From the NCBI GenBank assembly GCA_002632325.1, contig NSJK01000006.1, positions 1-64,000 of the forward strand: a stretch of DNA of 64,000 bases, read 5' to 3'. Under the pieces are notes generated by a model. The model searched no databases. It was not told where the DNA came from and saw nothing but the letters and a program-made list of their open reading frames with translations. Source of the DNA: Lysobacterales bacterium. Its GTDB lineage: Bacteria > Pseudomonadota > Gammaproteobacteria > Xanthomonadales > Rhodanobacteraceae. This document shows positions 1-64,000 of this stretch, one piece after another. A program made the position numbers and the translations under genes. Positions within the stretch are counted from its first letter, which is position 1; each line of letters starts with the position of its first letter.

Positions 1-3000
1 TCGGCGACGGTCAACGATGGTTCGACGACCACGTTCAATGTTGCCGCGAACATGGGCTACACGATCAACAGCGTGAGCGGTTGCGGTGGCTCGTTCGACA
101 GTGGCAGCGGTGTCTACACCACCGGCGCGATCACGGCCGATTGCACGGTCACCGCCAATTTCGATGTGGCGACGCCAGCGGCGATCAATGTCACGCCGAC
201 CAGCCTTGCCGCTTCGCAAGGTGCAAACGCGAGCTCGACGCAGACGCTGACGATCGGCAACACCGGCGGCAGTGCACTCAACTGGTCGATTGCCGAACAG
301 AGCCTGCGTCCGCTGCCGGCGATGCCGCACTATCCGCACGTGGCGCAGCCCGCGAGCGAACAGGTGGGTGCTGCTGCGGCGGCGGTGTCAGCCCAGGCAC
401 ACGCGGGCCGTGGCCCGCTCTGGGTCGCCCCCCTGGCCTTGCTCTACGACAACGGTCCGCTCATCACCAATGCGGGTGCCGGCGCCGGCGGCGCCGATGC
501 GAGCGCATTGCAGACTTCGTTGGGCAACACGAGTCTTGGTGCGAACATCTCGGTGAGTGGCGGCTTCCGCGCGGCCGATGATTTCACCGTGCCTTCCGGT
601 GGCTGGAACGTCAACACGATCACGTTCTTCGTCTACCAGACCGGATCGACCACGACTTCGACGATCAATGCGGCCAATCTGCAGATCTGGAATGGTCCGC
701 CGGATCAGCCCAGCAGCACGGTCGTGTTCGGTGATACCACGACCAATCGTCTGGCCAGCACCGCGTTCAGCAACATCTATCGCGTGACCGAGACGACGCT
801 GACCAACAACCAGCGTCCGATCATGGCGGTGGTGGTCACGGTGGGTACGACCTTGCCGGCAGGCACCTACTGGCTCGACTGGCAAGTGGGTGGCACGCTG
901 GCTTCGGGCCCATGGGCGCCCGCGGTGACGATCGCTGGTGCCACCGGCAAGCCCGGTGCCAACGGCATGCAGTTCAACGCGACGACTTGGGCCGCGCTCA
1001 CCGATGGTGGTTCGCTTGCGCCGCAGGATTACCCGTTCATCGTCGATGGCGCACCTGCAGTGGCTGCCTGCTCGACCACGGCGGACATGCCTTGGCTGTC
1101 GCTGAGTGCAACCTCGGGTTCCACCGCGGGTGGTGGCAGCTCGCCGGTCACGGTGACCTTCGACTCGACCGGCATGAGCCCGGGCAACTACAACGGCAAT
1201 CTGTGCGTGTCGAGCAACGATACGGGCAATCCGATGGTCGCGGTGCCGGTCAGCATGACCGTGCTCGCGGCCCACACGGTCAGCACGACGGTGACCGGTG
1301 ATGGCTCGATCTCGCCGACCTCGGCCACGGTGCTCAATGGCCAGACCACCACGTTCAACGTGGCAGCCAATACCGGCAACCACATCTTCAGCGTCACCGG
1401 TTGCGGCGGCAGCTTCGATACGGGCTCGGGCGTCTACACCACCGGTCCGATCACTGGAGACTGCACGGTGGCTGTGCTGATCGTGCCCGATGGTGCCAGC
1501 AACGGCATCATTCACGCCGCCAATCTCAACCATGGGATCCAGGCGACCATTGGTGGCACCTCGCTCAACATCATCACGAGCGCGTTCGACGACAGCGGTC
1601 CGATCAGCGGCGACTGGGACTACAACTTCTGGGCCAGCAGCGGTGCGCTGCGGTTCTGGCCGGTGTCGACCCACACCGCGCAGGTTGCGGTGGATGGCAG
1701 TGGTCAAGCAATTGCCTTCCACAACGGCGACCTGATCAGCTCGGCGCTGACTTGGTCGGCCAGTGGTGCCACACCGGCTGCCGAATGGCTCGGTGGCACG
1801 GTCGCTGCGGTTGGCGTGCGCTTCGGTTGTGATGGCCGCGGCCTCACCTATCCGGTTCCGGGTGGCGTCTGCTATGGCTTCATCCAGGTCTCGACCTCGG
1901 GCCCGAGCGGCTTCCCGGCAACGATCGTCGACACCACCTTCGATGGTGACGGCAATGCGATCACGGTGAGTGGTTTGACCGTGCTCAACCCGCCGGCTGC
2001 GACCGTCACGCCGAGCGGCCTGTTCATGTCCGCGCCGGCCAATGGCAGTGCCACGGTGCCGATGAACATCGCCAATGCGGCCGGCAGCGCCTCGCTGAAC
2101 TGGTCGATTGCCGCACGTCAGGCAAGCCTGCAGCCGCATGTCAGCCGCAATGTCGGCAGCACCGGCAAGCAGACGCTGCAGCGCAAGTCGATGTCCGACA
2201 ACGCCAACATCCAGCCCAAGCTCGACTGGCTGGCTGCGCATGCGAGCCCGAACCGCGCGGTTGCGCAGGGCGGTCGTCATGGCGGCGTCACCAACCGTGC
2301 CACCCCGTGGATGCCGACGGGTTCGCTCGCCTTCATCCTCGATGACGGCAGCTACGAGAACAACATCGGTTGGGGCGACAGCACGGCGGATGTCGAGAAC
2401 AGCGCGTTGTGGCTCAACCGCTTCGGTGCGACCGGTGCACTCAACGTCGACTCGGTGTCGATCCTGTGGCCGACCAATACCAACGGCACGCTGGTCGGCA
2501 AGTCGGTCAACATCGTCGCCTACTACGATGCCGATGCCGATGGCGATCCGACCAATGCCGTGCGTCTGGGTACCGACAATCTGCAGACGATCGTGTCGCT
2601 GGATGCCTTCGAGACCTACACGACGAACTTCAGCGTGCCGGGTTCGGGGGATGTCTACATCGGCTTCTTCAACACCTACGCCAATGGCGGCACCACGCCG
2701 ATGCTGTATCCGGCTGCGATCGACACCGATTCGATCACCAATGCCTCGTGGATTGCCGCGTCCTCGTCGGGCGATGGCAATCTGGATCTTGGGGCCAACG
2801 ATGCGGTCGGCACGATCGACGATCTGAGCGGCGGCTCGCTCACCGGTACCTGGCTGATCCGCGCCACGGCTACCGTGACGGGTGGCGGCGCGGCCTGCAC
2901 GGGTCCGGTGGTGTCGTGGCTGACCGCCACGCCGGCCAGTGGGACGGTCGTTGGTGGTGCAAACAGCACCGTGAACGTCACCGCCAATCCGGCGGCGGGC

Positions 3001-3639
3001 AGCCTCGCACCGGGCAGCTACTCGGCCGAGCTGTGCGTGACCACCAACGATCCTGCCCAGGCGCTGATCGTGGTGCCGGTATCGCTCACGGTCACGGTGC
3101 CGCCGCCCGCCTTCTGCGATGGCGGTACCGACGAGGTCTTCTGTGATGGCTTCGATCCGGCCATTGGTGGCGACATCTACGAGAGTGGCCCAATCAACCA
3201 TTTGATCCAGAACAACGTCGATGGCACTTCGGTGAACTGGATCACCGGGGATGTGCAGGATGCTGATGTGCCCAATTACCACTTCAATCCGTACAACAAC
3301 AGTGTCCAACTCACGTTTTGGTGGCAGACCGGGGCACCGGACATCGCCGGCGTCTCGTCAGACGCGAGCACCTCGGATTTCCTGGTGCTGGCTTCGGGCG
3401 CCGTGGTGGGTCCGGCTTCGATCTGGTCGACAACCAACAATCCGGGTCCTGCGGCCTGGGCGGCTGGAGCGGATGGTTATCTCGGCTTCCGCTTCAACTG
3501 CTCGTCGATCCCGAACCCACCGGTCTCCGGTATCTGCTATGGCTACGTCCACTTGCAGACGACGGCCCCGAATGGCTTCCCGGCGACGATTCTCGATTAC
3601 GCCTACAACAAGGTCGGCGACCCGATCACGATTCCCTGA
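1..3639 (+). CDS. Giant secreted beta-rich protein, 3' part only (copy 1)
   Basis: The reading frame is open from the window edge and ends at 3639, so the start and N-terminal half lie outside. The visible part carries an InlB-type B-repeat (motif SGCGGSFDSGSG), two Ig/BACON-like sandwiches each interrupted by an inserted domain, a second B-repeat and a FCDGFDP signature. A final domain of about 160 residues follows that signature. The DNA from 1 to 3795 appears to repeat without change at 7026-10820. The protein is presumably exported and surface-bound or released, by analogy with the complete copy, which has a signal peptide. No enzymatic motif is visible. The role may be adhesion or carbohydrate binding, but this is a guess. 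Confidence 0.85.
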   Translation, partial: SATVNDGSTTTFNVAANMGYTINSVSGCGGSFDSGSGVYTTGAITADCTVTANFDVATPAAINVTPTSLAASQGANASSTQTLTIGNTGGSALNWSIAEQSLRPLPAMPHYPHVAQPASEQVGAAAAAVSAQAHAGRGPLWVAPLALLYDNGPLITNAGAGAGGADASALQTSLGNTSLGANISVSGGFRAADDFTVPSGGWNVNTITFFVYQTGSTTTSTINAANLQIWNGPPDQPSSTVVFGDTTTNRLASTAFSNIYRVTETTLTNNQRPIMAVVVTVGTTLPAGTYWLDWQVGGTLASGPWAPAVTIAGATGKPGANGMQFNATTWAALTDGGSLAPQDYPFIVDGAPAVAACSTTADMPWLSLSATSGSTAGGGSSPVTVTFDSTGMSPGNYNGNLCVSSNDTGNPMVAVPVSMTVLAAHTVSTTVTGDGSISPTSATVLNGQTTTFNVAANTGNHIFSVTGCGGSFDTGSGVYTTGPITGDCTVAVLIVPDGASNGIIHAANLNHGIQATIGGTSLNIITSAFDDSGPISGDWDYNFWASSGALRFWPVSTHTAQVAVDGSGQAIAFHNGDLISSALTWSASGATPAAEWLGGTVAAVGVRFGCDGRGLTYPVPGGVCYGFIQVSTSGPSGFPATIVDTTFDGDGNAITVSGLTVLNPPAATVTPSGLFMSAPANGSATVPMNIANAAGSASLNWSIAARQASLQPHVSRNVGSTGKQTLQRKSMSDNANIQPKLDWLAAHASPNRAVAQGGRHGGVTNRATPWMPTGSLAFILDDGSYENNIGWGDSTADVENSALWLNRFGATGALNVDSVSILWPTNTNGTLVGKSVNIVAYYDADADGDPTNAVRLGTDNLQTIVSLDAFETYTTNFSVPGSGDVYIGFFNTYANGGTTPMLYPAAIDTDSITNASWIAASSSGDGNLDLGANDAVGTIDDLSGGSLTGTWLIRATATVTGGGAACTGPVVSWLTATPASGTVVGGANSTVNVTANPAAGSLAPGSYSAELCVTTNDPAQALIVVPVSLTVTVPPPAFCDGGTDEVFCDGFDPAIGGDIYESGPINHLIQNNVDGTSVNWITGDVQDADVPNYHFNPYNNSVQLTFWWQTGAPDIAGVSSDASTSDFLVLASGAVVGPASIWSTTNNPGPAAWAAGADGYLGFRFNCSSIPNPPVSGICYGYVHLQTTAPNGFPATILDYAYNKVGDPITIP

Positions 3640-3663
3640 TCGAGCCCCAACTTGAAACCTTCG

Positions 3664-3691
3664 ACGGCCCCGAAAACGGGGCCGTTTTTTT
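3664..3691 (+). terminator. Rho-independent terminator of copy 1
   Basis: A 9-bp perfect stem (acggccccg / cggggccgt) with an AAAA loop is followed by seven T. It lies 24 bases after the stop codon. Confidence 0.9.
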
Positions 3692-3795
3692 GTGCGTTCG
3701 GCAGGGCGTGTCTGCGCGAGGGTTGATCTGGCTGCTCGCCGAGTGCGGTGCCACGTCCGAGGATATGCGTCTGGCTTGAACCGGGAATGCGCGCG

Positions 3796-4235
3796 CTGCC
3801 GCGGCAGTGCAGCAGATTCGCTGCCACAGTTGTGGTGGCGCATGCGTGTCGATGCGTCATTTCGCAGCAAGGCTCGGCAGACCCGCACAACGCGCTGCGG
3901 TTGCAACGCAACAAATCTGCTCGCTCTGATCGTGCCGGCCGATTGGCGTGGCGAAAGACCATTCAGGCGCGGTTGTGCTCGCCACCACGCCGAGGCTATA
4001 GTCGGATCGTTCCGTGGTCTCAGCCCGGCCTTGCGCAGGATCCATTCCGCGTCAGGCAGGCGATGTTTTTCGCATGCATTCACTGGGGGATGCGCGTGGA
4101 AGTATCGAATCGAGCGGCACTGCGTGCCGTAGATGGGGCAAACCTTTTTTCGAACTTGCGTTCGTCGGTGACCCGGCGTGCGCGTTTTTGCGTGGCCGGG
4201 AATCATCCGGCCTTCACCTTGTGGGGGTACACCGC
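3796..4235. other. Upstream region of the giant secreted protein gene
   Basis: About 440 bases hold no convincing gene; small open frames here lack coding character. This is the first sequence after the left repeat copy. Under a tandem-duplication model it is the beginning of the second unit. It contains one candidate promoter and a leader of about 225 bases. Confidence 0.6.
3973..4002 (+). promoter_or_regulatory. Candidate sigma-70 promoter for the giant secreted protein
   Basis: TTGTGC at 3973-3978 and TATAGT at 3997-4002 are separated by 18 bases. Transcription would start near 4009 and leave a leader of about 227 bases before the ATG at 4236. The call rests on motif match only. Confidence 0.4.
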
Positions 4236-7200
4236 ATGAAACGTCTGATCAGAACGATGGGTTTCACGGCCGCGAGTGCCGTATTGGCGGCATTGTTGCC
4301 AGCCTTGGCATCCCATGCAGGGGAGCGCAAAGACAGAGTTGTTTCCGATCCACTGGCCTTCGACAGCCGCGGGGAGCTTGTCGTCAACCGTCTGCCGGAT
4401 GGTCCCTCGGCAGCCAGTGCCTACACCTTCGCGCAGTCGGTCGGCACCTATGCGCCGATCAGCGGCGGCACGGTGCTCGCCACCACGTGCGACGACAACA
4501 ATTACAACGCCAACGCGATCCCGTTCACGTTCAACTACAACGGAACGACCTACACACAGTTCAGCGTGAACTGCAACGGCTTCCTCGCGATGGGCGCGAG
4601 CGTGACGAGTTCGTACGTGCCGATCAGCGCGGCCGCGACCAACAACGTGATCGTCGCGATGGGCATGGACCAGCAGACCAACGCGGCCAGCAGCGACCTG
4701 AGTTTCGATACCCTGGGCACGGCACCCAATCGCGTGCTCGTCGTGCAGTGGAACAATTTCCGCAACTACAACCAGACAGGTGACTCGTACAACTACCAGA
4801 TCCGCCTGCACGAGACGAGCAACGTGGTCGAAGTCGCCTATGGCGCCTTCATCAAGAATACGACCAGCCGCACGCCGCAGGTCGGCATCCGGGGCGCGAG
4901 CAATGCTGATTTCAACAACCGCACGGGCACCGGTGCCTGGCAGGCCTCGACAGCCGGCGGCGCCAATACCGCAACGCGAACCCTGAATCAGGCCAATCTT
5001 CCCGACCCCGGCCTGATCTGGACCTGGACGCCGCCAAACTTCCCGCCGGTCGTCAGTTTCACGTCACTGGCCAATACCACCAGTACCGCCAACCGCGCGC
5101 TCACTGGCGTGTCGGTTGTTGACGCCGACGGTGTGAACGCGACCGCGGGCACTGCGCCGCGTGTCTACTTCAAGCGCGCCACCGACGCCAATGCCTGGAA
5201 CGACAACACCAGCGGTACGGACGGCTGGAAGTACGCCGAAGGTACAGTCAACGGCCCGACGTTCGATTTCACCATCGACTACTCGCTGCTCAACGGCGGC
5301 ACCGGTGTCAGCGCGGGCACTCAGGTGCAGTATTTCGTAGTCGCGCAGGACCTCAATGCCACACCGCTGGTCGGCATCTTCCCCGGCAGCTTTGCCGCGG
5401 CCCCGGCGAGCGTCAATTTGGGCGCGAGTGCCTTCCCGATCGGTGGCACCCCGGCCAGCTACATGATTTCCAGCTTGATGTCCGGCACCTACCAGGTGCC
5501 AGGCGCCTATGCCTCGCTGACCAACGCGGGCGGCATGTTCGAGGCGCTGAACAACAACGTCCTGTCGGGCAATGTGGTGATCGAGATCGCTGGCGATCTG
5601 ACTGCTGAAACCGGCGCCGTCATGTTGAACCAGCTTGGCGAGCAGCCGGCCGGCAGCAACTTCACGGTGACGATCATGCCGGTGGGCGCAGCGCGCACGA
5701 TTTCCGGCAGCACGGCCAACGGTCTCATCACGCTCAACGGGGCCGACCGCGTGACCTTCGATGGATCGCTGGGTGGTGGCGGCAACGACCAGAGCCTGAC
5801 CGTGGCCAATACCACGGCGACGGGGGGCACGGTGTTTTGGCTGCGCAGCGCAAACGCGAGTGATGGCGCAACGGGCAACACCATCAAGAACTGTCTGATC
5901 AACGGCAACTCCGGATCAACGACGGTCGGTGGCATTCTGGGCAGTGGCACGGTGCTGGGCGGTGATGCCGAAGCGCCGAACTCGAACAACACGATTCTCA
6001 ACAATGCCATCAGCAAGGTGCAGAACGCGCTGTACCTGCGCGGTGGCGCGACGGCCGGTACCTTCGACCAGAACTGGCTGGTGACGGGCAACACGGTTGG
6101 TTCGACGGTCACCACCGGCAAGCTGGGCTTCCGTGGCATGTTGATCGGCAACGCCGCGAATTTCACGATCAGCGGCAACACGGTGCAGGGCGTGGTGTCT
6201 TCCGCCACATCGACCTCGGCAGCAATCGGCATCCAGGTTGCATTGGGCATTGCGGGCGGCACGATCACCGGCAACAGGATCAGCAACATCGAACAGGCCA
6301 ACACTGCAGGCTACCCGGCCTACGGCCTGTATCTGGGCTCGAGTTCCGCTGCCAGCGGTGTCACGGTCGCCAACAACATGATCGCTGACATCGTGAGTTA
6401 CTCCGATACTTCGACAGCGTTCTCCTTCCAACCCGTGGGCATCATGATCACCGGCACCAACGGTGGTTGGAACCTGTACTACAACTCGGTCAACCTGTTC
6501 GGATCGCACCCCGGCTTGACCGGCGTCACAATGCAGACTGCCCTGTTCGTGGGCGCGACCGTCACGGCGGTGGATCTGCGCAACAATGTCTTCTCGAACT
6601 CCTACGACAACAGCAGTTCGAGCACGGACAAGTCCTACGCGGTTTACTCGGCTGCGCCGGCGGGCAGTTTCACCAACATCGACCACAATGACTACTTCGC
6701 CTCGGGTGCGACGGGCGTGTTGGGTTTCTTCGCTGCTGCCGATAAGACCACACTGGGTGCTTGGCAGGCTGCGACGGGCCAGGATGCCGCCTCGATCTCG
6801 GGTGATCCGCTGTTCGTCTCGGCGACCGATCTGCACATCACCGCAGGCTCGCCCGCGATCGGTGCCGGCACGCCGATCACGGCCGTCACCACGGATATCG
6901 ATGGCGGCGTGCGCAATGCGACCACGCCGGACATTGGCGCCGATGAATTCGGCGTGGTGGCCCCGGTCACCCACACCGTGAGCACGGCAGCCGTTCCGGT
7001 TGCGGGCGGCAATTTCACGCCGACCTCGGCGACGGTCAACGATGGTTCGACGACCACGTTCAATGTTGCCGCGAACATGGGCTACACGATCAACAGCGTG
7101 AGCGGTTGCGGTGGCTCGTTCGACAGTGGCAGCGGTGTCTACACCACCGGCGCGATCACGGCCGATTGCACGGTCACCGCCAATTTCGATGTGGCGACGC

Positions 7201-10200
7201 CAGCGGCGATCAATGTCACGCCGACCAGCCTTGCCGCTTCGCAAGGTGCAAACGCGAGCTCGACGCAGACGCTGACGATCGGCAACACCGGCGGCAGTGC
7301 ACTCAACTGGTCGATTGCCGAACAGAGCCTGCGTCCGCTGCCGGCGATGCCGCACTATCCGCACGTGGCGCAGCCCGCGAGCGAACAGGTGGGTGCTGCT
7401 GCGGCGGCGGTGTCAGCCCAGGCACACGCGGGCCGTGGCCCGCTCTGGGTCGCCCCCCTGGCCTTGCTCTACGACAACGGTCCGCTCATCACCAATGCGG
7501 GTGCCGGCGCCGGCGGCGCCGATGCGAGCGCATTGCAGACTTCGTTGGGCAACACGAGTCTTGGTGCGAACATCTCGGTGAGTGGCGGCTTCCGCGCGGC
7601 CGATGATTTCACCGTGCCTTCCGGTGGCTGGAACGTCAACACGATCACGTTCTTCGTCTACCAGACCGGATCGACCACGACTTCGACGATCAATGCGGCC
7701 AATCTGCAGATCTGGAATGGTCCGCCGGATCAGCCCAGCAGCACGGTCGTGTTCGGTGATACCACGACCAATCGTCTGGCCAGCACCGCGTTCAGCAACA
7801 TCTATCGCGTGACCGAGACGACGCTGACCAACAACCAGCGTCCGATCATGGCGGTGGTGGTCACGGTGGGTACGACCTTGCCGGCAGGCACCTACTGGCT
7901 CGACTGGCAAGTGGGTGGCACGCTGGCTTCGGGCCCATGGGCGCCCGCGGTGACGATCGCTGGTGCCACCGGCAAGCCCGGTGCCAACGGCATGCAGTTC
8001 AACGCGACGACTTGGGCCGCGCTCACCGATGGTGGTTCGCTTGCGCCGCAGGATTACCCGTTCATCGTCGATGGCGCACCTGCAGTGGCTGCCTGCTCGA
8101 CCACGGCGGACATGCCTTGGCTGTCGCTGAGTGCAACCTCGGGTTCCACCGCGGGTGGTGGCAGCTCGCCGGTCACGGTGACCTTCGACTCGACCGGCAT
8201 GAGCCCGGGCAACTACAACGGCAATCTGTGCGTGTCGAGCAACGATACGGGCAATCCGATGGTCGCGGTGCCGGTCAGCATGACCGTGCTCGCGGCCCAC
8301 ACGGTCAGCACGACGGTGACCGGTGATGGCTCGATCTCGCCGACCTCGGCCACGGTGCTCAATGGCCAGACCACCACGTTCAACGTGGCAGCCAATACCG
8401 GCAACCACATCTTCAGCGTCACCGGTTGCGGCGGCAGCTTCGATACGGGCTCGGGCGTCTACACCACCGGTCCGATCACTGGAGACTGCACGGTGGCTGT
8501 GCTGATCGTGCCCGATGGTGCCAGCAACGGCATCATTCACGCCGCCAATCTCAACCATGGGATCCAGGCGACCATTGGTGGCACCTCGCTCAACATCATC
8601 ACGAGCGCGTTCGACGACAGCGGTCCGATCAGCGGCGACTGGGACTACAACTTCTGGGCCAGCAGCGGTGCGCTGCGGTTCTGGCCGGTGTCGACCCACA
8701 CCGCGCAGGTTGCGGTGGATGGCAGTGGTCAAGCAATTGCCTTCCACAACGGCGACCTGATCAGCTCGGCGCTGACTTGGTCGGCCAGTGGTGCCACACC
8801 GGCTGCCGAATGGCTCGGTGGCACGGTCGCTGCGGTTGGCGTGCGCTTCGGTTGTGATGGCCGCGGCCTCACCTATCCGGTTCCGGGTGGCGTCTGCTAT
8901 GGCTTCATCCAGGTCTCGACCTCGGGCCCGAGCGGCTTCCCGGCAACGATCGTCGACACCACCTTCGATGGTGACGGCAATGCGATCACGGTGAGTGGTT
9001 TGACCGTGCTCAACCCGCCGGCTGCGACCGTCACGCCGAGCGGCCTGTTCATGTCCGCGCCGGCCAATGGCAGTGCCACGGTGCCGATGAACATCGCCAA
9101 TGCGGCCGGCAGCGCCTCGCTGAACTGGTCGATTGCCGCACGTCAGGCAAGCCTGCAGCCGCATGTCAGCCGCAATGTCGGCAGCACCGGCAAGCAGACG
9201 CTGCAGCGCAAGTCGATGTCCGACAACGCCAACATCCAGCCCAAGCTCGACTGGCTGGCTGCGCATGCGAGCCCGAACCGCGCGGTTGCGCAGGGCGGTC
9301 GTCATGGCGGCGTCACCAACCGTGCCACCCCGTGGATGCCGACGGGTTCGCTCGCCTTCATCCTCGATGACGGCAGCTACGAGAACAACATCGGTTGGGG
9401 CGACAGCACGGCGGATGTCGAGAACAGCGCGTTGTGGCTCAACCGCTTCGGTGCGACCGGTGCACTCAACGTCGACTCGGTGTCGATCCTGTGGCCGACC
9501 AATACCAACGGCACGCTGGTCGGCAAGTCGGTCAACATCGTCGCCTACTACGATGCCGATGCCGATGGCGATCCGACCAATGCCGTGCGTCTGGGTACCG
9601 ACAATCTGCAGACGATCGTGTCGCTGGATGCCTTCGAGACCTACACGACGAACTTCAGCGTGCCGGGTTCGGGGGATGTCTACATCGGCTTCTTCAACAC
9701 CTACGCCAATGGCGGCACCACGCCGATGCTGTATCCGGCTGCGATCGACACCGATTCGATCACCAATGCCTCGTGGATTGCCGCGTCCTCGTCGGGCGAT
9801 GGCAATCTGGATCTTGGGGCCAACGATGCGGTCGGCACGATCGACGATCTGAGCGGCGGCTCGCTCACCGGTACCTGGCTGATCCGCGCCACGGCTACCG
9901 TGACGGGTGGCGGCGCGGCCTGCACGGGTCCGGTGGTGTCGTGGCTGACCGCCACGCCGGCCAGTGGGACGGTCGTTGGTGGTGCAAACAGCACCGTGAA
10001 CGTCACCGCCAATCCGGCGGCGGGCAGCCTCGCACCGGGCAGCTACTCGGCCGAGCTGTGCGTGACCACCAACGATCCTGCCCAGGCGCTGATCGTGGTG
10101 CCGGTATCGCTCACGGTCACGGTGCCGCCGCCCGCCTTCTGCGATGGCGGTACCGACGAGGTCTTCTGTGATGGCTTCGATCCGGCCATTGGTGGCGACA

Positions 10201-10664
10201 TCTACGAGAGTGGCCCAATCAACCATTTGATCCAGAACAACGTCGATGGCACTTCGGTGAACTGGATCACCGGGGATGTGCAGGATGCTGATGTGCCCAA
10301 TTACCACTTCAATCCGTACAACAACAGTGTCCAACTCACGTTTTGGTGGCAGACCGGGGCACCGGACATCGCCGGCGTCTCGTCAGACGCGAGCACCTCG
10401 GATTTCCTGGTGCTGGCTTCGGGCGCCGTGGTGGGTCCGGCTTCGATCTGGTCGACAACCAACAATCCGGGTCCTGCGGCCTGGGCGGCTGGAGCGGATG
10501 GTTATCTCGGCTTCCGCTTCAACTGCTCGTCGATCCCGAACCCACCGGTCTCCGGTATCTGCTATGGCTACGTCCACTTGCAGACGACGGCCCCGAATGG
10601 CTTCCCGGCGACGATTCTCGATTACGCCTACAACAAGGTCGGCGACCCGATCACGATTCCCTGA
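4236..10664 (+). CDS. Giant secreted multidomain beta-protein (copy 2, complete)
   Basis: This encodes 2,142 residues. ATG 4236 is chosen because it opens a good signal peptide (Lys-Arg then a hydrophobic stretch, likely cut near residue 29) and lies behind a G-rich stretch; the frame is open further upstream but without signal-peptide sense. Rough order: N-terminal beta domain 31-270; Ig-like 271-420; right-handed parallel beta-helix 420-905; InlB-type B-repeat 910-986; Ig/BACON-like sandwich from 990 interrupted by an inserted domain; second B-repeat 1354-1425; a carbohydrate-binding-like domain; a second interrupted sandwich about 1600-1960; a FCDGFDP signature near 1977; and a final domain resembling the one near 1430-1590. 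Residues from about 931 onward are duplicated in copy 1. It is probably a surface or secreted adhesin-like protein; no catalytic motif was seen. Confidence 0.9.
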   Translation: MKRLIRTMGFTAASAVLAALLPALASHAGERKDRVVSDPLAFDSRGELVVNRLPDGPSAASAYTFAQSVGTYAPISGGTVLATTCDDNNYNANAIPFTFNYNGTTYTQFSVNCNGFLAMGASVTSSYVPISAAATNNVIVAMGMDQQTNAASSDLSFDTLGTAPNRVLVVQWNNFRNYNQTGDSYNYQIRLHETSNVVEVAYGAFIKNTTSRTPQVGIRGASNADFNNRTGTGAWQASTAGGANTATRTLNQANLPDPGLIWTWTPPNFPPVVSFTSLANTTSTANRALTGVSVVDADGVNATAGTAPRVYFKRATDANAWNDNTSGTDGWKYAEGTVNGPTFDFTIDYSLLNGGTGVSAGTQVQYFVVAQDLNATPLVGIFPGSFAAAPASVNLGASAFPIGGTPASYMISSLMSGTYQVPGAYASLTNAGGMFEALNNNVLSGNVVIEIAGDLTAETGAVMLNQLGEQPAGSNFTVTIMPVGAARTISGSTANGLITLNGADRVTFDGSLGGGGNDQSLTVANTTATGGTVFWLRSANASDGATGNTIKNCLINGNSGSTTVGGILGSGTVLGGDAEAPNSNNTILNNAISKVQNALYLRGGATAGTFDQNWLVTGNTVGSTVTTGKLGFRGMLIGNAANFTISGNTVQGVVSSATSTSAAIGIQVALGIAGGTITGNRISNIEQANTAGYPAYGLYLGSSSAASGVTVANNMIADIVSYSDTSTAFSFQPVGIMITGTNGGWNLYYNSVNLFGSHPGLTGVTMQTALFVGATVTAVDLRNNVFSNSYDNSSSSTDKSYAVYSAAPAGSFTNIDHNDYFASGATGVLGFFAAADKTTLGAWQAATGQDAASISGDPLFVSATDLHITAGSPAIGAGTPITAVTTDIDGGVRNATTPDIGADEFGVVAPVTHTVSTAAVPVAGGNFTPTSATVNDGSTTTFNVAANMGYTINSVSGCGGSFDSGSGVYTTGAITADCTVTANFDVATPAAINVTPTSLAASQGANASSTQTLTIGNTGGSALNWSIAEQSLRPLPAMPHYPHVAQPASEQVGAAAAAVSAQAHAGRGPLWVAPLALLYDNGPLITNAGAGAGGADASALQTSLGNTSLGANISVSGGFRAADDFTVPSGGWNVNTITFFVYQTGSTTTSTINAANLQIWNGPPDQPSSTVVFGDTTTNRLASTAFSNIYRVTETTLTNNQRPIMAVVVTVGTTLPAGTYWLDWQVGGTLASGPWAPAVTIAGATGKPGANGMQFNATTWAALTDGGSLAPQDYPFIVDGAPAVAACSTTADMPWLSLSATSGSTAGGGSSPVTVTFDSTGMSPGNYNGNLCVSSNDTGNPMVAVPVSMTVLAAHTVSTTVTGDGSISPTSATVLNGQTTTFNVAANTGNHIFSVTGCGGSFDTGSGVYTTGPITGDCTVAVLIVPDGASNGIIHAANLNHGIQATIGGTSLNIITSAFDDSGPISGDWDYNFWASSGALRFWPVSTHTAQVAVDGSGQAIAFHNGDLISSALTWSASGATPAAEWLGGTVAAVGVRFGCDGRGLTYPVPGGVCYGFIQVSTSGPSGFPATIVDTTFDGDGNAITVSGLTVLNPPAATVTPSGLFMSAPANGSATVPMNIANAAGSASLNWSIAARQASLQPHVSRNVGSTGKQTLQRKSMSDNANIQPKLDWLAAHASPNRAVAQGGRHGGVTNRATPWMPTGSLAFILDDGSYENNIGWGDSTADVENSALWLNRFGATGALNVDSVSILWPTNTNGTLVGKSVNIVAYYDADADGDPTNAVRLGTDNLQTIVSLDAFETYTTNFSVPGSGDVYIGFFNTYANGGTTPMLYPAAIDTDSITNASWIAASSSGDGNLDLGANDAVGTIDDLSGGSLTGTWLIRATATVTGGGAACTGPVVSWLTATPASGTVVGGANSTVNVTANPAAGSLAPGSYSAELCVTTNDPAQALIVVPVSLTVTVPPPAFCDGGTDEVFCDGFDPAIGGDIYESGPINHLIQNNVDGTSVNWITGDVQDADVPNYHFNPYNNSVQLTFWWQTGAPDIAGVSSDASTSDFLVLASGAVVGPASIWSTTNNPGPAAWAAGADGYLGFRFNCSSIPNPPVSGICYGYVHLQTTAPNGFPATILDYAYNKVGDPITIP

Positions 10665-10820
10665 TCGAGCCCCAACTTGAAACCTTCGACGGCCCCGAAA
10701 ACGGGGCCGTTTTTTTGTGCGTTCGGCAGGGCGTGTCTGCGCGAGGGTTGATCTGGCTGCTCGCCGAGTGCGGTGCCACGTCCGAGGATATGCGTCTGGC
10801 TTGAACCGGGAATGCGCGCG
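7026..10820. repeat. Direct repeat, right copy
   Basis: This is the second copy of 1-3795. It covers the 3' 57 % of the giant gene, its terminator and about 100 bases beyond. The unit implied by the offset is 3796-10820, which would hold one complete gene with its promoter and terminator. Confidence 0.95.
10689..10716 (+). terminator. Rho-independent terminator of copy 2
   Basis: It is identical to the hairpin at 3664-3691: a 9-bp stem, AAAA loop and seven T. Confidence 0.9.
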
Positions 10821-10955
10821 GGCGCATGGAATCGGGCAGCATGGCGTGCCACGATTGACTCCGACCTTGTCTTGAACCTGCCTTCGCCGGTCATTGGGGG
10901 TGGCAAGTCCATGTGCTCGGGAGACAGTTGAACTTTTCTTCAGGAGGATTTGCGC

Positions 10956-12230
10956 ATGAAGCATCAGTCGCACGCAGTACTCGGGCTCCCGCTCGCCGGG
11001 ATGATCATCGCCGCGACGTTCCCGGCTTTGGTGTCCGCTTCGTCGAAGGCGAATGGCGATCAAACCGTGACGTTTGCCTCTGTCTTTCCGGATGGATCGC
11101 AGCTGCCGGCGATCAAAGTGACACCGAGTGGATTGTCCATGGCGGCTTCGACGCTTGGCAGCGCAACTGCTGTGTTGAACATCGCAAATGCCGCGGGCAG
11201 CGACGCTCTGACATGGTCGATTTCGGCACAGCAGTCGAACCTGCCGCGGGCGGTGAACAGCCGTTCTTCCACCACCGCCAACGGCGGGCTGCAGCGCAGT
11301 TCACTCGCGGCGCATGACGGTCACGGCAGCGCGCTTGCGTATGGCGGTCATCAAGGTGGTGTCAGCAATCATGCGGCGCCGTGGTTGCCGACCGGCTCGA
11401 TCGCTTTCGCACTCGACGATGGCAGTTACGAGGACAACATCGGTTGGGGTGACAGCCAGGCAAGCGTCGAGCGCAGTGCCTTGTGGCTCAATCGCTTCAA
11501 TGCCACGGGCGCGCTGAGCATCGATTCGGTGTCGATCCTCTGGCCGACCAACACTGCTGGCAGCTTGGTCGGCAAGCAGATCAACATCGTTGCGTACTAC
11601 GACGCGGATGCCGACGGCAATCCGACCAATGCCGCGCGTCTGGGCGCCGACAACCTCAAGTCGATCGCAGGCTTGAATGCCTTCGAGACCTATGCGGCGA
11701 GCTTCAGCGTGCCCGCAGCGGGCGATGTTTATGTCGGCTACTTCAGCACTTACGCCAATGGCGGTTCGACGCCGATGCTGTATCCGGCTGCGATCGACAC
11801 CAATTCCGTCACTCATGCGTCGTGGATCGCTGCGAATTCTGCAGGTAATGGCAACCTGAACCTTGGCGCCAATGAAGTGGTCGGCACGATTGATGACCTC
11901 AGCGGCAATGCCATCAACGGAACCTGGTTGATTCGCGCAACCGCCTCCGAGGGTAGCGGCGGACCGTGCACGGGCCCGGTGGTTTCCTGGCTCACGGCCT
12001 CACCGACCAGCGGTACGGTACTCGGCGGTGCCAATTCCAATGTGAACATCACCGCCACGCCGGCCGCAGCCAACCTTGCGGCAGGCGGCTATTCAGCGGA
12101 GCTGTGCGTAACCAGCAACGACCCGGTCCATGCGTTGATCTCCGTGCCAGTGTCACTCACCGTCACGCAAACCGAAGGCATTTTCTGCAGCGCTTTCGAG
12201 AGTGGTGAAGATGGATCCTGCGGGATCTGA
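10956..12230 (+). CDS. Secreted protein, smaller paralogue of the giant protein's C-terminal module
   Basis: This encodes 424 residues. ATG 10956 is preferred because AGGAGG at 10942-10947 sits 8 bases upstream; TTG 10950 would be too close. A signal-like N-terminus is followed by the first half of an Ig/BACON-like sandwich (from IKVTPSGL), an inserted domain (LDDGSYEDNIGWGDS) and the second half (PVVSWLTASPTSGTV, ELCVTSNDP). The protein ends with IFCSAFESGEDGS, matching the signature that is internal in the big protein. Similarity to residues about 1600-1965 of the neighbour is high but clearly diverged, so this duplication is older than the 7-kb one. The role is unknown; it is probably extracellular. 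Confidence 0.88.
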   Translation: MKHQSHAVLGLPLAGMIIAATFPALVSASSKANGDQTVTFASVFPDGSQLPAIKVTPSGLSMAASTLGSATAVLNIANAAGSDALTWSISAQQSNLPRAVNSRSSTTANGGLQRSSLAAHDGHGSALAYGGHQGGVSNHAAPWLPTGSIAFALDDGSYEDNIGWGDSQASVERSALWLNRFNATGALSIDSVSILWPTNTAGSLVGKQINIVAYYDADADGNPTNAARLGADNLKSIAGLNAFETYAASFSVPAAGDVYVGYFSTYANGGSTPMLYPAAIDTNSVTHASWIAANSAGNGNLNLGANEVVGTIDDLSGNAINGTWLIRATASEGSGGPCTGPVVSWLTASPTSGTVLGGANSNVNITATPAAANLAAGGYSAELCVTSNDPVHALISVPVSLTVTQTEGIFCSAFESGEDGSCGI

Positions 12231-12311
12231 GTCGATGTCTTGACCATTGACGGGGTCGTGAAAACGCCGTGTCCGGAAAAGTGCGCCTTTCACCGGCAGC
12301 GGATCGAGTCG

Positions 12312-12336
12312 GGCCTCCCTTTCCGGGAGGCCTTTT
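12312..12336 (+). terminator. Rho-independent terminator
   Basis: An 8-bp perfect stem (ggcctccc / gggaggcc) with a 5-base loop is followed by TTTT. It lies 82 bases after the secreted-protein stop and before the convergent parC. Confidence 0.8.
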
Positions 12337-12418
12337 CGTGCGAATGAGCTGAAATGATGCAAGCACTGGCATCGTGGCAGCCGATGCGTACAGCGATTGT
12401 TCTCCACCGCGTCGCGCA

Positions 12419-14659
12419 TCAAGCCGTGGTTTCGATGCGCTCCACGCGTTGCAGCCCGCGCGGCAGCAATGAACCGCGCGCGGCGCGGTGGCCGCCGTAT
12501 TCGACCAGATCACCCCAGCGCAGCGTGAGCTTGCGCTGGCCGGCATGCAAGGTGACTTCGCCGCTGCCTTCGGCCACCACGGCAATGCCGGTCACGCGCT
12601 CGCCACCGCTGAGCTTGGCCTTGGGAATCTCGATCAACTTGTTGCCCTTGCCGCCCTTGTCGAGTTCGGGCAGTTCGGCGACCGAGAACATCAACAAGTG
12701 CCCGGCGCTGGTGACCACGACGATGCGATCGCGTGCGCTGTCGGCCACCATCGCGGGCGCCAATACGTGCGCGCGTTCGTCGAGGCTGATGACCTGCTTG
12801 CCGGCCTTCTTGTTGGCGAGCAGGGTCTCGAATGAGGTGACGAAGCCGTAGCCGAAGTCACTGGCGATGACGAGCTTGCTGCTCGCCTCGCCGAGCGCGA
12901 GCGCTTCGAATTGCGCGCCCGCAGGCAAGCTGAAGCGGCCGGTGAGCGGCTCGCCATTGCCGCGCGCCGAGGGCAGGGTGTGTGCGGGCGCGCTGTAGCT
13001 GCGCCCACTCGAATCGATGAAGGCGACTGCCTGGGTAGTGCGGCCACGTGCGCTGGCCAGATAGCCATCGCCTTCGCGATAGCCCAGTTCACGGGCATCG
13101 ACGTCGTGTCCCTTGGCTGCGCGCACCCAACCCTTGGTCGAGAGGATCACGGTGATCGGTTCGCTGGCAACGAGCGCGGTTTCGTCGAGCGCCTGCGCGG
13201 CGGCGCGTGCGACCAGCGGCGAGCGGCGCGCGTCGCCGAACTTCTCGGCATCCTTGCGCAGTTCGTCCTTGAGCAAGGTCTTCAATCGCGCCTTGGAGCC
13301 AAGGATCACGTTGATCCGCGCACGCTCTTCTTCGAGTTCGTCGCGCTCCGCGTTGATCTTCATTTCCTCGAGTCGCGCGAGCTGGCGCAGGCGCGTTTCG
13401 AGAATGTAGTCGGTTTGCATTTCGCTCAGGCCGAAACGCGCCATCAACACCGGCTTGGGCTCGTCCTCGCTGCGCACGATGCGAATGACTTCATCGAGGT
13501 TGAGGAAGGCGATGCGCAGCCCTTCGAGCAGGTGCAGACGGCGTTCGACCTTGTCGAGACGATGCTGCAAGCGGCGCGTCACCGTGTCGGCACGAAAGCG
13601 CAGCCACTCGCTGAGGATCTGCTTGAGGTTCTTGACCTGCGGCTTGCCGTCGAGGCCGATCATGTTGAGATTGACTCGGTAACTCTTCTCCAGATCGGTG
13701 GTGGCGTTGAGATGCTGCATCATCTCGTCGAGATCGATGCGACTCGTGCGCGGAATCAGCACGATGCGGATCGGGTTCTCGTGATCGGACTCGTCGCGGA
13801 TGTCCTCGATCATCGGCAGCTTCTTGGCGCGCATCTGCGCCGCGATCTGCTCGAGGATCTTCGAAGGCGAAACCTGCCACGGCAACGCGGTGACGACGAC
13901 ATTGCCATCTTCCTTGCGCCACACCGCGCGGCAACGCACCGAGCCGATGCCGGTCGCGTACATTGCCGCCAATTCATTGGCCGGGGTGATGATTTCGGCT
14001 GCGGTGGGGAAATCCGGGCCTTTCACGTGCTCGCCGAGATCGGCAATGCTCGCCTCGGGCTCATCGAGCAGTCGAATGCAGGCACTGGCGACCTCGCGCA
14101 GGTTGTGCGGCGGAATGTCGGTGGCCATGCCGACCGCGATCCCGGTCGAGCCGTTGAGCAGCACGTGCGGCACACGCGCGGGCAGCCACGAAGGCTCCTT
14201 GAGCGTGCCGTCGAAGTTCGGCACCCACTCGACCGTGCCCTGACCAAGCTCGTCGAGCAGGAGCTGGGCCATCGGCGTGAGGCGCGATTCGGTGTAGCGC
14301 ATCGCTGCGAACGACTTGGGATCGTCCTGGGAGCCGAAATTGCCCTGGCCATCGATCAGCGGATAGCGATACGAAAATGGCTGCGCCATCAGCACCATCG
14401 CCTCGTAGCAGGCGCTGTCACCGTGCGGGTGGAACTTGCCGATCACATCGCCCACGGTGCGCGCGGATTTCTTCGGCTTGGACGTGGCGTCGAGCCCGAG
14501 CTCGCTCATCGAGTAGACGATGCGTCGCTGCACGGGTTTGAGGCCGTCACCGACGAAGGGCAGGGCGCGATCGAGCACCACATACATCGAATAGTCGAGA
14601 TAGGCGCGCTCGGCGTAATCCTTGAGCGGGATCTGTTCGTGATTGGTCTGCAGGTTCAT
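12419..14659 (-). CDS. parC: DNA topoisomerase IV subunit A
   Basis: This encodes 746 residues. With ParE it would form topoisomerase IV, which decatenates daughter chromosomes. The N-terminal breakage-reunion domain carries the quinolone-region motif [12 protein letters not shown], with the Ser and Glu positions intact, and the catalytic Tyr in [11 protein letters not shown] coiled-coil segment and a C-terminal beta-propeller domain (repeated TKGW/GYG-type strands) follow. ATG 14659 ([12 protein letters not shown]) is chosen because the homology starts there, although the frame is open to 14725. ParC rather than GyrA is inferred from the length and the short, GyrA-box-poor tail. ParE is not in the window. 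Confidence 0.95.
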
Positions 14660-14816
14660 TGCCGGTTTCGTTGGAACAATCAGACGATTTTGCCGGAAAG
14701 CGCCGCCGCTGTGGCGCCGCGTCACATTTGCCGTGAAGCGTCACCCAGGCAATGTCGAAGGATCGCGGCGGCTGCAGTCCTTGTGGTGCGCTTTCGGACC
14801 GTGTTTCCGGCGAGTT

Positions 14817-15250
14817 TCAGTCCATCGCTTTGAGGGCATTCTTCATCGAGCGTGTCAGTGGGTGCGCATCGCCAAAGGTTTCCCGGAACTTCGTCAGTGC
14901 GAGCGCCCGTTGTGTGCGAGCTTCGGCGCGCTTGCCTTGCGCTGTGAGGATGTCGGCGAGATAGGCATCGATCCAGACCGGTTTTTCGCCGCCCTCCGGA
15001 TGGATTTCGAGCAGACGCGCGCGCTACGCGCTTCGAGTTCGCCGGCGACCGCATTGCCTGCCTGCGCCAGTGCTGCGCCATGCGCCGCCTGCGCGAGCGC
15101 GAGGGATCGCGCGTTGCCGGCCGCGCGGGAGATGTTGGCCTGCAGGTGATCGCAGGCTGTGGCCAGCGTTTGCAGGGCCGCGCACCTGCCGAGTTCGCAG
15201 CGACCATTCGAGCGAATGGAACCATTGCAACCCAACCCGCGAGCCATGAA
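14817..15250 (-). pseudogene. Decayed C-terminal fragment of a TPR-repeat protein
   Basis: Two minus-strand frames together read as the end of a tetratricopeptide-type protein. The first (to about 15020) has helical, Ala/Leu-rich sequence such as LALAQAAHGAALAQAG. After a shift in a GCGCGCGC run near 15015-15025, the second continues RARLLEIHPEGGEKPVW and later TKFRETFGDAHPLTRSM, and stops at 14817-14819. No start codon or N-terminal part remains; the structured repeats begin 40 bases beyond. The tail resembles the TPR tails of Ser/Thr-kinase-like or winged-helix regulators, but the parent family cannot be fixed. The frameshift could also be a sequencing error. Confidence 0.55.
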
Positions 15251-15290
15251 CTCGCACCCTTGGACTCTACGCGGTAGCCGGTGGCCCTAG

Positions 15291-15452
15291 CAGGGTGCTG
15301 AAAAAGTCCATCCTGGACTTCTTCAGCTCGACGAGTCCGGTACATGCCCGGACTCGTCTCCGACGAATCAATCACTTGCGTGATCGATTCGCATGCAGTG
15401 CATCCCTGCACTGCGCTATCAGACTGCTGAAAAGGGTTTTTCAGCAGTCTGA
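15291..15452. repeat. Structured ~161-bp repeat, copy 1
   Basis: It starts cagggtgctgaaaaa and ends ttttcagcagtctg, so the ends are near-inverted repeats. Inside are five consecutive inverted repeats, including a perfect 11-bp stem (gacgagtccgg / ccggactcgtc) and a terminal perfect 14-bp stem. The element looks like a miniature mobile or REP-type intergenic element. Confidence 0.85.
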
Positions 15453-15534
15453 TAGGAAATGGGGCAGGTCACGTCGGCACGCCTGCGCGGGGTCGGTGCT
15501 GTCGGGTTTGCCCGCGAATTGCGTTTCCCTTTAA

Positions 15535-15695
15535 CAGGGTGCTGAAAAAGTCCATCCTGGACTTCTTCAGCTCGACGAGTCCGGTACATGCCCGGACTCG
15601 TCTCCGACGAATCAATCACTTGCGTGATCGATTCGAGTGCAGTGCATCCCTGCGCTGCGCTATCAGGCTGCTGAAAAGGGTTTTTCAGCAGCCTG
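15535..15695. repeat. Structured ~161-bp repeat, copy 2
   Basis: It has the same orientation and internal layout as copy 1, with a few substitutions. In the terminal 14-bp stem an A-T pair of copy 1 is G-C here, so pairing is kept. The third and fourth stems also remain pairable, the latter through a G-T pair. Confidence 0.85.
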
Positions 15696-15699
15696 CAAA

Positions 15700-15860
15700 C
15701 AGGGTGCTGAAAAAGTCCATCCCGGACTTCTTCAGCTCGACGAGTCCGGTACATGCCCGGACTCGTCTCCGACGAATCAATCACTTGCGTGATCGATTCG
15801 AGTGCAGTGCATCCCTGCACTGCGCTATCAGGCTGCTGAAAAGGGTTTTTCAGCAGCCTG
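15700..15860. repeat. Structured ~161-bp repeat, copy 3
   Basis: It begins four bases after copy 2 and is nearly identical to it. It differs, for example, in one base of the first stem (atcctgg becomes atcccgg). Copies 2 and 3 form a direct tandem pair. Confidence 0.85.
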
Positions 15861-16176
15861 TCAAGGGCCGGTCGGCTCTCGCGCCCAAGGCGCCCTGGCA
15901 TCGGGCGGCAAGCTGTTCGTTTGATTGCAGGCTGGTGTTTAAGGTGGATGTTGAGGTGCTGTCGGCAGGCGGGAACTTGCAAGGCATGTCCCCTGACTGC
16001 CCTGCTTTGCGTGTCTGATTGGCAATTGCGGTGCAGATCTTCGGCACCACGATTGCGCGCCAATTGGATGGGCGTGCCAGGGACGGACAGGTGGTGGTGA
16101 TGCAGTGGGGAAGGCGGGAAAGAAGGGCATTCACGCGGCGCCTTGCTGCGCCGAGTTCAACGACGGAGGGAAAACC
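15861..16176. other. Intergenic, no gene seen
   Basis: 316 bases separate the repeat cluster from the DUF805 gene. Open frames here are short and unconvincing. Only the ribosome-binding site GGAGGG at 16165-16170 for the next gene is clear. Confidence 0.5.
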
Positions 16177-16560
16177 ATGAGCTTGACACAGTTGTTGTTT
16201 TCGTTCGAAGGCCGCATCGGCCGTGCGCCGTATTGGTATTTCGTGCTCGCCATGATCGTGTTGTTCGGTGTGATATTCGCTTTTGTCGGCGCCTCGCTGT
16301 TCAGTGCGGCCAGCATGAGCGCCGACGCCGCAACGCCGCCCAGTGGCGGCATGGCGGCAGCGGCGGTTCCCGTGCTGTCCCTGCTGATGCTGTGGCCGAG
16401 TCTGGCGATCGCTGCCAAGCGCTGGCATGACGTCGACAAGTCGGCGTGGTGGATCCTGATCGGTCTCGTGCCTGTTGTCGGTGGGCTGATTGCGCTGGTC
16501 TTCAATGGCTTCATCGCCGGCACGCCGGGCGCCAACCGCTTCGGCAATCCGCCGGCCTGA
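16177..16560 (+). CDS. DUF805 family inner-membrane protein
   Basis: This encodes 127 residues. The N-terminus LLFSFEGRIGRAPYW and the later AAKRWHDVDKSAWW are the hallmarks of DUF805. About three hydrophobic segments (residues 20-45, 65-80, 95-115) predict an inner-membrane protein. ATG 16177 has GGAGGG seven bases upstream. The molecular function of DUF805 proteins is not established. It stands alone between the structured repeats and a secreted protein. Confidence 0.88.
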   Translation: MSLTQLLFSFEGRIGRAPYWYFVLAMIVLFGVIFAFVGASLFSAASMSADAATPPSGGMAAAAVPVLSLLMLWPSLAIAAKRWHDVDKSAWWILIGLVPVVGGLIALVFNGFIAGTPGANRFGNPPA

Positions 16561-16930
16561 CAGCCCGGCTTGTGCGCCGCGTTGTCGATTCGCAGCGTGA
16601 ACGTCGACGACGCGGCGGTTTGTCGGATCGAGCCACTGTTTTCCGTTCTCGATGGCAAGGGCTGCCGTTGGAGACGGGGAGATGAGACGTTCCAGGGGCA
16701 AGACGGCTGACGCTTCGCAGCGGGAGCCATGCGACGTGTCAGCGGCCACAGGACATTGCACGGTCATGCGTTCGCATTGAGCGCAATGCGGGTTTCTGCA
16801 AGGGAAATGCCGATCTTGTGTGGCTGGCCAATCGAGACAGGCCGGCGTCATCGAAGGCGAAAGAGCCGGATTGCCGTGCATGGGCACCGCGACCGGATGG
16901 TCGGGGTTGAAACTGTCGAGGAGTGCGCAG
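16561..16930. other. Intergenic, no gene seen
   Basis: 370 bases between two plus-strand genes. I see no convincing gene, RNA or terminator here. Confidence 0.45.
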
Positions 16931-17773
16931 ATGAAAACGCTGGTTCGATTGATTCAGGCATCCCTGCTGCTTGGCTGCGGAGCCGTTCTTGCCGCGGGCT
17001 CGGGCACGCTGTATCAGGTAGGCAAGGCAATGGCGCTCAAGAACGCCTATGCCTTTCGCATCGCTGACCCGTTCGACAAGGGCAAGCAGATCACGCGGGT
17101 GGTCTTCTCCGATCGTCCCATCGATGGCGCAGTCCTCGATGATGCGGCGGATCGCGAAAGCGCGCTCGATGGGATGCTGCGCGGCGCCACGCGCGTCGAG
17201 CTCAACATCGAGCCGGATGGCAGCTTTCAGAATGTCAATCTGCAGACTGACTCGGGCAGCGGTTCTCAAAGTGGCAGCGGCTGGTTCACGCTGGATCTCA
17301 AGCACAACGACGACAAGCGCATCGAAGGCAGCTTCCACACCAATGACGAGTCGGAAAAGAAGACTGGCCGCTACTACGAGCTGAGCTTCGCATTCGACCT
17401 GCCCGGTGCGCCCGATCTCGGCACGCCCCTGCCTGCAGGCGGCGGCGAGCAGGGCAAGGTGTACCTTGCGCATCTGGCCATGCTCAAGAAGGGCGATATC
17501 GATGGCTTGGCCAAGACCATGTCGAAGGCGCGCGCAGCGGAATTGCTCGGCCATCGCAACGATGCCGATTTCAAGATGATGTTCGGCTTCATCCAGAGTC
17601 AGGCCTTGCGCGATCCGAAGTACGTCAAGGGGCACGTCAAGGGTGATGCCGCGACGCTCGAATACACTGGCAAGGACGAGGAAGGCAATGTCGTGACGAC
17701 CACGGTGTCGATGAAGCGCGAAGCGGGCGCCTGGAAGATCGAAAAGGAAGCTTCGAGCACCACGCTGAAGTGA
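16931..17773 (+). CDS. Exported protein of unknown function
   Basis: This encodes 280 residues. The start has a signal peptide (MKTLVRLIQASLLLGCGAVLAAG), likely cut by signal peptidase I after Ala-Ala; a Cys at residue 16 makes a lipoprotein conceivable but the lipobox is poor. GAGGAG lies seven bases before ATG 16931. The middle is acidic and polar and includes a Gly/Ser-rich stretch (DSGSGSQSGSG). The last ~110 residues (VYLAHLAMLKKGDIDGL onwards) look like a DUF4878- or lumazine-binding-like fold, ending in a strand that reads KREAGAWKIEKE. I do not recognise a named family with certainty. Confidence 0.75.
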   Translation: MKTLVRLIQASLLLGCGAVLAAGSGTLYQVGKAMALKNAYAFRIADPFDKGKQITRVVFSDRPIDGAVLDDAADRESALDGMLRGATRVELNIEPDGSFQNVNLQTDSGSGSQSGSGWFTLDLKHNDDKRIEGSFHTNDESEKKTGRYYELSFAFDLPGAPDLGTPLPAGGGEQGKVYLAHLAMLKKGDIDGLAKTMSKARAAELLGHRNDADFKMMFGFIQSQALRDPKYVKGHVKGDAATLEYTGKDEEGNVVTTTVSMKREAGAWKIEKEASSTTLK

Positions 17774-17849
17774 GTGGCGACAGGGGGTGTTCCGTGCTGG
17801 CGAGATGCCAAAATGCATCGCGCCAGAAGGCTCGCAGACTCCCGGCCGT

Positions 17850-18968
17850 TCAGCGCGGCGCGCGATAGCCGCCGCGCACGCCGCGCGGGCTGAGCACGAG
17901 CTGCCAGAGCTGGTCGCGGCGGGTGCGGAAGACCGCTGCCGAGGCACACAGGTAATAGCGCCACATGCGGCGGAAGCGTTCATCGTAGCGCGCACTCAGG
18001 CGCGGCCAAGCGGCATCGAAATGGTCGCGCCAGGCCATCAGTGTGCGATCGTAGTCTGCGCCGAAATTGTGCCAATCCTCGATCACGAAGAGATGCTCGC
18101 GTGCCGCGGCGATCTGCTCGGCAGACGGCAACATCGAGTTGGGGAAGATGTACTTCTCGATCCAGGGATCGGTGCGGTTGGAAGACACGTTGCTGCCGAT
18201 GCAATGCAGGAGCGCGAGGCCATCGTCCTTGAGGCAGCGCCGCTTGACTTCGAAGTAGCTGCGGTAGTTCTTCACGCCGACATGTTCGAACATGCCGATC
18301 GAGAACACCCGATCGAAGCGCTCGTCGAGCTCACGATAGTCCTGAACGCGGATTTCGATCGGCAATCCTGCGCACAGGCGCCGCGCGAACTCGGCCTGCT
18401 CGTGCGAGACGGTGACGCCGACACCGCTCACGCCATGGCGCTGAGCCGCGAACTTGAGTGCTTCGCCCCAGCCACAGCCGATGTCGAGCACGCGCATGCC
18501 CGGTTCGAGCTGCAACTTGCGGCAGACCAGATCGAGCTTGGCCTCCTGTGCGGCGTCGAGATCGGTCGCATCTTTCCAGTAGCCGCAGGAATAGATGAGG
18601 CGCTTGCCGAGCATCGCCTCGAACAGCTCATTGCCGAGGTCGTAGTGACGCTCGCCGATGGTGAATGCGCGGCGGCCATGCTGCAGGTTGAGCAGACTCG
18701 ACTTGAGCCACAGCCAGGCGTCGTCGACGCCATGCACGCGCTCGTCCAGATGCGCATCGAGCAGCAGGCAGAGGAAGCCGTCGAGATCCTGTGCGTCCCA
18801 CCAGCCATCCATGTAAGCCTCGCCAAGACCGAGCGAGCCATGCGTCACCAGCCTATGAAACAGCCGCTGATCGTGGACCTGCAGGTCGGTGGGCGCGGAG
18901 CCGTCGATTCGCACCCCCGCCTGTGCGAGCAGATTGTCGATGCGGACATTGGCAGCGGAGGCAGCCAT
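17850..18968 (-). CDS. cfa: Cyclopropane-fatty-acyl-phospholipid synthase
   Basis: This encodes 372 residues, close to the usual length. The enzyme transfers a methylene group from S-adenosylmethionine to unsaturated fatty-acid chains of membrane phospholipids. Seen are the SAM-binding motif VLDIGCGWGE, the N-terminal GLGEAYMDGWWD, the YDLGNELFEAML segment and the bicarbonate/active-site-region motif SIGMFEHVG. It lies 42 bases downstream of the DUF190 gene in the same direction, so it may be co-transcribed with crcB. Confidence 0.95.
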   Translation of the reverse strand: MAASAANVRIDNLLAQAGVRIDGSAPTDLQVHDQRLFHRLVTHGSLGLGEAYMDGWWDAQDLDGFLCLLLDAHLDERVHGVDDAWLWLKSSLLNLQHGRRAFTIGERHYDLGNELFEAMLGKRLIYSCGYWKDATDLDAAQEAKLDLVCRKLQLEPGMRVLDIGCGWGEALKFAAQRHGVSGVGVTVSHEQAEFARRLCAGLPIEIRVQDYRELDERFDRVFSIGMFEHVGVKNYRSYFEVKRRCLKDDGLALLHCIGSNVSSNRTDPWIEKYIFPNSMLPSAEQIAAAREHLFVIEDWHNFGADYDRTLMAWRDHFDAAWPRLSARYDERFRRMWRYYLCASAAVFRTRRDQLWQLVLSPRGVRGGYRAPR

Positions 18969-19010
18969 GGGTTCGATATGCCGTCGCGTGGCGCGATTGC
19001 AAGTGCGCCT

Positions 19011-19334
19011 TCAGGCGTCGGTGGATACGAGGTCGAACTCGACAGCGCTGCGCACATGGAACAAGGGCAGGCGCTCGCTGCGGACGATGCCGAGCAGGCG
19101 ATCGACCTGGGTGTTATCGAGGATGAATTCGACCAGCATCGTCGACTGTCCGGCGAGTTCGAAGAAGTGCTGCTCGCTGAGCACACCGTGGCGGCCAAAG
19201 CCGGCAACGGCGCGGAAGGCCGAGCCGCCCGGCACATCGTGCGTGCGTGCTGTCTCGAGCAGCCATTCGTACAGCGGGCGGCCAGCGTGACGCTGGCTTT
19301 CATGAACGTAGAAGCGCAATGACCAGCCTTGCAT
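19011..19334 (-). CDS. DUF190 family protein (CrcB partner)
   Basis: This encodes 107 residues. FYVHESQRHAGRPLYEWLL and PGGSAFRAVAGFGRHG match the DUF190 family, small PII-like ferredoxin-fold proteins often encoded next to crcB. ATG 19334 begins the conserved part; it follows the crcB stop by 13 bases. The role in fluoride resistance is inferred from gene neighbourhood, and the biochemical function is not known. Confidence 0.85.
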   Translation of the reverse strand: MQGWSLRFYVHESQRHAGRPLYEWLLETARTHDVPGGSAFRAVAGFGRHGVLSEQHFFELAGQSTMLVEFILDNTQVDRLLGIVRSERLPLFHVRSAVEFDLVSTDA

Positions 19335-19347
19335 GGATGTCTCCCGA

Positions 19348-19734
19348 TCAGGTGCGCAGCAGTGCGCGGGCAATCTGGATGCCGAAAAAGGTGAGCAGCA
19401 GCGAGCCGAGCACGTGTGCGGTGACGGCCGCCGCCGCCCACGCGTATTGCTGGCGCAGGAACAGGGTGACTGTTTCGCCGGAGAACGTTGAAAACGTCGT
19501 CAGGCCGCCGAGAAACCCGGTGGTCAGGGCCAGCCGCCAGGCCACTGGCAGGGCCTCGAAATGCGCGAACAACCCCAAGGCCAGACCCATGATGAGGCCG
19601 CCGATGAGGTTGGCGGCAAGCGTGCCCAGCGGCAATTGCGGCAGCAGTGGATCCAGCGTGAGGCCGAGCAGCCAGCGCAGCACTGCGCCGATCGAGGCGC
19701 CCAATCCCACCGCAAGTATGGCTGTCGCTTGCAT
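19348..19734 (-). CDS. crcB: Fluoride exporter/channel CrcB (Fluc)
   Basis: This encodes 128 residues with four hydrophobic segments. Family motifs are GASIGAVLRWLL, LPLGTLAANLIGG and TTGFLGGLTTFSTFS; the last is the Phe/Thr-rich fluoride path. CrcB forms dimeric fluoride channels in the inner membrane. ATG 19734 (MQATAILAVGLGA) is the start with family sense. A fluoride riboswitch lies about 80-130 bases upstream. Confidence 0.95.
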   Translation of the reverse strand: MQATAILAVGLGASIGAVLRWLLGLTLDPLLPQLPLGTLAANLIGGLIMGLALGLFAHFEALPVAWRLALTTGFLGGLTTFSTFSGETVTLFLRQQYAWAAAAVTAHVLGSLLLTFFGIQIARALLRT

Positions 19735-19812
19735 CGCACTCCTCGTCTGGTCGAGGCTGCGGAACCGGCGGGTGCGAGGCACGACACCTGACCGATTCCG
19801 TTGCCGGAAATC

Positions 19813-19864
19813 GTGGTCAGGCATCATCAGCCCTGCGGCGGTTCGCGGAGGATGCCATCTCCGT
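19813..19864 (-). promoter_or_regulatory. Fluoride riboswitch (crcB motif)
   Basis: Read on the minus strand, the sequence has GGAGATGGCATCCTCC, then AACCGCC, then GGGCTGATGATGCCT. This matches the crcB RNA consensus: a P1 stem (GGAG/CTCC), the conserved AACCGCC and CTGATG blocks, and a pseudoknot GGCATC with GATGCC. A partly palindromic stretch between it and crcB could be the expression platform. Fluoride binding would turn on crcB and whatever is co-transcribed. Confidence 0.9.
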
Positions 19865-19947
19865 CGCGCCATGATGCCAGCGGCGCGGCGTCATGCCAAT
19901 CGGGCGGCATGCTACATTCATCGGCCGTTTCGTGACCGGAGCTGCGC

Positions 19948-20832
19948 ATGAAAATCTGCACGATGATCACGCTTGCGCTCCTGGCTCTGGGCACATCGGC
20001 CCATGCTGCCGACAAGCGCGATCCGTTGCGGATCGCCTTGAAGGCGCCAGCCCATGTCGAAACCGAATTCGAAATGGAGAGCGTGCCCGCACGTAGTCTC
20101 GGCGTGCGCGTCGATGCAGGTGCCTGCCAGGTCGCCGGCGGCATCATCGGGCATGCAAGTTCCGATGAGGAACGGCTGTATCCGATCATCGCCACCAATG
20201 CACTCGCGCCCTTCATCGAGGAGGTCGCGCGCAAGGTGTTGACAGACTGGGGTCTCGACACGTCCTCGGCGACGGATGGCAACCTGCAATTGCGTTGCGA
20301 GCAGTTGAGCATTGAACATCGCAATCGCGCGGTGGGTGCGACCTATGCCGGTGAAGTCAGGCTGGAATGGAATCTGCTCAATCGCAGCGGCCAGGACGTT
20401 GCCCACGGTGTGGTGACGGCCGCAGTCGATCACTATGGTCTTGGCCGCAGTGCGATCAACGTCAACCAGACCCTTGCCGATACCATCGGCAGTGCGCTCG
20501 ATCAGGCTTCGAACGAGCCCGGCTTCGCCAGGCTCTGGTCCGACTCATTCCAGAAATTTGCTGCCCAAGCGCCGGCGGAAAGCAGCCCGCCGGTGAAGGC
20601 GCCAGCAGCGAAGGCCAGATCATCCAAGTCCGCGCCGGTACGCTCGACGGTACCGAAGGCGGCGCCTGCAGCACCTGTGGCGAGCACGCCTGCGCCCGAA
20701 GAAGAGCGGCCGGCCGCGTCGACCCGCAGTGTCGAGGAGCGCCTGCGCGAGCTCGACGGCCTCTACGAGCGCAAGGCGATCACGCGCGCCAAGTACGAGA
20801 AACGCCGCGCGCAGATTCTCGACGAGCGATGA
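19948..20832 (+). CDS. Exported protein with C-terminal SHOCT-like domain
   Basis: This encodes 294 residues. It has a clear signal peptide (MKICTMITLALLALGTSAHA). Residues 30-200 form a domain resembling YajG/curli-accessory-type periplasmic folds (assigned by general pattern only). A Pro/Ala/Lys linker follows, then a terminal ~35-residue SHOCT-like segment (RSVEERLRELDGLYERKAI, then AKYEKRR). SHOCT segments are thought to mediate oligomerisation. The physiological role is unknown. It lies divergently from crcB. Confidence 0.75.
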   Translation: MKICTMITLALLALGTSAHAADKRDPLRIALKAPAHVETEFEMESVPARSLGVRVDAGACQVAGGIIGHASSDEERLYPIIATNALAPFIEEVARKVLTDWGLDTSSATDGNLQLRCEQLSIEHRNRAVGATYAGEVRLEWNLLNRSGQDVAHGVVTAAVDHYGLGRSAINVNQTLADTIGSALDQASNEPGFARLWSDSFQKFAAQAPAESSPPVKAPAAKARSSKSAPVRSTVPKAAPAAPVASTPAPEEERPAASTRSVEERLRELDGLYERKAITRAKYEKRRAQILDER

Positions 20833-20937
20833 GCCGCCCATGATTCACTTTATCGCGCCGACTGCGAGCCGGCTGTCTCGCCCTGCCGCGCGCATGTCGT
20901 GGCATGCCTCACCACGCCATTCTGCGGTGTGGCCGCG

Positions 20938-22158
20938 ATGAATGAGACCGTGATGGCGATTCCCGCGCCGCGGCCGAAGCGACGCATCCTCGCGCCGCTG
21001 CTCGGCGGGCTGTCGATGTTCGGCCCGTTCTCCATCGACACGATCTTCCCGGCATTTCCGGCGCTGGAGGCCGAGCTGCGTGCGAGTCCGATCGCCGTGC
21101 AGCAGACGATCAGCACCTACATGGTCGCCTATGCGGTGATGGCGCTGGTGTACGGACCGCTGTCGGATGCTTTCGGCCGCCGCCGCGTGATCCTCGCCGG
21201 GCTTGTCGTCTACGCGCTGGCCTCGTTCGGCTGCGCGCATGCGCATGACCTCGATACCCTGCTCGTGTTTCGCGCCCTGCAGGGCATGTCGGCCGGCGTC
21301 GGCCTGATCGTCGGTCGCGCGATCATCCGCGACTGCTTCGACGGCGCCGAGGCGCAGAAACTCATGGCCACGGTGTCGATGATCTTCGCGGTCGCGCCCG
21401 CGCTCGCGCCGATCGTCGGCGGCTGGGTGATCGCCTTCGCGCATTGGCCGATGATCTTCCTGCTGCTGGCGGGATTCGCGATCGCGCTCACGCTCGCCTG
21501 CGCGATCTGGCTGCCGGAAACCCACCCGCCCGAGCGGCGCGTGGGCTTGTCCTTGCGCGAACTTGCAGCGACCAACCGCTCGATCGTCACCGATCGTGCT
21601 TTCTTTCCACTGGTGCTGTCGGGTTCGTTCAATTTCAACGCGCTGTGGGTCTACATCTCCTCGGCGCCGGTGTTCGTGATCGACATGCTCAAGCTCGATG
21701 CGCAGCAGTTCGGCTGGCTGTTCGTGCCGGCAATCAGCGGCATGATGCTTGGCTCGTTTTTATCCGGACGCGTGGCCGGGCGCTTGACGGCTGCGGCAAC
21801 GATCCGCATCGGCTACGCGATCATGTTGCTGGCCAGCGTGATCAATCTCGGTGTGACCTGGGTCCTGCCGCAACCGCAGCTGCCGTGGTCGGTGCTGCCA
21901 ATCGGCCTGCACGCCATCGGCATCGGCCTGAGTTTTCCGACCCTCACCTTGCTGTTGCTCGACCGCTTTCCGCACCATCGCGGTGCGGCCTCGTCGGTAC
22001 AGGCTTTCGTGAGTCTCTTGATCAGTGCGCTGATCGCGGGTGCGCTCGCGCCGGTGCTGTCGGCATCTCCGATGCGACTCGCGCTCGCGGCAACGATCGT
22101 GACCGCGCTTGGCCTGGTCAGTTGGCGCATCTACCTCGCGATCGTGCGGCGCTGGTGA
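20938..22158 (+). CDS. Bcr/CflA family multidrug efflux MFS transporter
   Basis: This encodes 406 residues with 12 predicted membrane segments. GPLSDAFGRRRVILAGLVVY is the MFS motif between segments 2 and 3, and the opening LLGGLSMFGPFSIDTIFPAF is typical of the Bcr/CflA drug-H+ antiporters. ATG 20938 is chosen; ATG 20953 is an alternative. Substrates cannot be read from sequence. It follows the SHOCT protein by about 105 bases and stands alone. Confidence 0.9.
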   Translation: MNETVMAIPAPRPKRRILAPLLGGLSMFGPFSIDTIFPAFPALEAELRASPIAVQQTISTYMVAYAVMALVYGPLSDAFGRRRVILAGLVVYALASFGCAHAHDLDTLLVFRALQGMSAGVGLIVGRAIIRDCFDGAEAQKLMATVSMIFAVAPALAPIVGGWVIAFAHWPMIFLLLAGFAIALTLACAIWLPETHPPERRVGLSLRELAATNRSIVTDRAFFPLVLSGSFNFNALWVYISSAPVFVIDMLKLDAQQFGWLFVPAISGMMLGSFLSGRVAGRLTAAATIRIGYAIMLLASVINLGVTWVLPQPQLPWSVLPIGLHAIGIGLSFPTLTLLLLDRFPHHRGAASSVQAFVSLLISALIAGALAPVLSASPMRLALAATIVTALGLVSWRIYLAIVRRW

Positions 22159-22271
22159 TGCTTCGCCGCATTTGAGACTGCCATTACCGATCTGCAATGC
22201 ACACATCGTCTCGTGCGCGGTGAGCAGTTTTTCAGCTTCGTGTGCCGTTTCACAGTTCCAGGAATTAGAGA

Positions 22272-22303
22272 TTGACTCTGTGGTGGGTGGGGGGGGGCAT
22301 CAT
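22272..22303 (+). promoter_or_regulatory. Promoter-like region with nine-G tract
   Basis: TTGACT at 22272-22277 is followed by a run of nine G at 22289-22297 and a weak -10-like CATCAT at 22298-22303. The spacer is 20 bases as written, and losing three G would give 17. Slippage in the run could alter expression of the gene at 22348; this is speculative. Confidence 0.3.
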
Positions 22304-22347
22304 TCATTTGCCTGCGCAGGCATTTCCTATGGATACGGAGAATGCAA

Positions 22348-23019
22348 ATGAAGAGATCGATTTTCACAGGCATGTTGGGGCTTGGGCTCGCGGTGGCAAT
22401 GCAACCAGTGAGCGCGCAGGGATGGCATGGAACGATTTCAGCCACCAACGTCTACGCCCAAGGCGATCAAGCGACTGGCGATATTCTGATTCAAAGCGTC
22501 AATGGATCAACCGAGTTGGTTCCGTTCATGGCTACTGCAACTGGGCAGTACAGCGTCTCGGTGGCGGTTGCTGGATCCAGCCATGTGCCAGCCGGCACTT
22601 TCACGCTCGGCTTTGGAGGTCCTGGAGCGGGCGCTGGCAATCCACCTGGCAATGGCGGCGGCCCACCGATCGTGATCTTGGGTGATGACTCGGGGAGACT
22701 CGATTTTTCAACGGCCGACGTCGTTGATGCCAGCGTGCCGGACGGATGGGGAATGAGAATTCTGACGGGCCTTGGTGTCTGTGCTGCCCTTTCAGCACTC
22801 CAGCACGCGACGGCCGTTTATGCATGCTCAGGGCCCGGCGGTGGGTTGGCAGCGTTTTCAATGAGCGAGTGTGGCGCAAGTCTTCAATACCGATGCATGA
22901 ATTCGCTGCCCCCGCCACTTCCGTCGCAACCCCCGTTGACGCAATATTCCTTCCCTTTCGGACCTTTCAGCATTTGGGATGAGGCTGGGCGTCTTGACTT
23001 GTTCTGGATGGGGTATTGA
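22348..23019 (+). CDS. Exported protein of unknown function
   Basis: This encodes 223 residues. ATG 22348 has GGAG seven bases upstream, so it is preferred over ATG 22342. A signal peptide is visible (MKRSIFTGMLGLGLAVAMQP, cut near VSAQ). A beta-rich region ends in a Gly/Pro-rich linker (GGPGAGAGNPPGNGGGPP), followed by a segment with several Cys (VCAALSALQ, VYACSGPGG, SECGASLQYRCM) that may form disulfides. No family is recognised. Confidence 0.7.
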   Translation: MKRSIFTGMLGLGLAVAMQPVSAQGWHGTISATNVYAQGDQATGDILIQSVNGSTELVPFMATATGQYSVSVAVAGSSHVPAGTFTLGFGGPGAGAGNPPGNGGGPPIVILGDDSGRLDFSTADVVDASVPDGWGMRILTGLGVCAALSALQHATAVYACSGPGGGLAAFSMSECGASLQYRCMNSLPPPLPSQPPLTQYSFPFGPFSIWDEAGRLDLFWMGY

Positions 23020-23035
23020 GCGATAGCTGTCAAAT

Positions 23036-23069
23036 GGACTGGGCGACAACCCACGATGTCGCCCAGTCC
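23036..23069 (+). terminator. Strong hairpin, terminator-like
   Basis: A 13-bp perfect stem (ggactgggcgaca / tgtcgcccagtcc) with an 8-base loop starts 16 bases after a stop codon. It lacks a T-run, so it may be a 3'-end-stabilising hairpin rather than a classical terminator. Confidence 0.45.
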
Positions 23070-23115
23070 GTCGTTGCGTGACATTTGCATGACATGATGA
23101 TCGACTCGAGGAATC

Positions 23116-24099
23116 ATGGTGGTGATCACGGGCGAACGCAAATTCAAAATCCGCCTCATCATGCGCGCCCTCCTCGTGACGCTGGGTTGGCTGCTGCTCA
23201 GCAATTCCATCACCATGGCCCTGTCGGTTTTCGGCCCCCAAGTCGTTTCGATGGACTTGGCATATGTCTTGCCGGCTACCGTCGATGCCATGGCGCAGGC
23301 GCGCAAGGTCGAAGACGATCTGACCGAGGCGCTGGCTGGTATTGCGATCGATTCGATCGACGTGGGCGCTGTGCCTGCGGGCGTGGAGTACGCGGCATGT
23401 GGCAGCCATGCCTTGCGCGTCAAGGTCGCGGCTAGGGTGCTGCCGACCGAGCAGCGCGTTTTGCTTGGGCAGGTGAACGGCGCAGTACGTGTTGCCGGTC
23501 TGGGCCAAGCTTGTCTGGACCGTGGCGTGCGTGTCTCGATGAATGGTGCGACGGCGGTTTGGTTTGGACAGGCTGCCTTGGCGCTGCTGGTGCTGCTGCT
23601 GATCTGGCGTCGCCGCAGCGGCAGCAGTGGCTCGGGTCTGATCGCGCATTGGACGCCGCGCATGGTTGGCAGGGCCGCCTTGCATTGGGGCGTTGGTGGT
23701 GGCCTTGGTTTGATTGCGTTCTCCGTCGCAGCTGCCGCGCTCTGGTATCTGAGCGGCGTGGATCTTCCTCCGGAGCGCCCGCCGATGGGCACCATGGCTG
23801 CGATCACGGTGTTGGTGGGCGGCCTCTTGATCGCGCCGATCTTCGAGGAATACGTGTTTCGAGCCTGGCTGCTCGAGCAGTTGTCACATGTAATGCCGAT
23901 TTGGTTCGCGCTGTCCTTGAGCGCGCTGGCGTTCATGCTGATTCATGTGCCGAGCAATTGGCCACTCGTTGCAATCTACATGATCGACGGGATCCTGCTG
24001 GGCCTGTTGTGGCTGCGCACCCGTTCCCTGTTGAGCAATGTCATTGCCCATGGCCTCACCAATCTGGTGTTGTTTGGCAGCGGCATTATTGGAGGCTGA
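23116..24099 (+). CDS. CPBP family intramembrane glutamic protease
   Basis: This encodes 327 residues. The C-terminal membrane domain holds the three CPBP/Abi motifs: FEEYVFRAWL (EExxxR) near residue 240, FMLIH (FxxxH) and HGLTN (HxxxN/D) near the end. The N-terminal ~150 residues are unusual: a membrane segment, an extracytoplasmic region with several Cys, and a second membrane segment. CPBP proteases include CAAX-type processing enzymes and bacteriocin-immunity proteins; the substrate here is unknown. ATG 23116 is used, and 23161 is an alternative. Confidence 0.85.
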   Translation: MVVITGERKFKIRLIMRALLVTLGWLLLSNSITMALSVFGPQVVSMDLAYVLPATVDAMAQARKVEDDLTEALAGIAIDSIDVGAVPAGVEYAACGSHALRVKVAARVLPTEQRVLLGQVNGAVRVAGLGQACLDRGVRVSMNGATAVWFGQAALALLVLLLIWRRRSGSSGSGLIAHWTPRMVGRAALHWGVGGGLGLIAFSVAAAALWYLSGVDLPPERPPMGTMAAITVLVGGLLIAPIFEEYVFRAWLLEQLSHVMPIWFALSLSALAFMLIHVPSNWPLVAIYMIDGILLGLLWLRTRSLLSNVIAHGLTNLVLFGSGIIGG

Positions 24100-24160
24100 G
24101 CGACAAGTCGCGTGCCGAGTCAAATTGCACGGCAGTGCCCTTGCCGATCCATGTCCTTTC

Positions 24161-24406
24161 TCAGCCTGCCGGCGTGCCTTCGGCGCGACCGAGAATGTTG
24201 CGCAGAATGCCGAGCACTTCGTCCTTGCTGCCGGTCAGGGTGAGCTGTGATTCGCGCGGGAAATCGGTGCCGAGGTTGACGGCATAGCCGAGCCCGAGGT
24301 CGTTGCCGTCCTCGTCGATGCGCGTGAAGGTTTCGGTCTTGCCGATGTAGGCGATGCGATTGGCGTCGATGACGCGGCCGTCGGGAAGCTTGATCCAGCG
24401 TTGCAT
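24161..24406 (-). CDS. Small protein of unknown function
   Basis: This encodes 81 residues. ATG 24406 (MQRWIKLPDGRVIDANRIAY) has GGAG about six bases upstream. The sequence is beta-rich and soluble, with a central TETFTRIDEDGNDLGLG. It looks like a small single-domain protein, but no family is recognised. It is convergent with the CPBP protease gene. Confidence 0.65.
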   Translation of the reverse strand: MQRWIKLPDGRVIDANRIAYIGKTETFTRIDEDGNDLGLGYAVNLGTDFPRESQLTLTGSKDEVLGILRNILGRAEGTPAG

Positions 24407-24505
24407 GGCTGACTCCAAAGGGTTGGGCGCGAGACGCCGGACGCGCGTCGCGGCTGCATTCTACCGTTGTGCGAGAGGCTGCGAATGCTGCGCTGACGCG
24501 CCGGA

Positions 24506-24985
24506 TCAGGTGTGTGGCAAGCCACGTTCGGCCAACCAGGCGCGGGCATCCTCGGCATCGCGCTCGAACCAGGCGCGCGCCGAGCCGAGCCGGAACGAGT
24601 AGCCCCAGGCATCCATGTCGGCCATCTGCCGCGCGCGGCCGACGCCGGGCAGGGCATCGGCGAGCACGATCTGCAGGCAGCAGGTCGAATCCTCTTCGAT
24701 CTGCGAATCGGACGCGTCGGTGTGGACGGTCGCGCGCCGCGCAGGCGGGATCACGATCAGATGACAGGCCTCGTGCAGCAGCGAATGCACGGGCGTGTCG
24801 GCGCGGGCGTAGACGCGCGATCCGATCACGCCGGCTTCGCACTCGCCCCAGTAACTGCCCGGGATTATTTCGCCGTCGGCGACTTCGAGCAGTTCGAGGC
24901 CGTAGCGTTCGAGCAGGGCACGTGGTGCATCGAAGCCGATCTCGCCGAGCAACTGCACCGACGTGGCGGTGTCGACGCCGCTCAC
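24506..24985 (-). CDS. HEACH-motif protein encoded with minE
   Basis: This encodes 159 residues. A GTG start overlaps the minE stop by four bases (GTGA), so translation is probably coupled. SLLHEACHLIV near residue 70 has the HExxH spacing of zinc metalloproteases (zincins), preceded by a helix-like VHSLL. Several Cys follow (DSTCCLQ). A third zinc ligand is not obvious, so proteolysis is only a possibility. I do not recognise a named family. It is the last gene of the GNAT-min operon. Confidence 0.75.
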   Translation of the reverse strand: MSGVDTATSVQLLGEIGFDAPRALLERYGLELLEVADGEIIPGSYWGECEAGVIGSRVYARADTPVHSLLHEACHLIVIPPARRATVHTDASDSQIEEDSTCCLQIVLADALPGVGRARQMADMDAWGYSFRLGSARAWFERDAEDARAWLAERGLPHT

Positions 24986-25272
24986 GCTTCGTCGCTGGCG
25001 ACTGCCGCCGGAGGCGCCGAGGGTTTTTCGGGCAGGGCCACCGAGAGCTCGAGCACTTCGCCTTCGCCTTCGCGGGTGACGTGGATGTCGATTGCATCGG
25101 GATCGACATTGACGTATTTGCGGATCACCTCGAGCAGTTCACGGCGCAACATCGGCAGGTAGTCGGGACGGCCGCTCGCCGCGCGTTCCTGCAGCACGAT
25201 GATGCGCAAGCGCTCGGTGGCGAGTGCGGCGGTGTTCTTCGGGCGCGTGCGGAACAGATCGAACAAGCCCAT
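24982..25272 (-). CDS. minE: Cell division topological specificity factor MinE
   Basis: This encodes 96 residues. The N-terminal membrane-targeting segment is MGLFDLFRTRP. The MinD-stimulating segment is ATERLRIIVLQERA, and the topological-specificity domain includes MLRRELLEVIRKYVNVD. MinE drives MinCD off the membrane and keeps division at mid-cell. It starts 3 bases after the minD stop. The ~15-residue Ala/Pro/Ser-rich tail exceeds the usual end of the family. Confidence 0.95.
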   Translation of the reverse strand: MGLFDLFRTRPKNTAALATERLRIIVLQERAASGRPDYLPMLRRELLEVIRKYVNVDPDAIDIHVTREGEGEVLELSVALPEKPSAPPAAVASDEA

Positions 25273-25275
25273 GAT

Positions 25276-26169
25276 TCAGCCTCCGAACATGCGAGAGAAG
25301 AAGCCCTTCTTCTGCGCCTCGGTGAAGCGCATCGGCAGGGTTTCGCCGCACAGCCGTGCGACCGCGTCGGCATAGGCCTGACCTGCGGCCGAGGCTTCGT
25401 CGAGGATCACCGGCACGCCGGAGTTGGAGGCAGTGAGCACGCCTTCGGATTCGGGCACCACGCCGACCACCTCGAGACCGAGGATTTCCTTGACGTCGTT
25501 GACGCCCATCATGTCGCCTGCAGCAACGCGCTCGGGGTTGTAGCGGGTGAGCAGCAGGTGCTGCTCGACGCCGGCGCCGCCTTGTTCGGCGCGGCGCGTC
25601 TTGCTCGAGAGCAGGCCGAGGATGCGGTCGGAATCGCGCACGCTGGAGACTTCGGGGTTGACCACCACGACCGCGCGGTCGGCGAAGTACATCGCCAGCG
25701 CCGCACCCTTCTCGATGCCCGCAGGTGAATCACAGATGATGATGTCGAAGCCGTCATCGCCCAGTTCCTTGAGCACGCGCTCGACGCCTTCCTTGGTGAG
25801 CGCGTCCTTGTCGCGCGTCTGCGAGGCGGCGAGCACGAACAAGGTGTCGATGCGCTTGTCCTTGATCAGCGCCTGCTTGAGCGTGCATTCGCCCTGGATC
25901 ACGTTGACGAAGTCGTACACCACGCGCCGTTCGCAGCCCATGATGAGGTCGAGGTTGCGCAGGCCGACGTCGAAATCGATCACCGCGACCTTCTTGCCAC
26001 GCTTGGCCAGACCCATCGCCAGCGAGGCGCTGGTGGTGGTCTTGCCGACGCCGCCTTTTCCTGACGTGACTACGATGACTTCAGCCAATGGAGTGTCCTC
26101 GGTTGCGGAGCTGGATGCGGGCGTCGGGCCGTCGCTGGCCTCGTCGATGGAAGGTTTCGGATCGTTCAT
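25276..26169 (-). CDS. minD: Septum site-determining ATPase MinD
   Basis: This encodes 297 residues from ATG 26169, which overlaps the minC stop as TGATG. The deviant Walker A motif is SGKGGVGKTT, with CDSPAGIEKGA (Walker B region) following, and the C-terminal amphipathic helix includes KKGFFSRMF. The canonical family start (Ala-Glu-Val-Ile-Val) lies at TTG 26088, with GAGG eight bases before it. The first ~27 residues (Asp/Pro/Ser-rich) may therefore be a real extension or untranslated. MinD recruits MinC to the membrane. Confidence 0.95.
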   Translation of the reverse strand: MNDPKPSIDEASDGPTPASSSATEDTPLAEVIVVTSGKGGVGKTTTSASLAMGLAKRGKKVAVIDFDVGLRNLDLIMGCERRVVYDFVNVIQGECTLKQALIKDKRIDTLFVLAASQTRDKDALTKEGVERVLKELGDDGFDIIICDSPAGIEKGAALAMYFADRAVVVVNPEVSSVRDSDRILGLLSSKTRRAEQGGAGVEQHLLLTRYNPERVAAGDMMGVNDVKEILGLEVVGVVPESEGVLTASNSGVPVILDEASAAGQAYADAVARLCGETLPMRFTEAQKKGFFSRMFGG

Positions 26170-26960
26170 CACAGTTTCTTCAGCAGCAGTTTGTCGCCGT
26201 CCAGCCAGGCTTGCACTGGCTGGCCACGCAGGTCGGCGGGGATGTCTTCGAAAACGCGGTACTGGCCCGCGATCGATACCAGTTCGGCATGGAATTCCTG
26301 ACAGAAAATCCGCGCACGGGTGTCGCCCTGGGCGCCGGCAAGAGCGCGCCCGCGCAGGGCGCCGTAGACGTGGATCGAGCCATCGGCAATCACTTCGGCG
26401 CCATTGCCGACCAGCGCGGTGACGGTGAGATCACGACCGCGCGCGTAGACCTGTTGCCCGGAGCGCACGGGTTTGTCCTGCAACTGGCTCGCGGCATCCA
26501 CGCCGACCACGGCGGTCTGTTCGACGGACTTGGCTGCAGGCGCCGGTGTGGGTTCGGGCGCGGCGGTGACCGGTGCAGGAGCTGGGGCCTGCGCTCCGCC
26601 GCGCTCGTAGGCCGCGCGGAACTTGGCGATCACCGGCAGGCCCAGCTCCACCGCGAGGCGTTCGTTCTCGCTGGTGCCGTAGGACAGGCCCACTGCAAGC
26701 ATGCCGGCGCGATGGATGCGCTCGAGCAGGTCACGCACGGTGGCCAGATCGGGCAGGCTGGGCAAGTGGCTCAGATCGAGCACGACCGGCGCGCGCAAAA
26801 AGAGTTTTTGTGCGCCGGCGACCTTGTCGCGCAATTCGGCTTCGAGCGCCTGCGCATCGAGCTTCTTGAGCTTGAGGTTGGCGATGCCGACCTGGCCGAA
26901 CTTGATTTCCGCAACCGGTTCGAGCGACAGCGGCGCCGTGGCCGCATCGCGCCCGCTCAC
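26169..26960 (-). CDS. minC: Septum site-determining protein MinC
   Basis: This encodes 263 residues. The N-terminal FtsZ-inhibiting domain runs to about residue 125; an Ala/Pro linker follows (APAPAPVTAAPEPTPAPA). The C-terminal beta-helix domain has the family motifs PVRSGQQVYARGRDLTV, GNGAEVIADGSIHVYGALRG and ARIFCQEFHAELVSIAG. A GTG start overlaps the preceding GNAT stop by four bases (GTGA), which is unusual upstream coupling for minC. Confidence 0.95.
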   Translation of the reverse strand: MSGRDAATAPLSLEPVAEIKFGQVGIANLKLKKLDAQALEAELRDKVAGAQKLFLRAPVVLDLSHLPSLPDLATVRDLLERIHRAGMLAVGLSYGTSENERLAVELGLPVIAKFRAAYERGGAQAPAPAPVTAAPEPTPAPAAKSVEQTAVVGVDAASQLQDKPVRSGQQVYARGRDLTVTALVGNGAEVIADGSIHVYGALRGRALAGAQGDTRARIFCQEFHAELVSIAGQYRVFEDIPADLRGQPVQAWLDGDKLLLKKL

Positions 26961-27577
26961 GCGCCCCCCGCGAGGCGTGTGCCGGGGGCTGCGCCCTGTT
27001 GCACGTGCTCACGCTCGCGCAGCCACGGCAAATCGGGCAGGTGGCCACCGTTGACCTGCAGATAGGTATCCGCCACGAACGGATAGCTGCACAGGGTCTT
27101 GGCCAGCAAGGCGACACGACGATCATTGGCAGGCATCACCTGCTGACCGACCTCGACGAAGCCCGAGGTGCCGTGGAACAGCAAGGACACATCGTCACGC
27201 GGTTCGAGGAAGACCTCGCAGGTCAGCACCGGCGAGCGCGTTTCGGCGTAGCTGGTGACGTCGGCATAGAACACGCGGCCCAGACCCAGGCCACGCTGAC
27301 CACGCGCGACGACGATGCGATCGATGTAGACGAAGCGTGGATAGCGCTGCGCGAACCAACGGAAATTGGGGCTGTCGTAGGCGGCGTCCTGATTGAGGGC
27401 GACGAGGAAACCGGCGACATGGCCATCGACTTCGGCGACACGGAAGTAGCAAGCCTGGTCGTACAGGTCACGCAAGGCGGCGGCACCCAGAGGCAGAATC
27501 GTCGGACCGGCCGCATTGTTGAGCGCGAGCACCGAATCCAGATCATGCGACGTGACGTCGCGAAAGCGTACTGCCAT
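26957..27577 (-). CDS. GNAT family N-acetyltransferase
   Basis: This encodes 206 residues. ATG 27577 (MAVRFRDVTSHDLDSVLAL) has GGGAG eight bases upstream. The GNAT fold is seen in AEVDGHVAGFLVAL and the acetyl-CoA-binding loop IDRIVVARGQRGLGLGRVFY (R/Q-x-x-G-x-G type). The C-terminal part is longer than in the smallest GNATs. The substrate is unknown. It is the first gene of the operon containing minCDE and is translationally linked to minC. Confidence 0.88.
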   Translation of the reverse strand: MAVRFRDVTSHDLDSVLALNNAAGPTILPLGAAALRDLYDQACYFRVAEVDGHVAGFLVALNQDAAYDSPNFRWFAQRYPRFVYIDRIVVARGQRGLGLGRVFYADVTSYAETRSPVLTCEVFLEPRDDVSLLFHGTSGFVEVGQQVMPANDRRVALLAKTLCSYPFVADTYLQVNGGHLPDLPWLREREHVQQGAAPGTRLAGGA

Positions 27578-27762
27578 GAACTTGCTCCCGTGGAATGCGG
27601 CCCGTCGCCGAAGACGCGGCGTGCCGCACCGCCAATTATCGCATGCGCGGGCAGCAAGAACAGGGCATGGCGATGGCGCGGATGTTAGGGCGGCGTTAGC
27701 GCCGTGCTGCGAATGCAGCATCGCAATGACTTCGGACAGGGTTGCCCGCATCGGGCTCGCCC

Positions 27763-27774
27763 TATGATGGCGCC
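27763..27774 (+). promoter_or_regulatory. -10 element suggesting a leaderless transcript
   Basis: TATGAT at 27763-27768 ends six bases before the ATG at 27775, so transcription would start at or next to the start codon. No ribosome-binding site is seen. A -35 is weak (TTGCCC, spacer 15). Confidence 0.4.
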
Positions 27775-28962
27775 ATGATGCTGCCGCAGTTCAATCACAT
27801 CCAGTTGCTGCGCTTTGCCGGGCTGTTCCAGTACGCCAGCGTGGGCACGCCCTTCTTGCGCTATCGCGTGGTGGTCGATGACCTCGCCGCCAAGCAGTTG
27901 CCGACCAGCTACGCGCATCTGTGGCTGGGCTGCTACATCGTGTTCGGCATCGTGTACTGGTATCTCACGCGCGATCTCGGTGCGCGCGAGCGCACGCCAC
28001 TGCGCAGTGGCGTGCAGATCACCCTGCTGGTCGTGCTCAACCTGATGGCGGTAGCGATCGGCTGGTTCAGCCAGAGCGGCATCTCGGCGCTGCTCCTTGC
28101 GGTGGTCGCGGTGGTGTTGCCGTGGCTGTTGCCGCTGCGCGTGGGCATCGCCTGGATGGTGTTGCAGAACTTCTCGCTGGTCCCGGTGTTCGCGAGCATC
28201 CGCGAGCCGGCCTTCAGCCTCAGCGATGCCTTCCTGCAATCGAGCCTGTATTCGGGCTTCATCGTGCTCGCCTTCGTCACCGCACTGGTGACCAAGCAGC
28301 AGGTCGAGGCGCGCGAGGAGCAGCGGCGTCTGAATGCCGAGCTGCGCGCCACCCGCGCCCTGCTCGCCGAATCGAGCAGACTCGGCGAGCGCATGCGCAT
28401 ATCGCGCGAGTTGCATGACCTCATGGGTCATCACCTCACCGCGCTCAGCCTCAATCTCGAAGTGGCCAGTCATCTCGTGCAGGGGCAGGCACAGACCCAC
28501 GTGCTGCAGGCGCAGTCGGTGGCCAAGCTCCTGCTCGGTGACGTGCGCGAAGTGGTGAGCCAGTTGCGCGAAGGCGACAGCATCGATCTCACGCAGGCGC
28601 TGCGCAATCTCGTCGAGGGCGTGCCGGGGCTGCAGATCCATCTCGATCTGCCGGCACAGTTCGGCATCGAAGACCCGCGCCGCGCTCAGGTGCTGCTGCG
28701 CTGTGCACAGGAAATCATCACCAACACCGTGCGTCATGCTCAGGCACGCAATCTGTGGCTGAGTTTCGAACTCGATCCGCGGCGACAAATGATCATCCAT
28801 GCGCGCGACGATGGCCGCGGTGCCAGCGAGCTGGTGCAGGGCAACGGCTTGTCGGGCATGCGCGAGCGTCTCGCCCAGTTCGGCGGCCGCGTCGACATCA
28901 AGACCCATGCGGGGCGCGGTTTCGCGCTCGATGCACTCCTGCCTCTGGAGGGAAACACATGA
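27775..28962 (+). CDS. NarL-type sensor histidine kinase
   Basis: This encodes 395 residues. About six membrane segments occupy residues 15-185 without a recognisable periplasmic sensor. The HisKA_3 dimerisation segment follows, with the phosphoacceptor His in ISRELHDLMGHHLTALSLNLE (here shortened to its core HDLMGHH). The HATPase_c domain has EIITNTVRHAQA (N-box) and DDGRGA plus GNGLSGMRERL (G-boxes). It overlaps the following response regulator by four bases (ATGA). The signal is unknown; intramembrane sensing, as in DesK-like kinases, is possible. Confidence 0.92.
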   Translation: MMLPQFNHIQLLRFAGLFQYASVGTPFLRYRVVVDDLAAKQLPTSYAHLWLGCYIVFGIVYWYLTRDLGARERTPLRSGVQITLLVVLNLMAVAIGWFSQSGISALLLAVVAVVLPWLLPLRVGIAWMVLQNFSLVPVFASIREPAFSLSDAFLQSSLYSGFIVLAFVTALVTKQQVEAREEQRRLNAELRATRALLAESSRLGERMRISRELHDLMGHHLTALSLNLEVASHLVQGQAQTHVLQAQSVAKLLLGDVREVVSQLREGDSIDLTQALRNLVEGVPGLQIHLDLPAQFGIEDPRRAQVLLRCAQEIITNTVRHAQARNLWLSFELDPRRQMIIHARDDGRGASELVQGNGLSGMRERLAQFGGRVDIKTHAGRGFALDALLPLEGNT

Positions 28963-29600
28963 TCAAAGTCTGCCTCGTCGATGACCAGACGCTGGTGCGT
29001 CAGGGCATCCGTTCCCTGCTGGAACTGTCCGATTCGATCCGCGTGGTCGCCGAGGCCAGTGACGGCGCCCAGGCAGTGGCGACGATTCCGCAGGTGCAGC
29101 CCGACGTGGTGCTGCTCGACATGCGCATGCCGGGACTGTCGGGGCTGGACGTACTCAATGCGCTGGCCACGCGCCAGCAATTGCCACCGACGATCATCCT
29201 CACCACCTTCGATGACGACCAGCTCGTGCTGGCCGGGCTCAAGGCCGGAGCGCGCGGCTACCTGCTCAAGGATGTCTCGCTCGACCAGCTCGTCGATGCG
29301 GTCAAGACGGTCGCCGGTGGCGGCTCGCTGGTCTCGCCGGTGGTGACCCAACGCCTGCTGTCGGGCCTGGAGCGCATGCACAACGAGTTCACCAGCCTCG
29401 ATCGGCCCGATCCCTTGACCGACCGGGAAACCGAGATCCTGCGTCTCATGGCCGGCGGCTACAGCAACAAGGAGATCGCCAACTCGCTGGGCGTGGCCGA
29501 GGGCACGGTCAAGAATCACGTCTCCAACATCCTGTCCAAGCTCGGCGTGCGTGACCGCACGCGGGCCGTGCTCAAGGCGTTCGAACTGGGCATTGTTTAG
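28959..29600 (+). CDS. NarL/FixJ-type response regulator
   Basis: This encodes 213 residues. The receiver domain has the acidic pair in VDDQTLVRQGI, the phosphoacceptor Asp in VVLLDMRMPG, Thr in IILTTFDDD and Lys in GYLLKDV, so it is complete. The LuxR-type helix-turn-helix is LTDRETEILRLMAGGYSNKE continuing into VAEGTVKNHVSNIL. It is translationally coupled to the kinase. Targets are unknown; divergent or downstream genes are candidates. Confidence 0.95.
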   Translation: MIKVCLVDDQTLVRQGIRSLLELSDSIRVVAEASDGAQAVATIPQVQPDVVLLDMRMPGLSGLDVLNALATRQQLPPTIILTTFDDDQLVLAGLKAGARGYLLKDVSLDQLVDAVKTVAGGGSLVSPVVTQRLLSGLERMHNEFTSLDRPDPLTDRETEILRLMAGGYSNKEIANSLGVAEGTVKNHVSNILSKLGVRDRTRAVLKAFELGIV

Positions 29601-29862
29601 GGCAACGCCGATCCTTGGCGCACACGCAGCGTTGGCGGGCCGCCTGCCGCGGCTTGTGGCGGGTGGCTTCACAAGTCTTGATCCCGGAAATGCCCTCGCG
29701 CTTGCCCTGGAGCGTAGCGCGCCTGCCCGGAAGTCCAGTACCATCGGTGTTCCGCTCCGCCTCGGCGGGGTTGCTTGCGCGCGGGGAATGGCGTCGCGGG
29801 CCGGGTCAAGCCCTGCGCTCGTGGGTTGCAGCGCCGCTCATGTAAGTCCTGGAGATCGTCGG

Positions 29863-31017
29863 ATGATTCGTATTTTCGAGATGCTGGTCGCACTGTTCAT
29901 CGTGTTCGTGCTGGCCGTGCTGGTTGGTCTGGCCCTGCCATCGCATGGGCATGTCGAACGCAGCGTGCAGATTCCCAGCCCGGTGCGGCAGGTCTATGAC
30001 ACCGTCAACACCTTCCGGCGCTTTCCGCAGTATTCGGGCTTGCGCGCGTTCGATCCGGCGATGCAGTCCACGTTGTCGGGTCCGGAATCGGGCGTCGGCG
30101 CGAAGATCTCGTGGACCAGCCAGTCGCCCAAGGTCGGCAACGGCAGCCTCACGGTCACCAAGTCGACTTCCGACAGCGATGTCACCATGACGCTCGACAA
30201 CGACTGGATCGGTGACAACAAGACCTACACGATCACCCTGACGCCGGCCGCCAACGGTCGCACTGTCAAGGTCACCGAATCCTACGATGCCGACTACGGC
30301 TGGAATCTGCTGTGGCGCTACGGCGGTCTCTACATCAACGGGGAGCCCTCGGCGATCGTGCAGACCACGCTGGCGAGCTTGTCGGCGATGATGGCGGGCT
30401 TCCCCAACACCGACTACACCAATCAGGAAATCCGCATTGCCGAAATCACGGCCAAGCCGCTGTTCCTGGTTTCGACCAAGGCCGAGCGTTCGCTCGACGC
30501 GGTCGAAGAAGCAACCATTGCGGCGCGCGAGAAGATCGATGCGGCACTGAAGAAGGCCGGTCTCACGGCTGCGGGTCCGCAGATGACGATCACCACCGAA
30601 TGGGGCGAGAGCGACTACACCTTCGCCGTCGCCGTGCCGGTTGACCAGCCGAGTTTCACGCTTGGTGGCAGCACCTTCACGATCGATGCTCCGGCGCCCA
30701 AGCCCGAGGACGACAGCGATTCGAACGGCGAGCCCAAGCCGCTGGCAACCGGCGAACGCGACAACAAGGGCCTGCTCGTCGTCGAGGGCGACGTGCGCGC
30801 CATGCTCGGCTATCAAGGTCAGGCGCTGTACACCGAGTTCACCGGCAGTGCGGCTCAGCTTCCGCTGTTCCGCCTCAACCAGAAGGCCTATGCGGAGACC
30901 CACGGCTATCGTTACAGCGAAGCCGGACTGGGCCGTCCATGGGACGAGAACATCTCGGCGCCCGATGCAGCTGCCGACGCGCAGACCTTCCGCGTGTATC
31001 TTCCGATCACGCGCTGA
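29863..31017 (+). CDS. SRPBCC-domain membrane-anchored protein
   Basis: This encodes 384 residues. ATG 29863 has GGAG eight bases upstream. An N-terminal membrane anchor (MIRIFEMLVALFIVFVLAVL) is followed by an SRPBCC/polyketide-cyclase-like domain (ERSVQIPSPVRQVYDTVNTF, residues 30-160). A second domain (residues 195-384, with a Pro/Asp/Glu linker) resembles GyrI-like effector-binding folds in its strand order. The ligand is unknown. It is followed by a strong terminator. Confidence 0.8.
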   Translation: MIRIFEMLVALFIVFVLAVLVGLALPSHGHVERSVQIPSPVRQVYDTVNTFRRFPQYSGLRAFDPAMQSTLSGPESGVGAKISWTSQSPKVGNGSLTVTKSTSDSDVTMTLDNDWIGDNKTYTITLTPAANGRTVKVTESYDADYGWNLLWRYGGLYINGEPSAIVQTTLASLSAMMAGFPNTDYTNQEIRIAEITAKPLFLVSTKAERSLDAVEEATIAAREKIDAALKKAGLTAAGPQMTITTEWGESDYTFAVAVPVDQPSFTLGGSTFTIDAPAPKPEDDSDSNGEPKPLATGERDNKGLLVVEGDVRAMLGYQGQALYTEFTGSAAQLPLFRLNQKAYAETHGYRYSEAGLGRPWDENISAPDAAADAQTFRVYLPITR

Positions 31018-31035
31018 ACGATCACGGCAAACAAG

Positions 31036-31065
31036 AAAAAAGGGCGCCCTCGTGGCGCCCTTTTT
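31036..31065. terminator. Bidirectional Rho-independent terminator
   Basis: A perfect stem gggcgcc / ggcgccc is flanked by an A-run on one side and TTTTT on the other, so it can act on both strands. It separates the SRPBCC gene from the convergent minus-strand gene at 31122. Confidence 0.85.
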
Positions 31066-31121
31066 CTTGCTGTCTCATGTCACCGTGCTGCGGATCCCCG
31101 TTATGGGCACTCGGTATTGCC

Positions 31122-32048
31122 TCAGGTGTCGCGCTTGATGCCCAGGCGCGAGGCCAGACGTGACCAGACGCCTCCCGCGGCAGGCGCTGGCGCCGCCGGT
31201 GCGTCGACCGCGCCGCCTTGCTGCCAACCCTGCAGGATGTCCGATGCGGCCAATGCCCACAGGCAAGCCGAGACATCGCGTTCGGAGCTGCGGCTGGAAC
31301 GCGCGATGTCGGCAATGTTCGCGCGTGCACGCAACAGGGAGCGCACGATCGGCACCGCATCAGGGAACTCGACCGCCTTGCCCAGATCGGGCCAGTCTCG
31401 CAGGCTGTAGCTGCCATCGGCAAATCGCGGCAGGCGGTCGCGTACGCGCCAGGCGGCTTCCATGAAGAAGGCATCCAGACTGGTCGGGATTTCGGCGGGT
31501 GGTTGGGTGAGTTCGGCTTCGTCGAGTACTTCGAAACGCCAGCCCGGCGAGCCCATGCGTGCGCGCGCATTGAGCGCATCGCCCACGGCTCGGCTGAGCA
31601 CATGTCCGGATTTGGGCATCAGCCAGATCGTGATGCTGCCGTGGCTGGCCATCACCGGCTTGCCGACGAGGTCCGTGCGGGTGATGAATTCGACCAGGCC
31701 CATCGGTGCCTTGTCCGCTGCAGCCGACGCGGCCGCGGCCGCGCTGTCTTCGCGCTCGCGCAGCAACTGGTGCAGGGAACGCGTGAGCCAGACCACGCTG
31801 GTCACCGTCTGCAGCGCACTGCGTTCGGGCTGATGCAGATCAAGCGCGGGAATGCGCGCATGGCGCGCACTTGCCAGCGCCTGGGCGCCTGCTTCGACGC
31901 GGCTGTCGGTCACAAGCACGTCACAGCGCCTGCCGTCCCAGGTGCCGGTGCGCACCGCGAGCTGGTGCGCAGCCAGCGCATGCGCCGCCAACCGCACGCG
32001 GCGCTCGTCGGCATCTTCGAGATGACTGTAACGGAGGTCGATGTCCAT
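31122..32048 (-). CDS. Unknown 308-residue protein, paralogue B of the GTPase cluster
   Basis: This encodes 308 residues. ATG 32048 aligns with the start of paralogue A (34726-35652), which has the same length. An N-terminal receiver- or Rossmann-like part contains CDVLVTDSR and VVWLTRSLHQLLR. A middle part has GKPVMASHGSITIWLMPKSG. A strongly conserved C-terminal part (LPRFADGSYSLRDWPDLG, ADIARSSRSSERDVSACLW) looks like a winged-helix unit. It is separated from the operon by 272 bases. The role is unknown; it may be an adaptor or effector of the small GTPase. Confidence 0.8.
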   Translation of the reverse strand: MDIDLRYSHLEDADERRVRLAAHALAAHQLAVRTGTWDGRRCDVLVTDSRVEAGAQALASARHARIPALDLHQPERSALQTVTSVVWLTRSLHQLLREREDSAAAAASAAADKAPMGLVEFITRTDLVGKPVMASHGSITIWLMPKSGHVLSRAVGDALNARARMGSPGWRFEVLDEAELTQPPAEIPTSLDAFFMEAAWRVRDRLPRFADGSYSLRDWPDLGKAVEFPDAVPIVRSLLRARANIADIARSSRSSERDVSACLWALAASDILQGWQQGGAVDAPAAPAPAAGGVWSRLASRLGIKRDT

Positions 32049-32320
32049 GGCTGAGCCCGATGAGTGCTGCACACAGGTACGGCGGGGGCTGGCATGCCTG
32101 CCTGACCTGGCGCTGTTCGTGATGTCTCGATCCAGTCCGATGCAAGGCATGTGCCACGCTGTCTCGGGCATCGTACCGTGCGCCTGTGCCGCCGCGCCGC
32201 GCCGTCACAGTTGTTTGCCGGTGGCAGGGCGTGATTGGCCGCACAAGTGTCAGGCCCCGACACTGTCTGCACACTTCGTACCTGAAGGCGCGGCGCGGCC
32301 CTGATGGCCGCCGGTGGCCT

Positions 32321-33217
32321 TCAAGGCACTGCGGGGCCGCGTGCGAATGGCCACTCCTTGCGCTGGACGTGCAGCGCGCAGCGCACCGTAGCAATATTGA
32401 GCTGTGCGACCGCTGCTGCGGATTGATAGCCGCCCGCTGCAATGATGACGGTGGGCAGATCGAGGCTGCGTAGCATGCGCAACACCTGGAGGTCGCGCTC
32501 GACGAAGCGCCGCGTGGTCAAGCGCACACGGCTCTTGGGATCGTCGACATGGCAGTCGGCACCGGCTTGGTAGAGCACCAGATCAGGGCGCTGTTCGGCG
32601 AGCAGGTTGGCGATGTCACGCAGGGCGGCACGATACGCCTGGAAACCATCGCGCGGCACGCGCACTTCGCGTGCCAGCGAACGCGGCCCACCCATGCAGC
32701 CAAAGCGTGTGCCGAAAATCGAAGCCGCATGCAGGTTGGGCAGCCGTGCCGCGTATTCCTCGGTGCCGTTGCCGCCATGCTCGTCGCAGTCGATCACGAA
32801 GATGCGGTGTTGGGGCAGGCGCAGCGCCACCAACGCCAAGCCGTTGAGAGGACAGAACCCCGAGCCGCGCGCCCACACTGCGTGATGGAATCCGCGCGCC
32901 AGGTTCATCGCCAGGCCATGCCGCAGCGCATGCCGCGCGGCCTCGAGTTGACCACCTAGCATCGCCAGTGTGGCATCGCGCAGTTGCGGTGACCAGGCAA
33001 TGCCCTGGCTCGAAGCCAACGGCTCGCGTCCGAGCAGGAACGCCGACAGGTAAGTCTCCTCGTGCAATCCCGTCAGTTCGGCGGCTGACAGCGCCGTCGG
33101 CTCGTGCAGATCCACCAGGTTCAGTCGGTCCAACTCGCGTGCGGCAATCGCCAACCGCGCCAGCGTGGGCACGCAGGGTGGGGCGTAGGCTGACGAATAG
33201 CAGGTGTGCAATCGCAT
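32321..33217 (-). CDS. Histone-deacetylase-superfamily amidohydrolase
   Basis: This encodes 298 residues. Active-site elements of the zinc deacetylase fold are present: the His pair in GFHHAVWARGSGFC, zinc ligands in VIDCDEHGGNGTEE (D-x-D-x-H), the second Asp in YQAGADCHVDD and the catalytic Tyr in AAGGYQSAA. The usual HHGDG reads HGGNG here. Bacterial relatives deacetylate lysine, polyamines or acetoin-pathway proteins. ATG 33217 overlaps the upstream stop (TGATG). Placement in a GTPase operon suggests a signalling rather than a catabolic role, as an inference. Confidence 0.88.
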   Translation of the reverse strand: MRLHTCYSSAYAPPCVPTLARLAIAARELDRLNLVDLHEPTALSAAELTGLHEETYLSAFLLGREPLASSQGIAWSPQLRDATLAMLGGQLEAARHALRHGLAMNLARGFHHAVWARGSGFCPLNGLALVALRLPQHRIFVIDCDEHGGNGTEEYAARLPNLHAASIFGTRFGCMGGPRSLAREVRVPRDGFQAYRAALRDIANLLAEQRPDLVLYQAGADCHVDDPKSRVRLTTRRFVERDLQVLRMLRSLDLPTVIIAAGGYQSAAAVAQLNIATVRCALHVQRKEWPFARGPAVP

Positions 33218-34143
33218 CAGCCACCCAATTCCTTGTGTGCAAAGCTCCTGAGTTCATCAAGCGTCGTCGTCAACGGCGAGAGCAGATTGCCGCGCACTTG
33301 CGCGTCGATCTGCGCCGAAAATGCGCGCCGCCGGATTGCCGGCGGTACTGCAAGCGTGGTCAGGCGCAGGAAGCGCGCCTGCGCAATCGCTGCCAGCGGC
33401 ATGCACCGACCATGGCGTGTCGCCGTTATGACTTGAGCATCGTCGGCGGGGCGCAACGCCAGCAGACTGCCTGGCGGAATACCGACTTCGTTGATGCCGA
33501 TCGGTGCCAGCGTGATCGCCGAATGCGATTCGCCCAGGCCGATTTTCTCCACCAGCAGTGGCGTACCGCCGGAGTCGACGAAAAGGTTGACTTGGCCGCC
33601 ACGTCGCACCTTGCCATGGGCGATTTCCAGGAAATACTCCTCAGCCTGCGAGCAACTGCCGATCTGGGGTTTTTCGGGCATGCCAGGTACCGTCGGCAGG
33701 TGCCCGAGCTTGCGTTCGAGCACGTGTCCGACAAGGTCGACAACGAGCAGGCTCTCTGCCCGTTCGAGCATGGGCCTTATCGAACGCAACTGACTGTCGA
33801 GCGTGCGCAGCCGCGCCAGCAGTGGTGGCTGGTCCATGCCGGCAAACAGTGCGTCGGGTGCTTGGTGCAGTCGGCGCCAGCCTGGCTGCCAGCCGCGTTC
33901 GATGAGCTGCGCTGCCAGCGCAGCAGTCTCGTGCTGCGGCCACCGCGCGAAGATGCTCAGATCCTGGGTGCTGCTGGCAGCGCCCAGTTCGTTGACCAGA
34001 CAGGACAAGTGCCGGCTGGCCTGCGTGTAGCCGCAGCCGCGGCGCTCGGTTCGATGGCTGGGCTGCTCGTCGAGCATGTCTTCGAGCGTGCTCGCCAGTG
34101 GCAGGCCGGCGGCGCGGAGCGCCGCCGTCAACTCGTGTGGCAT
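33217..34143 (-). CDS. Unknown 308-residue protein of the GTPase operon
   Basis: This encodes 308 residues, starting 3 bases after the GTPase stop. An alpha-helical N-terminal half (RRLHQAPDALFAGMDQPPLL, AESLLVVDLVGHVLERKLGH) precedes a beta-rich region (GGQVNLFVDSGGTPLLVEKI, IGINEVGIPPGSLLALRPAD). The latter may be a small barrel or PilZ-like fold. I do not recognise a family. No signal peptide or membrane segment is seen, so it is likely cytoplasmic. Coupling to both neighbours suggests it works with the GTPase. Confidence 0.78.
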   Translation of the reverse strand: MPHELTAALRAAGLPLASTLEDMLDEQPSHRTERRGCGYTQASRHLSCLVNELGAASSTQDLSIFARWPQHETAALAAQLIERGWQPGWRRLHQAPDALFAGMDQPPLLARLRTLDSQLRSIRPMLERAESLLVVDLVGHVLERKLGHLPTVPGMPEKPQIGSCSQAEEYFLEIAHGKVRRGGQVNLFVDSGGTPLLVEKIGLGESHSAITLAPIGINEVGIPPGSLLALRPADDAQVITATRHGRCMPLAAIAQARFLRLTTLAVPPAIRRRAFSAQIDAQVRGNLLSPLTTTLDELRSFAHKELGG

Positions 34144-34146
34144 TGC

Positions 34147-34713
34147 TTATTGCATGTCCATCAGCAGGGCGCGCATTAGATGGAACGTCTGCTGCTTGTC
34201 GCGCGCATCGAAAGTGAATGCAGGCACTGGCATGCCACTGTTGCGGATGGCGGCGCGGACCGGCTCGATCGAGAAGGATGCGCTGCGATCGGTATGCGTG
34301 ATGCCGATCACGACCGGCAGGTCGGCATCGATCGCGGTGATCTCGCGCAACCAGTGTTCGCATTGCGCGGACACGTCCTCATCCACGGCGTTGAGAATGA
34401 TGACGACGCCGAAGGCGCCTTCGAGCAGAATCGGCCGCATGAAGGCGAAACGTTCCTGGCCCGGCATGCCGTAGACGAGCAGCGGGGTGCCGTCCTCGAG
34501 CACGGCATGGCCGAAATCCAGCGCGACTGTGGTCGTGTCCTTGTCGTCGCTGGCGCCTTCACTCAACGGCATTTCGGTGGACACCGGCGCGGCATCGGTG
34601 ATCGAACGGATGGCGGTGGTCTTGCCGGCGCCCATGGGTCCGGCAAGTACGAGTTTGGCAACGGCGGCGTCCTGAGTTTGCATCGTGGCGGGTTCCATGG
34701 GAGGACGAATCAT
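34147..34713 (-). CDS. Small Ras-like GTPase of the MglA/CvnD type
   Basis: This encodes 188 residues. The P-loop is GPMGAGKTT, switch-I Thr lies in KDTTTVALDFG, G3 is YGMPGQERF and G4-like is GITHTDRS. These match the bacterial small GTPases of conservons and MglA-like systems (COG2229 type), which cycle between GTP and GDP with Roadblock partners. ATG 34713 lies 12 bases after the upstream stop; ATG 34683 is an alternative start closer to the homology. Confidence 0.92.
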   Translation of the reverse strand: MIRPPMEPATMQTQDAAVAKLVLAGPMGAGKTTAIRSITDAAPVSTEMPLSEGASDDKDTTTVALDFGHAVLEDGTPLLVYGMPGQERFAFMRPILLEGAFGVVIILNAVDEDVSAQCEHWLREITAIDADLPVVIGITHTDRSASFSIEPVRAAIRNSGMPVPAFTFDARDKQQTFHLMRALLMDMQ

Positions 34714-34725
34714 CTGGGCGACGCC

Positions 34726-35652
34726 TCAGCCACTGCGCGTGAGGCCGAAATGGATGGCCAATCGCGACCACATGCCATGGTTGCGGCGAGCCGGTGCGGG
34801 TGCCTGCACCAAGTACTCTCCGCCGCTCTTCCCGCCCAGAAGAATGTTGGAGGCAGCCAATGCCCACAAGCATGCGGAGACTTCCTGCTCGGATCGACGG
34901 CTGGATCGTGCGATGTCGGCGATGCCCGCGCGTTCGCGCAGCAAGGCGCGCACGATGGGCAGAACCTCGATCAGTTCGGTCGCGCTGCCCAAGTCGGGCC
35001 AGTCACGCAAGCGGTACTGACCGTCGGCGAAACGCGGGAGCTGCGTGCGCGCGCGCCAGGCGCCTTCCATGAAGAAGGTATCGAGGCTGGTGAGAATCTC
35101 TCCCGGCGCCTGCTGTGCGGCGGCATCCTTCAATGCCTGGAACTGCCAGCCCGGTGCGCCCAGGTGCGATCGCGCATGCAGCGCATCGCCCAGCGTGTGG
35201 CTGAGGACGCGCCCGGTGCGCGGCAACAATCCGACGCTGATGCTGCCATGACGTGCCAGGACCGGTTGGCCGGCCAGATCACCGCGAATGACCAATTCGA
35301 CCAGGCCGGGGCGCCTTGCGCCGCCAGCGGCCTGCTCGGCACCCGCGGCGATCGGCTGTTCGCGCAGCAGCCGGTGCAGCGAGCGAACCAGCCACACCAC
35401 GCTGGCGCCCGTTTCGCCGTTCCGGTTGTCGCGCGCGCACACGTCGAGCGTCGGAATCTGCGCAAGGCGGGCCCGCTCCAGCGCCAATGCGCCTTGCCGG
35501 TCGCGGCTGTCGGTTACCAGCACGTCGCAGTGTCCGCCGTTCCAGTCGCTGGCGTGCACGACGAGGTGATGGGCGGCCAACGCATTGGCTGCCAACCTCA
35601 CGCGGCGCTCGTCCGCATGTGCCAGCGCCGTGTATTTGAGTTCGATGTTCAT
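34726..35652 (-). CDS. Unknown 308-residue protein, paralogue A of the GTPase cluster
   Basis: This encodes 308 residues. ATG 35652 is chosen by alignment with paralogue B. The N-terminal part contains CDVLVTDSRDRQGALALE, and the middle GQPVLARHGSISVGLLPRTG. The C-terminal part contains LPRFADGQYRLRDWPDLG and IADIARSSRRSEQEVSACLW and is nearly the same as in paralogue B. It lies between the Roadblock gene and the GTPase, so it is a core member of the operon. The role is not known; it may be a regulator of the GTPase or a DNA-binding effector. Confidence 0.82.
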   Translation of the reverse strand: MNIELKYTALAHADERRVRLAANALAAHHLVVHASDWNGGHCDVLVTDSRDRQGALALERARLAQIPTLDVCARDNRNGETGASVVWLVRSLHRLLREQPIAAGAEQAAGGARRPGLVELVIRGDLAGQPVLARHGSISVGLLPRTGRVLSHTLGDALHARSHLGAPGWQFQALKDAAAQQAPGEILTSLDTFFMEGAWRARTQLPRFADGQYRLRDWPDLGSATELIEVLPIVRALLRERAGIADIARSSRRSEQEVSACLWALAASNILLGGKSGGEYLVQAPAPARRNHGMWSRLAIHFGLTRSG

Positions 35653-35726
35653 GGGGCTATTCATGTATCGCACGCGCGCTCGGTCAGGCGATCGCGGTTC
35701 GATCGCCCGGCCGTGCGGTTGACGAC

Positions 35727-36083
35727 TCAGGCGAAGTCGATGGTTTTCTCGAACGTGCGCAGTTCGTGGCGCGCCATCGCGAGATTCGACTTGGCGCGGT
35801 CGAGGACGACGTACAGGAACAGCTTCTGATTCGACTCCAGCGGACGAATCAGGTGGTACTGCCGGGTCAGCGAGATGAGCACGTCCTCGATGGTGTCGTT
35901 GAGCTTGAGGGCATTGGCCACTTTGCGTTTGGCCTTGATGACTTCCGAATTGCCGGCCGCAGCGACTTCCAGGTTGATGCCGCTGCCATCGCTGGCCAGC
36001 AACATGCCGCTGTCACCGTCGACGAGCGCGGCTGCGATGTAGCCGTCGAGCGAACGCAGGGGTTCGAGATTGATCTTTGCCAC
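35727..36083 (-). CDS. Roadblock/LC7 domain protein 1
   Basis: This encodes 118 residues from a GTG start with GAGG nine bases upstream. The fold is recognisable from [18 protein letters not shown], a helix with [15 protein letters not shown] and the strands [17 protein letters not shown] and [16 protein letters not shown]. Such proteins act as GTPase-activating or scaffold partners (MglB and CvnB types) of bacterial small GTPases. It stands upstream of paralogue A in the operon. Confidence 0.88.
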
Positions 36084-36166
36084 GGTGGTTTTCCTCTTGT
36101 GAGTTGAAAAAATGGGCGAAAGCCTCGCCCGAGGCTCAGGGGAAGGAAGATGCTGGATGCGGTTAT

Positions 36167-36613
36167 TCAGGTTTGGGCTTGATCGAGGATTGCCGCCAGG
36201 CCGTCGGCGAGGTCGATTGCGTTGCGCAATGCAATGGCGAGCATTTCGCTGTCGTCGGCAGCGATCGTGAGCACGTGCAGGCGCCGTGTGCTGGGCACGC
36301 GCACGGTCACGATGACGCCATGCGCGGTGGCTACCAGCGAGTAGTTGCAGGTGCTGCGCAAGGTTTCACGGGCGAAGGACTCGGCCAGCGCCAATGAGGA
36401 GCTCGCCATCGCGCCGATGCGCTGCGGATCAACCGCACCGCGCCCGATCGCGAATGCCAACGCTCGACCATCGGTGGTACTCAAGCTGGCAATGCACACG
36501 TGCGGCAGGCGCGGCAAGGCGGCATCGAGGAAGCCGCGACACGCATTGGCGCAGGCTGTGGGCGTGTCGCCTGACCGGGGCTGGGTGCGGTGTACGTCGA
36601 GGGTGCTGAACAT
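36167..36613 (-). CDS. Roadblock/LC7 domain protein 2
   Basis: This encodes 148 residues. The N-terminal ~30 residues are non-conserved. The Roadblock fold follows: [59 protein letters not shown], then a helix with [11 protein letters not shown]. It is distinct in sequence from the neighbour at 35727, suggesting a heterodimer or separate partners for the GTPase. ATG 36613 has no strong ribosome-binding site. It is the first gene of the operon and divergent from the regulator at 36983. Confidence 0.82.
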
Positions 36614-36982
36614 CGTCGGATATCGATTCGAATGAGGCGGCCAGAACCGATGTTGGCGTCGGCGTCGAGCGTGCCCTTGCAAGCACGATCGTCGCAGCAA
36701 GCGGGCGGTACATGTGCCTTTCGGCACTCGGGGATTCCCCGGTTGCTGGACGCCATCCACCGCCGCATGCGGGCGGCGGATGCTATGCAAACGCTGTTTC
36801 GACGCCGATTTGCCGCGGTATGCCAGAGGTACGCAGGCCGCGCGCAGGCATGGTCGACATCGGGGCTGGCGCCACACATTTCACATTTGTTTTCATGTGC
36901 GCCGCGCCGTGCGTGGCAAGATCGATCGGGAATAGGCGTTCGCTTTTGGTCGAACGCTGGCGCCGGAGGTCGCGCATCAAGC
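36614..36982. other. Divergent intergenic region between Roadblock operon and regulator
   Basis: 369 bases separate divergent start codons, so promoters for both directions should lie here. Open frames crossing it lack coding sense. GGAGG at 36965-36969 precedes the regulator ATG by 13 bases. No clear -35/-10 pair could be assigned. Confidence 0.5.
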
Positions 36983-37642
36983 ATGACGGACGCTACGATC
37001 GGGCGCGCGAAAGCCATCCGTGTGATGGTTGCCGTACCCAACCAGTTAGTGCGGCGCGGAATCGCCGATCTGCTCTCGTCCATCGACCGCGCGGTCGTGG
37101 TCGCTGTCGTGCCGAGCGCCGCCGAAGTCGGCGAGCGTTTCGCCGGAATCGCACCCGACGTCTTGCTGGTCGATGCGGAAATCGCGGAAACCGTGTGCGG
37201 GGTCGTGGGCGAGTATCGACCCGGCTGCCGCATCCTGGTGTTGGGGCGCCGCCGCCATTTGGGGGTGCGCGTGCTCCGTCAAGCCCACTTGGCTTGCGGT
37301 TACTTCGCGGGCTGTGATCCGGAGGCCGACGCCCGCGCTGCGCTGACGACCGTCGTGCATTGCCATCTGCCATGGCCGGGCAGCGGCGCAGCATGTGCGA
37401 GCTGTACCTTGCGTCGCTCATTGCGGTTGCCGGAACTTCCGCTGTCCGAACGCGAGTACGACATCTTCCTGCGCATCGGTCATGGGCAAGGCGCCAGCCA
37501 CATGGCGCACGAACTGGGCATCAGCGTCAAGACCGTGGAATTCCATCGCGAGTCGATCAAGCGCAAGTTGCGTATCGATTCGGCGCACGCCTTGCTGCGC
37601 GCGGCGTTGGCCTGGCAAGTGGGCGACTACTCCGCGCGGTGA
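36983..37642 (+). CDS. LuxR-type regulator with degenerate receiver
   Basis: This encodes 219 residues. The N-terminus aligns with NarL receivers, but the acidic pair is replaced (MVAVPNQLVRRGIADLL). The phosphoacceptor-like Asp remains (VLLVDAEIAE), and the conserved Lys position is not found (YFAGCDPEAD). The C-terminal helix-turn-helix is intact (LPLSEREYDIFLRIGHGQGA, ISVKTVEFHRESIKRKL). A Cys pair (ACASCTLRR) lies in the linker. It is likely a DNA-binding regulator whose activity does not follow normal phosphorylation. It is divergent from the GTPase operon, which may be its target. Confidence 0.85.
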   Translation: MTDATIGRAKAIRVMVAVPNQLVRRGIADLLSSIDRAVVVAVVPSAAEVGERFAGIAPDVLLVDAEIAETVCGVVGEYRPGCRILVLGRRRHLGVRVLRQAHLACGYFAGCDPEADARAALTTVVHCHLPWPGSGAACASCTLRRSLRLPELPLSEREYDIFLRIGHGQGASHMAHELGISVKTVEFHRESIKRKLRIDSAHALLRAALAWQVGDYSAR

Positions 37643-37660
37643 CTGCCCGCCGGGGCCACA

Positions 37661-38167
37661 TCAAACCGGCGCGTGGTAGCGCACGGCGGCGATGACGAAG
37701 CTCGCCATGCCGCCGGGCAACTGTGCCTCGAACTCCCCGCCCACGTGCTTGCCCAGCGCCGCGCGCGCGAGTGGTGAGTCGATGCTGATCCAGCCCTGGC
37801 CGGCGTCGGTTTCGTCGGGGCCGACGATGCGGTACGTCACACTGTTGCCGTCCTCGTCCTCGAATGTGCACCAGGCGCCGAAATACACCGCGTCCAGATC
37901 ACGCGGCGTACCCTCGGCCACGCGCAGTTCCGGCAGGCGTTTGCTCAGGTAGCGCACGTGGCGGTCGATCTCGCCCAGTTGCTTCTTGCGGTAGGTGTAC
38001 TCGGCATTTTCGGAACGATCGCCTTCGGCAGCCGCGGCGGCCAGTGCGCGGACGACCTCGGGCCGCCGCACATGCCACAGCTCTTCGAGTTCGGCCTTGA
38101 GTCGCGCGTGGCCATCGGCGGTGATGATCGCGGTTGATCCGGCTGAAGGTGGACGCCAACGGCTCAT
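37661..38167 (-). CDS. greB: Transcription elongation factor GreB
   Basis: This encodes 168 residues. The N-terminal coiled coil has the tip motif [20 protein letters not shown], with Asp and Glu that place the catalytic metal in RNA polymerase, and [12 protein letters not shown] follows. The C-terminal FKBP-like domain has [20 protein letters not shown] and [13 protein letters not shown]. GreB rescues backtracked polymerase by stimulating cleavage of the nascent RNA. GreB rather than GreA is favoured by YRKKQL and [12 protein letters not shown] 38167 starts the family sequence. Confidence 0.93.
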
Positions 38168-38361
38168 GTCGTGTCTGCATGCGAGGGGCAGCACCACGCT
38201 AGTGGTGCCGGAGCGAGGCGTCAACGCAGCGATGCCCGCCATGCTGATCATTCCGCCGCGCGCGCGGCCCGAACCGTGCAGAGGCGGCGCAGGGCGAACG
38301 CGGACACGACCGTGGTGGATGGCTGGCGTGGTCCGCGCGCCGGTACGGCGGACGGCCGCGT

Positions 38362-39840
38362 TCAACGCTTGATCGAGCCGAACACGCCGCGCAGGATCGT
38401 GCGGCTGAGCTGGCCGCCGGCGTTGCGCACGAAGGATTTGGCCAAGGCTTCGAGCATGCCCTGACGACGTCCCGTGCCCAGCACCATGTCGCGTGCCATG
38501 CCGCCCCAGCCGCTGCCCTTGTCGGTTTCGGCGGCCTTGCCGCCGGCGGCTGGTTCCGCCGTCGTGGCGGCTGCCGCGCGTTGGCTCAGCACTTCGGCGG
38601 CTGATTCACGGTCGATGGTGGTGTCGTATTTGCCGCCCACCGGCGAGCGCATGCGCACGGCCGCGCGCTCTTCGTCGGTGATCGCGCCGAGGCGACAGCC
38701 CGGTGGTGCGATCAGGGTGCGCTCGACCGGCATCGGCACACCGCCCGCCTGCAGGGTCGACACCAGCGCTTCGCCGACGCCGAGCTGGCTGATCGCCTGC
38801 GTCACGTCGAGCTTGGGATTGGGCGCAAAGGTTTCGGCGGCGGCCTTGACCGCTTTCTGATCGCGCGGCGTGAACGCGCGCAGTGCATGCTGGATGCGGT
38901 TGCCCATCTGGCCGAGGATCACGTCGGGCACGTCGTCTGGATTCTGCGAGCAGAAATACACGCCCACACCCTTGGATCGGATCAGGCGCACCACCTGTTC
39001 GATGCGTTGACGCAAGGCCGCTGGCGCATCGTCGAACAGCAAGTGGGCTTCGTCGAAGAAGAACACCAGCTTGGGTTTGTCCAGATCGCCCACTTCGGGC
39101 AGGGTCTCGAACAGTTCCGAGAGCATCCACAACAGGAAGGTGGTGTAGAGCTTGGGCTTGAGGATGAGCTGATCGGCAGCGAGGATGTTGATGATCCCGC
39201 GTCCCGACAGATCCTGGCGCATGAAGTCGGCCAGATCGAGCGCGGGTTCACCGAAGAAGGCATCGCCGCCGGCCTGTTCGAGCGAGAGCAGGTCGCGCTG
39301 GATGGCCGCGATCGATGCCGGCGCGATCAGTCCGTAGTGCTGCGAGATGTCCTTGGCGTGCTCGCTCGCCCAGGTCAGCAGCGCGCGCAGATCCTTGAGA
39401 TCGAGCAGCAGCAGGCCGTTGTCGTCGGCCGCCTTGAACACGATTTCGAGCACACCGGCCTGGGTGTCGTTGAGTTCGAGCAGGCGCGTGAGCAGGGTGG
39501 GCCCCATTTCCGAGATGGTGGTGCGCACGGGATGGCCGCGCTTGCCGTAGATGTCCCAGAACACCACCGGATTGTTGGTCGGCGCCCACTGCAGACCGAG
39601 CTTGTCGATGCGCGCCTTGAGCTTGTCGCTGGCGATGGCGGGCTGCGAAAGACCGGCGAAATCGCCCTTGACGTCGGCGAGGAACACCGGAACGCCCAGA
39701 CGCGAGAATCCTTCGGCGAGCAGCATTAGCGACACCGATTTGCCGGTGCCGGTGGCGCCGGCCACCATGCCGTGGCGATTCGCGTACTGCGCGTGCAGGA
39801 AGATGTCCGTGTCGCCCTTGCCGATCAGGATGTCGTTCAC
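38362..39840 (-). CDS. DUF853 family HerA-like ATPase (YjgR type)
   Basis: This encodes 492 residues. Walker A is [13 protein letters not shown] and Walker B is [36 protein letters not shown] contains a sensor-like segment. The N-terminus [21 protein letters not shown] matches the HerA-C-terminal/DUF853 family. It is cytoplasmic, and the biological role of the family is not settled; a DNA-translocation role is inferred from HerA. The long C-terminal Ala/Gly-rich linker precedes a conserved end. It is divergent from the MltD-like gene. Confidence 0.9.
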
Positions 39841-39984
39841 GATGGATTCCCGGTGTCTTGGTTGGAGTGAGTGTGCGGCCGATTGTAGCGATGATGGCGG
39901 CGAATTGGCCGCGGCGCACTTGTTCGCCAGTGCGTGCGTCGCTAACGTTTGCAGTTGAATTCAATGATTTGCCGGAGTGGTTGG

Positions 39985-41499
39985 ATGCAAAGCTGCAAAA
40001 TGATGCTCGCGGGTGTGGTGATGCTGGGGCTGGCAGGCTGTGTGGCCACCGCGCCGAAGAAGCAGGACGTGGCCGCGGCGCCTGCCGGAGACGGCGTCGC
40101 GCAGCTCTACACGCGCCTGGATGCGGCAACCCAGCGTTACGCCAATGCCCAGCAGGCGCAGCGTGGTGGCGATGTGCAGGCGGGACAGGTCGAGTCGCGG
40201 GCGGCGCTCGATGAGCTGCGTGATGCCTCGACCCAATGCGTACGTACGCCCGCTTGTGACGTGCAACGCTTCATCGCTGCCTTCGATGCGATGTTGCGGC
40301 GTGACAGCGCCGGGCCGATGGCCGATGCCGATACCGGATCCGATGCGCCGCAGGCCATTGCAGAGGCTGGCGAGGCCGAGCCGGCCGCGCATGGCATCCC
40401 CGAACTGGGCCGCAGCATCACCTTGCTCAAGGGACGCGAATTGAGTGATCTCATCGCGATGAATGGCCCGGTGCAGGTCGCACTCGAGGAATGGCTCACG
40501 CAGTATCGGCCCAATCTCATGGCCGCCTACGTCAACTATCAGTACCTGCGCTTCGAGATGTATCCCGAGTACCAGAAGGCGGGTCTGCCCGAAGCCTTGC
40601 TGTTCGGCATGATGGCCAAGGAGTCAGGCGGCAAGGTGCATGCGGTGTCGCGCTCGGGCGCGTCGGGGCCATTGCAGTTCATGTACGCGACCGGCCTGCG
40701 TTTCGGTCTGGGCATGGTCGGCGGCTTCGACACGCGCTTCGATCCGCAGCTTTCCGCACGCGCCAATGCGGCCTATGTCAACGAACAGCTGGCGATCTTC
40801 AACAACAACCTCGAATTGGTGATTGGTGCCTACAACGGTGGCGAAGGCGCGATGCAGCGACGGGCGGGACGCGGTGATTCGGCGCTCAGTTTCTGGGATC
40901 CGCAGGTTTACTACGGCGTGTCGCAGGAGACGCGCGATTACGTGCCGATGGTACTTGCCGCGGCGTGGCTGTTCCTGCACCCGGATCGCTACAACCTTGA
41001 ATGGCCCAAGGTGAACACGAAGCCGGGCAGCATCAGCTTGACGCAGCCTGCCTCGCTGGCCGAACTGACGATCTGTCTGGGGCAGGATGGTGGTGCGCCC
41101 GATGGCTGGTTCCGCGTGCTGCGCAACCTCAATCCACAGCTCGATCCGCAGCAGCCCGAACCCGTCGGCGCCAAGCTCGTCGTGCCGCAGCAACTGGAAA
41201 AGGTCTATGCACGTGACTGTGCCAGCGGGCGTTGGCAGCGTCTGGCGAGCGAGCTGCATTCGGCTACCCTGCCGACGCCCCCCGCGGGCATGAGTGCGGA
41301 CAAACGGGTCGCAACACGCAAGGGCAGCGGAACGGGCAGCCACGCCTATGTGGTCAAGAAGGGCGACACGGTTGCCGCGATCGCGCGCAAGAGTGGTCAT
41401 TGCAGCGTTCGCGACATTGCCGACCGCAACGCGCTGCGCGCACCGCACTATCGGCTCAAGCCCGGTCAGGTATTGCAACTGCCTTCCTGCGCGCGCTGA
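39985..41499 (+). CDS. mltD: Membrane-bound lytic transglycosylase, MltD-like, with LysM
   Basis: This encodes 504 residues. ATG 39985 has GGAG eight bases upstream and opens a lipoprotein signal with lipobox LGLAGC. The catalytic SLT domain (residues ~190-350) has the Glu in MMAKESGGKVHAVSRSGASG and GPLQFMYATG plus IGAYNGGEGA. A LysM domain ends the protein (HAYVVKKGDTVAAIARKSG). The enzyme cuts peptidoglycan glycan strands from the outer membrane. Only one clear LysM is seen, whereas E. coli MltD has two. Confidence 0.92.
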   Translation: MQSCKMMLAGVVMLGLAGCVATAPKKQDVAAAPAGDGVAQLYTRLDAATQRYANAQQAQRGGDVQAGQVESRAALDELRDASTQCVRTPACDVQRFIAAFDAMLRRDSAGPMADADTGSDAPQAIAEAGEAEPAAHGIPELGRSITLLKGRELSDLIAMNGPVQVALEEWLTQYRPNLMAAYVNYQYLRFEMYPEYQKAGLPEALLFGMMAKESGGKVHAVSRSGASGPLQFMYATGLRFGLGMVGGFDTRFDPQLSARANAAYVNEQLAIFNNNLELVIGAYNGGEGAMQRRAGRGDSALSFWDPQVYYGVSQETRDYVPMVLAAAWLFLHPDRYNLEWPKVNTKPGSISLTQPASLAELTICLGQDGGAPDGWFRVLRNLNPQLDPQQPEPVGAKLVVPQQLEKVYARDCASGRWQRLASELHSATLPTPPAGMSADKRVATRKGSGTGSHAYVVKKGDTVAAIARKSGHCSVRDIADRNALRAPHYRLKPGQVLQLPSCAR

Positions 41500-41511
41500 A
41501 CCCGATCGACT

Positions 41512-43074
41512 TCAGCGTGTCGCGGTCGCTGCTGTTTGGGCGCCGCTGCGTGCCTCGGGCAGACTGCGCACCTGCAGCTTGAAGTCGAGTTGCTTGATGT
41601 GGTCGCGCTCTTGATCCAGATCGGCGCGCGTGAGCGGATGCTGCTGCAGCCAGTTCTCTGGCAGATCCAGCAGCAGCGTCTTGTCCTCCACTTGCAGGCG
41701 CAGCGGCGGCAGCGGTTCGGGCGTGCGTGCGCGTTCGAGCAAGGCGGCCAGACGCAGCAGGGCGGTGATCCTGCGCACGCCAAGACGCAGCCGCTGCGGC
41801 AAGGCTTCGACACTGGCACGATCGGGTTTGCGCCGATGCGAGCGCACGATCGCGGCGAGCGCCTGCTGGCCCTGACGCGTGAAACCGGCAAGATCAGAAT
41901 GGGCGATGATGTAGGCGCCGTGCTGGTGATGCAGACTGTGGGCGATGGCGAGGCCGATTTCGTGGATGTCGGCCGCCCAGCCGAGCACGTCGCGTTCGAG
42001 GTTGCCCAGTCCCCAGGCGGACGCGACCTGATCGAACAGCGTGAGCGCGGCATGTTGCACGCGTTTGGCCTGCGCGCGATCGACGCCGTAACGGGAAGCC
42101 AGCGTGGCGATGCTGCCCGCGCGTGGATCGCCATCGAGCGCGCGCCCGACCAGATCATAGAGCAGACCCTCGCGCATCGCGGTTTCGCAGACGAACATCT
42201 GCTCGAGCGCGAACGTGGAAAAGACCGCTTCGAGGATCGCGGTGCCGCCAGCAAGAATCGGAATGCGCTCTTCGGACAGGCCCGCCAGACGCAAGCGATC
42301 GACGTGGCCCGCCTCGAGAATCGCCTCGCGCAGACGCGCCAGCGACTCCACGCTGATGCCTTGTTCACACCAACCATTGGCCTGCACCACGCTGCCGATC
42401 GCCTTGGCAGTGCCCGATGAGCCGATCGCTTCGCCCCAGCCGACGTCGCGGTAGTCCTCGGCGAACTGCTGCAGTTCCACGCCGATCTCGGCTTGTGCCT
42501 GCTGCCAGCGACGCAAGCTGTACTTGTCATCGGCAAAGAAACGCCGTGTGCTGGCGATGCAGCCGACCTGCACGCTCTCGGTGCGCAGCGCATCGAAACC
42601 CTTGCCGATGATGAACTCGGTGCTGCCACCGCCGATGTCCACGACCAGTCGTCGTTGTCTGGATTGCGGCAATCCGTGGGCGACACCGAGGTAGATCAGG
42701 CGCGCTTCCTCGCGGCCGCTGACGACTTCGATCGGATGCCCGAGTGCAGTTTCCGCCGGCAGCAGGAATGCCTGCGGATTGGCGAGCTGGCGCACCGCAT
42801 TGGTCGCTACCGCATGCACGCGCTCGTGCGACAGCGCGCGCAGGCGTTGGCCAAAGCGCGCCAGACACGCCAGTGCGCGTTCGCGGTACTCGGCGTCGAG
42901 GCTGCCGTTGGCGTGCAGGCCCATCGCCAAGCGGATGCTCTCGCGCATGCGATCGATGATGCGCAGACCGCCGTGTTCGTAGCGCGCCACCAGCAGATGA
43001 AAACTGTTGGAGCCCAGATCAATCGCGGCCAGCAGTTCGCCATCGCGGATGTCGGCAGCGGGGGCGGCAGTCAT
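41512..43074 (-). CDS. ppx: Exopolyphosphatase
   Basis: This encodes 520 residues. ASKHA-fold phosphate-binding motifs are visible: AIDLGSNSFHLLVAR, VVDIGGGSTEFIIG and SSGTAKAIGS; an HD-like region lies near residue 345-400 (ADIHEIGLAIAHSLHH). Ppx removes terminal phosphate from polyphosphate and can act on pppGpp in relatives. It lies 57 bases downstream of ppk in the same direction. Length is typical of the family. Confidence 0.95.
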   Translation of the reverse strand: MTAAPAADIRDGELLAAIDLGSNSFHLLVARYEHGGLRIIDRMRESIRLAMGLHANGSLDAEYRERALACLARFGQRLRALSHERVHAVATNAVRQLANPQAFLLPAETALGHPIEVVSGREEARLIYLGVAHGLPQSRQRRLVVDIGGGSTEFIIGKGFDALRTESVQVGCIASTRRFFADDKYSLRRWQQAQAEIGVELQQFAEDYRDVGWGEAIGSSGTAKAIGSVVQANGWCEQGISVESLARLREAILEAGHVDRLRLAGLSEERIPILAGGTAILEAVFSTFALEQMFVCETAMREGLLYDLVGRALDGDPRAGSIATLASRYGVDRAQAKRVQHAALTLFDQVASAWGLGNLERDVLGWAADIHEIGLAIAHSLHHQHGAYIIAHSDLAGFTRQGQQALAAIVRSHRRKPDRASVEALPQRLRLGVRRITALLRLAALLERARTPEPLPPLRLQVEDKTLLLDLPENWLQQHPLTRADLDQERDHIKQLDFKLQVRSLPEARSGAQTAATATR

Positions 43075-43131
43075 GCGCCTGCTCCACGCAAACCGGATAT
43101 TGATGCCGAATCGCTCATGCTCATCCCGCCC

Positions 43132-45219
43132 TCACTGCGTGTAATGGGCGAGCAGCATCTGCTGCGCACTGTGGGGCGGCGCATTGCCGGGTTCGCTGCG
43201 CTGATAGCTGCCGTCGCTGCGCAGCAGCCAGGCCTGGGTGTTGTCGGCGAGGTAATTGGCCAATGTCTCGGCGTGCACGCGACGCGCCATCTCCGGATCG
43301 CGGATCGGGAAGCAGGTTTCGATGCGCCAGCGCAAGTTGCGCTCCATCCAATCCGCGCTCGAGCAATACAGCTCGGGCGCATCGTCGTTGGCGAACCAGT
43401 AGACGCGGCTGTGTTCGAGAAAGCGGCCGATGATCGAGCGCACGCGGATGCGCTCTGACACGCCTGCCAGTCCTGGCCGCAGCGCGCAGGCGCCGCGCAC
43501 GATCAGGTCGATCTCGACGCCGGCCTGCGAGGCGCGATACAGGCGCCGGATCACCTGACGCTCGGTCAGCGCATTCATCTTGGCGATGATGCGTGCCGGG
43601 CGTCCCTGCTGCGCGTGCGCGGTCTCGCGCTCGATCTTCTCCATCAGCACCTTGTGCAGGGTGAACGGCGAATTGAGCATGCACTTGAGCTTGATCACCT
43701 GGCCCAGTCCCGACAGTTGCAGGAACAGCAGATGGACGTCCTCGCCGATGTCGGCATTCGCGCTCATCAGGCCCAGGTCGGTGTAAAGACGTGAATTGCC
43801 GTGATGGTAGTTGCCGGTCGACAGGTGCACGTAGCGGCGCAGGATGCCTTCCTCGCGGCGCACGATCAGCAGCATCTTGGCGTGGGTCTTGAAGCCGACC
43901 ACGCCGTACATCACTTGCACGCCGGCTTCCTGCAGGCGATTGGCCAGACGCAGGTTGGCTTCCTCGTCGAAGCGTGCGCGCAGCTCGACCACCACGCTGA
44001 CGTCCTTGCCCATGCGCGCGGCGTCGATCAGGCAATCCACCAGCGGCGAGTCGTGACCGGTGCGATACAGCGTCTGCTTGATCGCCAGCACCTCGGGGTC
44101 GAGGCTGGCCTGACGCACGAGCTCGATCACCGCGTTGAAGGACTCGAACGGATGATGCAGCAGGATGTCGCGTTCGGCGATCGCATCGAACAGGTTTGCG
44201 TTGGTGGCCAATGCGGCAAGCGGGCGCGGCGTAAAGGTGGCGAACTTGAGATCGGGACGCTCGATCTGGTCGTAGACCGCATTGACACGATTGACATTGA
44301 CCGGGCCTTCGCAGCGGTAGATGTCGGTTTCGCCGAGATCGAAGTTCTGCATCAGGATGTCGGCCACCGCCTTGGGGCAGTTGTCGGCCACTTCCAGTCG
44401 CACCGGACGTGCGAAGCCGCGACCCTTGAGCTCGTCGCGCAGCGCGACCGCGATGTTCTGCACTTCTTCCTCGTCGACCACCAGCTCGCTGTTGCGGGTG
44501 ACGCGGAACTGGTACGAGCCCTTGACCTGCATGCCCGGAAACAGTTCGTCCATGAACTCGTGCAGCACGCTGGACAGGAACACGAAGTCGTAGGCCGAAG
44601 CGGCGACCTGTGCCGGCAGGCGGATCAGGCGCGGCAACGAGCGCGGCGCGCGCACCAGGGCCATGTGGCCTTCACGGCCGAATGCATCCTTGCCATGCAG
44701 CACCACGGCAAGATTGAGACTCTTGTTGAGGATGCGCGGGAACGGGTGTGCCGGGTCGAGTCCAAGCGGCGAGAGCACGGGCAGGATCTCGTTGCGAAAA
44801 TAGCCTTGCAGCCAGCGCCGCTGCTTGCTGGACCAGGCCTGACGCTGCGAAAAACGGATGCCTTCGTCGCTGAGAGCGGGCTGCAGAGTCTGGTTCCAGC
44901 ATGCGTACTGCGCCTGCACGAGGGTGAGGGTGCGTTCGCGGATGCGCGCGAGCACCGCCGCTGGCGGCATGCGGTCGGGTCCGAGGCGCGCCTGCTTGAG
45001 ACTGGACTGCTCGCGCAGCAGGGCCACCTGCACCTCGAAGAATTCATCGAGATTGGTGCAGGAAATGCACAGGTAGCGCATGCGTTCGAGCAGCGGCACG
45101 CTGGCATCCTGTGCCTGCGCGAGCACGCGGAAATTGAACTCGAGCTGGGCGAGTTCATGATTGAGGTAGAGCGAGGGATGGTCCAGCTCCGGACCGACGG
45201 CCTTGTTCATGGTGTGCAT
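43132..45219 (-). CDS. ppk1: Polyphosphate kinase 1
   Basis: This encodes 695 residues from ATG 45219 (ATG 45210 is equally possible; neither has a clear ribosome-binding site). The family opening YLNHELAQLEFNFRVLAQA is followed by a middle catalytic domain. The autophosphorylated His is in VGFKTHAKMLLIVRREEG and the second conserved stretch is RRYVHLSTGNYH. The C-terminal domain has ARIIAKMNAL. The enzyme makes polyphosphate from ATP and acts opposite to Ppx encoded next to it. Confidence 0.95.
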   Translation of the reverse strand: MHTMNKAVGPELDHPSLYLNHELAQLEFNFRVLAQAQDASVPLLERMRYLCISCTNLDEFFEVQVALLREQSSLKQARLGPDRMPPAAVLARIRERTLTLVQAQYACWNQTLQPALSDEGIRFSQRQAWSSKQRRWLQGYFRNEILPVLSPLGLDPAHPFPRILNKSLNLAVVLHGKDAFGREGHMALVRAPRSLPRLIRLPAQVAASAYDFVFLSSVLHEFMDELFPGMQVKGSYQFRVTRNSELVVDEEEVQNIAVALRDELKGRGFARPVRLEVADNCPKAVADILMQNFDLGETDIYRCEGPVNVNRVNAVYDQIERPDLKFATFTPRPLAALATNANLFDAIAERDILLHHPFESFNAVIELVRQASLDPEVLAIKQTLYRTGHDSPLVDCLIDAARMGKDVSVVVELRARFDEEANLRLANRLQEAGVQVMYGVVGFKTHAKMLLIVRREEGILRRYVHLSTGNYHHGNSRLYTDLGLMSANADIGEDVHLLFLQLSGLGQVIKLKCMLNSPFTLHKVLMEKIERETAHAQQGRPARIIAKMNALTERQVIRRLYRASQAGVEIDLIVRGACALRPGLAGVSERIRVRSIIGRFLEHSRVYWFANDDAPELYCSSADWMERNLRWRIETCFPIRDPEMARRVHAETLANYLADNTQAWLLRSDGSYQRSEPGNAPPHSAQQMLLAHYTQ

Positions 45220-45266
45220 GTTGGCACGTAATCGATGACGCCGGCATGACACCCACGCGGCCGCGA

Positions 45267-47000
45267 TCAGAACGCCGATGGGCGACAACAGGCGAGCTTG
45301 CTGTCCTTGTCATCGGGTTCGCTCGGGCTGTTGCGCTTGCGCAGTGCGAGGACTTCGGGTGTCAGACGCGCGATGCGTGCCTCGACGCGGCTGCGTTCGT
45401 AGTAGGACAGGTCATCCCGCTTGGCCAGCGCCTTGAGCTGGTTGAGTGCGTCCTCGGCATGGCCGGTCAACCATGCGGCCTCGGCGAAGGCTTCGGCGGC
45501 ACGTACCTTGTCGCCTGCAAGCTGGTTGGCGCGCGCGAACGCACGTTGCAACTCGGCATCATCGGCATTGCGGGCAAGCAGCGGTCGCAGCAGGTCGAGT
45601 GCCTTGCGCGCGCTGTCGGCATCGGCGCGGCCAAGCAGGGCGTCGGCATAGGCGAGCGTGATCGCACGATTGCCGGGGAAGCTGACATGCAGGCGCTGGT
45701 AGAGCGCAAAACTTTCGCTTCCGGCGCCCGTCTGATTGAGGGCGTCGGCCAAGGCGAGTTGCAGCGGCAGCGAATCGGGTTCTGCAGCAACCAGACGGCG
45801 CAGTTCGTCCACTGCCTGCGATGCACGCTGCGTGCGGGTGAGGGCCAGCGCATAGCCATAACGGTTGGCAGCGGTGGCGAACTCCGGGTCGTCACGCAGG
45901 TTGCGCGCGTAGTAGTCGCGCACCGTGCTCGTCACCGGCGCCGACAACACGCGCGCACGTTCGCGCATGAGCAGGAAATAGTGTTGCGCCGCGGGGTCGT
46001 GCGGCGCGCATGCGGTGACGGTCACCTCGGGCAGGGCCTTGCCTTCGCCGTGGGCGGCAACGCGGGTGGTGGTCTCGACTTCGGCCTCGGCCTCGGCACT
46101 TGTCGTTGCCGCGATTTCCGCTGGCGGTGCGCTGGCAAGGTTGAGATCGAGCTTGAGTCCGCCCTGTGTGCGTGCCGGTGCAGGGCGCAGCGCGTGCGCC
46201 GTCTGCGGACAACCCAGTTGCCGCGCACGTTCCTTGGCTTCGGCGATGCGCTTGGTATCGACCGGGTGATCGAGCAGGAATTCGGGAATGTCGATGCCAT
46301 TGACGCGCATCACTTTCTGCAATTCCTGGAATGCGCCAGCCATCGCGTTGGGATCGAAGCCCGCACGCGCCAGCGTCTGGATGCCGACGCGATCGGCTTC
46401 GGCTTCATCGCCGCGCGTGAAGTTGATCTGGCGCTGGATCATCAGCGACTGTCCCGCCACCAGCGCCGCCGGTGCCGCATCGTCGGTACGGCCAGCTGCG
46501 GCAATCATCACGCCGACCATCGCCAGCATGATCGGTATCGACATCTTCTTCTGGTCTTCGAAGGCGCGCAGGATGTGCAGCTGCTGCACGTGCGAGATTT
46601 CATGTGCGAGCACGCCAGCCAGTTCGTCTTCGCTGCTCATCGCATTGATGAGGCCGGCATTGACCGCAACATAGCCACCTGGCGCGGCAAAGGCGTTGAT
46701 GTCCTGATCGCGCATGATGAAGAAGGTGAAGCCCGAATCGGGCCGCTGGCTGGCGGCGACCAGGCGATAGCCCAGCGCGTTGATGTAGTCGGCAAGCAGC
46801 GGATCGTCGAGCACCATCTCGTGCGCGCGCATTTCCGCCAGCATGCCGGCGCCGTAGTCGCGCAACTCCTGCGGTGTCGCCAGTGCCGCGGCCGAACTGC
46901 CGATATCGGGCAGCTTGACCCCGCTGCCGGGCTCGCCGGCACCGGCCAGCGTGGTCAGACAGGCAGTGGCAAGGGCAATGGCGAGAGAGCGCAGACGCAT
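45267..47000 (-). CDS. BepA-like M48 metalloprotease with TPR tail
   Basis: This encodes 577 residues. ATG 47000 gives a signal peptide (MRLRSLAIALATACLTTLAG). The M48 protease domain has the zinc motif VLAHEISHVQQLH and a downstream Glu in DEAEADRVGIQTLARAGFDP. The C-terminal half is made of TPR-like helices (residues ~400-560). Family members (BepA/YfgC) act in the periplasm on outer-membrane protein assembly. The long Glu/Ala-rich linker between the domains is unusual. No strong ribosome-binding site is seen. Confidence 0.9.
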   Translation of the reverse strand: MRLRSLAIALATACLTTLAGAGEPGSGVKLPDIGSSAAALATPQELRDYGAGMLAEMRAHEMVLDDPLLADYINALGYRLVAASQRPDSGFTFFIMRDQDINAFAAPGGYVAVNAGLINAMSSEDELAGVLAHEISHVQQLHILRAFEDQKKMSIPIMLAMVGVMIAAAGRTDDAAPAALVAGQSLMIQRQINFTRGDEAEADRVGIQTLARAGFDPNAMAGAFQELQKVMRVNGIDIPEFLLDHPVDTKRIAEAKERARQLGCPQTAHALRPAPARTQGGLKLDLNLASAPPAEIAATTSAEAEAEVETTTRVAAHGEGKALPEVTVTACAPHDPAAQHYFLLMRERARVLSAPVTSTVRDYYARNLRDDPEFATAANRYGYALALTRTQRASQAVDELRRLVAAEPDSLPLQLALADALNQTGAGSESFALYQRLHVSFPGNRAITLAYADALLGRADADSARKALDLLRPLLARNADDAELQRAFARANQLAGDKVRAAEAFAEAAWLTGHAEDALNQLKALAKRDDLSYYERSRVEARIARLTPEVLALRKRNSPSEPDDKDSKLACCRPSAF

Positions 47001-47167
47001 GGAAAAACCGGGCAGCGGAGATGGCTGTCCGACCACCTTAGCGCGCGCTTGTTCAAGCCGCCAGCCAACAGCCGCAACGCCGGTCATGAACGGCTCAGGA
47101 CGGACAGCTCGCTGCTTGCAAGTTGGCTGGGCAGTCGCCAACCTGAGGGCATGGGAGGTGTCAGTCA

Positions 47168-47431
47168 ATGAGCAGGATCGAGGTTTATTCCACCGCCAGT
47201 TGTCCGTACTGCGTGGCCGCCAAGCAGTTGCTGGCGCGCAAGGGCTTGGCATTCGACGAGGTCCGCATCGATCTCGATCCGGCCCGGCGCGAAGAGATGC
47301 TCCAGCGCGCCGCGGGTCGGCGCACGGTCCCACAGATTTTCGTCAATGACACCCACGTTGGCGGTTTCGATGATCTGGCTGCCGCCGAGCGCAGCGGTCG
47401 TCTCGATGAGCTGACCGGAGCCGGCCAGTGA
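47168..47431 (+). CDS. grxC: Glutaredoxin 3
   Basis: This encodes 87 residues, the normal length. The redox motif is SCPYCVAAKQLL, followed by the cis-Pro segment RTVPQIFVNDTHVGGFDDL that binds glutathione. It is a cytoplasmic thiol-disulfide reductant. The start is ATG 47168. The stop overlaps the next gene's GTG by four bases, so the two are probably translated together. Confidence 0.95.
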   Translation: MSRIEVYSTASCPYCVAAKQLLARKGLAFDEVRIDLDPARREEMLQRAAGRRTVPQIFVNDTHVGGFDDLAAAERSGRLDELTGAGQ

Positions 47432-47796
47432 GCGAACGAATCCGCGATTTCAACGCCTTCCGCGAGCGGATGAACGAGCGCATCCTTGGCCACGACAATC
47501 AGGTGGTGAAGCGCTTCTTCGCGCTCGACACCCAAACCTACAAGGCGGGTGCGCTCGATGTGCGCACCAAGGAAATGCTCGGTCTGGTCGCCTCGCTCGT
47601 GTTGCGTTGCGACGACTGCATCAGCTATCACGTCGGCAAGTGCCTGGAAGCAGGTGTCAGCGAGGATGAGTTCTTCGAGGTGTTCAGCGTCGGCCTCGTG
47701 GTCGGCGGCTCGATCGTGATCCCGCATCTGCGTCGCGCGGTCGATTTTCTCGATCAGACGAGCGCGCAGCGCAGCGAATCGAACGTCGAGACCTGA
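47428..47796 (+). CDS. Carboxymuconolactone decarboxylase / AhpD-like protein
   Basis: This encodes 122 residues from a GTG start overlapping the glutaredoxin stop. The AhpD-type redox centre is VLRCDDCISYHVGKCLEAG (Cys-x-x-Cys followed by His). The helix EDEFFEVFSVGLVVGGS is typical of the family. It probably is a small thiol peroxidase-linked reductant rather than a true decarboxylase. Coupling to glutaredoxin supports a redox role. Confidence 0.9.
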   Translation: MSERIRDFNAFRERMNERILGHDNQVVKRFFALDTQTYKAGALDVRTKEMLGLVASLVLRCDDCISYHVGKCLEAGVSEDEFFEVFSVGLVVGGSIVIPHLRRAVDFLDQTSAQRSESNVET

Positions 47797-47813
47797 GCGC
47801 AGATGCAGTCTGC

Positions 47814-48938
47814 TTATTTCGTCTGCGGTACGCGCAACAGTTGCACGCGCGCGCCGTCGTTGCCGTGACCGACGAGACGGTCGATGCCGATGCGGTCGAA
47901 GTCGGCGAGCACGATACCGGCCACGGTCAGGCTGCACAGGGTGGCTGTGTGGCGGATCGGATCAACGTGACAGGCGAGCTTCGCGTCGACCTCGTCGTCG
48001 CCCAGTTGAGCATCGGTTGCTGAGGTGCCTGCGCGCTGGCTCAGGTTGAGCTCGCGCGGAGCGGCTTCGGCATCGGAAACCAGTACCCAGCGCCCGACGA
48101 GATAGGGGGCCGGCTCGGTGCTGCGCGCAAACGGGGTTCGCGCAAGGTCAAAGGCGCGCAGTTTGAGGTTTGCGCCATCATTTCCTTCGATCAGCCATGC
48201 ACGCGCCTGAGAAGATGATTCGAATTCGATGTCCAGATGCGGTCCCGGCCGGGCCGCAGGTTGCCTGCCATCGCCCGCGAACAGGGGTTCGCCGTTTTGG
48301 AGTTCGAGCAGGTCGATCGAGGCCACGCGCCCCTTCTGGCGAGTGGAGCCGAAATACCAAGTTGGACTGCCGAGTTCGTTGAAGCCGAACAAGCTGACCG
48401 CGAGCTGGCTGCCCTGCGCTTCGATGCCGATCCCGCTTCCGAGGGCGACCGGAATTCCCGAGCCGTCGGCATTCTGCGGCCACCAGAAGCCATTCTCGGG
48501 CAACGGTCCCGCACTTCCCGATGCTGTCTCGAACACGCGAAATGCGAGCAGTTCGGCGTTCCGGTCGCGGACTTGCATGTGGTAGACCGGCCCGCGTGGC
48601 AAGGCGCGCCCCGTGAGGGCAGCAATGTCGGCGGTCAGATTGAAAGCAAACTGACGTTCCTGCGCGCAGCCGCTTGATGGCAGGTGCAAGCGCAGATCGA
48701 TCTCGGCGCCGACCACGCTCGCACTGGCGATCGTGGGCGTGCAGATTCGCGCGGCATGACCGTTGATCTCGAACATCAGCGACTGTGGCGCACTCTTGAA
48801 GCTCGATGGCTGATTGGCTATCCGCACGCTGAGGCCAGCGCTGGGTGCTGCCGCGAGAGCAGCCACCGGCGGCAGCAAGGCCAAGGCGATGGCTGCCGCG
48901 CGCCATCCTGCAGGAATTGTTGTAAGTCTCGGGAGCAT
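47814..48938 (-). CDS. Exported protein of unknown function
   Basis: This encodes 374 residues. A signal peptide is visible (RAAAIALALLPPVAALAAAP). Residues ~150-210 hold a Trp-rich unit (ENGFWWPQNADGSGIP, FGFNELGSPTWYFGS). Such units occur, often repeated, in secreted proteins of related bacteria (general recollection). No catalytic motif is recognised. It is convergent with the AhpD-like gene and divergent from the isocitrate dehydrogenase gene. Confidence 0.75.
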   Translation of the reverse strand: MLPRLTTIPAGWRAAAIALALLPPVAALAAAPSAGLSVRIANQPSSFKSAPQSLMFEINGHAARICTPTIASASVVGAEIDLRLHLPSSGCAQERQFAFNLTADIAALTGRALPRGPVYHMQVRDRNAELLAFRVFETASGSAGPLPENGFWWPQNADGSGIPVALGSGIGIEAQGSQLAVSLFGFNELGSPTWYFGSTRQKGRVASIDLLELQNGEPLFAGDGRQPAARPGPHLDIEFESSSQARAWLIEGNDGANLKLRAFDLARTPFARSTEPAPYLVGRWVLVSDAEAAPRELNLSQRAGTSATDAQLGDDEVDAKLACHVDPIRHTATLCSLTVAGIVLADFDRIGIDRLVGHGNDGARVQLLRVPQTK

Positions 48939-49090
48939 TTGGAGATAATGCGCGACTGCGCCGCGCGGGACAAGGCCGCGCGGCCCCGATTCCGATCAAT
49001 CTTCCCCTGTTTCGACCTCCGATCTCGACTGTGCGGCGCTCTGCCGTCGGCGCAGGCCGGTGGTGCGATCCAGACACCCGGAGTTTCCCA

Positions 49091-50101
<1,011 letters not shown>

Positions 50102-50228
50102 AATCAGCGTCCTTGGCCCGGCACCTGTCGCATTTTCGCGACGGCAGGTGCCGACTTCGGCCGATCGTTCGGTAGGGACGAAACCCGCAAACGACGCCAC
50201 TTTGGCGCTGTTTTGTGGGCCAATTCGC

Positions 50229-50259
50229 TTGACTTGTGTTGCATTTTCGCCAACGATAG
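50229..50259 (+). promoter_or_regulatory. Candidate promoter of the outer-membrane protein gene
   Basis: TTGACT at 50229-50234 is followed 17-19 bases later by AACGAT/CGATAG. The ATG at 50302 lies about 40 bases downstream. Confidence 0.35.
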
Positions 50260-50301
50260 CGCGTCATCGCAACGACAGTCCCCGAGGGGCCGCGACACGG
50301 C

Positions 50302-51471
50302 ATGCGGACGCAACGCAGAAAATCCGGGAGATGGATGGGAGCGCTCGGCACAGGGCTGGCGCTTCCGTTTTTTTGTGCGTCGTTGCATGCGCTGCCCAAT
50401 CCATCCGCCGATGCCTTGCAGGCGGCGGCGAGTTCGTCAGTGATGGCGCGCTGGCACGACTATGCGCGAGCGAGCATCACGCCACAGTTTTCGTGGGCAT
50501 TGCAGCCGCAGGCCTTCACTGCGCCCGACGTGCGCGACAGCTATTTCGAAGCGCCCGAGCGCCCGTCTCTGTTCGGCGCGTTCGGCAATGGCACGAGCCG
50601 GATTTCGGTATCGATTGCGACCAGCCCGGTTGCCGATACGCCCAGCGTGGTGCCGGCGCAGTCCTCGCAATTCGCGGCACTGCCTTCTGCCGGCTTGCAG
50701 CGCACCGTGGTCGCGCCGAGTCTGGTCACTCGCTGGGGTGAAACCGGCGCGGTACGTCTGACCGGCATCCTTGCCTATCAGCGCTTTGCGAGCATCGACA
50801 TCGGCACGACGTCGGGCTGGAACCAGTTGGCCGCGCCGATGGGTTCTTCGTACGGCGCTGGCGCGCGGATCGATTTCGACAACTGGCTCGGCGAACGCCT
50901 GCGCTGGAATGTCGGGATGCAGTCACGCGTCGGCATGAGCCCGATGTCGAACTACCGCGGCGTGTTTGCCGACAGTGGTGATTTCGACATTCCTGCCAGC
51001 GCGACGGCCTCGATCAATTACCTGCTGACTCCCGACTTCTCGCTGGATGCCGGTGTGCAGCGCGTGCAGTACAGCCAGATCAAGCCGTTTGCGAGTCCTG
51101 ACCTGCCGCGGCGTTTTCTCGCCCTGCTCGGTGACAGCTCAAGCCCGGTGTTTGCCTGGCGTGATCTGGACATCTACAGCGTTGGCTGGACTTGGCGCGC
51201 CTCCGAATTGGGCAATCTGCAGATGCGTTACACCACGCGTCAGCAGCCGGTCCCGACCTCGCGCCTGTTGGCCGATGCGCTTGATCCGGTCACGGCCAAG
51301 CGCATGCTCGCCGTGGGTTGGTGGCGCTCGTTCGGGCCTTGGAACCAGCTGAGCTTCCAGGCCAGCTATGCGAGCTCGCCTTACTACCTGCTGATGCCTA
51401 CCTACGTTGCGCACGACGATGCCACCGCGGGTCGTTTCGAGTTCCAGGCCTGGTGGTCGACGCGGTTCTGA
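50302..51471 (+). CDS. Outer-membrane beta-barrel protein, unknown
   Basis: This encodes 389 residues. A signal sequence (KSGRWMGALGTGLALPFFCA) is followed by alternating hydrophobic strands typical of a barrel. The protein ends in an aromatic pattern with a final Phe (EFQAWWSTRF), the C-terminal signature of BAM-inserted proteins. Resemblance to FadL/OmpP1-like transporters is general only. It is preceded by a promoter-like TTGACT and a 200-base leader region, and stands alone. Confidence 0.75.
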   Translation: MRTQRRKSGRWMGALGTGLALPFFCASLHALPNPSADALQAAASSSVMARWHDYARASITPQFSWALQPQAFTAPDVRDSYFEAPERPSLFGAFGNGTSRISVSIATSPVADTPSVVPAQSSQFAALPSAGLQRTVVAPSLVTRWGETGAVRLTGILAYQRFASIDIGTTSGWNQLAAPMGSSYGAGARIDFDNWLGERLRWNVGMQSRVGMSPMSNYRGVFADSGDFDIPASATASINYLLTPDFSLDAGVQRVQYSQIKPFASPDLPRRFLALLGDSSSPVFAWRDLDIYSVGWTWRASELGNLQMRYTTRQQPVPTSRLLADALDPVTAKRMLAVGWWRSFGPWNQLSFQASYASSPYYLLMPTYVAHDDATAGRFEFQAWWSTRF

Positions 51472-51529
51472 GCGCGTAGCGCCGCAGCCTGCGGTCGCTT
51501 TTCGGTTCTTCCCGAATGCTGGTCCTGTC

Positions 51530-51552
51530 GCGGCGGGCGTGCGGCCCGCCGC
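51530..51552. terminator. GC-rich hairpin between convergent genes
   Basis: A 9-bp perfect stem gcggcgggc / gcccgccgc with a 5-base loop lies between the outer-membrane protein gene and phoH. There is no T-run, so its termination activity is uncertain. Confidence 0.4.
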
Positions 51553-51560
51553 AAGCCGGC

Positions 51561-52958
51561 TCAGAGCACTTCCGAAGCGTAGTCGGCCAAGCGCGAACGC
51601 TCACCGCGGCGCAAGGTCACGTGCGCGCTGTGCTCCCAGCTCTTGAAGCGGTCGACCGCATAAGTCAGGCCCGAGGTCGTTTCGGTGAGGTAGGGCGTGT
51701 CGATCTGTTCGACATTGCCGAGGCAGATGATCTTGCTGCCCGGGCCGGCGCGCGTGATCAAGGTCTTCATCTGCTTGGGCGTCATGTTCTGCGCCTCATC
51801 GATGATCACGTAGCGATTGAGGAAGGTGCGGCCGCGCATGAAGTTCATCGAGCGGATCTTGATACGCGAAGTCAGCAGATCGTTGGTTGCGGCGCGGCCC
51901 CAGGCGCTGTTTTCCTGCGGATTGGTCAGCACTTCGAGGTTGTCGGTGAGCGCGCCCATCCACGGCGTCATCTTCTCTTCTTCGGTGCCGGGCAGAAAGC
52001 CGATGTCCTCGCCGACCGACACCGTCGCACGCGTCATGATGATTTCGCGGTAGCGCTGCTGGTCCATCACCTGCGCGAGCCCGGCGGCCAGTGCCAGCAG
52101 GGTCTTGCCGGTGCCGGCGGTGCCGAGCAGGGTGACGAAATCGATGTCCGGGTTCATCAGCGCATTGAGTGCGAAATTCTGCTCGCGATTGCGCGCCTGA
52201 ATACCCCACACGGTATGCGAGCCGTGGCGATAGTCGTCGACGATGCGCAGCAACGCCTTCTTGTCCTTGACCTGCTGCACGCACAGCTCGACTTCGTCGT
52301 CGCCGGCCAGATAGAGGTTGTGGTTGGGATACCAGTCCTCGCCCTTGCGCAGGCGCACTTCATAAAAGGTGTGACCGCGTTCGGTCCAGGAGCGCAGTTC
52401 GGAATGACGGTCCCAGAAGTCGGCCGCCAACTGGCTGACGCCGTTGTAGAGCAGGCTGAAATCATCGAGCGCGCGATCGTTCTCGTAATCTTCGGCGGTG
52501 ATCGCATGGATCTTGGCCTTGATGCGCAGGTTGATGTCCTTGGACACCAGCACCACTGCCTCGCGCGGCCGCGACTGGCGCAGTGTGACGATCGCGGCGA
52601 GGATGAGATTGTCGGGCAGGGTGTGGGTGGCGCGCTTGTCGGCAACGACGTGGGCAGTGGTCTGGAAATACAGCCGCCCGGGCTTGCCGCGACGCCCCAG
52701 TTGCAGGCCCTGCGGCATGCGCAGCTCGACGCCTTCATCGATCGGTCGGCCGTTCGCGCTGACCATGAGCTCGTTGAGGAATCGGCTCACCTGGCGCGCA
52801 TTGCGTGAGGTTTCCGAGGTGCCCTTCTTGGCGGCATCGAGTTCCTCGAGCACGGTCATCGGAATGAAGACGTCGTGTTCCTCGAAGCGGAACAGTGCGG
52901 TCGGATCGTGCATGAGCACGTTGGTGTCGAGTACGTAGATGCGCTTGCCTCGGGTCAT
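51561..52958 (-). CDS. PIN-PhoH fusion protein (PhoH2-type)
   Basis: This encodes 465 residues. The N-terminal PIN domain (VLDTNVLMHDPTALFRFEEH, with acidic residues for metal-dependent RNA cutting) spans ~1-150. The C-terminal PhoH ATPase domain has Walker A GTAGTGKTLLALAAG and Walker B RYVIIDEAQNMTPKQMK. Such fusions are linked to RNA unwinding and cleavage. ATG 52958 starts the PIN domain. It precedes bcp on the same strand by coordinate, but lies downstream of it in transcription. Confidence 0.92.
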   Translation of the reverse strand: MTRGKRIYVLDTNVLMHDPTALFRFEEHDVFIPMTVLEELDAAKKGTSETSRNARQVSRFLNELMVSANGRPIDEGVELRMPQGLQLGRRGKPGRLYFQTTAHVVADKRATHTLPDNLILAAIVTLRQSRPREAVVLVSKDINLRIKAKIHAITAEDYENDRALDDFSLLYNGVSQLAADFWDRHSELRSWTERGHTFYEVRLRKGEDWYPNHNLYLAGDDEVELCVQQVKDKKALLRIVDDYRHGSHTVWGIQARNREQNFALNALMNPDIDFVTLLGTAGTGKTLLALAAGLAQVMDQQRYREIIMTRATVSVGEDIGFLPGTEEEKMTPWMGALTDNLEVLTNPQENSAWGRAATNDLLTSRIKIRSMNFMRGRTFLNRYVIIDEAQNMTPKQMKTLITRAGPGSKIICLGNVEQIDTPYLTETTSGLTYAVDRFKSWEHSAHVTLRRGERSRLADYASEVL

Positions 52959-53040
52959 GCTGCGCCCTTGTCGGAAGTTGGGTGGATGGACGGGCCGCGC
53001 AAGTGCGGCGGGAAACGAATCGGGTGCGCGTGCGCCGTGG

Positions 53041-53502
53041 TCACGGCTGCGCGAGCCGCTCCAGCACGGCATCGGCGTGACCGGGCACCTTGACGTTGCG
53101 CCATTGTGCGATCAGCACGCCTTGGGGATCGATGAGGAAACTGCTGCGGATCACGCCGACGAACTTGCGCCCGTACAGCGACTTCTCGCCAAGTACTTCG
53201 AATGCCTTGCACCAGGTTTCATCGCTGTCGGAGACGAGCGGAAAAGGCAGCTCATGCTTGGCACGGAAGCGCGCATGCGAGGCCACCGAATCGCGCGACA
53301 CGCCGATGATCGAGCAGCCGAGCTTGCGGAAGCGAGCGTGCTGATCGCGAAACGCGATCGCCTCGTTGGTGCAGCCGGGCGTGTTGTCCTTGGGATAGAA
53401 ATAGACCAGACAGTGCGCGCCGCGCAGTTCAGTCAGCGCCAGCGTCGTGCCATCGTCGATGACGCCGCGCAGACGGGGAAGCTTCTTGCCGATTTCGAGC
53501 AT
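53041..53502 (-). CDS. bcp: Thioredoxin-dependent peroxiredoxin (Bcp/PrxQ)
   Basis: This encodes 153 residues. The peroxidatic Cys is in YPKDNTPGCTNEAIAFRD. The usual resolving Cys five residues later reads Ala (TPGCTNEAIAF), so this is the one-Cys-motif variant; another Cys (LGCSIIGVSRDS) might act in its place. The enzyme reduces peroxides. Its start is 2 bases downstream of the gcvR-like stop, so both are in one transcript. Confidence 0.93.
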   Translation of the reverse strand: MLEIGKKLPRLRGVIDDGTTLALTELRGAHCLVYFYPKDNTPGCTNEAIAFRDQHARFRKLGCSIIGVSRDSVASHARFRAKHELPFPLVSDSDETWCKAFEVLGEKSLYGRKFVGVIRSSFLIDPQGVLIAQWRNVKVPGHADAVLERLAQP

Positions 53503-53504
53503 GG

Positions 53505-54092
53505 TCAGAATTTCATCGGATCCATGATGGCGTCGAGGTTGAGCCCGTCGCAGAACTCGAGGAAATCGTCACGCAGTCCGGCAATGTGCATGGTGTTGGG
53601 AATACCGATGGTGATCTGGGCGGAAAACATGTCGGCGCCGGTCTGCATCGCGCGATAGCGCGTCGAATGCAATTGCTCGATCGTGATCGACTGGCGCGTG
53701 AAGAACTCGGCCAACTGGAACAGAACGCCCGGCTTGTCGGCGCAGATCACTTCGACCATGTACGGCAACAGCGTCGCCTGGGGCTCGCGTGCGCTGGTGC
53801 GGAAGTGGGCCAAACGCAGGGCGCCGTCGCGATCGAGACGTCCCAGTGCGTTCTCGAGCTTGGCGATTGCATCCCAGGCGCCCTGCGCGAGTGCAAGCAC
53901 GTGGAGTTCGTTGCCGAGCGTGGACACGCGCGCCTCGGAAACATTGCAGCCGCATTCGGCGATGCGCTTGCTCAGCGCGAGGAGAGGCGACTGGCCGGGC
54001 GTGCCGAAGGCGCTGATCAGCAGAAGGTTGTCGCTCGATGCCGGGCGTGGGCCTGGCGCGGTCGCCGGATTCTGCTTGCCTGCCTGCTTCAC
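53505..54092 (-). CDS. gcvR: GcvR-like ACT-domain regulator
   Basis: This encodes 195 residues. Two ACT domains are seen: LLLISAFGTPGQSPLLALSK around residues 24-100, and YMVEVICADKPGVLFQLAEF around 110-185. This matches the glycine cleavage repressor family, where GcvR modulates GcvA. The local pairing gcvR-bcp is common in gammaproteobacteria. The start is GTG 54092. The N-terminal Pro/Ala/Lys-rich 20 residues are variable. Confidence 0.88.
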   Translation of the reverse strand: MKQAGKQNPATAPGPRPASSDNLLLISAFGTPGQSPLLALSKRIAECGCNVSEARVSTLGNELHVLALAQGAWDAIAKLENALGRLDRDGALRLAHFRTSAREPQATLLPYMVEVICADKPGVLFQLAEFFTRQSITIEQLHSTRYRAMQTGADMFSAQITIGIPNTMHIAGLRDDFLEFCDGLNLDAIMDPMKF

Positions 54093-54134
54093 GTCACCGT
54101 TGCCTGCACGTTCGAAGATGGATGTTGCGGGGCC

Positions 54135-54163
54135 AGAATACTGGTGCGTCGCGGGGGTCGCAA
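54135..54163 (-). promoter_or_regulatory. Sigma-70 promoter for gcvR-bcp
   Basis: On the minus strand TTGCGA (54163-54158) and TATTCT (54140-54135) are separated by exactly 17 bases. The start codon at 54092 lies about 35 bases beyond the expected transcription start. Confidence 0.5.
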
Positions 54164-54293
54164 GCGAGCGCGGGAATTCGTCATCGGTTGCGTGTCAAAT
54201 GATCATTGCAGTGCTGCCAATCGCGGCTACTGCATGGACTTGGTGCAGTTCGCGCTCGTACCATGCATGGCTCGGTCAATCTGGATTTCCGTC

Positions 54294-55193
54294 ATGTCGC
54301 TCTCCGGCAGCATTTGCGCACTGGCCACGCCGTTTCGTTCGCGTGACGATGCGATCGACGTTGCGGCATTCGAGCGCTTGATCGATCTGCAGATCACGCA
54401 CGGCACGAACGCACTGGTCGTCGCCGGATCGACCGGCGAGGCCGCGGCGCTCGAGGAATCCGAATTCAGTCAGCTGCTCGACGTCGCCGTGCGCCACATC
54501 GGCCAGCGCGTGCCGAGCATTGCCGGTACCGGGCAGTCTGGAACGCGACGCACGATTGCGCAGACGCGGCGCGCGCGTGATGCCGGAATCGAGTTCGCGC
54601 TGGTGGTGGCCCCTGCCTATGTGCGGCCGACTCAGGAAGGAATGTATCGGCATTTCTGCGAGGTCGCCGATCACGGCGGCTTGCCGGTGATGCTCTACAA
54701 CGTGCCCTCACGCACGGCCTGCGATCTGTTGCCGGAGACCGTCGCGCGCCTGACCGCGCACGGCAACATCATCGGCATCAAGGAGGCCGTGGCCGATCCC
54801 GCGCGCATGCAAGCCTTGTTGCCGCTGCGCAGCGAACGCTTTGCGGTGTTCTCGGGTGATGACGGCAGCGCCGCGCAGGCGATTCGTGCGGGCGCCGATG
54901 GCGTCATCTCGGTTGCCGCCAATGTCGATCCGGCGCGCATGGCGCGCCTTGCCGCGTCCTGTGCCGGCCATGCCGACACCGCTGCCGCGCTCGAGCGCGA
55001 ATTGCAGCCCTTGTTCGCCTTGCTCGGCTGCGAGCCCAACCCGATTCCGCTCAAGTGGTGCCTGTCGCGGCTGGGAATTGGCGAGTCGTACCTGCGCCTG
55101 CCCCTGCTCGCGCTCAGTCCGCAGCACCATGCGCATGCACAGTCGGTGCTGGCCGGACTTGGACTTGTCGAGTCGGCTGCTGCGGTCGGGTAG
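54294..55193 (+). CDS. dapA: 4-hydroxy-tetrahydrodipicolinate synthase
   Basis: This encodes 299 residues. It joins pyruvate and aspartate semialdehyde in the lysine/diaminopimelate pathway. Seen are VVAGSTGEAAALEESEF (TGE motif), the conserved Tyr in MLYNVPSRTACDL and the Schiff-base Lys in IIGIKEAVAD. ATG 54294 (MSLSGSICALATPF) is chosen by family alignment. The frame is open far upstream but without sense. bamC follows after 33 bases. Confidence 0.95.
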   Translation: MSLSGSICALATPFRSRDDAIDVAAFERLIDLQITHGTNALVVAGSTGEAAALEESEFSQLLDVAVRHIGQRVPSIAGTGQSGTRRTIAQTRRARDAGIEFALVVAPAYVRPTQEGMYRHFCEVADHGGLPVMLYNVPSRTACDLLPETVARLTAHGNIIGIKEAVADPARMQALLPLRSERFAVFSGDDGSAAQAIRAGADGVISVAANVDPARMARLAASCAGHADTAAALERELQPLFALLGCEPNPIPLKWCLSRLGIGESYLRLPLLALSPQHHAHAQSVLAGLGLVESAAAVG

Positions 55194-55226
55194 ACTAGGC
55201 CGATTCACCGACGACGGGATCTGCCT

Positions 55227-55871
55227 GTGAGACGTGCCACCTTTGCCTTGCCCGCGGCGATCGCCGCTACCCTGCTGCTTGCCGGCTGCGGCTATTTCAC
55301 ACGCCACAGCGAGCGTCGCGCCAACGAGTACACGAGTGCGCAGGAAACCCGGCCGCTTGAAGTCCCGCCCGGTCTGGACAGTCCCAATGGCAGTTCGGCG
55401 CTGACGATTCCGGCTGCAGGCTCACCCGCGCCGATCGCGCAGAGCGCTGGCGTGGATTCCGCGCCGCCGCTTGCCGCCGGTGATGCCGTCGCTGCGGGCG
55501 GCAGCGCTGCGGCAGGCGGCGCGACCCTCAGCGGCGACGGCCTTGCCGTGAATGACACGGCGGCGAGTACCTGGTCGCGCGTGGGACTGGCACTGGAGCG
55601 CTCGGGCGCCGCCAAGGTGCTTGCGCGCGATGAATCTGCCGGCAGCTACACGGTCGAAACCACCGGCCAGACCACGGTGCGCCCGGGCTGGTTCAAACGC
55701 GCGATCACGCTGGGTCGCGCCGGCAACAAGGTCACCGCGAAAGTCCAGTTAACCGTGCGTGTTGCCGCCAGCGGCAGCGGCAGTCGTGTCAGCATCGAAG
55801 GCGCCAATGACGAAGCTTCGCGCGATGCCGCGCGAGCCTTGCTGGCGGCCTTGCGTGAGCGTCTGTCCTGA
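55227..55871 (+). CDS. bamC: BamC-like outer-membrane lipoprotein
   Basis: This encodes 214 residues from a GTG start. The lipobox LLLAGC gives a lipoprotein. RRANEYTSAQETRPLEVPPG is the conserved stretch of BamC that binds BamD. A long Ala/Gly/Ser linker is followed by one helix-grip domain (TWSRVGLALERSGAAKVLAR to the end). E. coli BamC has two such domains, so this is the shortened form. It lies after dapA as in E. coli. Confidence 0.88.
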   Translation: MRRATFALPAAIAATLLLAGCGYFTRHSERRANEYTSAQETRPLEVPPGLDSPNGSSALTIPAAGSPAPIAQSAGVDSAPPLAAGDAVAAGGSAAAGGATLSGDGLAVNDTAASTWSRVGLALERSGAAKVLARDESAGSYTVETTGQTTVRPGWFKRAITLGRAGNKVTAKVQLTVRVAASGSGSRVSIEGANDEASRDAARALLAALRERLS

Positions 55872-55939
55872 GTGATTCGCAGGCAGGCCCGGCGGCCTGT
55901 CCGCATTCGCTGTCGACTATCAGCGCGAGAGAAGCGGGT

Positions 55940-56263
55940 TCAGCGTTCCAGCAGCTTGAGTTTGTCTGGCTTGCCGTCCCACGTAACGGCATCGGCAGGC
56001 GGCTCGATGCGCTCGCTCAATACCGGCCACAGCTTGGCCAGTTCGGCGTTGAGTGCGATGAAGGATTCCTGTCCGGACGGCACGTCATCTTCGGGATAGA
56101 TCGCATGCGCCGGACACTCGGGCTCGCACAGCGTGCAGTCGATGCATTCCTCGGGATCGATCACGAGGAAATTCGGGCCGGCGTGGAAGCAGTCGACCGG
56201 ACACACTTCGACACAGTCGGTGTACTTGCACTTGATGCAATTCTCGGTGATGACGAAGGGCAT
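55940..56263 (-). CDS. fdxA: Seven-iron ferredoxin
   Basis: This encodes 107 residues. The two iron-sulfur centres are bound by [19 protein letters not shown] (3Fe-4S/4Fe-4S pattern) and [17 protein letters not shown]. This is the 7Fe ferredoxin family. It is a cytoplasmic electron carrier; partners are unknown. It is convergent with bamC and adjacent to tRNA-Glu. Confidence 0.95.
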
Positions 56264-56334
56264 GACGGCAGCGACAGTTTGCGGGCGGGGATGGCCTGCA
56301 GTCCGGTGAACCGGCCCAGATGATGCAAGGCGAT

Positions 56335-56410
56335 TGGCGCTCCCTACGAGGTTCGAACTCGTGTTCCCGCCTTGAGAGGGCGGTGTCCTGGGCCGCTAGA
56401 CGAAGGGAGC
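56335..56410 (-). tRNA. tRNA-Glu (anticodon CTC)
   Basis: The minus strand folds as a full cloverleaf: acceptor GCTCCCT/AGGGAGC, anticodon stem CCGCC/GGCGG with loop CTCTCAA, and T-arm with GTTCGAACC. The anticodon CTC reads GAG codons. Discriminator G and a 3' CCA are encoded in the DNA. Confidence 0.97.
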
Positions 56411-56484
56411 GTCTTGGGAATTGCGGGGCCGCGTAGTATAACGAATGCGTAACGAGCGGCAACGTACCCGATGGCGAGCAACGG

Positions 56485-57861
56485 ATGATCCCCAACAGCG
56501 ATGATGGACCTGCGCCCGCACAAGGCGCCTTCCGTGTCATTTCCCGCTCGCAGCATTCGCTTTCGCGCAAGAGCATCTCCACCGGTGCCCTGCGTGTGCT
56601 GTATCGCCTGCACGAATCCGGGTTTCGTGCCTGTCTGGTCGGCGGCGCGGTGCGCGATCTGCTGCTGGGCAACCGACCCAAGGATTTCGACGTTGCCACC
56701 GATGCCACACCCGAGCAGGTGCGCACGCTGTTCCGCAACTGCCGCTTGATCGGCCGTCGTTTTCGCCTCGCCCATGTGGTGTTCGGACGCGAAATCGTCG
56801 AAGTGGCGACCTTCCGCGGCAGCAGCGATGACGGCAGCGGCGATCGCCATCTGGTCGATGGTCGACTGGTGCGCGACAACGTCTACGGCACGATCGAGGA
56901 AGATGCGGTCCGGCGCGATTTCACCATCAACGCGCTCTACTACGACATCGCCGATTTCAGCGTGCTCGATGCGGTCGGCGGCATGGATGATCTGCAGCGG
57001 CGCGAGTTGCGCCTGATTGGTGATCCGCAGCAGCGCTATCGCGAGGATCCGGTGCGCATGCTGCGCGCGGCTCGTCTGGCAGGCAAGCTCGGTTTTTCAA
57101 TCGAGGCCGCCACTGCCGCGCCTTTCGCCGCGCTCGGCTCGTTGCTTGACGAGGCATCGCCCGCGCGCTTGTTCGATGAATCCCTCAAGCTGTTCCTCGG
57201 TGGTTATGGTCTGGCGAGCTTCCACGCGCTGGAGCGGTACGGTCTGCTCGATCGCGTGTTCCCGGCCACCGCACGCGCGCTGCGCGCTGAACACGCCGCG
57301 CTGTTTCGCGTGCTGGTCGAACAGACCTTGCGCAACACCGACGAGCGCGTGCGTGCGGACAAACCCGTCACGCCGGCCTTCCTGTTCGCGGCTTTGTTGT
57401 GGGAGCCGGTGCGCGCACAGACACGCGCTGCGATCGAGGCCGGCACCGAGCCACTCGCAGCCTGGGCGCAGGCGAGTGCGCGTGTGCTTGGCGAGCAGTC
57501 CCGGCATGTGGCGATTCCGCGTCGCTTCACCCTCGCGATCGAGGAAATCTGGGAGATGCAGCCGCGCTTCCTGCAGCGCACGCGCAAGCGTGTGTTCCGT
57601 CTGCTCGAGCATCCGCGTTTCCGCGCAGCCTACGATTTCCTGGTAATGCGCGGCGCCGAGTCGCCGGAAATCGCCGAGCTTGCCGCGTGGTGGACGCAGG
57701 CGCAGGCGCTCAGTCACGAGGAACTGGGTCAGCAACTGGCGGGAGCGCCGGCAGCAGCGTCCGAAGGTGTGGCCAAGGCGCCCGCCAAGCGCAAGCGCTC
57801 GCGTCGTCGCCGCAAGGGCAAGACGGCACCTGCGGCGCCGGTGGCCGAAGGTGGAGAGTGA
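56485..57861 (+). CDS. pcnB: Poly(A) polymerase I
   Basis: This encodes 458 residues. It adds 3' poly(A) tails that trigger RNA decay. The nucleotidyltransferase signature is LVGGAVRDLLLGNRPKDFDV with the two catalytic Asp. RRFRLAHVVFGREIVEVATF, RRDFTINALYYD and GDPQQRYREDPVRMLRAARL follow. The C-terminal tail is very basic (KAPAKRKRSRRRRKGK), as in PcnB. It overlaps folK by 11 bases. tRNA-Glu lies upstream on the other strand. Confidence 0.95.
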   Translation: MIPNSDDGPAPAQGAFRVISRSQHSLSRKSISTGALRVLYRLHESGFRACLVGGAVRDLLLGNRPKDFDVATDATPEQVRTLFRNCRLIGRRFRLAHVVFGREIVEVATFRGSSDDGSGDRHLVDGRLVRDNVYGTIEEDAVRRDFTINALYYDIADFSVLDAVGGMDDLQRRELRLIGDPQQRYREDPVRMLRAARLAGKLGFSIEAATAAPFAALGSLLDEASPARLFDESLKLFLGGYGLASFHALERYGLLDRVFPATARALRAEHAALFRVLVEQTLRNTDERVRADKPVTPAFLFAALLWEPVRAQTRAAIEAGTEPLAAWAQASARVLGEQSRHVAIPRRFTLAIEEIWEMQPRFLQRTRKRVFRLLEHPRFRAAYDFLVMRGAESPEIAELAAWWTQAQALSHEELGQQLAGAPAAASEGVAKAPAKRKRSRRRRKGKTAPAAPVAEGGE

Positions 57862-58357
57862 ATCCGGCAGAGTTGCTGCGTGGGTAGGTCTGGGCAGCAA
57901 TCTTGACGATCCGCAGGCGCATGTCCTCGCGGCGTTCACCGAGTTGGCCGGAATCCGCGCCACTGAATTGATCCGTACCTCTTCGCTGTATCGCAGTGCA
58001 CCTTGGGGCGGCATCGAACAACCGGCCTTCATCAATGCTGTTGCCCAATTGCAGACCCGGCTCACGCCGCGCGAATTGCTCGAAAGTCTGTTGGCGATCG
58101 AACGGCGGCATGGACGTGTGCGCGATGGCAAGCGTTGGGGCCCGCGCACGCTCGATCTCGACCTGCTCGTGCATGGCGAGGCGATCATTCACGAAGACGG
58201 TCTGGAAGTACCGCATCCGCAGCTGGCGCAGCGCGCCTTCGTGTTGGCGCCGCTGGCACAGATCGCAGCGCATTTGCAGGTGCCGGGCATGGGTGTCGTC
58301 GCCGAGCTGCTGAGGCGCGTGGATGCCAGTCAATGCGTTCCAATTGATTCGGCTTGA
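57851..58357 (+). CDS. folK: 2-amino-4-hydroxy-6-hydroxymethyldihydropteridine pyrophosphokinase
   Basis: This encodes 168 residues from GTG 57851 (the only reasonable start after the pcnB end; exact start uncertain). The family motifs AWVGLGSNLDDPQAHVLAA, TSSLYRSAPWGGIEQPAFIN and the signature RWGPRTLDLDLLVHG are all present. The enzyme pyrophosphorylates the pterin in folate synthesis. It lies between pcnB and panB, as in many gammaproteobacteria. Confidence 0.95.
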   Translation: MESESGRVAAWVGLGSNLDDPQAHVLAAFTELAGIRATELIRTSSLYRSAPWGGIEQPAFINAVAQLQTRLTPRELLESLLAIERRHGRVRDGKRWGPRTLDLDLLVHGEAIIHEDGLEVPHPQLAQRAFVLAPLAQIAAHLQVPGMGVVAELLRRVDASQCVPIDSA

Positions 58358-58381
58358 GCTTGCACAAGCGAGCGGGAAATA

Positions 58382-59230
58382 ATGCGCGTTGCTTTCGCTG
58401 CACGTGACCTGTCCATGTACACCAGCAAGCCAGCCGGCCCGCCACTCGCCTTGCCCGACCTGCAGCGCTTGAAGCGCGAGAACGCCAAGATCGTCTGCGT
58501 GACCGCCTACGATGCGAGTCTGGCCGCGCGCGCCGACGAGGCCGGCATCGATCTCGTACTGGTCGGTGATTCGCTGGGCATGGTGGTGCAGGGCCACGCC
58601 AGCACCTTGCCGGTGACGATGGATGCGATGGCCTATCACGTTGCCTGTGTCGCGCGTGGCCTGAGCCGCGCGTTTCTCGTCGCCGACATGCCGTTCATGT
58701 CCTATCGAGATGTGCCGACCGCGATGAGCAATGCGACCCGCCTGATCGCCGAGTCCGGCGCGGCGATGGTCAAGCTCGAAGGCGCCGACTGGGTCTGCGA
58801 GGTGATCGATGCACTCAGTCGGCGCGAGATTCCGGTATGCGCGCATCTGGGGCTCACGCCGCAGTCGATCCATCGCCTCGGCGGCTATCGCGTGCAGGGA
58901 CGCGAGCAGGCCGATGCCGAGCGGTTGCGTGCCGATGCGCGCAAGGTGCAGGAGGCAGGCGCGCAACTGCTGGTGCTCGAATGCGTGCCGGCGCCGTTGG
59001 CCGCGGCGATCACGCGCGAACTCGCAATCCCCGTGATCGGCATCGGCGCGGGAGCCGACTGCGATGGCCAGATTCTCGTCATGCACGACCTGCTCGGCAT
59101 CACGCCGGGCAAGCGGCCGCGTTTCGCCAAGGACTTCCTTGCCGGTCGAGACTCGGTGCTCGCAGCGCTCGCCGAGTACGCGCGCGCGGTTCGCAGCGGC
59201 GAGTATCCCGCAGCCGAGCACTGCTACTGA
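58382..59230 (+). CDS. panB: 3-methyl-2-oxobutanoate hydroxymethyltransferase
   Basis: This encodes 282 residues. It transfers a hydroxymethyl group to 2-oxoisovalerate in pantothenate synthesis. Seen are CVTAYDASLAARADEAGIDL, VLVGDSLGMVVQGHASTLPV, VKLEGADWV and IGIGAGADCDGQILVMHDLLG. ATG 58382 is used; ATG 58415 (MYTSKPAG) is an alternative. It overlaps panC (TGATG). Confidence 0.95.
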   Translation: MRVAFAARDLSMYTSKPAGPPLALPDLQRLKRENAKIVCVTAYDASLAARADEAGIDLVLVGDSLGMVVQGHASTLPVTMDAMAYHVACVARGLSRAFLVADMPFMSYRDVPTAMSNATRLIAESGAAMVKLEGADWVCEVIDALSRREIPVCAHLGLTPQSIHRLGGYRVQGREQADAERLRADARKVQEAGAQLLVLECVPAPLAAAITRELAIPVIGIGAGADCDGQILVMHDLLGITPGKRPRFAKDFLAGRDSVLAALAEYARAVRSGEYPAAEHCY

Positions 59231-60075
59231 TGCGCAGCGTGACTTCAGCGCGCGACCTGCGTGCGGCGATTGACGCAGCGCGTGCGGCGGGTCATGCAAT
59301 TGCCTTCGTGCCGACCATGGGCAACCTGCATGCAGGTCACCACTCGCTGCTGCATCTGGCGCGTGAGCGAGCCGGTTTCGTTGTTGCGAGCGTGTTCGTC
59401 AACCCGACCCAGTTCGGTCCCAACGAGGATTTCGCGCGTTATCCGCGCACACCCGAGGCCGATGCGGCTGGCCTCGCCGCGCAGGGTTGCGATCTGTTGT
59501 TTCTGCCTGCCGTCGACGAGATCTATCCGTTCGGCGCCGACGCTGCGGTGCGTGTGCACGTGCCGGGCGTGACCGCGACGCTCGAGGGCGCGCTTCGTCC
59601 CGGGCATTTCGATGGCGTGGCGACCGTGGTGGCGAAGCTGTTCCATCTCGTGCAGCCCGATGTCGCGGTGTTCGGCCAGAAGGATTACCAGCAACTGTTG
59701 GTGATTCGGCGCATGGTGCGCGATCTTGCCTTTCCGCTGGAAATCCTCGCCGCGCCGATCGTGCGCGAGGCCAATGGTCTGGCGATGAGTTCGCGCAACC
59801 AGTACCTCGATGCGTCGACGCGCGAACGGGCGGGTGTGATCCATGCGACCCTGCAGGCGATGTGCGCCGCAGTGCAGGGTGCCGGAATGGCGCATGCGCA
59901 GATCGAGGCGATGGCGCGGGCACAGCTCGAACAGGCCGGCTTCGTGCCCGACTACGCCGTGCTGCGGCGGGCCGAAGATCTGAGCGATCCTGCGGCCGAT
60001 GAGCGCACGGGTCTGGTTGCCCTGATCGCGGCACGGGCCGGCAGCACGCGCCTGATCGACAATCTCCTGATCTGA
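59230..60075 (+). CDS. panC: Pantothenate synthetase
   Basis: This encodes 281 residues. It condenses pantoate and beta-alanine using ATP. Motifs: FVPTMGNLHAGHHSLLHLAR (HxGH), FVNPTQFGPNEDFARYPRT, VFGQKDYQQLLVIRRMV and MSSRNQYLD. The start ATG shares one base with the panB stop, so translation is coupled. panD follows only after 372 bases and has its own promoter. Confidence 0.96.
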   Translation: MRSVTSARDLRAAIDAARAAGHAIAFVPTMGNLHAGHHSLLHLARERAGFVVASVFVNPTQFGPNEDFARYPRTPEADAAGLAAQGCDLLFLPAVDEIYPFGADAAVRVHVPGVTATLEGALRPGHFDGVATVVAKLFHLVQPDVAVFGQKDYQQLLVIRRMVRDLAFPLEILAAPIVREANGLAMSSRNQYLDASTRERAGVIHATLQAMCAAVQGAGMAHAQIEAMARAQLEQAGFVPDYAVLRRAEDLSDPAADERTGLVALIAARAGSTRLIDNLLI

Positions 60076-60190
60076 GCACGCGATCACGGCAGGAAGCCGC
60101 TTGCCGCGATCTCGTGTCCGCTGCGTCGACCTTCCAGAACCACAATCGGACCGTCCATCGGTCGTGTAGCTTTTTTCTTTTGAGCTGTGG

Positions 60191-60317
60191 TATTCTCCCC
60201 ACGTCGACGGATCTTTCCGCAACATTGCGGCAGGATCTCAGACAGCAGGGCGCATCGCAGGTAATCGTCACTCCAAAATTGAAACCCTCGCAGCGGATTC
60301 GCGCGAGGGTTTTTTTT
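60191..60317 (+). ncRNA. Candidate small RNA between panC and panD
   Basis: A -10-like TATTCT at 60191-60196 would start a transcript near 60203. It could fold a first hairpin (gatc...ccgca / tgcgg...gatc, 60209-60237) and ends at a strong terminator at 60282-60317. No open frame of note lies inside. The -35 is weak. It may instead be the panC 3' end. Confidence 0.35.
60282..60317 (+). terminator. Rho-independent terminator
   Basis: The stem aaaccctcgc / gcgagggttt surrounds an 11-base loop and runs into eight T. It separates panC from panD. Confidence 0.9.
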
Positions 60318-60388
60318 GTTCGTTATTCAAGCACTTGTGTGGCTCGCCCAGGGTTTTACCCGGTTTGGTGCAGTGCCGCGAAGTGCTT

Positions 60389-60397
60389 TGCTATACT
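60389..60397 (+). promoter_or_regulatory. Extended -10 promoter of panD
   Basis: TGCTATACT is an extended -10 (TGn plus TATACT). Transcription would start near 60404, about 45 bases before the panD ATG. The -35 is weak, as expected for this type. Confidence 0.5.
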
Positions 60398-60447
60398 GCG
60401 GCGCCCGCCACTGTTGCATGGATGCAACATTCGCACTGGAACGATCC

Positions 60448-60828
60448 ATGCAAATGAACCTGCTCAAGGCGAAGATCCATCGCGCCAACGTCACTCAGGC
60501 CGAGCTTCACTACGAGGGCTCGTGCGCGATCGATGGCGACCTCCTCGATCTCGCCGGCATCCGCGAGTACGAGCAGATCCATATCTACAACGTCAACAAC
60601 GGCGAGCGCTTCTCGACCTATGCGATCCGCGCCGATGAGGGCTCGGGCGTGATCTCGATCAACGGAGCCGCAGCGCATCGCGCGCAGCCGGGCGACATCA
60701 TCATCATCTGCGTCTATGGCGTGTATGCCGAGGCCGAGGCCGCGCAGCACAAGCCGACCCTCGTCTACGTCGACCGCCACAACAAGGTCACGCACACCAA
60801 GCACTCGATTCCCAAGCAAGCCGCGTAG
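60448..60828 (+). CDS. panD: Aspartate 1-decarboxylase
   Basis: This encodes 126 residues. It makes beta-alanine for pantothenate. The precursor self-cleaves at Gly-Ser in [18 protein letters not shown] to create the pyruvoyl group. [32 protein letters not shown] and IIIICVYG are typical. ATG 60448 is used; ATG 60454 is possible. Confidence 0.96.
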
Positions 60829-60885
60829 CGGCGCTTGCCGATCACGGTTGGCTTGATGCGCAGGCCGTCGAACGCAAGCTCAGAT

Positions 60886-61290
60886 TCAGAGTTGCACAAT
60901 GTCCCAGCCGTATTCCGCCATGCAGCCTTGCAGCATGGCCTCGCGTGTTTCGCGTGCCGATTTCCTTTCCGCGGGCGTGTTGCCCTTGTTCGTCGAAGCG
61001 GTTCCAACCCCACTGGTGCTTGAGTTGCACGTCGCGCCGGAGATGGAATTGAACTCCTGGGTCGTACACGCGTAGGTGTTGGTTCCCGACGGACTCGTCC
61101 CGGCTTTGGCGCCACTCGACTCTTCCTGCGCCCATATCCGTGCGCGTGCTCGGCAAATCGAGAGGGCCTGCTTGGCGGATGTGTTCGGCTTGGCAATCAG
61201 GGGGCGATAGGAATATTGGCGTCCACAGCCGGCCAGCATCGCAATCAGACAGATCGGCAGAATCATTCGAAGCAGTGGTTTGATCGACAT
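60886..61290 (-). CDS. Small lipoprotein of unknown function
   Basis: This encodes 134 residues. ATG 61290 has GGAGG shortly upstream. The signal ends in lipobox IAMLAGC (residue ~21). The mature part is polar with Ser/Thr/Asn-rich stretches (TSPSGTNTYACTT, SSTSGVGTASTNKGN) and several Cys, ending in EAMLQGCMAEYGWDI. That end resembles small proteobacterial lipoproteins of unknown role. It is convergent with panD. Confidence 0.78.
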   Translation of the reverse strand: MSIKPLLRMILPICLIAMLAGCGRQYSYRPLIAKPNTSAKQALSICRARARIWAQEESSGAKAGTSPSGTNTYACTTQEFNSISGATCNSSTSGVGTASTNKGNTPAERKSARETREAMLQGCMAEYGWDIVQL

Positions 61291-61386
61291 GACACCCTCC
61301 AGGTTGATTGCATGTCCATTCGAATGGAAGCACGAGCGGGAAGGAACGTAGCCGATCCTCAAGTCTTGCGGCAACAAGCTCCCGAT

Positions 61387-62442
61387 TCATCCCTCAAGAG
61401 CTTGCCGCGTCAATGCCCAGGCGACGTGTTCACGCACCAGTGCAGACGGATCGTTCTCGCGTGAGCGCAGTGCGGCGATCACCGCCGGTGTGCCCGGCGC
61501 ATTGCCGAGCGCGACCGCGATGTTGCGCAGCCAGCCCTCGTAGCCGGCACGACGAATCGCCATGCCCTCGGTGCGACTGAGGAACTCGGCCTCGGTCCAG
61601 GCGAACAATTCGACGAGCTTGGCCTTGTCCAGGCCGTGGCGCACGCGGAAGTCGGCTTCGCCGGTGGGCTGCGCGAACTTGTTCCAAGGACAGATCAATT
61701 GGCAATCATCGCAACCGAAAATGCGGTTGCCGATCAGTGGTCGCAGTGATTCCTCGATTGCACCCCGCTGCTCGATGGTGAGATAGGAAATGCAGCGCCG
61801 CGCATCGACCTTGAATGGCGCGATGATCGCGCCGGTCGGACAGACCTCGATGCAGCGTGTGCAGGTGCCACAGTGCATGCTCGCCGCCTCGTCGATCGGC
61901 AGCGGCAGGTCGGTGTAGATCTCGCCGAGAAAGAACCACGAGCCGGCATCTCGATTGATCACCAGACTGTGCTTCCCGATCCAGCCGAGGCCCGCATTGC
62001 GTGCGATCGCCTTCTCCAGCACCGGCGCCGAATCGACGAACACGCGATGGCCGAATGGCCCGGTCACCTCGGCGATTCGATCGGCGAGCTTCTGCAGCCG
62101 ACCGCGCATGAGCTTGTGGTAATCGCGGCCGAGTGCATAGCGCGAGATGTAGGCGCGCTCGCCATCGGCGAGCACCTTCCAGCCTTCGTCGATGTCGGTC
62201 GGTGCGTAATCCATGCGTGCCGAGATCACCCGCAGCGTGCCCGGTTGCAGCTCGGTCGGGCGCGAGCGGCGCGTGCCGTGGCGTTCCATGTAGTCCATCT
62301 CGCCATGGCGACCCGCGGCGAGCCATTCGAGCAGGTGGGTTTCATCCGCGCCCAAGTCGACATCGGCAACGCCGATCTGCTGGAAGCCGAGTTCGGCGCC
62401 CCACTGGCGCACTTGGGCAAGGAGCGCGGCGTAATCGATCAT
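61387..62442 (-). CDS. queG: Epoxyqueuosine reductase
   Basis: This encodes 351 residues. It reduces epoxyqueuosine to queuosine in tRNA, using cobalamin and two 4Fe-4S clusters. Cluster motifs: MHCGTCTRCIEVCPTGAI and GCDDCQLICPWNKF. The N-terminal GIADVDLG-type and WIGKHSLVINRDAGSWFFLG parts match QueG, and a HEAT-like end (LRNIAVALGNAPGTPAVI) is present. ATG 62442 is the family start. It is divergent from nnr, 50 bases away. Confidence 0.95.
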   Translation of the reverse strand: MIDYAALLAQVRQWGAELGFQQIGVADVDLGADETHLLEWLAAGRHGEMDYMERHGTRRSRPTELQPGTLRVISARMDYAPTDIDEGWKVLADGERAYISRYALGRDYHKLMRGRLQKLADRIAEVTGPFGHRVFVDSAPVLEKAIARNAGLGWIGKHSLVINRDAGSWFFLGEIYTDLPLPIDEAASMHCGTCTRCIEVCPTGAIIAPFKVDARRCISYLTIEQRGAIEESLRPLIGNRIFGCDDCQLICPWNKFAQPTGEADFRVRHGLDKAKLVELFAWTEAEFLSRTEGMAIRRAGYEGWLRNIAVALGNAPGTPAVIAALRSRENDPSALVREHVAWALTRQALEG

Positions 62443-62480
62443 GGCGGGCACGGCAGGCACATCGCGCGCAGGATGGCCGA

Positions 62481-62492
62481 TAGAATGCGCCG
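62481..62492 (+). promoter_or_regulatory. -10 element suggesting a leaderless nnr transcript
   Basis: TAGAAT at 62481-62486 ends six bases before the ATG at 62493, the same spacing as at 27763-27775. No ribosome-binding site is seen before the ATG. Confidence 0.35.
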
Positions 62493-63983
62493 ATGGCAAA
62501 CGATCCGCGCGAGCATGCTCTCTACACCGCCACGCAGGTGCGCCTGATCGATCAGGTGGCGATCAGTCGCTTGCGCATTGCCGGGCCCGAGCTGATGCGG
62601 CGCGCTGCGCTTGCGGCCTGGCAGTTGCTGCGTCGACGCTGGCCGCAGGCACGGCGTCTGCTGGTGCTCGCAGGCGGCGGCAACAATGGCGGCGATGCGT
62701 TTGAGCTGGCGCACCTGGCCTTGCGCGACGGTCTTGCGGTCGAGGTGCTTGCGCTGACGGCTGCATCGACCGGCGATGCCGGTGTCATGCGCGCTGCCTT
62801 CGTCGCCGCCGGTGGCGCCGTGGTCGTTGCCACAGCCGGGCTTGTGGTGCCGATGGCCGATGTCTGTGTCGATGGCCTGTTCGGCAGCGGCCTTGCCCGC
62901 GATGTCGATGGTGTGGCGCGCGGTCTGATCGAGCAGGTCAATGCGAGCGGCATGCCCGTGCTTGCGCTTGATGTGCCTTCGGGGCTGGATGCCGATCGCG
63001 GCGTGCCACGCGCGGTGGCGATGCGCGCGGCGGCGACGCTCTGTTTCGTCGCCTGGAAGCGTGGCCTGTTCACGGCGCAGGGCGCCGAGTACTGCGGCGA
63101 GCGCGAGCTGGCGACGCTCGACATTCCGCTGACGGCGTACGAAGAATTCGCGGCTGGCGCGAACTTGCTCGGAGCGGACGTATTTGCCAGCCTGCCACGC
63201 CGGCGTGCGCATGCGAACAAGGGAGATTGCGGGCATGTGCTCGTGGTGGGTGGCGATCACGGTTTTGGTGGTGCGGTCCAGCTCTGCGCCGCGGCAGCGC
63301 TGCGCAGCGGCGCGGGACTGGTGAGTGTGGCCACGCATGCGATGCATGTGGGCGCGCTCAATGCAGCCTTGCCTGAGGCGATGGCGCATGGTGTCGAGGA
63401 AGATGCCGATCTGCAGGCCTTGCTCGCGCGCGCCAGCGTGATCGCGCTCGGGCCCGGGCTCGGACAAAGCGATTGGTCGCATCATCTGTTCGCTGCGGCG
63501 CTGGCTGTGGAAAAGCCCTGTGTCGTCGATGCCGATGCACTCAACCTGCTGGCACGCATGCCGCGCGAACTCGGCGCGCATTGCGTGATCACGCCGCATC
63601 CGGGGGAAGCTGCGCGCCTGCTCGGTTGCAGTGTTCACCAAGTTCAGGCTGATCGCTTCGAGTCCGTGCGTGCGCTCGCCAAACGCTTCAATGCAATGGC
63701 GGTGCTCAAGGGCAGCGGCAGCCTGATCGCTGCGCCCGATGGTCGCATCGCGGTGTGCGCCTGGGGCAATCCCGGCATGGCCAGCGGCGGCATGGGCGAT
63801 TTGCTCACCGGTGTCATTGCCGCGCTGCTCGCGCAGGGACTGGATGCATGGCAAGCCGCTGGTCTGGGTGTCGCCGTGCATGCGCGCGCAGGCGATCTGG
63901 CCGCGGCTTCCGGCGAGCGCGGCATGATCGCGACTGACTTGTTGCCGCACTTGCGCATCATGCTGAACGGACGTTTTGCATGA
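62493..63983 (+). CDS. nnr: Bifunctional NAD(P)H-hydrate epimerase/dehydratase
   Basis: This encodes 496 residues. The N-terminal YjeF domain (residues ~1-215) epimerises damaged NAD(P)HX (LVLAGGGNNGGDAFELAHLA, LALDVPSGLDADRG). The C-terminal ribokinase-like domain (~225-490) dehydrates it (GDCGHVLVVGGDHGFGGAVQ, ITPHPGEAARLLG, NPGMASGGMGDLLTGVIAAL). It repairs hydrated nicotinamide cofactors. The stop overlaps the next ATG by four bases. Confidence 0.96.
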   Translation: MANDPREHALYTATQVRLIDQVAISRLRIAGPELMRRAALAAWQLLRRRWPQARRLLVLAGGGNNGGDAFELAHLALRDGLAVEVLALTAASTGDAGVMRAAFVAAGGAVVVATAGLVVPMADVCVDGLFGSGLARDVDGVARGLIEQVNASGMPVLALDVPSGLDADRGVPRAVAMRAAATLCFVAWKRGLFTAQGAEYCGERELATLDIPLTAYEEFAAGANLLGADVFASLPRRRAHANKGDCGHVLVVGGDHGFGGAVQLCAAAALRSGAGLVSVATHAMHVGALNAALPEAMAHGVEEDADLQALLARASVIALGPGLGQSDWSHHLFAAALAVEKPCVVDADALNLLARMPRELGAHCVITPHPGEAARLLGCSVHQVQADRFESVRALAKRFNAMAVLKGSGSLIAAPDGRIAVCAWGNPGMASGGMGDLLTGVIAALLAQGLDAWQAAGLGVAVHARAGDLAAASGERGMIATDLLPHLRIMLNGRFA

Positions 63984-64000
63984 ACACGGCAATGCGCCTC
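63980..64000 (+). CDS. First codons of the next gene, probably tsaE
   Basis: An ATG at 63980 overlaps the nnr stop (ATGA) and opens MNTAMRL to the window edge. In many gammaproteobacteria queG-nnr is followed by tsaE, so that identity is likely, but only from gene order. Confidence 0.4.

What the first reader, a model, noticed from the sequence alone, without database searches (positions are those of the whole stretch)
15291..15860. Three copies of a ~161-bp element made of five back-to-back hairpins
Each copy has near-inverted ends (CAGG.TGCTGAAAAA) and five consecutive inverted repeats that fill almost its whole length. Differences between copies keep pairing: an A-T to G-C change in the terminal 14-bp stem, and a G-T pair in the fourth stem of copy 2. 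That suggests selection on structure, as in a MITE with folded DNA, a REP-like element or a structured RNA.
Basis: seen in the sequence. Interest (0 to 1): 0.6.

Follow-up and report, generated by a model that had tools for sequence, protein, structure and literature searches.

The report
Mobile repeat carrying CsrA-binding RNA hairpins
A small jumping DNA element, about 45 copies in this Dokdonella-type genome and found across several bacterial lineages, encodes a conserved multi-hairpin RNA whose loops match the binding site of the global regulator CsrA/RsmA, so it may be a mobile source of binding sites for that regulator.

Summary
In detail: three 161-bp copies (15291-15451, 15535-15695, 15700-15860). 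The genome holds about 45 (40 full-length, all intergenic), with 15-bp inverted ends and 4-bp YTAR target duplications; an empty site in a relative confirms insertion. It is a MITE. In two carrier genomes a resident IS5-family element has matching ends (20/20 and 16/20 bases). The internal hairpins are ancient: the same plan occurs in 30 of 77 genera sampled in the order and in another class, with turned-over, covarying stems (covariation 0.64 versus 0.20 shuffled) and conserved loops. G.U over A.C asymmetry points to the minus strand as the folded RNA. Two loops are C-ANGGAX-G and C-AGGAX-G, the published A(N)GGAX site of CsrA/RsmA (GGA in 57/60 sequences at each). In one other-class family all 20 near-complete carriers have csrA, and all six near-complete genomes without csrA lack the element. 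My reading: an IS5-mobilised MITE whose transcript carries paired CsrA/RsmA sites. Mobility is well supported; CsrA binding is strongly suggested but untested; physiological effect is inferred. No Rfam family reaches its threshold; the nearest are TD-2 (Treponema) and gyrA RNA.

The parts
15291..15451 (-). element copy 1 (161 bp); minus strand is the inferred RNA strand; flanks CTAG / ATAG
   Evidence: R2 117.6 bits
15535..15695 (-). element copy 2 (161 bp); flanks TTAA / CAAA
   Evidence: R2 113.2 bits
15700..15860 (-). element copy 3 (161 bp), 4 bp from copy 2; flanks CAAA / TCAA
   Evidence: R2 115.4 bits
15535..15549 (+). copy 2, terminal inverted repeat (CAGGGTGCTGAAAAA)
15681..15695 (-). 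copy 2, other terminal inverted repeat (CAGGCTGCTGAAAAA on minus)
15664..15695 (-). copy 2, hairpin HP5: palindrome of the terminal repeat, 14-bp stem, loop ACCC
15639..15658 (-). copy 2, hairpin HP4
15645..15652 (-). copy 2, HP4 loop with closing pair CAGGGATG, CsrA/RsmA-type hexaloop C-ANGGAX-G
15608..15635 (-). copy 2, hairpin HP3, loop GCAA on minus; a G.U pair recurs in this stem across genomes
15574..15602 (-). copy 2, hairpin HP2, 11-bp stem, 7-nt loop GCATGTA on minus
15541..15571 (-). copy 2, hairpin HP1, 14-bp stem
15553..15559 (-). copy 2, HP1 loop with closing pair CAGGATG, CsrA/RsmA-type pentaloop C-AGGAX-G
15287..15290 (.). 4-bp flank CTAG left of copy 1, paired with ATAG at 15452-15455 (target-site duplication differing at one base)

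Best explanation
[quoted passage not shown] Its 125-nt core, transcribed from the minus strand by read-through from neighbouring genes, folds into a series of rigid hairpins. Hairpins HP4 and HP1 display A(N)GGAX loops on C-G-closed stems, so each transcript is expected to bind CsrA/RsmA at two sites. Many dispersed copies would then act as a distributed CsrA/RsmA decoy, and would place single neighbouring transcripts under CsrA/RsmA control. SHOWN by sequence: dispersal, ends, target duplication, empty site, covarying structure, loop conservation, matching IS5 ends in two relatives, co-occurrence with csrA. INFERRED: transposition in trans, transcription, CsrA/RsmA binding, any effect on the cell.
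For: Mobility: 46 core sites, 40 full copies. Flanking 4-mers YTAR; left and right resemble each other far more than shuffled pairs (mean mismatch 1.08 vs 2.00, 0 of 5000). One copy is missing in relative G004, with a single 4-mer at the empty site. G039 has 13 intact copies of a 1.22-kb IS5-family IS (NF033581, 325 bits) with ends GGAGGGTCTGAACAAGTCC and YTAR flanks, and its elements begin with the same 20 bases; G047's different IS5 has different ends, matched 16/20 by G047's elements. Structure: 61 cores from about 50 genomes: 94.3% of cells paired vs 70.7% shuffled and 31-49% slid; 33 of 36 pairs change on both sides; covariation 0.644 vs 0.196. Strand: G.U 81 vs A.C 39, p 1.6e-4. CsrA site: HP4 loop CANGGANG in 50/60, HP1 CAGGANG in 40/60 plus CANGGANG in 7; GGA in 57/60 each. 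RsmZ stem-loops bound by RsmE have A(N)GGAX on a C-G-closed stem, with N absent in SL3/SL4 (PMC4005645). Even among the young own copies these two loops carry 6 changes where 18 are expected. Co-occurrence: 61/61 carriers tested have csrA. In family f49, near-complete carriers 20/20 csrA+, non-carriers 10/16; by genus 10/10 vs 0/4.
Against: No expression or binding data. No orientation bias: 21 of 40 copies have the minus strand sense with the upstream gene, 19 antisense; in tandem gene pairs 11 antisense vs 5 sense, so no general selection for read-through transcription. No conserved internal promoter was established. Inside the Gammaproteobacteria csrA is nearly universal, so co-occurrence there says nothing (18 of 19 non-carriers also have it). 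The f49 association may rest on one or a few losses of csrA and is not phylogenetically corrected; two incomplete f49 carriers (74% and 69%) lack a detected csrA. HP1's pentaloop is the weaker form of the site. HP3 and HP2 are also conserved across genomes and not explained by CsrA. No intact partner IS was found in the own draft genome.
Confidence: 0.68

Rival explanations
1. The hairpins act as folded single-stranded or cruciform DNA needed for transposition (recognised by transposase or a host factor) and the RNA is irrelevant.
For: The outer hairpins HP5 and HP1 contain the terminal repeats, and folding as DNA is equally extreme (z -12.3). The palindromic ends vary with the IS ends.
Against: Another MITE in the own genome with the same ends has none of the internal hairpins yet also sits at GTAG/ATAG-type sites (L176, L177). 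G.U over A.C asymmetry favours one strand. Loop variation follows a known RNA-binding consensus. Dependence on csrA presence is not expected.
Confidence: 0.13
2. The core is a structured RNA bound by something other than CsrA/RsmA (for example a ribonuclease or unknown protein), or acts only as a stable 3' UTR / terminator-like structure.
For: HP2 and HP3 loops are conserved too. At least 13 of 40 copies lie within 60 nt downstream of a sense gene's stop codon.
Against: A pure stability role needs no conserved GGA loops; loop length changes exactly as the CsrA site tolerates (AGGAX and ANGGAX interchange).
Confidence: 0.13
3. A neutral MITE: pairing is kept by template switching between arms of the inverted repeats, with no function.
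For: Own copies are young, with many one-sided changes that break pairs (67 of 115). No orientation bias.
Against: Template switching would not preserve loop sequences across classes while the stems turn over, nor give fewer changes in the GGA loops than elsewhere within one genome.
Confidence: 0.04
4. A cis-regulatory RNA of type II topoisomerase genes (gyrA RNA-like): the window copies lie upstream of a parC-like gene on the same strand.
For: Rfam gyrA RNA matches HP2-HP1 at 32.7 bits, E 8.6e-7; the parC-like gene is the minus-strand gene at 12419-14659.
Against: Below the family's gathering score of 45; the gyrA RNA consensus has AAGA, not GGA, in that loop. The other 37 full copies are dispersed over the genome.
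Confidence: 0.02

Closest known systems
MITEs of IS5-family insertion sequences (YTAR target)
   Same: Short, non-coding, terminal inverted repeats, 4-bp YTAR duplication, ends equal to a resident IS5's ends in two relatives.
   Different: The interior is not a shrunken IS: it is an ancient, covarying multi-hairpin RNA module kept across classes while the ends change with the local IS.
CsrB/RsmZ-type CsrA/RsmA-sequestering sRNAs
   Same: Hairpins with A(N)GGAX loops directly on C-G-closed stems (PMC4005645).
   Different: Not a single-copy, regulated sRNA gene: two sites per unit, dispersed by transposition, no established promoter. Such sRNAs had no homologue in Xanthomonas (PMC7694677).
TD-2 RNA (Rfam RF03162, clan CL00124; Treponema denticola, from memory)
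   Same: HP4-like CAUGGAUG and HP1-like CACGGAUG hairpins in the same order with an HP2-like hairpin between; G039 tandem copies score 43.1 bits, E 0.003.
   Different: Below the gathering score of 48.7; HP3 has no hairpin counterpart in the model; mobility of TD-2 was not examined here.
gyrA RNA (Rfam RF01740, Pseudomonas; PMC2864571)
   Same: HP2-HP1 geometry, 32.7 bits.
   Different: Below the gathering score of 45; no GGA loop; a gene-linked motif.
RsmU, 3' UTR-derived RsmA-binding sRNA of Xanthomonas campestris (PMC7694677)
   Same: RNA from the 3' end of an mRNA binding RsmA, as proposed for copies just after stop codons.
   Different: Restricted to Xanthomonas, single locus, no described mobility.
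REP/BIME elements with RAYT transposases
   Same: Many dispersed intergenic palindromes.
   Different: Here 161 bp with five hairpins, paired inverted ends and a true 4-bp target duplication.

Membership tests
MITE (IS5-type) | terminal inverted repeats | tested here: met
   15 bp, 14 identical
MITE (IS5-type) | 4-bp YTAR target-site duplication | tested here: met
   empty site
MITE (IS5-type) | no transposase gene, many copies | tested here: met
   161 bp, about 45 copies
MITE (IS5-type) | ends shared with an autonomous IS | tested here: inconclusive
   met in relatives G039 and G047; no such IS found in the own draft genome
MITE (IS5-type) | transposition in trans demonstrated | not testable with these tools
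   needs a laboratory transposition assay
CsrA/RsmA-binding RNA | A(N)GGAX loops on C-G-closed stems | tested here: met
   HP4 50/60 and HP1 47/60 strict matches; consensus PMC4005645
CsrA/RsmA-binding RNA | host encodes CsrA/RsmA | tested here: met
   61/61 carriers; 33/35 carriers in f49, the two exceptions 69-74% complete
CsrA/RsmA-binding RNA | binds CsrA/RsmA | not testable with these tools
   no binding assay available
CsrA/RsmA-binding RNA | is transcribed | not testable with these tools
   no RNA-seq held
TD-2 RNA (RF03162) | reaches Rfam gathering score | tested here: not met
   43.1 of 48.7 bits at best; no hit in 20 further loci
gyrA RNA (RF01740) | reaches Rfam gathering score | tested here: not met
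   32.7 of 45 bits
REP element | short (20-40 bp) tagged palindrome without target duplication | tested here: not met
   161 bp, YTAR duplication

The most novel reading that the evidence does not exclude
A lineage-spanning family of transposable elements has kept, through selection on itself or on its hosts, a CsrA/RsmA-binding RNA module while swapping terminal repeats to match whatever IS5 is resident: a mobile CsrA sponge that spreads CsrA-binding sites through genomes and persists only where CsrA exists. Treponema TD-2 RNAs would be members.
Probability: 0.45. Interest if true: 0.88.

Novelty: new variant of a known kind. Interest (0 to 1): 0.76.

Why it matters
MITEs are usually treated as debris of insertion sequences. 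Here the interior is far better conserved in structure than the ends and looks built for one global regulator. If right, transposition supplies CsrA/RsmA with binding sites genome-wide, giving a route by which post-transcriptional regulons are rewired, and a possible source of RsmA-sequestering RNAs in a group where CsrB/RsmZ homology searches found none (Xanthomonas, PMC7694677). It would also offer a common explanation for the candidate RNA TD-2, whose function I did not find described in the papers searched. The csrA co-occurrence and the GGA-dependence are directly testable.

Tried and rejected
REP/RAYT origin: rejected on the 4-bp duplication and paired ends. gyrA-type cis-regulation of the neighbouring topoisomerase gene: rejected on dispersal. 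Orientation selection: tested with a home-made gene caller, no bias (a first version was poor and discarded; the second gives 82% coding in the window). Enrichment between convergent genes: 16 of 38 sites vs 7 of 29 gaps in the window, p 0.19, not significant. Plasmids and phages: no match to the element by blastn, nor the second MITE in plasmids. Own-genome IS with matching ends: the only PF01609 hit is a partial gene near a contig end without the terminal repeat. Literature: no paper linking MITEs with CsrA/RsmA binding was found in 10 searches of an open-access library (between), which is not proof of absence.

Full report
OBSERVATION. The window holds three copies of a 161-bp element at 15291-15451, 15535-15695 and 15700-15860, 96-100% identical, with inverted ends and five consecutive hairpins. 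Copies 2 and 3 are 4 bp apart. The fold is extreme on either strand and in either chemistry (z about -12).

COPIES AND ENDS. The own draft genome (3.36 Mb, 47 contigs) has about 45 copies, 40 of them full length, within 0.6-7.5% of their consensus. Its genus holds a named Dokdonella MAG: G004 contig C5 has the length of NZ_JAHCAP010000013.1, and copies there are 95-96% identical. Ends are CAGGGTGCTGAAAAA / TTTTTCAGCAGCCTG. The flanking 4-mers are YTAR-like (CTAA, CTAG, TTAG, ATAG) and the two sides of one copy resemble each other far more than shuffled sides: mean mismatch 1.08 vs 2.00, never reached in 5000 shuffles; 12 of 40 identical vs 2.5 expected. In G004 one copy is absent: the filled site reads ACG-CTGG-[161 bp]-CCAG-GCG, the empty site ACG-CGGG-GCG, one 4-mer instead of two. 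The site is the loop of a terminator-like hairpin. All 40 full copies lie between genes by a home-made gene caller.

WHAT MOVES IT. In G039 (another family of the order) a 1.22-kb IS with a 342-aa IS5-family transposase (PF01609 94 bits; NF033581 325 bits, cut-off 140) has 13 intact copies, ends GGAGGGTCTGAACAAGTCC and YTAR flanks; G039's elements begin with the same 20 bases. In G047 a different IS5 (364 aa, NF033581 261 bits) has different ends, matched 16/20 by G047's elements and only 9/19 by G039's. So the ends follow the resident IS while the core stays. In the own genome no such IS was found, but a second, unrelated MITE of about 150 bp carries the same 15-bp ends (L176, L177), a sign that an IS with these ends is or was active.

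THE CORE IS OLD AND STRUCTURED. BLAST of relatives returned elements with different stems but the same loops. A covariance model from eight of them (R1) finds the core in 50 of 250 genomes and 30 of 77 genera of the order and in 43 of 398 genomes across the phylum, mostly one family of another class, f49. Members include Rhodanobacter sp. B05, a Dokdonella MAG, a Halothiobacillus MAG and a MAG labelled Xanthomonas. Carriers usually show YTAR-type repeats at the element's edges. On 60 distinct cores 94.3% of pair cells are standard pairs (shuffled 70.7%, slid partners 31-49%), 33 of 36 pairs have changes on both sides, and covariation is 0.644 against 0.196 shuffled and at most 0.148 slid. The alignment was fitted to the model, which favours the structure, but the gap is very large. 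G.U pairs outnumber A.C 81 to 39 on the minus strand, so the minus strand is most likely the one that folds as RNA.

THE LOOPS. Minus-strand HP4 is C-ANGGAX-G in 50 of 60 cores and HP1 is C-AGGAX-G in 40 and C-ANGGAX-G in 7; GGA is present in 57 of 60 at each. The C-G pair closing HP1 is invariant in 60 of 60, and that closing HP4 is C-G in 58. Structures of RsmE with RsmZ define the site as A(N)GGAX in a loop on a C-G-closed stem, N optional, hexaloop strongest (PMC4005645). Within the own genome, where copies differ little, these two loops carry 6 changes against 18 expected at the element's average rate (p 0.001). The HP3 loop is not protected in this way.

CO-OCCURRENCE WITH csrA. All 61 carriers tested have PF02599, but so do 18 of 19 non-carriers there. 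Outside the class the test has power: carriers 19/19, non-carriers 37/69. Within f49, using R2 and PF02599 on the same 74 genomes: near-complete carriers 20/20, non-carriers 10/16, p 0.004; genera with the element 10/10 have csrA, genera without it 0/4. Two carriers without a detected csrA are 69% and 74% complete and have congeners with it. Shared ancestry is not corrected for, and the model itself includes the loops, so elements that had lost GGA would score lower.

FUNCTION. I commit to: IS5-mobilised MITE whose transcripts carry paired CsrA/RsmA sites, acting as decoys or as local control sites. Of 40 copies 21 have the minus strand sense with the upstream gene, and at least 13 of these lie within 60 nt of its stop codon, a position where read-through would make a 3' UTR RNA comparable to RsmU of Xanthomonas (PMC7694677). 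There is no orientation bias overall, so I do not claim that each copy is used. Why a MITE should keep the sites is open: benefit to the host as a sponge, or to the element by damping the harm of read-through transcripts.

RELATION TO KNOWN FAMILIES. No Rfam family reaches its gathering score over the element in the window or over the related elements in 35 loci scanned. Nearest are TD-2 RNA (43.1 of 48.7 bits on G039 tandem copies), whose consensus contains CAUGGAUG and CACGGAUG hairpins at the HP4 and HP1 places, and gyrA RNA (32.7 of 45 bits). I regard TD-2 as a probable relative but did not test its mobility.

Noticed in passing
own copies, flanks: The base two positions outside each end departs from the far duplicate in a directed way: left -2 is G in 12 of 40 where the right copy keeps A; right +2 is C in 17 of 40 where the left copy mostly keeps T. 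Ordinary mutation does not explain this; carried-over donor bases or repair at insertion might.
   Followed up: partly
L176:1070-1225, L177:1283-1435 (own contigs C9, C32): A second MITE of about 150 bp with identical 15-bp ends but no hairpin core, flanked by GTAG/ATAG-type 4-mers.
   Followed up: partly
L103:1129-1775 (G039): Five head-to-tail 130-bp copies of a core lacking HP5, the best TD-2 RNA matches.
   Followed up: partly
window 19811-19871 (-): Fluoride riboswitch (RF01734, 46.7 bits) at the start of a crcB-like gene on the minus strand.
   Followed up: no
G388: A gammaproteobacterial carrier genome with nine CsrA homologues.
   Followed up: no
own copies: Several insertions sit at or within a few bases of a stop codon; the YTAR target contains TAA/TAG, so the gene's stop can be kept.
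   Followed up: no
L002:1480-1769 (own contig C37): Two copies fused head to tail, sharing the junction and lacking the first copy's full HP5, like a dimer made by recombination.
   Followed up: no
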